Source: a virus. From it: 29,096 nt of DNA. The stretch lies in IMG/VR virus record IMGVR_UViG_3300044825_001342, positions 1 through 29,096 of that record, one strand, 5' to 3'. This document shows, one piece after another, positions 1-29,096 of this stretch. Numbering within the stretch: position 1 is the stretch's first letter; every line of letters begins with the position of its first letter. The translations under genes were made by a program, and so were the position numbers. The notes under the pieces are model-generated. The model was not told the origin of the DNA. It did not search any database and worked only from the letters and a program-made list of their open reading frames with translations.

Positions 1-2
1 CG

Positions 3-332
3 GCAGAGCTCCGCGGCGCCGTGGTGATGGAGTTCAGCTTCGGCGGCGTGATGTGGAAGCGCTACCGCGGCACCAGCGCGTGCAAGATCGCCGACAACCA
101 GGCGATCGCGATGCCGTCGAGCGTGCAGGGCGGCGAGGTCTTCATCCAGGCCTTCGCGCCGAACGACACGATTGAGTCCGTCGGCAGCGGCGCGCTCGGC
201 CAGCCCTACTACATGGGCAGCAAGCCCTTGACCGACAGCCAGGGCACGAAGGGCTGGGAGGTGTCGATCCAGTCGCACCCGAAGATGCTCTGCACGCGGC
301 CGGCCTGCATCATCCCGATCACGAAGAGCTGA
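3..332 (+). CDS. Major capsid protein, lambda gpE family (3' part)
   Basis: This is the C-terminal 109 residues of a phage major capsid protein; the reading frame is open to the left edge, so the start lies outside the window. The ending, with [20 protein letters not shown] followed by a block containing [11 protein letters not shown] and a terminal IPITKS, matches the C-terminus typical of the lambda gpE-like capsid family (HK97 fold, shell subunit). The internal ATG at 21 is not the true start, because coding-quality sequence (AELRGAVV) continues upstream of it. It is the first recognisable member of the rightward structural operon and is followed by two hairpins, consistent with separate high-level expression of the capsid subunit. 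The family assignment is from remembered motif pattern. Confidence 0.85.
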
Positions 333-333
333 T

Positions 334-389
334 CCGGCTAGACAGCCGGCCGGCGCAACAACGGAAGGGGCGCTCGGCGCCCCTTCTTC
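334..389 (+). terminator. Tandem stem-loops after the capsid gene, second terminator-like
   Basis: Two perfect hairpins follow the capsid stop codon. The first (334-349) has arms CCGGCT/AGCCGG and a 4-base loop. The second (365-385) has 9-bp arms AAGGGGCGC/GCGCCCCTT around a TCG loop, followed by a weak pyrimidine tract (CTTC). The second looks like a partial intrinsic terminator. No clear promoter separates it from the next gene, so read-through, or a role in mRNA 3'-end stability, is likely. Confidence 0.6.
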
Positions 390-408
390 ACTTCCGCAGG
401 AGAACCTT

Positions 409-999
409 ATGCACACCATGTCGACCGCCGCGAAGAACGCGGCACTCGCCGCCCGCGTCACGCTGCTCGGCGCGACCGCGATCCTCGAGCTGTGGAACGG
501 CACCAAGCCGTCGTCACTCGGCAGCCCGGCCGGCACGAAGCTGGCGACGCTGAACCTGCCCAACCCCGCCGCTACCGTCAGCGGGGGCGTGCTGACCTAC
601 GGCACCTATACGCAGACGAACAGCAGCCACTCGCCCGGCACGCCGACCTTCGTGCGCGAGAAGGACAGCAGCGGAAACGTCGTCAGCGACACCGACATCG
701 GCGCGAGCAGCTTCACGGCCGCCATCAGCGGCACGACGATGACCGTCTCGGGCTCCGTGACCGGCTCGCCGCTGGTGGTTGGCATGGAAATCAGCGGCTC
801 CGGCGTCACCGCCGGCACGACGATCACCGCGCTGGGCACCGGCACGGGCGGCAGCGGCACCTACACGGTGAGCGCATCGCAGACCGTGAGCAGCAGCACC
901 CTGACGGCCGCCGGCGGCAATGGGAACTTCAAGTTCACCGGCACCATCGCCACCGGCCAGAACGTCACCGGCACGCTGACGCTGACGCACGGCAACTGA
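409..999 (+). CDS. Small phage structural protein with inserted beta-rich module
   Basis: A 196-residue protein preceded by a good ribosome site (GCAGGAG, 6 bases before ATG). Residues 1-99, with [14 protein letters not shown] and [11 protein letters not shown], resemble a widespread family of small phage virion proteins whose exact role is not established. Residues about 101-167 form a Gly/Ser/Thr-rich module containing [17 protein letters not shown] and [13 protein letters not shown], a segment seen inside many unrelated phage structural proteins; it appears inserted before the C-terminal strand region ([21 protein letters not shown]). It lies directly after the capsid gene and before surface-protein-like genes, so a head decoration or fibre-base role is possible but is inference. 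Confidence 0.7.
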
Positions 1000-1011
1000 T
1001 CGCGGGCTGCC

Positions 1012-2328
1012 ATGGTCCCGATCGCGGCCACGTACAACGTCGGCGCGGCCACACCGATCAACGGCGGGCGCTGGCCGGGCGGGCGCCTGTCCGGCGCTAT
1101 CGCGCTGGGCAACGCCACGCCGGCCGGATCAATGTCGAGCAACACATCGGCACTCGCGGCGGCCCTGACGCTTGACGACATCGCCACAGGGGGCGCGCTC
1201 TCCGACACCGTACCATCGTGGCTGCGCAGCGCCGCTGTGCACGAGTGGGTGGCCGTCCCGAATAGCACCCTTCAAGGCAGCCCCGCATGGCAGGCCATGC
1301 CGACGCCGGGCTTTTGGGGCAACCAGCTTGGCTTCGTGAACGCCGAGAACGGCACCGGCCTGAACGAGGAAACGAGCGAGGTCTGGCTGTTCGGCGGCGG
1401 CCACTCGGACTATGCGGGCAACGAGCTCGCGTCGATCGTGCTGGCAGCGGACAGCCCGGTCTGGCAGCTCCGGTGCACGCGCAGCGAGGCGGCCGCGATG
1501 AAGCCCTACGGCAGCGGCGGAACCGACCCGGCCTGGAACACCGACGGCAAGCCGAACAGCCGACATAGCTACTCGGGAACGCACTTCATCCGCAAGCTGA
1601 ACCGCTACTTCGCCATCGACGGCTACACCTGGGACAGCGCGAACATCCGCCCGATGGGGCCGGCGACGTTCGACGTGGACGCCGGCGCCTGGGAGGCCTC
1701 CGGCACGTGGCCTGCGCCGCCAGGCAGCGACAGCTCGAGCAGCCCAGGCATCTACGCGAAGCACCCCGTCACCGAGGACATCTACTACGGCGCCGGCGGC
1801 GGCTACAAGCTCTTCAAGCTGGACACGACCACGAAGACGTGGACGACGGTCACCAGCGCGATCGGCAGCTACTTCCCCGGCACCGACGTGCAGGCCATCG
1901 ACAGCGCGCGCAACGGGCTCACTGTCCTGAGCACGCGCGCGGGCGCAGGGCTGACGAACACCGTGTTCTTCCGCGTCGACCTCACCACCGGCGTGCGTAC
2001 CGACTTGACGATGCAAGCGAGCGCGGACTGGACGGCCTTCCAAGCCATGAGCACGAACCACGGCGGCCTGCACTACGCCGCGGACCTCGACTGCTTCTTC
2101 TACTGCTTCGGCGGCACGGGCCAGGGCGGCAAGGTCTGGAAGATCACCCACGTCTCTGGCGACACCTGGGCGATCCAGCAACTGACGATGACCGGCGCCA
2201 CCGTGCCAGCCGGCACCGGCGTCGCCAACGGCAACATCCTGAGCCGGTTCCGCTACCTGCCGGCCCTGCGCGCAGTCATGGCATTCCCGGCCGCGAACTC
2301 CCCCATCTACGTCGCAAAGGTGGCCTGA
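1012..2328 (+). CDS. Kelch-like beta-propeller structural protein
   Basis: A 438-residue protein starting 12 bases after the previous stop. Residues 26-41 and 48-63 are two copies of a 16-residue repeat (second copy LAAALTLDDIATGGAL) shared with the next two genes. The rest is a Kelch-like pattern: VWLFGGGHSDY near residue 124, SRHSYSGTHFI near 184, and FYCFGGTGQGGKVWK near 363, with regularly spaced aromatic/Trp and GG pairs. Kelch/galactose-oxidase-type propellers usually bind ligands such as glycans; no catalytic residues are evident. Its position between capsid and connector genes suggests a surface-exposed virion protein. The propeller call is by pattern only and the true blade count is unknown. 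Confidence 0.7.
   Translation: MVPIAATYNVGAATPINGGRWPGGRLSGAIALGNATPAGSMSSNTSALAAALTLDDIATGGALSDTVPSWLRSAAVHEWVAVPNSTLQGSPAWQAMPTPGFWGNQLGFVNAENGTGLNEETSEVWLFGGGHSDYAGNELASIVLAADSPVWQLRCTRSEAAAMKPYGSGGTDPAWNTDGKPNSRHSYSGTHFIRKLNRYFAIDGYTWDSANIRPMGPATFDVDAGAWEASGTWPAPPGSDSSSSPGIYAKHPVTEDIYYGAGGGYKLFKLDTTTKTWTTVTSAIGSYFPGTDVQAIDSARNGLTVLSTRAGAGLTNTVFFRVDLTTGVRTDLTMQASADWTAFQAMSTNHGGLHYAADLDCFFYCFGGTGQGGKVWKITHVSGDTWAIQQLTMTGATVPAGTGVANGNILSRFRYLPALRAVMAFPAANSPIYVAKVA
1087..1200 (+). repeat. Two LDD-type 16-residue repeats (gene at 1012)
   Basis: Codons 1087-1134 encode LSGAIALGNATPAGSM and 1153-1200 encode LAAALTLDDIATGGAL. Both fit the pattern L-x-x-x-x-x-L-D/G-D/N-x-x-x-x-G-x-L/M that recurs in the two genes downstream. 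The first copy is the most diverged of the seven. Confidence 0.65.
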
Positions 2329-2329
2329 G

Positions 2330-3634
2330 ATGGCTGACTTCATCACCGCGGTTGGCACCTACGCAGAGCTGAGCGCCTGGTACAGCGGAATCCCGTCCAG
2401 CGTACCCAGCGGCGACCGCTACATCGCGGAGGTGTCTGGCACTGCCGGCATTGCGATGGGGTCGTCTACGTGGAACACGAAGACCCTCGTGTCGGCCGGC
2501 CAGATCATCATCCGAGCAGCAGCCGGGGCAAAGGCCGGCGGCTCGCCGCCAGCGGCGTACAAAGACGCCGGCGTCGCGACGCTGTATCACACCTTCGGAT
2601 CGCTTGTCACCTTTGGGTCGAACATCGCCGGCGGCTTTGTCCTCGAGGACATTCAACTCGTCAGCTTCCAGAACGGAGGGTTCACCTTCGCCGCGGGCTC
2701 GCGCGTTGACCGCTGCCTTGTGCGCAACACATCCAGCAACGCAAACACCCCGAACTTCACCAGCACCGGCCTGGCGGTCAACTCGATATTCATCCGCGAC
2801 GCCGGCGTCACCGGCGCCGCCATGCAGGCGTCAGGTACCGGGGCCCACACAAGCAACACCTTCATCACGTTCGCAGACGGCGTCGCGCTTGCGCTGAGCG
2901 GCACGTTCCAGAACGCGGCGTGGAAGAACAACTACGCGGTCAACCTGAGCGGCGGCAGCGCGGACCCGTGGCCATCGCCGCCGACGAGCTTCTTTTCTGG
3001 CGCCTCAAACAACGCGACATCGCTCGGCACGCAGGGCAACTGCCCCGGGTCGTCGGCGGTTGTCGGCGCCAGCGGCGCCGCAAACTTCGCCGCAGTCGGC
3101 ACCGGCGCAACGACCATGAACGCGACGCCGGTCGCAGGATCGGCGCTGCGCAACGCCGGCGTCGTGGCGTCAAGCAACGGCGGCGTCGACTGGTACAACG
3201 CCACGAGGCCCGGCACCCCCGGCATCGGAGCGGCAGAGTACGCCGCGCCGGCCTCGACCATCAGCGGCAACGCCACCCTTGACAACATCGCGCCGGCCGG
3301 CGAGCTGATCGTCAGCCTGAGCGGCATCGCCGGCGGCCTGACGCTCGACGACTACATGCCAGGCGGCACGCTCGACGTCGCCCCCGGGGCCATCGTCGTG
3401 CCCGAGCTGCGCAACTGGGCAGGCAGCCTGCAGGCCGGCGTCACGGTGCCAGTCGTGACCGTGTGCAGGCTGTCAGACGGCGCGCAGGTGCTGACGCTGA
3501 CAAACCAGGTAAGCGACGGCAGCGGCCACATCAACATCGCCAGCGCTTCGATCATCACCGGGACCTGGTACATGGTCGTCGGCTGGAACGCCGACGCCTC
3601 CGCGCGATTCGCGCGCCCCGTGCAGGCCACATGA
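2330..3634 (+). CDS. Beta-helix-like phage surface protein with LDD repeats
   Basis: A 434-residue protein whose ATG is one base after the previous stop (TGAGATG), implying coupled translation. Residues about 1-300 read like a right-handed parallel beta-helix: short hydrophobic strands alternating with N/G/S-rich turns (GGFVLEDIQLVSFQNGGFTF, SRVDRCLVRNTSSN, NSIFIRDAGV, NTFITFADGVAL), ending with PGTPGIGAAEYA, a pattern typical of phage and bacterial beta-helix proteins. Two 16-residue LDD repeats follow (residues 311-348), then a C-terminal beta-sandwich-like domain of about 80 residues with VVTVCRLSDGAQV and TGTWYMVVGWNADA. It lacks an obvious catalytic site, so glycan binding or cleavage is only a possibility. 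The fold is inferred from pattern. Confidence 0.7.
   Translation: MADFITAVGTYAELSAWYSGIPSSVPSGDRYIAEVSGTAGIAMGSSTWNTKTLVSAGQIIIRAAAGAKAGGSPPAAYKDAGVATLYHTFGSLVTFGSNIAGGFVLEDIQLVSFQNGGFTFAAGSRVDRCLVRNTSSNANTPNFTSTGLAVNSIFIRDAGVTGAAMQASGTGAHTSNTFITFADGVALALSGTFQNAAWKNNYAVNLSGGSADPWPSPPTSFFSGASNNATSLGTQGNCPGSSAVVGASGAANFAAVGTGATTMNATPVAGSALRNAGVVASSNGGVDWYNATRPGTPGIGAAEYAAPASTISGNATLDNIAPAGELIVSLSGIAGGLTLDDYMPGGTLDVAPGAIVVPELRNWAGSLQAGVTVPVVTVCRLSDGAQVLTLTNQVSDGSGHINIASASIITGTWYMVVGWNADASARFARPVQAT
3260..3373 (+). repeat. Two LDD-type 16-residue repeats (gene at 2330)
   Basis: Codons 3260-3307 encode ISGNATLDNIAPAGEL and 3326-3373 encode IAGGLTLDDYMPGGTL, separated by six residues. They match the repeat in the upstream and downstream genes closely enough to propose common descent. 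Confidence 0.75.
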
Positions 3635-4302
3635 GCACGAGCTACGGCGCCACGCCGCCAGGCATCACCGGCACCCACTACGGCGGCGCCGGGCTCGGCC
3701 TTGCGGGCTCGCTGATCCCGAGCGAAGGCCTGGACGGCCCGGGCTACCTCTACGCGGGCCTGTCGCTGCCAGACGACGCGGCGCGGGAGATCCGCGGGCC
3801 GATCACCAGGTGGCCGGCCGGGACGCTGACGGTCTTCGAGGACAGCAGCTTCCACTACACCGGGCCCACGGACTACGCGCTCTTCAGGGTCTACGTCGAC
3901 GGCGTCGCCCTGACCGACGACATCGGGAACGGGCCCGGCATCGGGCTGATCTTCCTCGGCGTCGGCGCCGAGCAGCCGACGCTATCGGGGACCGCGGCGC
4001 TCGACGACATTCAGCCAGGCGGAGCGCTGGAAACAATCGCCGCCTCGCAACTGGCAGGCGGCGCGGCCCTTGACGACCTGACCGCCGCGGGATCGCTGGC
4101 GTCGCTGGCGCCCGGAGAGTCCGAGCTGTCGGGCGGCGCCACGCTGGCCGACGCCACGCCAGGCGGCGGGCTGTTCTCGCTCGCCACGCAGCCGACCGCC
4201 ACACCCGGATTCACGGCCCGCCGCGCGCCGTGGGACTTCACCGCCAGGCGCGCGCGGCCGGTGTTCGCAGCGACAATCGACGGGCCGAAACGTCGAGCAT
4301 GA
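3631..4302 (+). CDS. Virion-associated protein with three LDD repeats
   Basis: A 223-residue protein; the start is the ATG in an ATGA overlap with the previous stop. Upstream in-frame codons encode Arg/His-rich shadow sequence, so that start is preferred. Residues 1-115 form an unrecognised domain with SEGLDGPGYLYAGLSLPDD and LFRVYVDGVALTDD. Residues 118-181 contain three repeats of the LDD type, and the C-terminus is basic and aromatic with a duplicated FTARRA motif. I do not recognise the family. Sharing the repeat with two neighbouring beta-rich proteins suggests that the three proteins assemble together or bind the same site, perhaps on the head. Confidence 0.7.
   Translation: MSTSYGATPPGITGTHYGGAGLGLAGSLIPSEGLDGPGYLYAGLSLPDDAAREIRGPITRWPAGTLTVFEDSSFHYTGPTDYALFRVYVDGVALTDDIGNGPGIGLIFLGVGAEQPTLSGTAALDDIQPGGALETIAASQLAGGAALDDLTAAGSLASLAPGESELSGGATLADATPGGGLFSLATQPTATPGFTARRAPWDFTARRARPVFAATIDGPKRRA
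3982..4173 (+). repeat. Three LDD-type 16-residue repeats (gene at 3631)
   Basis: Codons 3982-4029 encode LSGTAALDDIQPGGAL, 4051-4098 encode LAGGAALDDLTAAGSL and 4126-4173 encode LSGGATLADATPGGGL, with 7- and 9-residue linkers. They are the clearest tandem set and define the consensus L-S/A-G-G-A-A/T-L-D-D-I-x-P-G-G-x-L. Confidence 0.8.
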
Positions 4303-4309
4303 GGGCAGC

Positions 4310-4609
4310 ATGACCACGCGCACCAGCACCAAGGATCCGGGCGAAATCGTGACGCTGGAGTTCGACTTCGCGGCCTTCGGCACGCCGTCGTCGCCCGACA
4401 TCACGGTCGACGTGCACCGCGGCACCGACGAAAACCCAGACGCCGTGCGGCTGGGATCGGCCACGGTGTCAGGCACCAAGGTGCTGCAGCAGATGACCGC
4501 AGGCGTCTCCGGCGTTGACTACTGGGTGCGCTGCTACGCCTCGGTCGGCAGCGACCGGCCGCTGATCGACATGATCGTGCCGGTGCGCAGCCGGCCCACC
4601 GCAGCCTGA
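4310..4609 (+). CDS. Small phage beta-sandwich-like structural protein
   Basis: A 99-residue protein with ribosome site GAGGG four bases before ATG. It begins with a TKDPGEIVTLEFDF motif and ends with YWVRCYASVGSDRPLIDMIV. This layout resembles the roughly 100-residue beta proteins often found just before the gp36 (DUF1320) gene in Mu/D3112-like and related phages. The function is not established; an accessory head or connector role is inferred from position. The next gene starts after an AGGAGGG site that overlaps this stop codon. Confidence 0.7.
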   Translation: MTTRTSTKDPGEIVTLEFDFAAFGTPSSPDITVDVHRGTDENPDAVRLGSATVSGTKVLQQMTAGVSGVDYWVRCYASVGSDRPLIDMIVPVRSRPTAA

Positions 4610-4622
4610 GGAGGGCGCCACG

Positions 4623-5021
4623 ATGGCCTACATCACCAGCGAGGACTTCGAAGAGGCGTTTGGCGCGCAGGAGCTCGAGGACCTGCTGCGCGACGCCGCA
4701 GACTTCGAGAAGTCAGAGGCTGCCGCGGCCAGCCTGATCGACGGCTACATCGCCGGCCGCTACGCGCTACCGCTGGCGGCCGTTCCGGCCGTCGTCAAGG
4801 GCTGGGCGCTCGACATCACGCGCTACCGGCTGTGGGACGAGCAGGCACCCGAGGAGGTGCGGCGCCGCTACGAGGACGCGCTCGCGCAGCTCCGCGACCT
4901 GGCCGCCGAGAAGCTGGCCCTGCCGGCAGACGCGATCGGCGCGACGGCCACCGGCAGCTTCATCGCCGAGGGCTACAGCGCGACGCGCGTGTTCACGGCC
5001 ACCACGCTGACGGACTACTGA
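4623..5021 (+). CDS. Head-tail connector protein, Mu gp36 / DUF1320 family
   Basis: A 132-residue protein with a strong ribosome site (AGGAGGG, 7 bases before ATG). The opening MAYITSEDFEEAFGAQELED, the SLIDGYIAGRYALPL segment at about residues 39-53, and the helix with DITRYRLWDE are typical of the phage gp36/DUF1320 family. The family is mostly helical, about 130-150 residues, and is thought to form part of the head-completion or connector ring. Length and position between head and tail genes agree. The next gene starts two bases after this stop. Confidence 0.88.
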   Translation: MAYITSEDFEEAFGAQELEDLLRDAADFEKSEAAAASLIDGYIAGRYALPLAAVPAVVKGWALDITRYRLWDEQAPEEVRRRYEDALAQLRDLAAEKLALPADAIGATATGSFIAEGYSATRVFTATTLTDY

Positions 5022-5023
5022 GC

Positions 5024-5674
5024 GTGGCCACGTCAGGGAAGCTCACCGTCAAGCTCGACGACGCGGCCGCGCTCGCAAAGCTGCACGCCCTCGACGCGGC
5101 GGCCGGCAACATGCAGCCGGTCTACGCGACGATCGGCGCCGCGCTGGTGAACCGCATCCGGCTGTGCTTCAAGCTGGGCGTCGACCCGTGGAACAAGCCC
5201 TGGCAGGCCCTGAAGTGGCGCGCGCCGGCGGTGAAGCAAGCCGTCGGCAAGTACGGCGGCACCATGGACGAGCGGGACAAGGCCGGCAACCTCAAGCTCA
5301 CCGCGAAGGGCCGCAAGCAACTCGCGGCGAACGAGGCCGGCAAGGCCGGGCAGCCGCTGCGCGACACCGGCCTGCTGCAGCGCTCGATCTCCGCCGCGGC
5401 AGACCCCGGCGGCGTCACGGTCGGCACGAACCTGCGGCAGGCGCGGATCCACCAGTTCGGCGGCGTCATCAAGCCTGTGAAGAAGCCTGTGCTCGTCTTC
5501 CCGGGCCCGACCGGCGAGCTGATCTTCGCCAAGAAGGTGACGATCCCCGCGCGGCCATACCTGCCGCTGCGCCGCTACGGCGCGGCCGTCGAACTGCCGC
5601 CGGCCTGGGCGCTGCTGGTGACGCGCGCCGTGAAGGCGCACCTGGCGGCCGCCATCGAAACGGAGACCGCCTAA
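5024..5674 (+). CDS. Virion morphogenesis protein, Mu gpG / P2 gpS-like
   Basis: A 216-residue protein starting at GTG 5024, two bases after the previous stop; longer in-frame extensions run through the upstream gene and are shadow. The motif series LRDTGLLQRSISA, VGTNLRQARIHQFGG and the C-terminal IPARPYLPL are hallmarks of the phage virion morphogenesis (tail completion) family that includes Mu gpG and P2 gpS. The role is in head-tail joining or tail completion. It overlaps the next gene by TAATG, implying coupling. About 150 residues is usual; this one carries an extra basic region around residues 60-105. Confidence 0.85.
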   Translation: MATSGKLTVKLDDAAALAKLHALDAAAGNMQPVYATIGAALVNRIRLCFKLGVDPWNKPWQALKWRAPAVKQAVGKYGGTMDERDKAGNLKLTAKGRKQLAANEAGKAGQPLRDTGLLQRSISAAADPGGVTVGTNLRQARIHQFGGVIKPVKKPVLVFPGPTGELIFAKKVTIPARPYLPLRRYGAAVELPPAWALLVTRAVKAHLAAAIETETA

Positions 5675-6105
5675 TGTTTGCAGACATTGAGCAGACGATC
5701 CTCGACCGGCTGCGCGCGAAGCTGCCGGCATCCGTGCACATCGACACCGAGGCGCAGCTCTCGAAGGTCACCGACCTGCGCCAGAAGGCGCCGGCCGTGT
5801 GGCTGATCTATGACGGCTTCCGCCTCGGCGACAAGATCGTGCCGACCGGCCAGGTGCAGCAGATCGTGATGGAGTGGTTCGTCGTCGTCGCCGCGAAGAG
5901 CGCGCGCGGCGGCGGAGACCCGACATCGGCAAGGGACGAGGCGAGCGGCCTGTGCGCGCAGGTGCTCGATGCGCTGCTCGGCTTCCACCTCGGGCGCGGC
6001 CAATATTTGCACCTAGCAGACGCGCCCGGCCCTACCTACAGTGGCGGCTACTGCCACGTCCCGCTGGCATTCACCAACTCGGCCACGTTCAAGGGCCAGG
6101 CTTAA
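5674..6105 (+). CDS. Tail terminator-like protein, Mu gp37 / DUF1834-like
   Basis: A 143-residue protein whose ATG shares its A with the previous TAA (TAATG). It has an N-terminal helix (MFADIEQTILDRLRAKLP), alternating strands (QQIVMEWFVVVAAKSARG) and a C-terminal YCHVPLAFTN, as expected for the small alpha/beta tail-terminator or minor tail proteins of Mu-like phages. Its place, just before the tail tube gene and after a gpG-like gene, supports a tail-terminator role. The family name is by position and general pattern rather than a diagnostic motif. Confidence 0.7.
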   Translation: MFADIEQTILDRLRAKLPASVHIDTEAQLSKVTDLRQKAPAVWLIYDGFRLGDKIVPTGQVQQIVMEWFVVVAAKSARGGGDPTSARDEASGLCAQVLDALLGFHLGRGQYLHLADAPGPTYSGGYCHVPLAFTNSATFKGQA

Positions 6106-6120
6106 CCGGAGAGCATCACC

Positions 6121-7038
6121 ATGTCGGACTATTCCTACCTCGGCAGCGGCAAGGTCTACGCGCGCGAGATCGGTGGCTCCGCCGGCCACATCTTCCTCGG
6201 CAACTGCTCGGCGATGAACTTCGCCGTGACCGAGGACACGAAAGAGCTGAAGGACTTCACGCAGCCCGGCGGCGGCACCTACAACGAGGTGAAGCGGGTC
6301 AGCGCTGTCGAGGCGTCCGGCACGATGCACGACCTGAACGCCGCGAACCTCGCGCGCCACCTGTACGGCGCGGCCAGCGCGGTGACGTCCGGCGCGATCA
6401 CGAACGAGGCGGTCACGGTCTACCCGGACGCATTCACGCCGCTGGCCTACCTGCCCGCGACTTCGCCGGCCCCGGTGGTCTCCCTCGGCGACGGCGCCGC
6501 CGCCCGGGCGAACACGACCGCCTACGCACTCGGCGCCTACGTGGTCCCGGCATCGGCGAACGGCTTCTACTACAAGGCGACCGCGGCCGGCACCAGCGCG
6601 GGCACCGTGCCGACCTACCCGACGACCGTCGGCGGCACCGTGACCGACGGCACCGTCACGTGGACCTGCGCCGGCAAGGTCGCGCCGGTGGCCGACACCG
6701 ACTACGAGGTGCGAAGCGGCGGCATCTTCTTCTACGCGGGCAAGGTCCTCGCCGGCGAGGCCGCGCAGGTCGACTACACCAAGGTCGCCGCCGACCTCGT
6801 GCAGGCGCTGGTGGCCAGCGCGAAGGAATACGAGATCGTCTTCGACGGTCTCAACGAAGCCCGCAGCGGCAAGCGCACGCGCATCACCGCGTACCGCGTC
6901 AAGGCCGGCGCGCTGGCGAACCTCGCGCTGATCGGCGAGGAGTACGCTGCGATCGAGTGGACCGGCAAGCTGCTGAAGGACACGTCGAAGACCGGCGTCG
7001 GCATCAGCCAGTACTTCAAGGTCGACATCGAGGCCTGA
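6121..7038 (+). CDS. Major tail tube protein with inserted beta module
   Basis: A 305-residue protein with a GGAG site before the ATG. The N-terminal half (GSGKVYAREIGGSAGHIFLG, then VKRVSAVEASGTMHDLNAAN) and the C-terminal half (EYEIVFDGLN, SGKRTRITAYRV, GISQYFKVDIEA) match the pattern of siphovirus tail tube subunits that polymerise into the tail shaft. Residues about 126-186 form a module containing TTAYALGAYVV, GFYYKATAAGTSAG and GTVTDGTVTWTC, which resembles small carbohydrate-binding-like inserts in phage structural proteins and is probably displayed on the outside of the tube. It sits immediately before the two assembly chaperones, as usual. Confidence 0.85.
   Translation: MSDYSYLGSGKVYAREIGGSAGHIFLGNCSAMNFAVTEDTKELKDFTQPGGGTYNEVKRVSAVEASGTMHDLNAANLARHLYGAASAVTSGAITNEAVTVYPDAFTPLAYLPATSPAPVVSLGDGAAARANTTAYALGAYVVPASANGFYYKATAAGTSAGTVPTYPTTVGGTVTDGTVTWTCAGKVAPVADTDYEVRSGGIFFYAGKVLAGEAAQVDYTKVAADLVQALVASAKEYEIVFDGLNEARSGKRTRITAYRVKAGALANLALIGEEYAAIEWTGKLLKDTSKTGVGISQYFKVDIEA
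6496..6678 (+). other. Inserted module inside the tail tube gene
   Basis: These codons encode residues 126-186 of the tail tube protein. The Thr/Tyr/Gly-rich unit ends in PTTVGGTVTDGTVTWTCAGK and interrupts what is otherwise a contiguous tube-protein pattern. The same unit type recurs in unrelated phage structural genes, which suggests a mobile, surface-exposed domain. Confidence 0.6.
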
Positions 7039-7040
7039 GC

Positions 7041-7490
7041 GTGAGCGACGAATTCGACGCGATCGCGCCGCGCGAGGACACGCTCGAACTGTCGGGCGCG
7101 TCCTTCCGCATCGCGCCGATCACCGTCGACCTGCTGCCGCCCTTCGCGCGCGCGCTGCGGCCGATCATGCCGGTGCTCACCGAGCTCGCGCAGATCTCGG
7201 ACGACGCCGACCCGACCTACGTGGCCGACACGCTGCTCGAGCTCATCACTGACAGCGGCGAGCAGATCCACGAGGCCGTCGCGGTTGCCGTCGCCCAGGA
7301 CAAGGCGCAGATCGCGGCCGCGCGCGCCCGCGTGGGCGCGCTGAACGCGGCGGACTTCGTCGTGCTCACGATGCGCGTGCTGAAGGTGAACGCCGATTTT
7401 TTCGCCCGGCGCCTCCTGCCCCTGCTGTCGCAGGCCGCACGGGAGGCAAGGGCAGTGGTTGGGGCTGGGCCGACACCATCGGCGCCCTGA
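7041..7490 (+). CDS. Tail assembly chaperone, gpG analogue (unshifted form)
   Basis: A 149-residue protein starting at GTG 7041, two bases after the tail tube stop. It is acidic at the N-terminus (VSDEFDAIAPREDTLELSG) and helical, with PFARALRPIMPVLTELAQI and LNAADFVVLTMRVLKVNADFF. Its location between tail tube and tape measure genes is that of lambda gpG, which binds the tape measure protein during tail assembly. A slippery heptamer at 7397-7403 in its last third permits a -1 shift to a longer product. Residues after the slip site (ARRLLPLLSQAA onward) exist only in the unshifted form. Confidence 0.8.
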   Translation: MSDEFDAIAPREDTLELSGASFRIAPITVDLLPPFARALRPIMPVLTELAQISDDADPTYVADTLLELITDSGEQIHEAVAVAVAQDKAQIAAARARVGALNAADFVVLTMRVLKVNADFFARRLLPLLSQAAREARAVVGAGPTPSAP

Positions 7491-7675
7491 TCGGCGCGGG
7501 GTGGTCCCGGGCCGAGGTGGGCGCAATGACACTGTCGCAAGTCTCCGCCTTCCTGGCGGCACACGAGGCCAGCAGCCGCGCGGCGCTGCTGGGCCAGGCG
7601 ATCGCCGCACGCATGGCGCAAGCCGAGGGCTCCAAGTGGAAGCCCTACATCAAGCAACTGTCAGGCGGTGAGTGA
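7041..7675 (+). CDS. Tail assembly chaperone fusion, gpGT analogue (-1 frameshift)
   Basis: Predicted product of a -1 programmed frameshift at 7397-7403: 121 residues from the first frame, then 90 from the -1 frame, 211 in total. The -1 frame is open from the slip site to TGA 7673-7675 and encodes plausible protein: a Gly/Trp-rich start (GGKGSGWGWADTIGALIGAG), an amphipathic helix (MTLSQVSAFLAAHEASSRAA) and a C-terminal SKWKPYIKQLSGGE. It has no good start of its own near the slip site. In lambda and many long-tailed phages the equivalent gpGT is made this way and is required for tail assembly at a fixed ratio to gpG. The stop overlaps the tape measure ATG (TGATG). Confidence 0.8.
7397..7447 (+). 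promoter_or_regulatory. -1 ribosomal frameshift signal with nested hairpin
   Basis: The heptamer T TTT TTC (7397-7403) is in phase with the first chaperone gene (codons GAT TTT TTC). Seven bases after it, 7411-7416 GCCTCC can pair with 7442-7447 GGAGGC, enclosing a perfect CCTGC/GCAGG hairpin (7421-7434). That arrangement fits a downstream stimulatory structure. The slip moves ribosomes into the -1 frame, which stays open to 7675. Confidence 0.8.
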
Positions 7676-10600
7676 TGGCGACGACCTCCGATCTGACCTT
7701 TCGCGTCGGCGCGGACCTCGCCGACATCAAGAAGGCCCTGGCCGACCTGCGGGCGCAGTTCAAGGCCACGGGCGCGGGCGCTGGCGACGCGGTCAAACCG
7801 GCATCCGCGCAGCTTGACGCCGCCGCGCGCTCGGCCCGCTCCGCGGCCGACGAAACAGAGCGCCTCGCGCGCCAGCAGGAGGCCGCCGCGGCCCGCGTGG
7901 CAGCCGCGCAGGAGCGAGAGGCCAGGCGCGCAGCGCAGGCGCAGGAGCGCGAGGCGCGCAGGGCCGCCGTCGCGCAGGCGCGCGTGCAGGAACAGGCGCA
8001 GCGCGAGTCCGCCAGGTCGGCCGCCCGGGCCGCAGAGCTGCAGCGGCGCCAGCGCGACTCCGAGACGCGCCAGGAAACGGCCCGCCAGCGCCAGCTCGCG
8101 CCACAGCTCACCGACATCGCCGTCGGCCTGGCCACCGGCCAATCGCCCTTCATGGTGCTCCTGCAGCAGGGCGGCCAGCTCAAGGATCTGTTCGGCGGCA
8201 TCGTGCCGGCCGTCAAGGCAGTCGGCGGGGCCGTCGCGGCGGTCATCAACCCGATCACGATCTTCGCCGGGGCCGTTGCCGCCATCGCCATCGGCTACAT
8301 CAAGGGGGCCGACGAGGGCGCCCGGTTCCGCCGGATCGTGATCGACACCGGCGCCGTCGCGGGCGTGACCGCGGCAGAGCTCGACGCCATGGCGCAGTCG
8401 CTGTCCGGGCTTTCCGGCAGCACCAGGTCATCGGCGGCGGCAACGCTGGCCGAGGTCGCGCAGTCCGGCCGGTTCGCCGGCGAGCAGATCAGGCTCGTGG
8501 CACGCGCGGCAGAGCAACTGCGCAACGGCGCCGGCCGCGACGTGTCGGCCACCGTGGCCGAGTTCGCGAAGATCGCCGAGGACCCCGTTCGCGGCGTCGA
8601 CGAGCTGAACCGGCGCTACGGCTTCCTGACCGGCACGCTGGCCGAGCAGATCCGCACGCTCAAGCAGCAGGGCCGCGAGCAGGAGGCCTCGACGGTGGCG
8701 ATGCGCGCCTACGCGGCCGCCGTCGACGAGCGCACGCCGAAGATCCGCGAGAACCTCGGCCTCGTCGAGCGGGCTTGGCGCGCCATCAAGGAAGGCACGC
8801 GCGCCGCCGGCGACGCGCTCCTGAACGTCGGGCGGGACGCCGACCCGCAGACCGTGTTCGACGACCTCATCAGGCGGCGCGACGAACTGCAGGCCAAGCT
8901 CGACAGGCCCGACGCCGGCGGCCGGCGCCGCGCCACGACCCAGCGCGAGCTCGAGGACGTCAAGGCGCGGATCGTCGCCATGGCGAACGAGCAGATCAAG
9001 GCCCAGCAGGACGCCAACAAGGCCGCCGCGCAGAAGCGCGCCGTTGCCGCGCAGGAGGAGCTCGCCGCAGAGGCCCAGCAGTTCGAGTCGTCGCAGCAGC
9101 GCCTGGCCCGCGAGAAGGAGCGGGTGATCAACCGCGCGACCGACGCCATCACCGAGGCGCAGATCGCGGCCGACAAGAAGGCCGAGGACAACATCGCAGC
9201 GGCCCGCGACGCACGCCTGGCCGCGATCGCCCGCGAGGCCGCGAAGACGCCGGCCGCGGTGGCGCAGGCGAACGCCTCGCTCGTGCGCGACGACACCGAG
9301 CGGTCCATCGCCGAGCTGCAGCGCCTCTACGATCGCGGGCTGCTCGGCGCCGAGCAGTTCTTCGCCCGCCGCCGAGACCTGCAGCTCAAGGCCACCGACG
9401 CCGAGATCGCGGCGCAGCGCGCGGAGCTCGCCACCACCCAGGAGCCGGCCGATTTCGCCCGGATCGGCGCGCAGATCCGCACGCTGGAGCGCAAGAAGGC
9501 AGACATCCGCCGCGACGCCATCCGCGACGAGACCCGCGCGACGCAGGCGCTCGAGGAATCGCTGCTGGAGGTCTCGACCGGCATCCAGAAGCGCGGCGCC
9601 GACCGCTCGCTGGCCGTGCTTCAGGAGTCCTTCGAGCGCGCCGACATCTCGACCGCCGAGTACTACGCGGCGCGCCAGGCGCTCGAAGAGGCCGCGATCG
9701 AGCAGGACCTCGCGCTCGCCCGCAAGCGGCTGCAGTCGCAGGAGCTTTCGCCCGCCGACCGGGCGCGGCTGATCGCCGAAGAGTTCGAACTGCAGCAGCA
9801 GCGCAGCGACGCACGCCGCCGCGCGATCACCGAGGCCGAGCGCGCCGAGAAGGACACGCGGCGCACGCTTGACCAGGCCCGGGCCCAGCAGCTCGACGCG
9901 CAGGGCAACACCGTGGAAGCGACCCGGCTGCGCCTTGAACTGCAGTGGGGCGAAACGCTGAAGCGGCTCGAGGCAGACGGCAAGGTCGCAGGCGTGGCCA
10001 TCATCCGCGGCGTGATCAACGCGGAAGTCGCGAAGGCGGAGCTCGACAAGATCCGCGAGCTCTTCGACCAGACCGCCGGCGGCCTGCAGTCCCGCCTCGC
10101 CGAGATCGCCGACCGGCAGCGCCTGGGCGTCATCAGCCCGGCGCAGGCGCGCGACGAGTCGGCCGCCGAGCGGCAGCAGGCCCTCGCCGACCTGCAGGCG
10201 CTGAACGCGAAGCTGCAGGAGATGGCGAACGCGCCCGACGCGCTGCCCGCCGTGAAGCGCGCCGCGCAGGAGGCAGCCGCGGCGCTGCGCCAGATGGCCA
10301 TCGAAGGCGCCACCGGCGTCGAGGCCGCGATGATCGAGCTACGCCAGGCGCTCGCGGAAACCGAGGCGAGCTTCGCGAAGACCGCCGTCTCGACCGGCGT
10401 CGACGCGCTGACGACCTTCTTCACCGACATCGCGACGGGCAGCAAGAGCGCCGGCGACGCGCTGAAGGACTTCGTGCGCAGCTTCGCGGCCAGCATGGCG
10501 CAGATCGCCGCGCGGGCACTCGCGACGTTCCTCGTGCTGCAGGCCCTCGACGCCATCTACCCGGGCCTCGGCAAGGCCACCGCCGCGGTGATGGGCGTCG

Positions 10601-10932
10601 GCGTGAAGCACTCCGGCGGCATGGCCGGCACCGGCCCGCGTCGCCAGGTCTCGCCGCTGCTGTTCGCCGGCGCGCCGCGCTATCACGACGGCGGCATGGT
10701 CGGCATCAAGCCCGACGAGCGGCCGGCCATCCTGCAGACGGGCGAGGAGGTGCTGTCGCGCAGCGACCCGCGCAACCGCGCGAACGGCGGCGCCGGCAGC
10801 GGCTACCGCATCGTCAACGTGCTCGACCCGGCGCTGGTCTCCAGCTACCTAGAATCGGCCGCCGGAGAGCGCACGGTCCTGAACGTCATCGGCCGCAACC
10901 CCGGCAGCGTGCGACAACTCATCGGGTCCTGA
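7675..10932 (+). CDS. Tail tape measure protein, lambda gpH-like
   Basis: A 1085-residue protein; ATG 7675 overlaps the chaperone stop (TGATG), while a GTG one codon earlier is less likely. Residues 1-50 resemble the tape measure N-terminus (DLTFRVGADLADIKKALADL). About 51-145 is an Ala/Arg/Glu coiled coil, and 147-210 contains LATGQSPFMVLLQQGGQLKD and a hydrophobic stretch (VGGAVAAVINPITIFAGAVA) typical of the TMP_2 region. A very long helical rod follows. Near residues 900-965, TFFTDIATGSKSAGDALKDF matches the lambda-type tape measure C-terminal family, followed by GGMVGIKPDERPAILQTGEE, a common C-terminal signature. It sets tail length and is expelled at DNA injection. Confidence 0.95.
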   Translation: MATTSDLTFRVGADLADIKKALADLRAQFKATGAGAGDAVKPASAQLDAAARSARSAADETERLARQQEAAAARVAAAQEREARRAAQAQEREARRAAVAQARVQEQAQRESARSAARAAELQRRQRDSETRQETARQRQLAPQLTDIAVGLATGQSPFMVLLQQGGQLKDLFGGIVPAVKAVGGAVAAVINPITIFAGAVAAIAIGYIKGADEGARFRRIVIDTGAVAGVTAAELDAMAQSLSGLSGSTRSSAAATLAEVAQSGRFAGEQIRLVARAAEQLRNGAGRDVSATVAEFAKIAEDPVRGVDELNRRYGFLTGTLAEQIRTLKQQGREQEASTVAMRAYAAAVDERTPKIRENLGLVERAWRAIKEGTRAAGDALLNVGRDADPQTVFDDLIRRRDELQAKLDRPDAGGRRRATTQRELEDVKARIVAMANEQIKAQQDANKAAAQKRAVAAQEELAAEAQQFESSQQRLAREKERVINRATDAITEAQIAADKKAEDNIAAARDARLAAIAREAAKTPAAVAQANASLVRDDTERSIAELQRLYDRGLLGAEQFFARRRDLQLKATDAEIAAQRAELATTQEPADFARIGAQIRTLERKKADIRRDAIRDETRATQALEESLLEVSTGIQKRGADRSLAVLQESFERADISTAEYYAARQALEEAAIEQDLALARKRLQSQELSPADRARLIAEEFELQQQRSDARRRAITEAERAEKDTRRTLDQARAQQLDAQGNTVEATRLRLELQWGETLKRLEADGKVAGVAIIRGVINAEVAKAELDKIRELFDQTAGGLQSRLAEIADRQRLGVISPAQARDESAAERQQALADLQALNAKLQEMANAPDALPAVKRAAQEAAAALRQMAIEGATGVEAAMIELRQALAETEASFAKTAVSTGVDALTTFFTDIATGSKSAGDALKDFVRSFAASMAQIAARALATFLVLQALDAIYPGLGKATAAVMGVGVKHSGGMAGTGPRRQVSPLLFAGAPRYHDGGMVGIKPDERPAILQTGEEVLSRSDPRNRANGGAGSGYRIVNVLDPALVSSYLESAAGERTVLNVIGRNPGSVRQLIGS

Positions 10933-10934
10933 CC

Positions 10935-12215
10935 ATGTCCTACGAAACCGGCACCGCCAGCGACCACTTCGACCTGCTCGACAAGGTGCGGACGTTCGTG
11001 TCCGCCACGATCTCGCCGACCGGCCAGCGATGGACCGTGAACCGCTGGGCGGGCTACCGTACCGTTCTGGCGTCGAGCTTCCTGGCGCCCTACGAGCCCT
11101 TCAAGGCGTTCAACGGCGACGCCGGCATCTGGGCCACCGCGGTCAACCAGGCCACGCCGAGCTTCCTCGGCCTGCGGTTCGTCGCCGGGCTGGCGCCGGA
11201 CCTGATCAGCCTCGACGCAACCGGCACCGACACCACGCAGTCGCCGCAGGACTTCTCGCTGCAGTACAGCGACGACGGCACGTCGTGGACGACGCACCAG
11301 AGTTGGACGGCGCAGACGAACTGGTCAGCCACCCCGTATCGCGAGTTCACCGTCACCGGCGCGCCGACGAAGGCCTACTGGCGCATCTACGTCACGGCGA
11401 ACAACGGCAACACGGTGCACACGTCGATCGGCGAGCTGCGGATCTGCAAGACGTTCGGCTTCGGCGTGCAGCTCAACCACGCCGTGAACGCGCACCTCCT
11501 GCTGCAGGCCCCGGGCGTCTCCGAGACGGACGAGCTCTTCTGTGGCCTGCAGATCTACGAGCGGTCGACGAGCGACGTCTACAACTGGCGCGCCGCCGGC
11601 TTCACGGGCTACGTCTCGTCGAACACCTTCGCGACGCAGCCCGGCACGAGCGGACCCAACGGCCTGCCGCTGTGGAACCAGCCCATGACCTACTGGCTGG
11701 TCGCGAACGGCAACCGGCTGATCCTCGTCGTCAAGGTCGAGAGCACCTACCAGACCCTGTACCTTGGCAAGGCGCTGCCCTACGCGACGCCGAACCAGTG
11801 GCCGTACCCGTTCGTCCTGGGCGGCATGCTCACCACCGACTCCGAGACGCGCTACAGCGACACCGGGCTGTCCTTCGCGTTCAAGGGCTCGCGCGCGAAC
11901 CTCAAGCTGCGGGGCGTGCAGGGCTCGTGGTCGCAGCCGCAGGCGTGGCCGTGGGTGATCACCGACGCGATCAGCGTCACCGGAACGCTGGCCTTCGCCG
12001 ACGTCGTGCGGGACACCGGCGGCCAGTACGCACTGACGCCGATCGTGCTCACCGACACGACGAACGTCTACGGCGAGCTCGACGGCGTCTATCAGGTCAG
12101 CGGCTTCGGCAACTCGTCGGAGGACATCGTCACCGCCGGCGGCGTCGACCACCTGGTCGTGCAGGACGTCTACCGCAACGGCGTGCGCGACTTCGTCGCC
12201 GTTAAGCTCGCCTGA
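10935..12215 (+). CDS. Tail-tip protein with discoidin-like domain
   Basis: A 426-residue protein starting two bases after the tape measure stop. It opens with MSYETGTASDHFDLLDK, a start shared with the next gene (MAYDTGTASS). Residues about 60-172 look like an F5/8 type C (discoidin) beta-sandwich: SLQYSDDGTSWTTHQSW, AYWRIYVTANNGN and TSIGELRICK are characteristic strands. The remainder is beta-rich and ends VSGFGNSSEDIVTAGGVDHL plus VVQDVYRNGVRDFVAVKLA, a family-type ending. Discoidin domains commonly bind sugars or lipids, so host-surface contact is plausible. Placement directly after the tape measure is typical of tail-tip proteins in D3112-like phages. Confidence 0.75.
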   Translation: MSYETGTASDHFDLLDKVRTFVSATISPTGQRWTVNRWAGYRTVLASSFLAPYEPFKAFNGDAGIWATAVNQATPSFLGLRFVAGLAPDLISLDATGTDTTQSPQDFSLQYSDDGTSWTTHQSWTAQTNWSATPYREFTVTGAPTKAYWRIYVTANNGNTVHTSIGELRICKTFGFGVQLNHAVNAHLLLQAPGVSETDELFCGLQIYERSTSDVYNWRAAGFTGYVSSNTFATQPGTSGPNGLPLWNQPMTYWLVANGNRLILVVKVESTYQTLYLGKALPYATPNQWPYPFVLGGMLTTDSETRYSDTGLSFAFKGSRANLKLRGVQGSWSQPQAWPWVITDAISVTGTLAFADVVRDTGGQYALTPIVLTDTTNVYGELDGVYQVSGFGNSSEDIVTAGGVDHLVVQDVYRNGVRDFVAVKLA

Positions 12216-12225
12216 AGGGACCACC

Positions 12226-13161
12226 ATGGCCTACGACACCGGCACGGCGAGCAGCGCCGCGAACCTGAAGAGCGCGATCGAGACCTTCGCGCAGGCGAAC
12301 GGCTGGACGCTGGCCAGCGGCGTGCTGTCCAAAGGCACAAGCTACGTGCGGATCACGTCGCCGTTCAGCTACTCGGTCAAGATCGAGGGCGCGAACAGCG
12401 CGGACTTCGCCACGGAGCCATGCGGCCAGGCGCAGCAGATGATCATCCCCGCCGCGTCGTTCCCGTGCTCCTATTTCCTCTTCGCGCACGGCACGCCGGA
12501 CACCCTGGTGTGCGTCGTGAACTACTCGGTCGTCTACTTTCAGTGGCTCGCCTTCGGCCAGATCCAGAAGTACGGCTCGTGGACCGGAGGAAACTGGTTC
12601 GGGGCCTCGCACTCGACCGCCTTCGCGGAAGCCAAGCACGACGCCGTGTGGATCGCGCAGTACACCAGCGGCTACGGCTCCTTCTCCGGCGGCGACAAGG
12701 CCTACAACTCGTCGAGCGGCGCGATGTGGTGGAACTCCAACAACAAGGAGAGCTTCGGCGGCAATTACAACGGCAGCCGCTCGACGCACATGCACATCCG
12801 GCTCGACGGCAACATCTGGCCAGGCGCCGGCAGCGGAGCATCGGCCATCTACCCGAGCGCCGTCGAGTACTTCGACCCGCTTCACGCCCGCAGCCCGAAC
12901 GCCTACAACGGCCAGACGGTGCTGACGCCGCTGCGGATCGGCATGCTGCGCACCGACAACTATCGGTCGATCCTGGGCCACATCGGGCACGTGCGTACGC
13001 TTCGCATCGACAACCACGACCCCGGGCAGGTCATCACGATCGGCGCCGACAAGTGGAAGGTCTTCCCGTGGTTCCGAAAGGACACCGACTACCCGCTGGG
13101 CGGCGTGCGGCACGGCTATAGCGGGACCTTCGGCATGGCCGTGGCCTACGACGGGCCATGA
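12226..13161 (+). CDS. Tail-tip protein, related to the preceding gene at its N-terminus
   Basis: A 311-residue protein with an AAGGGA ribosome site before ATG. The start MAYDTGTASSAANLKSAIET resembles the preceding gene and a family of D3112-like tail proteins. The middle is unusually rich in Trp, Tyr, Ser, Asn and Gly (YGSWTGGNWFGASHS, MWWNSNNKESFGGN), suggesting an exposed beta-structure able to bind glycans. It ends in a module containing ITIGADKWKVFPWFRKD. No catalytic motif is apparent. It overlaps the next gene by ATGA. A tail-tip or baseplate role is inferred from position and N-terminal similarity. Confidence 0.7.
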   Translation: MAYDTGTASSAANLKSAIETFAQANGWTLASGVLSKGTSYVRITSPFSYSVKIEGANSADFATEPCGQAQQMIIPAASFPCSYFLFAHGTPDTLVCVVNYSVVYFQWLAFGQIQKYGSWTGGNWFGASHSTAFAEAKHDAVWIAQYTSGYGSFSGGDKAYNSSSGAMWWNSNNKESFGGNYNGSRSTHMHIRLDGNIWPGAGSGASAIYPSAVEYFDPLHARSPNAYNGQTVLTPLRIGMLRTDNYRSILGHIGHVRTLRIDNHDPGQVITIGADKWKVFPWFRKDTDYPLGGVRHGYSGTFGMAVAYDGP

Positions 13162-14849
13162 CCACCTTCTCGGGCTTCGTCATGATCTCGCCGCACGGCG
13201 GCGAGGTGAACCCGAACGTCAGCGCCGACCTGAGCGAGCTCGACGTCGACTACTGGCCGGCGCACGAGAGCGCGACCGTGCTGCTGGCGACGACGGGCGG
13301 CACGAACAACAGGCCCATCGAGATCGCGACGGCCGCCCGCACGGGCATCGTCGCCGCCTCGTACATGGACGACTACTACCACCGGGTCCACGTCGTGCCC
13401 GGCGTGCTCGAGCTCGGCAACATCGCCAGCGAGCGGGTCGAGACGATCGAGGTCTGGAACGCCCAGTTCACCGACAACGAGCTCGAGGACCTCGACGCCG
13501 CGAACGCCGACGGCATGACGCTCGTCGGCCCCGCGGGCCCGCCGACGACGTTCAAGCCCTTGGAGTCGCGCCTCTACAGCCTGACGGTCGGCCTCGACGG
13601 CCCGCCGGTCGCCGACGCGCTCTACACGTTCACCTTCACGCTCGACACCGCGACGCTTCGCGTGCTGTCGACGCGCGTCGTGGCGTGGCCGTGGATGCCA
13701 GACTGGTCGACGCCGGTGCTGGAGCGCATCGAATGGGCGACCGACGTGATCCAGGCGCACGACGGCAGCGAGCAGCGGTCAGCGCTGCGCCTGGGGCCGC
13801 GCAAGAGCTACGAGTTCGAAGCCTGGTTCACCGGCCGCGACCGCCGCACGGCAGAGGCCAGCATCTACGGCTGGGGCGCCCAGGTGTGGGCCCTGCCGAT
13901 CTGGCCGGACGGCCTCGACCTGGCGGCGCCACTGCCGGCGGGCTCGACGACGATCGCGATCGACACGACGGGCCGCGACTACGTCGCCGACGGCCTGGCC
14001 ATCCTGACCACCGACGCCAGGCACTACGAGACCGTCGAGGTGCTGTCGGCGACGTCATCGCTGGTGACGTTCAAGCGCGCCACCCTGCAGGACTGGCCGG
14101 CCGGCGCCCGCATCTACCCGGCCCGGGCCGCGCGGCTGCAGGACCGCGCGCAGCTCCCGCGCTGGGACTTCGACGTCTCGCGCATGCGCGTGCTGTTCAG
14201 CGTTGACGAGCCCGTCGACTACCCGGCCGCGACCGGCGGCACGACCTACCGCGGCTATCCCGTGCTCGACCGCCGGCCCGACTGGTCGCCCGGCCTCGAC
14301 CTCGAGATGCTGCGCAAGCTGGCGACGCTTGACCCGATCACGGGCCCCGTCGTGGTCGACGACGAGGCCGACATGCCGATGCTGCTGCAGCGCTGCGGCT
14401 TCACGCTCACCAGCCACGCCGAGAGCGACATCTTCCGGCGCACGCTGTACCGCATGCGCGGCCGGCAGGTCGGCGCCTGGGTGCCGACGTGGCAGCGCGA
14501 CCTCGTCATCGTGGCGCCGTTCCTCGCGGCCGCCGTGCAGATCGACGTCGAGCACTGCGCCTATACCCGGCAGATCGCGCAGGGCCGCGGCCGCCGCGAC
14601 ATCAGGATCGAGATGCGCGACGGCGCCGTCTTCCACCGCCGCATCGTGAGCTCAGAGGAGACCAGCGCGGACGTCGAGCGGATCGCCATCGACTCGGCGC
14701 TGGGCCGCGACGTCGCGCCCGACGACGTGCTCGCCGTGCACTTCATGATGTTCGCCAGGCACGAGAGCGACGCCGTCGAGCTCTCGCACTGGACCGGCGA
14801 CGTGTGCGAGACCGTGATCAGCTACCGCGGGGTCCGCAATGACGTATGA
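13158..14849 (+). CDS. Large distal tail protein (D3112/Mu-like siphophage type)
   Basis: A 563-residue protein starting in an ATGA overlap. It is beta-rich throughout with no membrane segment. Recognisable stretches are WMPDWSTPVLERIEWATDVI around residues 177-196, LRLGPRKSYEFEAWFTGRDR just after, the C-terminal half with VPTWQRDLVIVAPF, and the ending with ETVISYRGVRNDV. This architecture is that of the uncharacterised distal tail protein placed before the BR0599-family protein in D3112-like phages. It probably forms part of the tail-tip ring. The product overlaps the next gene by 11 bases. No enzymatic motif was seen. Confidence 0.75.
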   Translation: MTTFSGFVMISPHGGEVNPNVSADLSELDVDYWPAHESATVLLATTGGTNNRPIEIATAARTGIVAASYMDDYYHRVHVVPGVLELGNIASERVETIEVWNAQFTDNELEDLDAANADGMTLVGPAGPPTTFKPLESRLYSLTVGLDGPPVADALYTFTFTLDTATLRVLSTRVVAWPWMPDWSTPVLERIEWATDVIQAHDGSEQRSALRLGPRKSYEFEAWFTGRDRRTAEASIYGWGAQVWALPIWPDGLDLAAPLPAGSTTIAIDTTGRDYVADGLAILTTDARHYETVEVLSATSSLVTFKRATLQDWPAGARIYPARAARLQDRAQLPRWDFDVSRMRVLFSVDEPVDYPAATGGTTYRGYPVLDRRPDWSPGLDLEMLRKLATLDPITGPVVVDDEADMPMLLQRCGFTLTSHAESDIFRRTLYRMRGRQVGAWVPTWQRDLVIVAPFLAAAVQIDVEHCAYTRQIAQGRGRRDIRIEMRDGAVFHRRIVSSEETSADVERIAIDSALGRDVAPDDVLAVHFMMFARHESDAVELSHWTGDVCETVISYRGVRNDV

Positions 14850-15654
14850 CGCCACCGAGCGCAGCAAGGATGCCCGGCGCCCGATCGAGATCTACCTGTT
14901 CGCGCGCGGCGCGCAGACCTGGCGCTTCACGAGCGCCGACCGCGCCGTCGTGGCCGACACCTTCACCTTCTCGCCGCGCGCCATCAGCCGCACGGCGATC
15001 GACGCATCGGCCGAGCTCGCGCGGGCCGGCCTGACGCTCACCGTGCACCGCGACTTCGAGATCGCGACGATGTTCCGCGAGAACCCGACCACGGCGCCCG
15101 TGACGTGCATGCTGCAGGCCTACCACGAGGGCGACGGCGAGGTCGCGACGATGTGGCTGGGCCGCGTGTCCGGCGTCTCGTTTCAGGGCGTGGCGGCGAC
15201 CGTCAAGATGGAGCCGGTCTACACGTCGATCCGGCGCATGGGCCTGCGCCGCGCCTACCAGCGGCAGTGCCCCCACGTGCTCTACGGCACGCAGTGCGGG
15301 GCGAACCGCGAGCTGCACCGCGTGGACGGCACGCTGCTCGACGCGCCCGACGGCGTGGTCGTGACCGTGCCCGAGGCAGCGACGAAGCCCGACGGTTGGG
15401 CGGCCGGCGGGACGGTCGAGTACGTCACGCCGGGCGGCGTGCCCGAGCGGCGCTTCATCCTGAATCACGTCTCGACCGAGCTCACGCTGTCGGCCCTGCC
15501 GCACGAGCTGCACGCCGGCATGGACGTGAAGATCTACGCGGGCTGCGAGCACACGATCGAGGTGTGCGACACGAAGTTCTCGAACGCCGTCCGGTACGGC
15601 GGCATGCCCTACTTCACGAAGAAAAACCCGTTCGGCGGCGACCCGATCTACTGA
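14839..15654 (+). CDS. BR0599-family tail protein (gpL-like, four cysteines)
   Basis: A 271-residue protein; the ATG at 14839 lies inside the previous gene (11-base overlap) and gives the full family N-terminus (RPIEIYLFARGAQTWRFTSA). Residues 1-145 match the DUF2163-type domain and the rest the phage BR0599 domain, including RRAYQRQCPHVLYGTQCGAN and the terminal YGGMPYFTKKNPFGGDPIY. Cysteines 144, 153, 236 and 243 (spacings C-x8-C and C-x6-C) resemble the set that ligates an iron-sulfur cluster in lambda gpL. It is probably a tail-tip protein feeding the hub. Cluster binding is inferred. Confidence 0.85.
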   Translation: MTYDATERSKDARRPIEIYLFARGAQTWRFTSADRAVVADTFTFSPRAISRTAIDASAELARAGLTLTVHRDFEIATMFRENPTTAPVTCMLQAYHEGDGEVATMWLGRVSGVSFQGVAATVKMEPVYTSIRRMGLRRAYQRQCPHVLYGTQCGANRELHRVDGTLLDAPDGVVVTVPEAATKPDGWAAGGTVEYVTPGGVPERRFILNHVSTELTLSALPHELHAGMDVKIYAGCEHTIEVCDTKFSNAVRYGGMPYFTKKNPFGGDPIY

Positions 15655-15665
15655 CGCGAGGCCCC

Positions 15666-15905
15666 ATGGAGACCTTCCTCTACTACTTCGCGATCCTCAT
15701 CGTCTCGTCGTTCGTCGTTGCCGCGCTGACGCCGAAGCCGGCACCGCCGAAGCCCGCAGCGCTCGACGACTTCGACGCGCCGACGGCAGAGGAGGGCCGC
15801 GCGATACCGGTTGTCTTCGGCACCGTGTGGGTGACCGGCCCGAACGTGATCTGGTACGGCGACCTCGGCGTGCAGCCGATCCAGGGCAAGGGCGGGAAGA
15901 AGTGA
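15666..15905 (+). CDS. Small tail-tip assembly protein with N-terminal hydrophobic segment
   Basis: A 79-residue protein. Residues 2-22 (ETFLYYFAILIVSSFVVAAL) form one hydrophobic segment, followed by a Pro/Lys/Ala linker and a conserved-looking core, EEGRAIPVVFGTVWVTGPNV then IWYGDLG, ending in GKGGKK. This pattern recurs next to BR0599-family genes in D3112-like phages, where it appears as a short version of the region that begins larger tail-tip proteins. The hydrophobic segment might interact with the host membrane or may be a buried helix. It overlaps the next gene by GTGA. Confidence 0.75.
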   Translation: METFLYYFAILIVSSFVVAALTPKPAPPKPAALDDFDAPTAEEGRAIPVVFGTVWVTGPNVIWYGDLGVQPIQGKGGKK

Positions 15906-16120
15906 CGGTCGTCAGGGTCGAGCACTGCGTCGGCGACGACGGCATGCGCTACTGCGCGTGGGGCATCCGCGCCTTCTGCCGGCGGCACGGCATCGACCTG
16001 GCCGCCTTCCTGCGCGACGGCATCGACGCGGACGAGCTCGAGCGCACCGGCGACGCGCTCGCCATCGCGGCCGCCAGGCGCGCGCGCGAGGCGACAATCC
16101 GGGCCGGGGGTGACGCATGA
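15902..16120 (+). CDS. Small conserved phage tail-region protein
   Basis: A 72-residue protein with a GTG start overlapping the previous stop (GTGA) and an ATGA overlap with the next gene. It reads VRVEHCVGDDGMRYCAWGIR followed by AFCRRHGIDLAAFLRDGIDA. Similar short proteins occur at this spot, between the small hydrophobic gene and the tip/fibre gene, in related phages. The function is unknown. Cysteines at 9, 18 and 26 are present but no classical zinc motif is evident. Confidence 0.75.
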   Translation: MTVVRVEHCVGDDGMRYCAWGIRAFCRRHGIDLAAFLRDGIDADELERTGDALAIAAARRAREATIRAGGDA

Positions 16121-19100
16121 GCAGCGGCGGCAAGCAGACGACGGGATACCGCTACTTTCTCGGCCTGCACATGGGCATCTGCGCGGGCCCTGTCGACGCG
16201 CTGCTGGAGATCCGCGCGGGCGACCGAACGGCGTGGTCCGGCACGGTCACCGTCAGCGGCGGCATCGACATCAACGCGCCGGAGCTCTTCGGCGGCGAGA
16301 CGCGCGAGGGCGGGCTTGTGGGCCGCCTCGACGTGATGATGGGCGAGCCAACGCAGGCACCGAACGCCTACCTCGCGCAGACGCAGGGCATGCCGCAGCC
16401 GGCCTACCGCGGCATCATGGGCGTCGTCTACCGCAAGGGCCAGGTGTCGGCGAACAACCCGTACATCAAGCCGTGGTCCCTGAAGATCCGCCGCATCCTG
16501 CAGGGCTGGCGCGGCGCGGCGCCGTGGTACTCGGCGAAGGCCGAGATCGCGCTGGCCAGCGGCGACAAGGCCATGAACCCGGCGCATATCGTCTACGAGT
16601 GCCTGACGAACGAGGACTGGGGCATGGGCTACTCGTCGACCATCGTCGACGACGGCAGCTTCAGGGCGGCCGCCGACGCCTTCCACGCCGAGGGTCTGGG
16701 CCTGTGCATGCAGTGGCTACGCCAGCAGTCGATCGAGACCTTCATTCAGTCCGTCGCGGACCACGCCGGCGCCGTCGTCGGCCAGGACCGCAGGACCGGG
16801 CTCTTCGTCATGCGCCTGATCCGCGGCGGCTACACGGTGGCGAGCCTGCCGCTGTTCAGCCCGTCGAACGTCGTCGCGATCGACGACTTCCAGCGCCCCA
16901 GCGTGGTGGAGAGCGTGAACGAGGTCGTCGTGCGCTTCGACGAGCTGTCGACCGGCAAGGAAGGGTCGGTCACCGTGCAGAACCTGGCGAACATCCAGGC
17001 GCAGGGCGGCGTCGTGAGCCAGTCGAAGGCCTACCCCGGCCTGCCGACCGCCGAGCTGGCGATCCGCACGGCGCTGCGCGACCTGAAGACCGTCTCGACG
17101 CCGCTGGCCAAAGTGCGGATGCGCGCGAACCGCGACGCCTACGCGCTGCTGCCCGGCGACATGATCCGCCTGACGTGGCCCGACCTGAAGCTGGTCGACC
17201 TGCCGCTGCGCGTGCTGCAGGTGTCCGCCGGCGACCTGACGCGCGGCGAGATCACGATCGAGGCCGCGGAGGACGCCTTCGACCTGCCGGCGAACGCCTA
17301 CGCGACGCAACCCGAGGTCGGCTGGCAGGACCCCGTGAGCGACCCCGCGGCGGCCACCACCGGCACGCTGACCGAGGCACCCTACTGGCTGCTGACGCGC
17401 GCACTCGGCGCCGCGGAGGCCGCCGCAGTCGACCCGCTGTCGGGCTACGTCATGGCCTACGCCGCGCGACCGTCGGCGGACGCCATCGCCTACAAGCTGA
17501 AGGTCTTCGACGGCACCAGCTACCAGGCCGCGGACACCGGCGACTGGTGCCCGTCCGGCACGCTGGCGACCAGCATCGGGCCGACGGCCACGAGCGCCAC
17601 GCTGCAGCTATCGGCCGACCTGAGCCTGGTCGCGGCCGGCACCTACGCGGCAATCGGCACCGAGTGGGTGCGCATCGACGCCGTGAACGCGGCGGCCGGG
17701 ACGCTCACCATCGGCCGCGGCGTCATGGACTCGGTGCCGCAGACGCACGCCGCCGGCGCCCGCGTCTTCTTCGTCGACGGCTTCGAAGCGCGCGACACGA
17801 CGGAGCGCCTCGACGGCGCCACGGTGCAGGCGAAGCTGATCACGCAGACGCCCGCCGGCAACCTCGCCGAGGGCTCCGCGCCGACGCTGTCCGTCGTGCT
17901 CGACCAGCGCGCGGCCAGGCCGTACCCGCCCGGGCGACTGCGGATCAACGGCAACGCCTACCCGGCGTCCGTGGTGGCCGACAAGCTCACCGTGAGCTGG
18001 GCGCACCGCGACCGGCTGCTGCAGAACCTGCAGGGCGACGAGAGCGGCGACATCGGGCCAGAGGCCGGCACGACCTACTCGCTGCGCGTGCTCGACGGCG
18101 CGGCCGTGGTTGCCTCGGCGACCGGCCTGACCGGCACGAGCTGGGAATCGCCGATCCTGCCGACGGCCGCCTACACGGTCGAGGTCTGGAGCGTCCGCGG
18201 CGGGCTCGAGTCGCGCCAGCGCGCCACGCACGTCGTCAACCTGGCCGGCACCGACCTGGTCGGCTGGAACCGCAAGTGGGGCGCACGCTGGAGCGGCTCG
18301 TGGGGCGGGCCAGCGCCTGCGGCACTCATCGACGTGCCCATCACCATCGGCGGCACGCCGGCATCCGGCACGGTCTACACCATCACGATCGACGGCGCCC
18401 CCTTCACTTACACCGCGGCCGGCGGCAACACGACCTCGGACGTGGCGGCCGGCCTGGCGGCAGAGCTCGCGGCGGGCGGCATCGCCGTCGCGGTCTCCGG
18501 GCCCGTGGTCACGGTCACCGTGCCCGCCGGAACGGTCGTCACGTCGACGACAGCGCCGGCAGGGGAGAGCGCCACCACCGGCACCACGCAGACGGCCACG
18601 CCAGCCGGCACGGCCACGCGCGACACCTACCGCGTGCGCCTCGACATGGTGACGCCAGGCACGTGGTCGACGCCAGTGGGCACGGTCTACGGCGTGCGCT
18701 TCGGCGCCTCGGACGGCGCGCTCTCCAGCTACACGGCCACGGCCGACCGCGCCGACGCCGACGCCCACTACTTCCTGCTGCAGGGCATGGTCGCCGCCTT
18801 CGCGGCCAGCGGAGACGACGCCGACAACTGGACCGGCACCCTCGACTGGCCGAACCGCGTCGCCATCTTCCAGGGCCCGCCCGGCGTGGACATGCGGATG
18901 CATGGCGTGCAGGGCTCGACCGCCGTCGTGGTCAACTGGGACCGCACGCCGGCGACCACCGGCGCGGCGCGCGCGCAGATCTCGACCGTCACCATCGGCG
19001 GCACCGGTGCGGCCGGGCTGACCTACACGGCCGTCGTCGGCGGCGTGACGTTCACCCACAACGCCACGGGCGGCGGCGGCGTCAACGCGGCGGCAACCGC

Positions 19101-21285
19101 GCTGGCGGCGCTGATCGACGCGCACGCCACCTATGCGGCGACGGCTGTCGGCCCCGTGGTGACGATCACCGGCCAGGCCGGCGTGCCATTCTCGGTGGCG
19201 GTGACGGTGACGAAGACCGGCGAGACGGCCACGCCAGCCGTGCCGACCACGGACGCCCCGGCCAGGGCGCAGACGATCGAGCCGAGCGCCACGCGAGCCA
19301 CGGCGAACGTCGACGCGCGCGCCGGCGGCGTGCTCGTGAAAAGGCTGAACAGCCCGGCCGGGACCTTCACCACGCCGTCGAAGCTGATCTGGCGCGACGG
19401 CACGACGACGCGGGCGCTGGACTTCTCGACCGGGAACGCCTTCGCGGCCACCGACGCCGTGATCGACGACACCGGCATGACGCTGGGCGCGGACGGGAAC
19501 GGACCCTACGGCGCCGCCGCGGCGTTCCTGGCCGGCCTGGGCGTGTTCCGCGCGATCCGCTGGCAGGGCGACGGGGCGCCGGCGCGCGTGATCGCGCACG
19601 AGCTGCCGGGCGGCCCGGCGATGGCGATCGTCGCCAGCGACGAGGCCGGCGCCGACCGGCTGCTGCGCCTGATCTGGATCGACGGCGGCAGCAACCGCTG
19701 GGGCGTCCCAATGCCGTCCAGCGGAGGCGCGGCCGCTGTCGACGACGGCGCAGCGCCCTACATCAATCTGTGGAACACCACGGACCTGAGCCTGGCGCCG
19801 CGGCTGAACCGGGCCGGCGCGTCCTATGCGGCCTTCGTGTTCGGCACCAGCAGCAGCTCGGCCGGCAACGTCGCGTCAGGCACCTACACCGGCAACGGCA
19901 GCACGTCCGGGCCGGCGCAGACGCTGGGCTTCCGGCCCGCGCTGCTGATCGTGCGCGCGGGGTCCGGCGTCACGGCGAAGACCTTCGTCACCGGGCACAT
20001 GCTCGACGGCAAGGCGGACACGCACTGGTTCCTCGACGAGACCGGCGGCGGGCCGACCGGGACGACGGCCCTCGTGGAGCTGACCGCGACCGGCTTCCGA
20101 CCCACCGCCAACAGCGTGCACGTGAACGCCAGCGGGCAGGGCTACATCTACTGGGCGCTGCGCAGCGACCCGAAGGTCGGCGGCCCGTGGGCCTCCGACG
20201 GCTGGGCCGCCAGGCCCGTGATCGAGTTCGGCGGCAAGGTCCTCGCCACCGACACCGGCACGCGCGGCGGCATCAAGAGCGCGATCTCGCGCCTCTACGA
20301 GTCCGCCGACGACGGAGCGACGTGGACGCTGGCCTACGAGGGAGTGCGCCCGGCGGCCGGGGCCTCGTTCCCGCACCTCGACTTTGTCGTCGGCGGCGCC
20401 CGCGTGGCCTACATCATCGACGGCGAGAGCGACATGACCTCGTCAGGGCTCGAGTACCAGGCCCTGAGGGCGACGGAGAACTCCGGCTTCATCAGCTTCA
20501 CCGGCTACCCGAAGAACGGCAGCCAGACCGTGCACGTGCGCGCCGCGCACTGCGACGGGACGACCATCACGGCCATCGGCGTCGAGCCGTTCAATGGCGG
20601 CCAGCCGGCGGCGAACCTCTACGTCTACACGTCCACGGACGGCATCGCCTTCACCCAGGTCGGCCAGGCGCAGCAGTCTGGAAGCGACCCCAACGTCCTG
20701 AGCGGCTCCGGCACCGGCACCTTCGTGTCGAGCACCTTCCGCTACGGCTGTTCGCTGCGCAAGATCTCCGGCCGCTGGTTCCTGACCAGCGACAAGGCGA
20801 TCTACTACACCGACACGGCGAACGCCACGACCGGGTGGCTGCGCTGCCCGACCGGCCTGAACGAGGGCGCCACGAACCCGCCGCCGGCCATCGTCGGCTT
20901 TCAGCAGGTCGGCTCCAAGCTCGTCGCGTGGAAGGCGAACATCGGCGTCGGCGCGGACAGCCTGAACGCCGCCTACAGCAGCGACAACGGCGCGACGTGG
21001 ACCGCGCTCCGGCCAGCGCCCCTGACATCCGCGATCGAGCGCCTCGGCCTCGGCTGGGTCTTCGGCGGCACCCTGCACGTCGTCGAGCAGCAGAGCGGCG
21101 ACATCCTGCGGTGCACCGACCCGGCCGGCACGTGGACGCGCACCACGCCGACAGGCGTCAAGCACATCAAGCGGGTGCTCGTCACCGCGTCGAGCGTGCT
21201 GGTTTCAGACCAGCCGGACGGCGCCGCCATGACAATCCGCCGGTCCACCGACGGCGTGACATTCGCCACCACCACCGGGATCTGA
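16117..21285 (+). CDS. gpJ-like tail tip/central fibre protein, multi-domain, 1722 aa
   Basis: Starts in an ATGA overlap. Residues 1-400 form the hub-type core of phage tail-tip proteins (YRYFLGLHMGICAGPVDALL, NPAHIVYECLTNEDWGMGYS, ALLPGDMIRLTWPDLKLVDL). About 603-710 is fibronectin-like (LTVSWAHRD, TTYSLRVLDG, AYTVEVWSVRGG). Around 738-835 and 958-1055 lie two diverged copies of one Thr/Ala-rich module, with a possible third between them. Residues 1242-1352 resemble a fibre tip module (YTGNGSTSGPAQTLGFRPAL). From 1385 to the end, four Asp-box motifs (SADDGATW, TSTDGIAF, SSDNGATW, RSTDGVTF) suggest a sialidase-type propeller. In lambda gpJ the C-terminus binds the receptor; here the C-terminal modules are the likely host-recognition part. 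Catalytic sialidase residues cannot be confirmed. Confidence 0.88.
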   Translation: MSSGGKQTTGYRYFLGLHMGICAGPVDALLEIRAGDRTAWSGTVTVSGGIDINAPELFGGETREGGLVGRLDVMMGEPTQAPNAYLAQTQGMPQPAYRGIMGVVYRKGQVSANNPYIKPWSLKIRRILQGWRGAAPWYSAKAEIALASGDKAMNPAHIVYECLTNEDWGMGYSSTIVDDGSFRAAADAFHAEGLGLCMQWLRQQSIETFIQSVADHAGAVVGQDRRTGLFVMRLIRGGYTVASLPLFSPSNVVAIDDFQRPSVVESVNEVVVRFDELSTGKEGSVTVQNLANIQAQGGVVSQSKAYPGLPTAELAIRTALRDLKTVSTPLAKVRMRANRDAYALLPGDMIRLTWPDLKLVDLPLRVLQVSAGDLTRGEITIEAAEDAFDLPANAYATQPEVGWQDPVSDPAAATTGTLTEAPYWLLTRALGAAEAAAVDPLSGYVMAYAARPSADAIAYKLKVFDGTSYQAADTGDWCPSGTLATSIGPTATSATLQLSADLSLVAAGTYAAIGTEWVRIDAVNAAAGTLTIGRGVMDSVPQTHAAGARVFFVDGFEARDTTERLDGATVQAKLITQTPAGNLAEGSAPTLSVVLDQRAARPYPPGRLRINGNAYPASVVADKLTVSWAHRDRLLQNLQGDESGDIGPEAGTTYSLRVLDGAAVVASATGLTGTSWESPILPTAAYTVEVWSVRGGLESRQRATHVVNLAGTDLVGWNRKWGARWSGSWGGPAPAALIDVPITIGGTPASGTVYTITIDGAPFTYTAAGGNTTSDVAAGLAAELAAGGIAVAVSGPVVTVTVPAGTVVTSTTAPAGESATTGTTQTATPAGTATRDTYRVRLDMVTPGTWSTPVGTVYGVRFGASDGALSSYTATADRADADAHYFLLQGMVAAFAASGDDADNWTGTLDWPNRVAIFQGPPGVDMRMHGVQGSTAVVVNWDRTPATTGAARAQISTVTIGGTGAAGLTYTAVVGGVTFTHNATGGGGVNAAATALAALIDAHATYAATAVGPVVTITGQAGVPFSVAVTVTKTGETATPAVPTTDAPARAQTIEPSATRATANVDARAGGVLVKRLNSPAGTFTTPSKLIWRDGTTTRALDFSTGNAFAATDAVIDDTGMTLGADGNGPYGAAAAFLAGLGVFRAIRWQGDGAPARVIAHELPGGPAMAIVASDEAGADRLLRLIWIDGGSNRWGVPMPSSGGAAAVDDGAAPYINLWNTTDLSLAPRLNRAGASYAAFVFGTSSSSAGNVASGTYTGNGSTSGPAQTLGFRPALLIVRAGSGVTAKTFVTGHMLDGKADTHWFLDETGGGPTGTTALVELTATGFRPTANSVHVNASGQGYIYWALRSDPKVGGPWASDGWAARPVIEFGGKVLATDTGTRGGIKSAISRLYESADDGATWTLAYEGVRPAAGASFPHLDFVVGGARVAYIIDGESDMTSSGLEYQALRATENSGFISFTGYPKNGSQTVHVRAAHCDGTTITAIGVEPFNGGQPAANLYVYTSTDGIAFTQVGQAQQSGSDPNVLSGSGTGTFVSSTFRYGCSLRKISGRWFLTSDKAIYYTDTANATTGWLRCPTGLNEGATNPPPAIVGFQQVGSKLVAWKANIGVGADSLNAAYSSDNGATWTALRPAPLTSAIERLGLGWVFGGTLHVVEQQSGDILRCTDPAGTWTRTTPTGVKHIKRVLVTASSVLVSDQPDGAAMTIRRSTDGVTFATTTGI
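18328..19280 (+). repeat. Repeated domain inside the gpJ-like gene
   Basis: Codons from 18328 (ITIGGTPASGTVYTITIDGA, then PFTYTAAGG and PVVTVTVPAG) and from 18988 (VTIGGTGAAGLTYTAVVGGV, then TFTHNATGG and PVVTITGQAG) encode two diverged copies of a unit of about 90 residues. The segment between them (GTVYGVRFGASDG to RVAIFQGPPG) may be a third, weaker copy. Confidence 0.65.
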
Positions 21286-21287
21286 CC

Positions 21288-22001
21288 ATGCCAGCAGCGC
21301 AACCGAACCTCGGCCTCTATTCCGGCTTCGCCGACCTCGAGGACAACTGGGGCGACGAACTGAACGCCGCCCTGCGCGTGCTCGACTGGGCGGTGATGCC
21401 GCGCGTGCTCGACCGCGACCTGGCCACGCCACCCGGCAGCCCGGCAAACGGCGACGCCTACATCGTCGCGGCCAGCCCGACCGGCGCATGGTCCGGCCTG
21501 GCCACCAGGCTGGTGCGCTGGAGCTCGCAGACCGGCGCCTGGGACGCCGTAACGGCGAAGCGCGGCTGGGAAGTGTGGGTCGAGGACGAGGGCGCCCGCG
21601 TGCGCTTCGACGGCACCGCATGGGCGCCGATCGGGATCGCGGCCATCTCAGGCCTGCAGGCCGCGCTCGACGCGAAGGCCGGCTTCACGGTGCCCTACAC
21701 CGCGCAGACCGGCACGACGTACACGCTCGCCCTGGCCGACGCCGCCACGGTCGTCAGGGCCAGCAACGCCAGCGCTATCACCATCACCGTGCCGGCGAAC
21801 GCCTCGGCGGCGTTCCCGACCGGCTCCGTCGTGACGATCCGCCAGGCGGGCGCAGGCCAGATCACGCTATCGGCGGCCGGCGGCGTGACGATCAACATCC
21901 CGACCGGCTTCGCGGCGAAGACCGGGCGCCAGGGCGCGACGATCGCGATTCACAAGGTCGGCACCGACACCTGGGACCTGACCGGCGACCTGGGAGTCTG
22001 A
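21288..22001 (+). CDS. Tail fibre protein with DUF2793-like N-terminus
   Basis: A 237-residue protein whose ATG is two bases after the previous stop. Residues 8-110 match the DUF2793-type phage domain (LEDNWGDELNAALRVLDWAV, TPPGSPANGDAYIVAASPTG, WEVWVEDEGARVRFDGTAWA). A short LQAALDAKAG linker follows. The C-terminal domain (ITITVPANASAAFPTGSVVT, ITLSAAGG, GATIAIHKVGTDTWDLTGDL) is a common tail-fibre tip fold. A much longer open frame runs upstream across the gpJ-like gene but is an out-of-frame shadow. It is probably a receptor-contact fibre attached to the tip. Confidence 0.85.
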   Translation: MPAAQPNLGLYSGFADLEDNWGDELNAALRVLDWAVMPRVLDRDLATPPGSPANGDAYIVAASPTGAWSGLATRLVRWSSQTGAWDAVTAKRGWEVWVEDEGARVRFDGTAWAPIGIAAISGLQAALDAKAGFTVPYTAQTGTTYTLALADAATVVRASNASAITITVPANASAAFPTGSVVTIRQAGAGQITLSAAGGVTINIPTGFAAKTGRQGATIAIHKVGTDTWDLTGDLGV

Positions 22002-22002
22002 C

Positions 22003-22758
22003 ATGCGAGGCGCATTCGCCCTAGCGGTCATTGCGTCCGCGATTCGCGTGGCGGCCGGCAGCGACCCCGACTTCGACAAGGTCGAGCTGCTGCTGCACTG
22101 CGACGGCGCAGACGGCGGGTCGACGTTCACCGACTCCAGCAGCAACGCGCGGCACGTTACGCCGCTGTTCGTCACCACCGAGGCGGAGAGCCCGAAGTTC
22201 GGCGCCGCGGCGGCGTACTTCATCCTCGGGAAGCTGGAGTGGGATAACACGCCGTTCGTCATGACCGGCGACTTCTGCTGGGAGTTTGAATACAACCCGA
22301 CGACGCACCCGACCAGCGGCACCGGCGCCGCGAGCATGTTCATGCTGTTCCACCAGCGCAACGGCAGCGACTCGACGCGCGTCTTCCTGGGCTACGCCGA
22401 CTGGACCGGCATCACCAGCGGCCCCGGCCTTTGGTTCCAGATCGACTCCGGCGGCAGCGCCGTGCAGCTCGTCGCGAACGGCGCGCTCTCGACCACCGCC
22501 TACTCGCACATCGCCGTGACCCGCAGCGGCAACGTCTTCAGGCTGTTCGTCAACGGCGTCAAGGTAGACGAGGACACCGTCTCTATCACCTACCCGAACC
22601 CGGGCGGGAACCTCGTCATTGGCCAGGGCTGGGGCGGCAACTTCGCGCAGCCCGTCGGCGCGCGCATGGATGAGATCCGCGTCACCAAGGGCGCCGCACG
22701 CTACACCGCAGACTTCACCAGGCCGACGGCGCCGCACCCGGACACCGGGCCAGCCTGA
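22003..22758 (+). CDS. LamG/concanavalin-like phage tail protein
   Basis: A 251-residue protein and the last gene of the rightward operon. The opening 19 residues (MRGAFALAVIASAIRVAAG) are hydrophobic and could be a signal or anchor. The rest is a jelly-roll pattern: VELLLHCDGADGGSTFTDSS, SHIAVTRSGNVFRLFVNGVK and MDEIRVTKGAARYTADFTRP are classic LamG/laminin-type strands. Such domains bind carbohydrates or proteins; in phage they occur on fibres and accessory tail proteins. It follows the DUF2793 fibre gene and converges with the leftward operon, ending 28 bases before it. Confidence 0.85.
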   Translation: MRGAFALAVIASAIRVAAGSDPDFDKVELLLHCDGADGGSTFTDSSSNARHVTPLFVTTEAESPKFGAAAAYFILGKLEWDNTPFVMTGDFCWEFEYNPTTHPTSGTGAASMFMLFHQRNGSDSTRVFLGYADWTGITSGPGLWFQIDSGGSAVQLVANGALSTTAYSHIAVTRSGNVFRLFVNGVKVDEDTVSITYPNPGGNLVIGQGWGGNFAQPVGARMDEIRVTKGAARYTADFTRPTAPHPDTGPA

Positions 22759-22786
22759 CCGTGGCGACGCAGCCGCTTGAGGCCGC

Positions 22787-23212
22787 TCACCGGCGCAGCC
22801 GCGCCCGTGTCTGTGCGGCCCAGGCCGCGGCTACTTCGCGCCGCGCCTCGGCCTTGAAGAAGACGTAGGTGTCGAACTTCTTGTGGCACCCGACGGCGCC
22901 AGGCTCATCCGCGCAGAGCGGGAAGAGCTCGAGGTCCGACGCCTTGATGCCGCGCCCAAGCGCCGGCCCGTGCGCGGCCTGGGACCGGCCACGCTTGCCG
23001 CAGGCGATGCACGGCAGCGCGGCCACGAGGCGTCGGTAGGCCTCGTCGCGCACCGGCGCGTCCTTCGGGCGCTGGCAGACCATTTTCCCGGCGTCGGGAG
23101 AATGGTCGGCGCGCACCACCGGACGCGGGCGCGGGGTGTAGTCGATCACCTTCGCCGGACGCGGAGGAGGCGCCTTCGCGCGCAGCGGGACGCGGCGCCG
23201 GAGAGACGACAT
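22787..23212 (-). CDS. HNH-fold zinc protein, Ref/DUF1364-like recombination nuclease
   Basis: A 141-residue protein with a basic N-terminus (SSLRRRVPLRAKAPPPRPAK). Residues 68-114 carry a zinc/HNH layout: CIAC (68-71), AAH81, GRGIKASD (87-93), LC100, and GCHKKFD (108-114). This resembles phage HNH-type proteins of the DUF1364 / DUF968 / Ref kind, and P1 Ref is a RecA-dependent nuclease. It is the promoter-distal gene of an operon encoding Bet, an exonuclease and SSB, so a recombination-linked role fits. The exact subfamily is uncertain. Confidence 0.72.
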   Translation of the reverse strand: MSSLRRRVPLRAKAPPPRPAKVIDYTPRPRPVVRADHSPDAGKMVCQRPKDAPVRDEAYRRLVAALPCIACGKRGRSQAAHGPALGRGIKASDLELFPLCADEPGAVGCHKKFDTYVFFKAEARREVAAAWAAQTRARLRR

Positions 23213-23228
23213 TCAGGCCCCGCGCCCG

Positions 23229-23339
23229 TCAGGGTTCGTCATCGTCATCACCCCGACTGATCGTCACCGCCGCCATTGCCATGATGCCGAAGATGGCTCC
23301 GACGACCATGCCGACGAAGAAGACAGCGACGCCGCTCAC
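23229..23339 (-). CDS. 36-residue single-helix membrane peptide
   Basis: A very short ORF starting at GTG 23339, in a GTGA overlap with the stop of the preceding gene. Residues 4-27 (VAVFFVGMVVGAIFGIMAMA and flanks) form one hydrophobic helix, and the C-terminus is acidic (SRGDDDDEP). The coupled overlap and good hydrophobicity argue that it is translated. A longer frame upstream is out-of-phase shadow of the neighbouring gene. The function is unknown; small phage membrane peptides may act in superinfection exclusion or lysis control, but nothing here shows that. Confidence 0.6.
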   Translation of the reverse strand: MSGVAVFFVGMVVGAIFGIMAMAAVTISRGDDDDEP

Positions 23340-23563
23340 GACCTGCCGCCCTTCTTCTTCGGCAGCTCGGCGGCGGCCTTCAGGTGCTGATCGACGGCCG
23401 GCCGATACCACTGGATGCTGCCGGGCGTGTTCATGACCGGCGGCAGCCAGGCCGGCCACTTGTTCGCGGCGCGCGCGCGATTCACGGCGGCGCGGATCGA
23501 GGCTTCGGTGCGGCCCAGCACGCGGGCCATGTCGTGCACGTAGAGGACTTGGGCTTCGGTCAC
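23336..23563 (-). CDS. Small helix-turn-helix protein, AlpA/excisionase-like
   Basis: A 75-residue protein starting at GTG 23563, preceded by AAGGAG in the end of the upstream gene (start two bases after that gene's TGA). LYVHDMARVLGRTEASIRAA (7-26) is a winged-helix/HTH_17-type DNA-binding segment, followed by AVDQHLKAAAELPKKKGGRS with a basic tail. This size and layout are usual for excisionase-like or AlpA-type regulators in phages. It may be a transcriptional regulator or recombination directionality factor, but there is no integrase in view to decide. Confidence 0.65.
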   Translation of the reverse strand: MTEAQVLYVHDMARVLGRTEASIRAAVNRARAANKWPAWLPPVMNTPGSIQWYRPAVDQHLKAAAELPKKKGGRS

Positions 23564-23564
23564 T

Positions 23565-23813
23565 TCATGACTCCTTCGGGGTGGTTGAACCTGTCGGCAC
23601 GTCACCCGGGCGGATTGCCTCTTCCAGCGCCCTCGTCTTGGCCACGAGCTCGGCCGCACGCGCGGCCGAGCGCTCCTCGACCGCCGCCTTCACGGCGACA
23701 GAAAACGCCTTCGCGCGGTACTCAGCGACGGCCGCGAAGAGGCGAGCGCTGAAGCTGTAGGGCGCCTCGGGCCTGGCGCCGACGATTGACCTGTTGCGGT
23801 TTGTTCTTGCCAT
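23565..23813 (-). CDS. Hypothetical helical protein
   Basis: An 82-residue protein starting at ATG 23813 ten bases after the SSB stop. The first 20 residues are basic (MARTNRNRSIVGARPEAPYS); the middle is a long Ala-rich helix (LFAAVAEYRAKAFSVAVKAA then VEERSAARAAELVAKTRALE). I recognise no family. Its stop lies two bases before the next GTG, which uses the AAGGAG inside this gene as ribosome site, so the two are translationally linked. Confidence 0.65.
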   Translation of the reverse strand: MARTNRNRSIVGARPEAPYSFSARLFAAVAEYRAKAFSVAVKAAVEERSAARAAELVAKTRALEEAIRPGDVPTGSTTPKES

Positions 23814-23822
23814 GGCCGTGCC

Positions 23823-24269
23823 CTAGAACGGGATGTCGTCGTCCATGTCATCGAACCCGCCGCCGGTCTTCGGCGCGGGCCTCGACGCAGGCGCAGCGGC
23901 GCGCGGAGCCGGAGCCGGAGCCGGAGCACGCTGCTCGCCGCCGCCGCTGTCGGCCTTCGATCCGGCGAACTGCAGATCGTCGACGCGCGCGACCAGCTTC
24001 ACGCCGCTGCTGCCGTCGCGCTTCTCGTAGGTCTCGACGTGGGCGTCGCTGGCGACAATGAACAACTGCGCGCCCTTCAGCAGGTGCTCGACCAGCTTCT
24101 CGCCACGCTCGCCCCACAGGGAGAACTCGACCCACTGCGACGGCTGCCGGCCGTCCTCGCCCTTGCGGCCATAGTTGAACGCGGCGGAGAACGAGGTCAC
24201 GACCTGCCCCGACTGGGTGTAGCGTGTCTCGGCATCACGGCCGAGGCGAACGAGTCCGATCAGCTTCAC
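23823..24269 (-). CDS. ssb: Single-stranded DNA-binding protein
   Basis: A 148-residue SSB. The GTG start at 24269 is set by a GTGA overlap with the previous stop and a GGGAGG site seven bases upstream; longer frames are not supported. Residues 1-108 form the OB-fold (VKLIGLVRLGRDAETRYTQS, FSAAFNYGRKGEDGRQPSQW, VEFSLWGERGEKLVEHLLKG). The linker is Ala/Pro-rich, encoded by a small hexanucleotide repeat, and the C-terminus is the acidic tip DDDIPF that recruits partner enzymes. It coats phage ssDNA during replication and Bet-mediated annealing. Confidence 0.93.
   Translation of the reverse strand: MKLIGLVRLGRDAETRYTQSGQVVTSFSAAFNYGRKGEDGRQPSQWVEFSLWGERGEKLVEHLLKGAQLFIVASDAHVETYEKRDGSSGVKLVARVDDLQFAGSKADSGGGEQRAPAPAPAPRAAAPASRPAPKTGGGFDDMDDDIPF
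23905..23928. repeat. Hexanucleotide repeat in the SSB linker
   Basis: Three GGAGCC units and one GGAGCA lie head to tail, encoding the APAPAPA part of the SSB linker on the minus strand. Copy-number change would only alter linker length. Confidence 0.8.
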
Positions 24270-24475
24270 TTCGAGCCTCCCTTCGTGATGACCTTCGCGG
24301 GATCCTTGCCGACGACGAGCACCAGCGGCGCGCCGATCAGCGAGGCCGCGGCGCGCTCGGCGTGCCACTGCGAGCTGTAGCCCTGGGCGCCGTCGGCGAC
24401 GATGCGGCCATTGCGGGCCTTGAGGCGCCAGCGCCAGGCGCCGGCGGCGTCTTCGTAGATGTGGAACTTGAGCAT
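24266..24475 (-). CDS. DUF1508-like small protein
   Basis: A 69-residue protein starting at ATG 24475 in an ATGA overlap with the previous gene. It reads MLKFHIYEDAAGAWRWRLKA and GAQGYSSQWHAERAAASLIG, matching the DUF1508 (YegP-type) pattern of a beta-hairpin with a W-R-W-R-L motif and a helix. The domain's role is unknown. The same frame is open upstream through the preceding gene, and a G7 run before the overlap could allow a -1 frameshift fusion (see findings). Confidence 0.75.
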   Translation of the reverse strand: MLKFHIYEDAAGAWRWRLKARNGRIVADGAQGYSSQWHAERAAASLIGAPLVLVVGKDPAKVITKGGSK

Positions 24476-24720
24476 CACCGCCCCCCCTTGCACGCGGCGC
24501 GATGCTTCGCGCGGTTGCGCTTCTTCAGGGCGGCGCGGCGCGCGGCCGCGATCCCGGTCGGACGGCGGGCGACCTTGCCGCCCTTGCCGCGCGAGACGTA
24601 GGGCCCGAGGCCGAAAATGCCCTGCTTCAGTTCGAAGCCGGACATGCCCGCCGCCATCATGGCGCTGATGGCGGCCGCCATCGCCCGGGCTCGGGCAAAG
24701 GCATTGGTGTTCATGCTCAT
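24475..24720 (-). CDS. Small basic protein, unknown
   Basis: An 81-residue protein. There are two possible ATGs (24720 and 24714); the first has GAAGGA about 9 bases upstream. The N-terminal half is an Ala/Met-rich helix (ARARAMAAAISAMMAAGMSG), then FELKQGIFGLGPYVSRGKGG, and the last 25 residues are highly basic (AALKKRNRAKHRAACKGGR), suggesting nucleic-acid contact. I recognise no family. The last codons include a run of seven G, which also serves as ribosome site for the next gene. Confidence 0.65.
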   Translation of the reverse strand: MSMNTNAFARARAMAAAISAMMAAGMSGFELKQGIFGLGPYVSRGKGGKVARRPTGIAAARRAALKKRNRAKHRAACKGGR

Positions 24721-24732
24721 CCTGCTGGTCCT

Positions 24733-25026
24733 TCAAGCGGCCGACGCCGCGTCTTCGTTGGGGAACTTCTCGAACGGCAGCGCCTTCAGGTGCTGGCCGA
24801 AGTAGGTGCCGATCGACTCGGCGCCGCGGAACGCTTCGAACGTCTCGCGCGAGACGTTCGGGTAGTGGTAGATCGCCCGGGCGCCGCGCCGGAACTGGAC
24901 GGCCAGGGTCTGCGTCGCCTCGTCGTAGCCGATCGCGCCGACCTGGTTGGACTCGACGGGCTCGAGCGCGATGAACGGCCGCGGGCGCTCGGAGAAGGAG
25001 GCGGCGGGGAAATTCTTCGATTGCAT
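24733..25026 (-). CDS. KTSC-domain protein
   Basis: A 97-residue protein with AAGGAG eight bases before the ATG. VESNQVGAIGYDEATQTLAV, RRGARAIYHYPNVSRETFEA and SIGTYFGQHLKAL form the KTSC domain pattern (YxY-P-V core, then F/YF helix). KTSC domains are found alone or fused to enzymes in phages and bacteria, often near nucleic-acid metabolism genes; the biochemical role is not firmly known. It is the fifth gene of the leftward operon and is followed closely by the next. Confidence 0.85.
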   Translation of the reverse strand: MQSKNFPAASFSERPRPFIALEPVESNQVGAIGYDEATQTLAVQFRRGARAIYHYPNVSRETFEAFRGAESIGTYFGQHLKALPFEKFPNEDAASAA

Positions 25027-25039
25027 GGCGTCGTCTCCT

Positions 25040-25873
25040 TCAGCCCTTGCGCGACGCCAGGGTCTGCTTCTGGAACACGCGCACGCCCGGCAGATTGCAC
25101 TGCAGGCCGAGGCCCCGGACGTAGGCGCGCAGCTTCACCGAGTCGACGGCCAGCAGCGCGACGAGCTCGGGCCTTTCGGCGGCGGCCTTCACCAGCGCCA
25201 GCAGGTCGACGACCTCGAAGTCGATCGAGGTCGCGGTGCTGACGCCTGACGCCTTCGGCACGGCCACGGCGGCGGAAGGAGCGGCGGCGACGACCATCGA
25301 CGCGGCACGCTGCTGCATCTGCGCCTCGCTGGACAGACGCGCGGCCTCGGCGGCCTGGCTTGCGGCCTCGGCCGCCAGGCGCTCGCGCTCGGCATCGTCC
25401 TGCGCCACCCGGAGCTCGGCGGCGGCCTTCTGCCCGGCCTCACGCGCGGCAGCGGCGGCCTCCTCGGCCCTGCGCGCCTCCTCGGCAATGCGGGCACGTT
25501 CGGCAGCGGCGCGGGACTCCGCCTCGCGCCGGGCCTGCTCGGCGATTCGCGCCTGCTCCTGGCTGTAGGACAGCATCGAGCGCTTCAGGGACGCCTCGGC
25601 CTGCGCGAGCACGTCCAGCGGGCCGCGGAACAGATCCATGACCGCCTTCTTCGCCACGTCGAGCGGGCCGGTGATCGCCTTGCGGCGCTCGTCCAGCGCG
25701 GAGGCCTTGGCCTTGATGGCGCGCAGCTCCTCCGCGGCCAGCTCGTAGGTCGCGGCGTCGACGACCTCGAAGGTCTCGGCCATGGCCAGCGCAGAGGCGG
25801 CGCCACGGCGCAGCGCCTCCGGGTCCGGCCGCGCGATGGCGACAGACTCGGGGATGATGATGTCGGTGGTCAC
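25040..25873 (-). CDS. Coiled-coil protein of the recombination operon
   Basis: A 277-residue protein starting at GTG 25873 in a GTGA overlap with the exonuclease stop; AAGGAG lies eight bases upstream. Residues 35-100 are helical (VVDAATYELAAEELRAIKAK), and 100-190 form a long Arg/Glu/Ala coiled coil (EEARRAEEAAAAAREAGQKA). The C-terminal domain (ATSIDFEVVDLLALVKAAAE and VKLRAYVRGLGLQCNLPGVR) recurs in proteins encoded beside RecT/Bet-exonuclease pairs. Its exact role is unknown, but context suggests an accessory to recombination. The long helix is amphipathic and may oligomerise. Confidence 0.75.
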   Translation of the reverse strand: MTTDIIIPESVAIARPDPEALRRGAASALAMAETFEVVDAATYELAAEELRAIKAKASALDERRKAITGPLDVAKKAVMDLFRGPLDVLAQAEASLKRSMLSYSQEQARIAEQARREAESRAAAERARIAEEARRAEEAAAAAREAGQKAAAELRVAQDDAERERLAAEAASQAAEAARLSSEAQMQQRAASMVVAAAPSAAVAVPKASGVSTATSIDFEVVDLLALVKAAAERPELVALLAVDSVKLRAYVRGLGLQCNLPGVRVFQKQTLASRKG

Positions 25874-26463
25874 TTGTTGGACTCCTTCCAGTGGTGAACC
25901 GCCAGCAGGCCACAGAAGGCCGGCCGGTCGTTGGGGTTGATGTACGGGACCAGGCGATAGACGCCGTCGGGGGACAACTGCAGGCCCTTGCGCTGCACCG
26001 GCGCGGGCAGCGGAACGCCTTCCGCCTCCAGCAGGAGCATGTAGCCCGCGAGCTGCACGCCGTAGACCGGCGACATGCTGACCGCGGTCTTGATGTCGAC
26101 CAGAAACACAAGACCATCCCGCGTCAGCACGACGCGGTCGAGCGTTCCGGCGAAGCCAAGCCCGCGGTGAGCGAGGCGACGCTCATTCATCAGGACAGTG
26201 GCGCCGACGTCGCGCCGGAACGCGCGCCAGCCGTTCACGTAGCCCATGACGACAGCGTCGGTGGCCTCGTCGTCGAGCTCGCCTTCGTCGTCGAGCTCAC
26301 ACGCCAGGTGGACGGCCACGCCGAGCGCACGCTTGCGCTCGAGGACGTCGTGCGGCACGCGCGACAGATCGTGCAGCGGCGCGATGACCTGCGTCACGCT
26401 CGGCACGACCCGACCGTCGAGGGTGTAGGTGTGCGAGGCCTCGTCGAAGAGGAACGCGGCCAT
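25870..26463 (-). CDS. RecB-like PD-(D/E)XK exonuclease
   Basis: A 197-residue protein, ATG 26463 sharing its A with the previous stop (TGATG); a GTG one codon earlier is less favoured. The core motifs are all visible: G48-V-A-V-H52, N93-E94-R-R, G106-T-L-D109, D123-I-K125, and Q137-L-A-G-Y141. That is the RecB/lambda-exo type metal-dependent nuclease set. Expected function: degrade 5' strands of linear phage DNA to create ssDNA for Bet annealing. It is co-transcribed with Bet and SSB, as in phage recombination systems. The catalytic residues look intact. Confidence 0.88.
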   Translation of the reverse strand: MAAFLFDEASHTYTLDGRVVPSVTQVIAPLHDLSRVPHDVLERKRALGVAVHLACELDDEGELDDEATDAVVMGYVNGWRAFRRDVGATVLMNERRLAHRGLGFAGTLDRVVLTRDGLVFLVDIKTAVSMSPVYGVQLAGYMLLLEAEGVPLPAPVQRKGLQLSPDGVYRLVPYINPNDRPAFCGLLAVHHWKESNK

Positions 26464-26609
26464 CACCGGACACCCCGCGCCGCGTTAAGGCGCCGCACGA
26501 AGTTGATCGCGGGCACCAGCGCCAGTCGGCCCAAGCGGCCAGACTTGCCGAAGGCGTACCACTGACCGCCCACAAGGCGGATGCGCGGCGAGTGCTTCCG
26601 GGACGACAT
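26463..26609 (-). CDS. 48-residue basic protein between Bet and exonuclease
   Basis: A short ORF coupled at both ends: its ATG shares the A of the Bet stop (TGATG at 26611-26607) and its own stop shares the A of the exonuclease ATG. It encodes MSSRKHSPRIRLVGGQWYAF, a Gly/Leu-rich middle, and VPAINFVRRLNAARGVR. It is strongly basic (about 11 Arg/Lys, no Asp/Glu). Coding by coupling is convincing. No family is recognised, but a DNA- or protein-binding role in the recombination complex is plausible. Confidence 0.7.
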   Translation of the reverse strand: MSSRKHSPRIRLVGGQWYAFGKSGRLGRLALVPAINFVRRLNAARGVR

Positions 26610-27598
26610 CAAGCCCCCCGCTTCATCAGCTCAGACTTGATCGTGTCGAAGTCGGCCTTCGACAGCTTGCCAGCCTCGACCACGAAGCCCTGCGGGTTGA
26701 CCTCGGCGAGATCGACGTCGATCGACTTCGCCTTGTTGCGCAGGTAGGCGATCTCGCCAGGGCCGCACATCGCGACGGGGCCGGGCGCGGCAGCAGCAGG
26801 AGCAGCGGGCGGCTGCGCGCCACCGGCCGCGGCCTTCTCTTCGGCAGCCACGCCAGCGCCGGACGTGACAGGCGTCGCGTCCACCACGTCGGCAGGAGCC
26901 GGTGCGGGCTTCGGCTTGCGCGCCACCGTCGGGCCGGCCGGCGTGGCCGAGGCCTGCACCGTCACGCCGTCGACCTCGAACTCGTCGCCGGCCACCGAGC
27001 GTCCCGCCATTTCGTCGGCCGTCGGCTGCGCACCGACCTCGGGGAACGCGCGGCGCAGCGCCATCGCCTCGGCGCACTTCTCAAGCTGACCGTAGGGGCG
27101 CTTCCGCCACATGGCGTTCGGCGCCAGCGTGTCGCGCTTCGCCGTGGCGTAGGACTCCATCCAGCGAACGCGGCCGCTGCTGAACCGGCGCGGCTCGCCG
27201 GCGACCAGCCGGTAGACGACGAACTCGCACCACTCGGGGAAGACGATCTCGACGCCACCGAGCGTCGTCGACACGTCGGGCCCGAAGAGCGCCTCGTCGT
27301 TGCCGACGTGCTGGCCCGTGCGGGCCGCGTCGGTGCGGTAGTCGACGATGCCCGGCATCACGACGTCGCGCCACTCGTAGTCGTCGCGCCCGCCGCCGAC
27401 CTTCTTCACCGACATCGGCACGAGGTGCACGGGCTTCTTCATCGGGTCTTTGCCCGTGGCGCGGCACCACGCCGTCACCAGCTTGATCGAGGCGTCCGAG
27501 GCGCCCGGGTACAGCGACGCGCGCAGCGTCGGGATCAGTTCTTCATCGGCGAGAGCCAAGGCGCGCGGGGCGCCGTCGGCGGTTGCGAGTGCGGTCAT
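26609..27598 (-). CDS. bet: Single-strand annealing protein, Bet-like (RecT superfamily)
   Basis: A 329-residue protein. The ATG at 27598 has GGAGG about 10 bases upstream, whereas the longer frame lies in the promoter region. Residues 28-200 carry the Bet signature: LYPGASDASIKLVTAWCRAT, DPMKKPVHLVPMSVKK, VVMPGIVDYRTDAARTG, FPEWCEFVVYR, APNAMWRKRPYGQLEKCAEA, ALRRAFPEVGAQPTADEM. Residues 215-275 are an Ala/Pro-rich linker, and 277-329 form an extra C-terminal mini-domain (CGPGEIAYLRNKAKS, LSKADFDTIKSELMKR). It pairs complementary ssDNA with the co-transcribed exonuclease. Lambda Bet is about 260 residues and lacks this extension. Confidence 0.92.
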   Translation of the reverse strand: MTALATADGAPRALALADEELIPTLRASLYPGASDASIKLVTAWCRATGKDPMKKPVHLVPMSVKKVGGGRDDYEWRDVVMPGIVDYRTDAARTGQHVGNDEALFGPDVSTTLGGVEIVFPEWCEFVVYRLVAGEPRRFSSGRVRWMESYATAKRDTLAPNAMWRKRPYGQLEKCAEAMALRRAFPEVGAQPTADEMAGRSVAGDEFEVDGVTVQASATPAGPTVARKPKPAPAPADVVDATPVTSGAGVAAEEKAAAGGAQPPAAPAAAAPGPVAMCGPGEIAYLRNKAKSIDVDLAEVNPQGFVVEAGKLSKADFDTIKSELMKRGA

Positions 27599-27645
27599 TG
27601 GCGGGTGCCTCCGGTAGTGCGCCTGGTTGGTGGCGCGGTAGCCGA

Positions 27646-27674
27646 ATACTACTGCATGTAGCACCACGATGCAA
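27646..27674 (-). promoter_or_regulatory. Predicted leftward early promoter
   Basis: Reading the minus strand: -35 TTGCAT (27674-27669), 17-base spacer, -10 TAGTAT (27651-27646). Expected start is near 27639, about 40 bases upstream of the Bet ATG. It is a good sigma-70 match and the only obvious promoter for the twelve-gene leftward operon. Confidence 0.75.
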
Positions 27675-27689
27675 CTTAGGGTTGCAACC
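27669..27689. promoter_or_regulatory. Candidate repressor operator at the leftward promoter
   Basis: A perfect 10-base palindrome GGTTGCAACC (27680-27689) lies six bases from a GCAACTT half-site (27671-27677) that overlaps the -35. GCAACTT recurs in the repressor/Cro intergenic region (28384-28390), so one regulator could bind both. Confidence 0.5.
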
Positions 27690-27696
27690 TACGCCG

Positions 27697-27720
27697 AAAA
27701 AAAGCCCGCGAGAGGCGGGC
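27697..27720 (-). terminator. Rho-independent terminator of the repressor transcript
   Basis: Minus-strand stem GCCCGC/GCGGGC with a 5-base loop, followed by seven T (27703-27697). It lies 20 bases after the stop of the small membrane gene and before the leftward early promoter, so it separates the repressor unit from the early operon. Confidence 0.9.
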
Positions 27721-27740
27721 CAGGGGCTACCGGAAGGCGC

Positions 27741-27857
27741 TCAGCGGAACAGCAGGGCCAGGCACACGCCGGCGACGAACGCCAGCGCGAACATCGCACC
27801 GAGGCCGCGGCGGCGAGCGCCCTCGGCTTCGATGTACGTCATGGCGCGGCCGATCAT
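27741..27857 (-). CDS. Small membrane peptide downstream of repressor
   Basis: A 38-residue ORF starting at ATG 27857, eleven bases after the repressor stop; an in-frame ATG at 27842 is an alternative. The N-terminal part is polar (MIGRAMTYIEAEGARRR) and residues 19-37 (LGAMFALAFVAGVCLALLF) form one membrane helix. A longer frame runs up to 28022 but overlaps the repressor out of phase. It is between the repressor and its terminator, so it would be expressed in the lysogen. The function is unknown; a superinfection-exclusion or immunity role is a guess. Confidence 0.5.
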   Translation of the reverse strand: MIGRAMTYIEAEGARRRGLGAMFALAFVAGVCLALLFR

Positions 27858-27868
27858 TTCCTCGCGCG

Positions 27869-28324
27869 TCAGGTCGCCCGGATCAGCAGCTCGAGCGACT
27901 CGGTGGAGGGCCGACGGCCGGCCGCCGTCTCCGCATAGAGCGCGGCCACAATGCGGGCAGTCTGTTCGTTCGATAGGGAGCGGCCGAGACGGCGGGCCGC
28001 TTCCTGCACTGCTGTGAGGCATTTTTCGAGCTCCTGTCTGTCAACGGTGGGGGGCGAAGCTGTAGACGCCCTACCCGTGTACACCAGATGCGCGGGCGAA
28101 ACGCGCAGGAATTCCGCGATCGACTCAATGGTTTGCATTCGCGGGACCGCGACGCCGTCCGCGTAGCGCCTGGCCATTTCGTAGCTGCAGCCCGCCGCCT
28201 TCGCCAGCGCCGACACGTCGACGCCCGACCTGCTGGTCGGCGACACCAGGCCCAGCTCGACCATGCGCGCGCGCACGCGCCGGCCGAACTCGGCCGAGTG
28301 GTCCTTCGATTTCCCAGTAGTCAT
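27869..28324 (-). CDS. CI-like HTH repressor without peptidase domain
   Basis: A 151-residue protein starting at ATG 28324. Residues 11-25 are a leading helix, and 37-82 form the helix-turn-helix (VSALAKAAGCSYEMARRYAD, VPRMQTIESIAEFLRVSPAH). The remaining 70 residues are helical (QELEKCLTAVQEAARRLGRS, LSNEQTARIVAALYAETAAG) and contain no serine-peptidase Ser/Lys motif, so the protein is not a LexA/CI-type self-cleaving repressor. It is divergent from the Cro/YdaS-like gene, as in a phage immunity switch. The predicted promoter gives a leaderless message (see the promoter entry). Confidence 0.8.
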   Translation of the reverse strand: MTTGKSKDHSAEFGRRVRARMVELGLVSPTSRSGVDVSALAKAAGCSYEMARRYADGVAVPRMQTIESIAEFLRVSPAHLVYTGRASTASPPTVDRQELEKCLTAVQEAARRLGRSLSNEQTARIVAALYAETAAGRRPSTESLELLIRAT

Positions 28325-28330
28325 GTCGGG

Positions 28331-28359
28331 ATAGTGGCGTCTCCTGTTGCGCTTCGCAA
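28331..28359 (-). promoter_or_regulatory. Predicted repressor promoter, leaderless transcript
   Basis: On the minus strand: -35 TTGCGA (28359-28354), 17-base spacer, -10 CACTAT (28336-28331), then six bases to ATG 28324. The predicted start is at or beside the A of ATG. The nearest ribosome-like AGGAG is 16 bases upstream of ATG and would lie outside the transcript. Confidence 0.55.
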
Positions 28360-28376
28360 GCTACCGCAAGTAGCAT
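28347..28376 (+). promoter_or_regulatory. Predicted rightward promoter (Cro-like gene)
   Basis: -35 TTGCGC (28347-28352), 18-base spacer, -10 TAGCAT (28371-28376); expected start near 28383, about 19 bases before the ATG. The -35 box is one arm of a palindrome whose other arm is the repressor -35. Confidence 0.55.
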
Positions 28377-28390
28377 AGCGCCGCAACTTG
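28347..28390. promoter_or_regulatory. Candidate operator array between repressor and Cro-like gene
   Basis: Three signals lie in 44 bases: palindrome TTGCG-CTT-CGCAA (28347-28359), inverted repeat GCTAC-CGCAA-GTAGC (28360-28374), and a GCAACTT half-site (28384-28390) also present at the leftward promoter. They overlap both predicted promoters, as expected of a lambdoid right operator. Confidence 0.5.
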
Positions 28391-28401
28391 GAATCGCACA
28401 G

Positions 28402-28647
28402 ATGGACATGAAGAACACAACCCCCACGGCCGCCGAGCTCATTCGCGCTGCCGTCGCCGCCGCCGGCAGGCCCGTGAAGGTCGGGCCGGCGCTCGGCTGC
28501 AGCGCGCAGGCCGTGAGCCAGTGGTGCATCGCCGGCCGCGTTCCGCTGGACCGGATCATCCCGCTGTGCGAGCTGCAGCGCGTGGTCACCAGCGACCAGA
28601 TCCTCGACGCCATGGCCCGCGAGGCCGCAGAGAAGGCCGCTGCGTGA
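28402..28647 (+). CDS. YdaS/Cro-like HTH protein
   Basis: An 81-residue protein. ATG 28402 and ATG 28408 are both possible starts; no strong ribosome site is seen. Residues 9-60 (TAAELIRAAVAAAGRPVKVG, LGCSAQAVSQWCIAGRVPLD) are the Cro/YdaS helix-turn-helix, with AQAVSQW in the recognition helix. It is divergent from the repressor and is most likely the Cro-equivalent opening the rightward early operon. Its stop overlaps the next ATG (TGATG). Confidence 0.82.
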   Translation: MDMKNTTPTAAELIRAAVAAAGRPVKVGPALGCSAQAVSQWCIAGRVPLDRIIPLCELQRVVTSDQILDAMAREAAEKAAA

Positions 28648-29096
28648 TGGGCTTCGTCAAGGGATCAAAGCACAGCGCCGAAACGCGCGCAAAGATGAGC
28701 GCCAGCAGGCGAGGAAAGCCGCACAGCGATGATCGGAAGGCAAAGATCAGCGCGTCAAACGCCGGGAAGGTGCGCGCGAAGACCTTTCGGAAGACGTGCC
28801 CATGCGGCGTCGTGTTCGACACGGCGTCCCACGGAGCCAAGTTTCACTCCCGAGAATGCAGGAGGTCTTTCGCAGGGCATGGGATCGTCAACTCGCCTAG
28901 GTTTTCTCATTTCCCTCGTGAGTGCGCGATTTGCACATCGCGCGAACAGCTTGTCGGCGACCACGACCACATGACAGGGAGGGCGCGAGGCATTCTGTGC
29001 CGGAACTGCAATTTGGCGATCGGCAACATGTTCGACGACCCATCAAGGATGCGGCGCGCAGCGTCATACCTTGAGAGGTCCCTGGGCCAGAAGGCG
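28647..29096 (+). CDS. HNH endonuclease VII-type protein with NUMOD3-like motifs (5' part)
   Basis: The ATG shares its A with the previous TGA. The frame is open for 150 codons to the window edge, so the gene is cut off. Residues 7-41 hold two NUMOD3-like motifs (SKHSAETRAKMSASRRGKPH, SDDRKAKISASNAGK), known as DNA-binding repeats of homing endonucleases. A CPC (51-53) with C71 may form a small zinc site. Residues 93-131 match endonuclease VII/HNH: CAIC, GDHDHMTGRARGILCRNCN and the IGNMFDDP helix start; D105-H106-D107-H108 and N122 are probable active-site residues. It could be a free-standing homing endonuclease or a phage nuclease. Codon use (TTT, TCA, AGG) is less GC-rich than neighbours. 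Confidence 0.82.
   Translation, partial: MGFVKGSKHSAETRAKMSASRRGKPHSDDRKAKISASNAGKVRAKTFRKTCPCGVVFDTASHGAKFHSRECRRSFAGHGIVNSPRFSHFPRECAICTSREQLVGDHDHMTGRARGILCRNCNLAIGNMFDDPSRMRRAASYLERSLGQKA

Follow-up and report, generated by a model that had tools for sequence, protein, structure and literature searches.

In the BW3TFN connectors T4 gp8 and A511 gp105, an extended chain threads dimeric beads and ties receptor-binding proteins to the virion (PMC10811340). The garland proteins of phage Milano are said to have the BW3TFN fold, and their dimers resemble T4 gp8 and A511 gp105 as beads on a string, the string itself having been left unidentified (PMC10811340). In 7-7-1, like Milano an Agrobacterium phage (Schmittlotzvirus; PMC10811340, PMC12796354), dimers of the garland protein gp014, whose structure is solved, are placed around the tail fibres of the virion (PMC12796354). 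A second point of comparison comes from the tail fibres of the Ralstonia podophage GP4, with their fiber-tail adaptor gp77, and from the LSH1 "extra structural module" gp34-36. Here genes for an adhesin, a fibril protein and an Ig-like adaptor form a group, and those of LSH1 are always together and occur in only half of the related phages (PMC13243795). Further candidates for comparison are gp134-gp137 of the Rheinheimera Barba myoviruses (Barbavirus, PMC6715854) and gp40-gp42 of EBPR siphovirus 1, annotated mostly as hypothetical proteins; the passages of the Barba report considered here describe no connector role for gp134-gp137 (PMC6715854).

The locus analysed here lies in a 29,096-nucleotide stretch of viral DNA (IMG/VR record IMGVR_UViG_3300044825_001342, hereafter the window), where a gene of the garland family, gene A, is followed by three genes that share a repeat. 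A search with gene 3 opened the way to four further cassettes of this kind in the IMG/VR phages G001, G002, L027 and L028, and the gene set and order are alike in all five. The features of the window are as follows, the repeat copies being those found with a profile built from relatives only.

409..999, + strand: gene A, garland-family protein and putative bead (phrog_3758, E 4e-12 and 1.3e-14)
Residues ~99-170 of gene A: insert, a tail-fibre-type domain of ~70 aa (tail fiber match, phrog_21413 / phrog_38233)
1012..2328, + strand: gene 1, with a conserved 25-aa anchor, two repeats and a kelch-like head homologous to the gene 1 head of L027
1012..1086, + strand: anchor peptide of gene 1, ...Y-x-V-x-A-x-x-P-I-x-x-G-R-W-x-G-G-R-L, kept in 5/5 cassettes
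1087..1140, + strand: repeat copy 1 (LSGAIALGNATPAGSMSS), gene 1
1153..1206, + strand: repeat copy 2 (LAAALTLDDIATGGALSD), gene 1
2330..3634, + strand: gene 2, with a beta-helix-like head, two repeats and a conserved C-terminal Ig-like domain
3260..3313, + strand: repeat copy 3 (ISGNATLDNIAPAGELIV), gene 2
3326..3379, + strand: repeat copy 4 (IAGGLTLDDYMPGGTLDV), gene 2
3383..3631, + strand: conserved C-terminal domain of gene 2 (predicted beta-sandwich), present in the five cassettes, EBPR siphovirus 1 and the Barba phages
3631..4302, + strand: gene 3, with a conserved N-terminal domain, three repeats and a variable basic tail; its start is set at 3631 by an ATGA overlap with gene 2
3982..4035, + strand: repeat copy 5 (LSGTAALDDIQPGGALET), gene 3
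4051..4104, + strand: repeat copy 6 (LAGGAALDDLTAAGSLAS), gene 3
4126..4179, + strand: repeat copy 7 (LSGGATLADATPGGGLFS), gene 3
4310..4609, + strand: Ig-like gene adjoining the cassette, with a likeness to gp77, the fiber-tail adaptor of podophage GP4 (PF23148, E 4.6e-4)

The preliminary description had reported seven repeat copies, split 2+2+3 over genes 1, 2 and 3, in proteins that are otherwise dissimilar, and both statements were confirmed. Using a position-specific profile made from 13 copies of two relatives and none from the window, the same seven copies occupy ranks 1-7 among all six-frame positions (13.6-27.4 bits vs 9.0 for rank 8), with their 18-residue cores recurring at a period of 22-25 residues. 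Shuffled proteins of genes 1-3 gave 0.002-0.006 matches per protein at a threshold of at least 12 bits against real counts of 2, 2 and 3, while BLASTP among the three proteins aligned the repeat segments alone (E about 1e-5) and found no similarity among them once the repeats were masked. Matches to the repeat profile are confined to cassette genes rather than scattered over Gly/Ala-rich proteins, and scanning gene 3 and the repeat over 84,980 prokaryote genomes gave no match, so that an origin in a common prophage or in random Gly/Ala-rich sequence was rejected. The 28 units of the five cassettes, aligned with one L027 unit two columns out of register, yield the consensus L-S-G-x-V-T-L-D-x-V-A-P-A-G-x-L, with both glycines near-invariant. 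The LDD that had been written into the motif holds for 4 of the 7 window copies and for none of the 21 that come from the four relatives.

The cassettes reside in phages that otherwise have little in common. For most pairs among the five phages no similarity was found beyond the cassette; in addition, the window and G001 have the tape measure and a gp36-like gene in common, and the window and G002 have two genes in common. L028 has a P22-like head, and in G001 the cassette, on our reading of the sequences, has a DUF3486-like gene on one side and the gene for the large terminase on the other. Genes 1 and 2 as direct queries found no match in IMG/VR or INPHARED, and gene 3 of L027 and L028 scanned against IMG/VR returned no additional cassette. 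Within gene 1, the heads are exchanged: the conserved parts of the cassettes group the window with G001 and G002, and L027 with L028, and the gene 1 head families conflict with both clades. A BNR head is shared by G001 and L028 (36%, E 3e-74), a kelch-like head by the window and L027 (30%, E 7e-34), and G002 carries a SASA esterase (sialate-O-acetylesterase), whereas L027 and L028 have anchors that are 59% alike joined to heads without any similarity. The relatives' heads score above gathering (BNR_4 E 2e-20 and 2e-26, SASA E 3e-10, Laminin_G_3 E 2e-9), unlike the window's own, which have only weak domain assignments; the kelch-like label given earlier to gene 1 is weakly supported in the window (PF13964, E 0.06), with somewhat better agreement in L027 (Kelch_3, E 0.004). 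By these matches the relatives' heads are carbohydrate-binding or -processing domains, and the cassette fits the pattern of modular receptor-binding proteins, in which a conserved assembly part carries exchangeable heads. Going beyond the preliminary description, the three repeat genes belong to a four-gene cassette that is transferable and probably receptor-binding.

The position at which the heads switch coincides with the repeats, which raises the alternative that the repeats serve chiefly as junctions, in DNA or in protein, for head exchange, having been copied inside the operon and playing no role in assembly. Repeats of different genes are more alike inside one phage than expected from relabeling, in a test with five phages whose labels are not fully exchangeable and with the L027 gene 3 unit two columns off register: 2 of 2880 relabelings reach the observed protein similarity and 25 of 2880 the observed DNA similarity, the presence of a DNA-level signal being what such junctions would leave. 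The rare proline codon CCA, used for 3 of the 5 prolines in the window repeats vs 31 of 269 in window genes, is in line with the same alternative. However, the similarity is weaker in DNA than in protein, suggesting selection on the peptide; two units are maintained in gene 2 in 5/5 cassettes; and gene 3 has no recognisable exchangeable head for its repeats to join. We hold a role as junctions alone to be very doubtful. The spread by intra-operon recombination that had been proposed earlier is supported by the within-phage resemblance but leaves the fixed positions of the repeats unexplained if it acted alone.

A further reading, which we consider rather unlikely, is that the repeats are a passive stalk with no dedicated partner: a shaft, short and either beta-spiral-like or flexible, that holds the head at a distance from the anchoring domain in the manner of an adenovirus fibre. 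In genes 1 and 2 the repeats do separate two domains, their Gly/Pro-rich units with alternating hydrophobic residues would suit a spiral, and their number varies over the five cassettes (1-2 in gene 1 and 0-3 in gene 3, with none in L028 and a degenerate single unit in L027). Yet a mere spacer needs no resemblance among the repeats of different proteins, and within a phage they do resemble each other; a shaft would be expected to have more than two or three units; and in gene 3 the repeats precede just a short variable tail. The triple beta-spiral of fibre shafts is moreover trimeric with repeats of ~15 residues, compared with the period of 22-25 here. Structure prediction gave no support for docking: the AlphaFold model of gene 3 (pLDDT 30) was discarded, the repeat-containing half of gene 2 reached pLDDT 56, most of its repeat region falling under 50, and the C-terminal domain of gene 2 is beta-rich in this weak model, its nearest folds being Ig/Fn3-like, generic and not significant. 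No meaningful match came from searches of solved structures with gene 1, the C-terminal half of gene 2, gene 3 or the repeat, and a VrlC match of the gene 2 C-terminal domain (E 0.8) was inspected and discarded as noise.

The partner for the repeats is suggested by gene A, placed in the garland family phrog_3758, as in Milano and 7-7-1, by a profile match along its entire domain. Members of this family include 7-7-1 gp012 and gp014 (E <1e-35) and Barba gp137 (E 6e-16), and a profile of three gene A proteins in turn matches gp012 (E 2.7e-9) and gp014 (E 4e-7); PDB 44nx_B is matched by the family profile (E 2.7e-6). Neighbours of garland genes, picked without using the repeats, bear arrays of 21-24 aa in 7-7-1 (gp009/gp010), Milano (gp2/gp3), RHph_N46 (QXV73971), L027, L028 and Barba (gp136), and a garland neighbour is the best-ranked short-period protein in 7-7-1 (among 75 ORFs), L027, L028 and the Barba stretch. 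The 7-7-1 and Milano neighbours also have propeller-like domains, and the 7-7-1 garland genes lie between the small and large terminase, comparable to the G001 cassette just upstream of its large terminase. The likeness has limits: cassette genes 1-3 have no sequence match in 7-7-1, the virion type of Milano and 7-7-1 differs from that of the cassette phages, and the ~21-aa arrays of 7-7-1, Milano and RHph_N46 have sequences unlike the window repeat, whose profile found no match in 7-7-1. As the 7-7-1 and Barba repeats are not demonstrably homologous to it in a profile comparison that covered these two, the parallel is drawn from period, position and gene neighbourhood.

These arrays also bear on the possibility that the repeats of genes 1-3 pair strand to strand and the proteins co-assemble as one fibre, with gene A acting elsewhere. 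One repeat in all three proteins, co-varying within a phage, would follow from such pairing, and adjacent protein pairs share repeats in Barba (gp135/gp136) and RHph_N46 too. We hold it to be improbable, since arrays beside garland genes in phages with different repeat sequences would be left unexplained and the gene 3 domain persists in L028 without any repeat.

We put at roughly an even chance the reading in which the repeat is a common connector motif within a transferable four-gene adhesin (receptor-binding) cassette, docking on garland beads, and in which the three adjacent genes have it in common because, with the bead-like protein, they form a proposed portable attachment module. Gene A would supply the small bead protein, and in genes 1-3 the repeats (1-3 units of ~22 residues) would link a conserved part on the virion or assembly side to further parts, which in genes 1 and 2 are exchangeable heads (kelch, BNR, sialate-O-acetylesterase, beta-helix, ConA-like). 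Each unit may be a short extended strand docking on the garland dimer or on the same type of partner, so that one bead-and-string connector could collect several interchangeable heads on a virion, and the defined joint would permit head swaps by recombination without breaking assembly. The repeats would then most likely be docking strands tying exchangeable heads to garland beads, that is, the string of the Milano garland; the arrays beside gene A are consistent with such threading, and, unlike T4 gp8 and A511 gp105, the proposed string is a repeat spread over three proteins and its bead a garland-family protein. The interpretation put forward in the preliminary description is supported in part. 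Its docking or assembly tag is the best-supported reading: across the five cassettes the repeats occupy orthologous positions, they sit where conserved parts meet exchangeable ones, a garland gene is next to them, and they resemble each other within a phage; it is the docking step that we infer.

An isolated repeat thereby becomes a candidate answer to the open question of what strings a garland of receptor-binding proteins (PMC10811340), within a portable adhesin unit that has a defined head-exchange joint and occurs in phages otherwise sharing little. More tentatively, and with somewhat less than an even chance in our estimate, garland proteins may act as beads in an adhesin connector general among phages, whose string is the neighbouring 21-25-residue repeats, a lineage-specific bead-string code co-evolving in the operon, the connector moving among podo-, sipho- and myovirus-type virions and accepting different heads at the repeats. 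If this rule holds, a garland gene plus a repeat could annotate many "hypothetical" virion genes.

The GP4 and LSH1 gene group is approached by the gp77-like gene located after the cassette in both the window and G001, where PF23148 scores 21.1 bits and 25.7 bits (E 1.7e-5), respectively, under the gathering score of 27; G002 and L028 have no gp77-like gene directly after gene 3. For the GP4 and LSH1 group no shared repeat is described (PMC13243795), and cassette genes 2 and 3 have no sequence match to any solved structure. The Barba phages are cultured relatives, and with them the connector idea becomes directly testable. Barba gp134-gp137 and EBPR siphovirus 1 gp40-gp42 contain the gene 2 C-terminal and gene 3 N-terminal domains, and the Barba phages add a garland gene, placed last rather than first as in the five cassettes. 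A visual likeness between Barba and window repeats was dropped, the Barba repeats scoring below shuffled controls under the window-repeat profile (profile-profile alignment, E 0.2). The Barba repeats are of a kind of their own, ~24 aa long and common to gp135 and gp136, with about ten copies in the latter.

The preliminary description had reported seven copies of a repeat in three adjacent, otherwise dissimilar genes of this 29.1-kb IMG/VR virus fragment, and the copies proved real: with a repeat profile built from 13 copies of two relatives only and none from the window, they took ranks 1-7 among all six-frame window positions (13.6-27.4 bits; next-best position, 9.0). Shuffled proteins yielded practically no profile matches, and the dissimilarity was confirmed by BLASTP, which found similarity confined to the repeats and none after masking. 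Gene A and the three repeat-bearing genes lie as follows.

409-999: gene A, garland family
1012-2328: gene 1
2330-3634: gene 2
3631-4302: gene 3

The CCA codon, rare for proline in this 70% GC genome (31 of 269 proline codons of window genes), encodes three of five repeat prolines (1159-4166).

Querying with gene 3 retrieved two IMG/VR phages, G001 (contig L002) and G002 (contig L003), in which the small gene A is followed by genes 1, 2 and 3 as in the window. Both retain the 25-aa anchor and two repeats of gene 1 with the kelch-like head replaced, the repeats and C-terminal domain of gene 2 with differing N-terminal heads, and the N-terminal domain and repeats of gene 3. Across these three whole contigs, repeat-profile matches were confined to cassette genes, and contig comparison detected no similarity between G001 and G002 outside the cassette; G001 additionally has a tape measure and a gp36-like gene in common with the window, and G002 has two small genes. 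Scanning by gene A rather than by the repeat revealed two more complete cassettes, in contigs L027 (47% GC) and L028 (60% GC, with P22-like portal, coat and Hc3).

Repeat copies in genes 1, 2 and 3 of the five cassettes
Window: 2, 2, 3
G001: 2, 2, 3
G002: 2, 2, 2
L028: 1, 2, 0
L027: 2, 2, 1

A further gene 1 paralogue stands apart in L027 (17095-18243), some 4.6 kb downstream of the cassette; it has the anchor, a single repeat and a kelch-like head, as if the phage kept a spare head in its genome. Two more contigs break off within gene A homologues (L030 8514-8624, L031 9001-9111), and thus further, truncated cassettes probably exist.

The conserved parts define two groups (window, G001 and G002 versus L027 and L028), with which the gene 1 head families conflict: the BNR head of G001 (BNR_4, E 1.8e-20) pairs with that of L028 (36%, E 2.6e-74), the kelch-like head of the window pairs with that of L027 (30%, E 7e-34), and the sialate-O-acetylesterase head of G002 (SASA, E 3e-10) has no partner among the five cassettes. 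Gene 2 heads are of beta-helix type in the window, G002 and L027, and Laminin_G_3 in L028. Gene 1 is 59% identical between L027 and L028, and 58% between G001 and G002, as far as the repeats and unrelated beyond, so that head exchange boundaries fall at the repeats. The exchanged DNA comprises the end of gene 1 and the start of gene 2, flanked by repeats on both sides. That the repeats serve recombination only is, in our estimate, quite improbable.

Cross-gene repeat identity was 0.414 within one phage versus 0.333 between phages, an excess reached by 2 of 2880 relabelings for protein and 25 of 2880 for DNA. LDD is present in four of the window's seven copies and absent from the units of the relatives, and AVAAG occurs in all three L028 copies and in those of no other phage. 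The co-variation fits a common partner, or intra-operon copying with selection on the peptide, and is compatible with both earlier proposals, a docking or assembly tag and intra-operon spread.

The candidate partner is the product of gene A, a member of PHROG 3758, as are gp012 and gp014 of Agrobacterium phage 7-7-1. The 7-7-1 protein gp014 is the garland protein of tail-fibre model 9RKV, in which it forms a homodimer contacting short and long tail fibres (PMC12796354); among solved structures, a garland profile matched another structural protein as well, 44nx_B (E 2.7e-6). The garland proteins of Agrobacterium phage Milano reportedly share a fold with T4 gp8 and A511 gp105, which are beads on a string, and its authors considered the nature of the string unclear (PMC10811340). 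Window gene A contains a ~70-aa insert (residues ~99-170) inside the garland domain, of a kind characteristic of tail fibres (phrog_21413, E 4e-17; phrog_38233, E 6e-15) and missing from gene A of relatives.

We give an even chance to the repeats docking on garland dimers. Every unit would then act as a docking strand, the docked units forming a connector that collects several heads, which would account for cassette portability as well. A passive stalk seems a weaker prospect, and self-association of the repeats weaker still; the AlphaFold models were of too poor quality to support repeat contacts. Precedents exist for modular receptor-binding proteins, for garlands and for adhesin-fibril modules; in the literature searched, we found no description of a four-gene unit that recurs in several unrelated phages and in which three of the proteins have a common repeat where heads are exchanged.

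The same layout was observed in a wider phage set, reached via garland or domain homology and not via the repeats. In 7-7-1, gp009 has a propeller-like region followed by a 21-aa array and gp010 is a repeat array, and Milano gp2 and gp3 match this pair. In the Rheinheimera Barba phages, propeller-like gp134 is joined by gp135 and gp136, with gene 2 and gene 3 domains and ~24-aa repeats, and by garland protein gp137. Rhizobium phage RHph_N46 has two garland genes, then WD40-type proteins, two of which have a ~21-aa array in common. The strongest short-period repeat (period 21-24) belonged to a cassette or garland-neighbour gene in four ORF sets (7-7-1, 75 ORFs; L027, 18; L028, 19; Barba stretch, 13); gene 3 ranked second in the window. 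Sequence and profile comparison demonstrated no homology of the 7-7-1 and Barba repeats to the window repeat, and what these phages have in common is therefore design, not sequence.

The adjacent RHph_N46 WD40-type genes (L020 16195-18306, L023 48-1403) are 49% identical over 408 aa in the array, which shows weak similarity to Milano gp2 and 7-7-1 gp010. Between near-identical Barba isolates, gp135 (Barba26A, L034 5321-7270; Barba21A, L033 6113-7270) differs by a 264-aa insertion just 5' of the repeat, a natural head variation in cultured phages. In EBPR siphovirus 1 (L032 4914-7231), gp40 and gp41 overlap in sequence by 41 aa (98%) close to a stretch of undetermined residues; the assembly is probably broken there, within the gene 2 homologue. 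Elsewhere in the window, residues ~124-183 of the major tail protein (6121-7038, phrog_807) match head-decoration family phrog_20658 (E 8e-9), and a very long tail protein of 1722 aa (16117-21285) carries Phage-tail_3 and a DUF7483 domain (E 1.5e-12).
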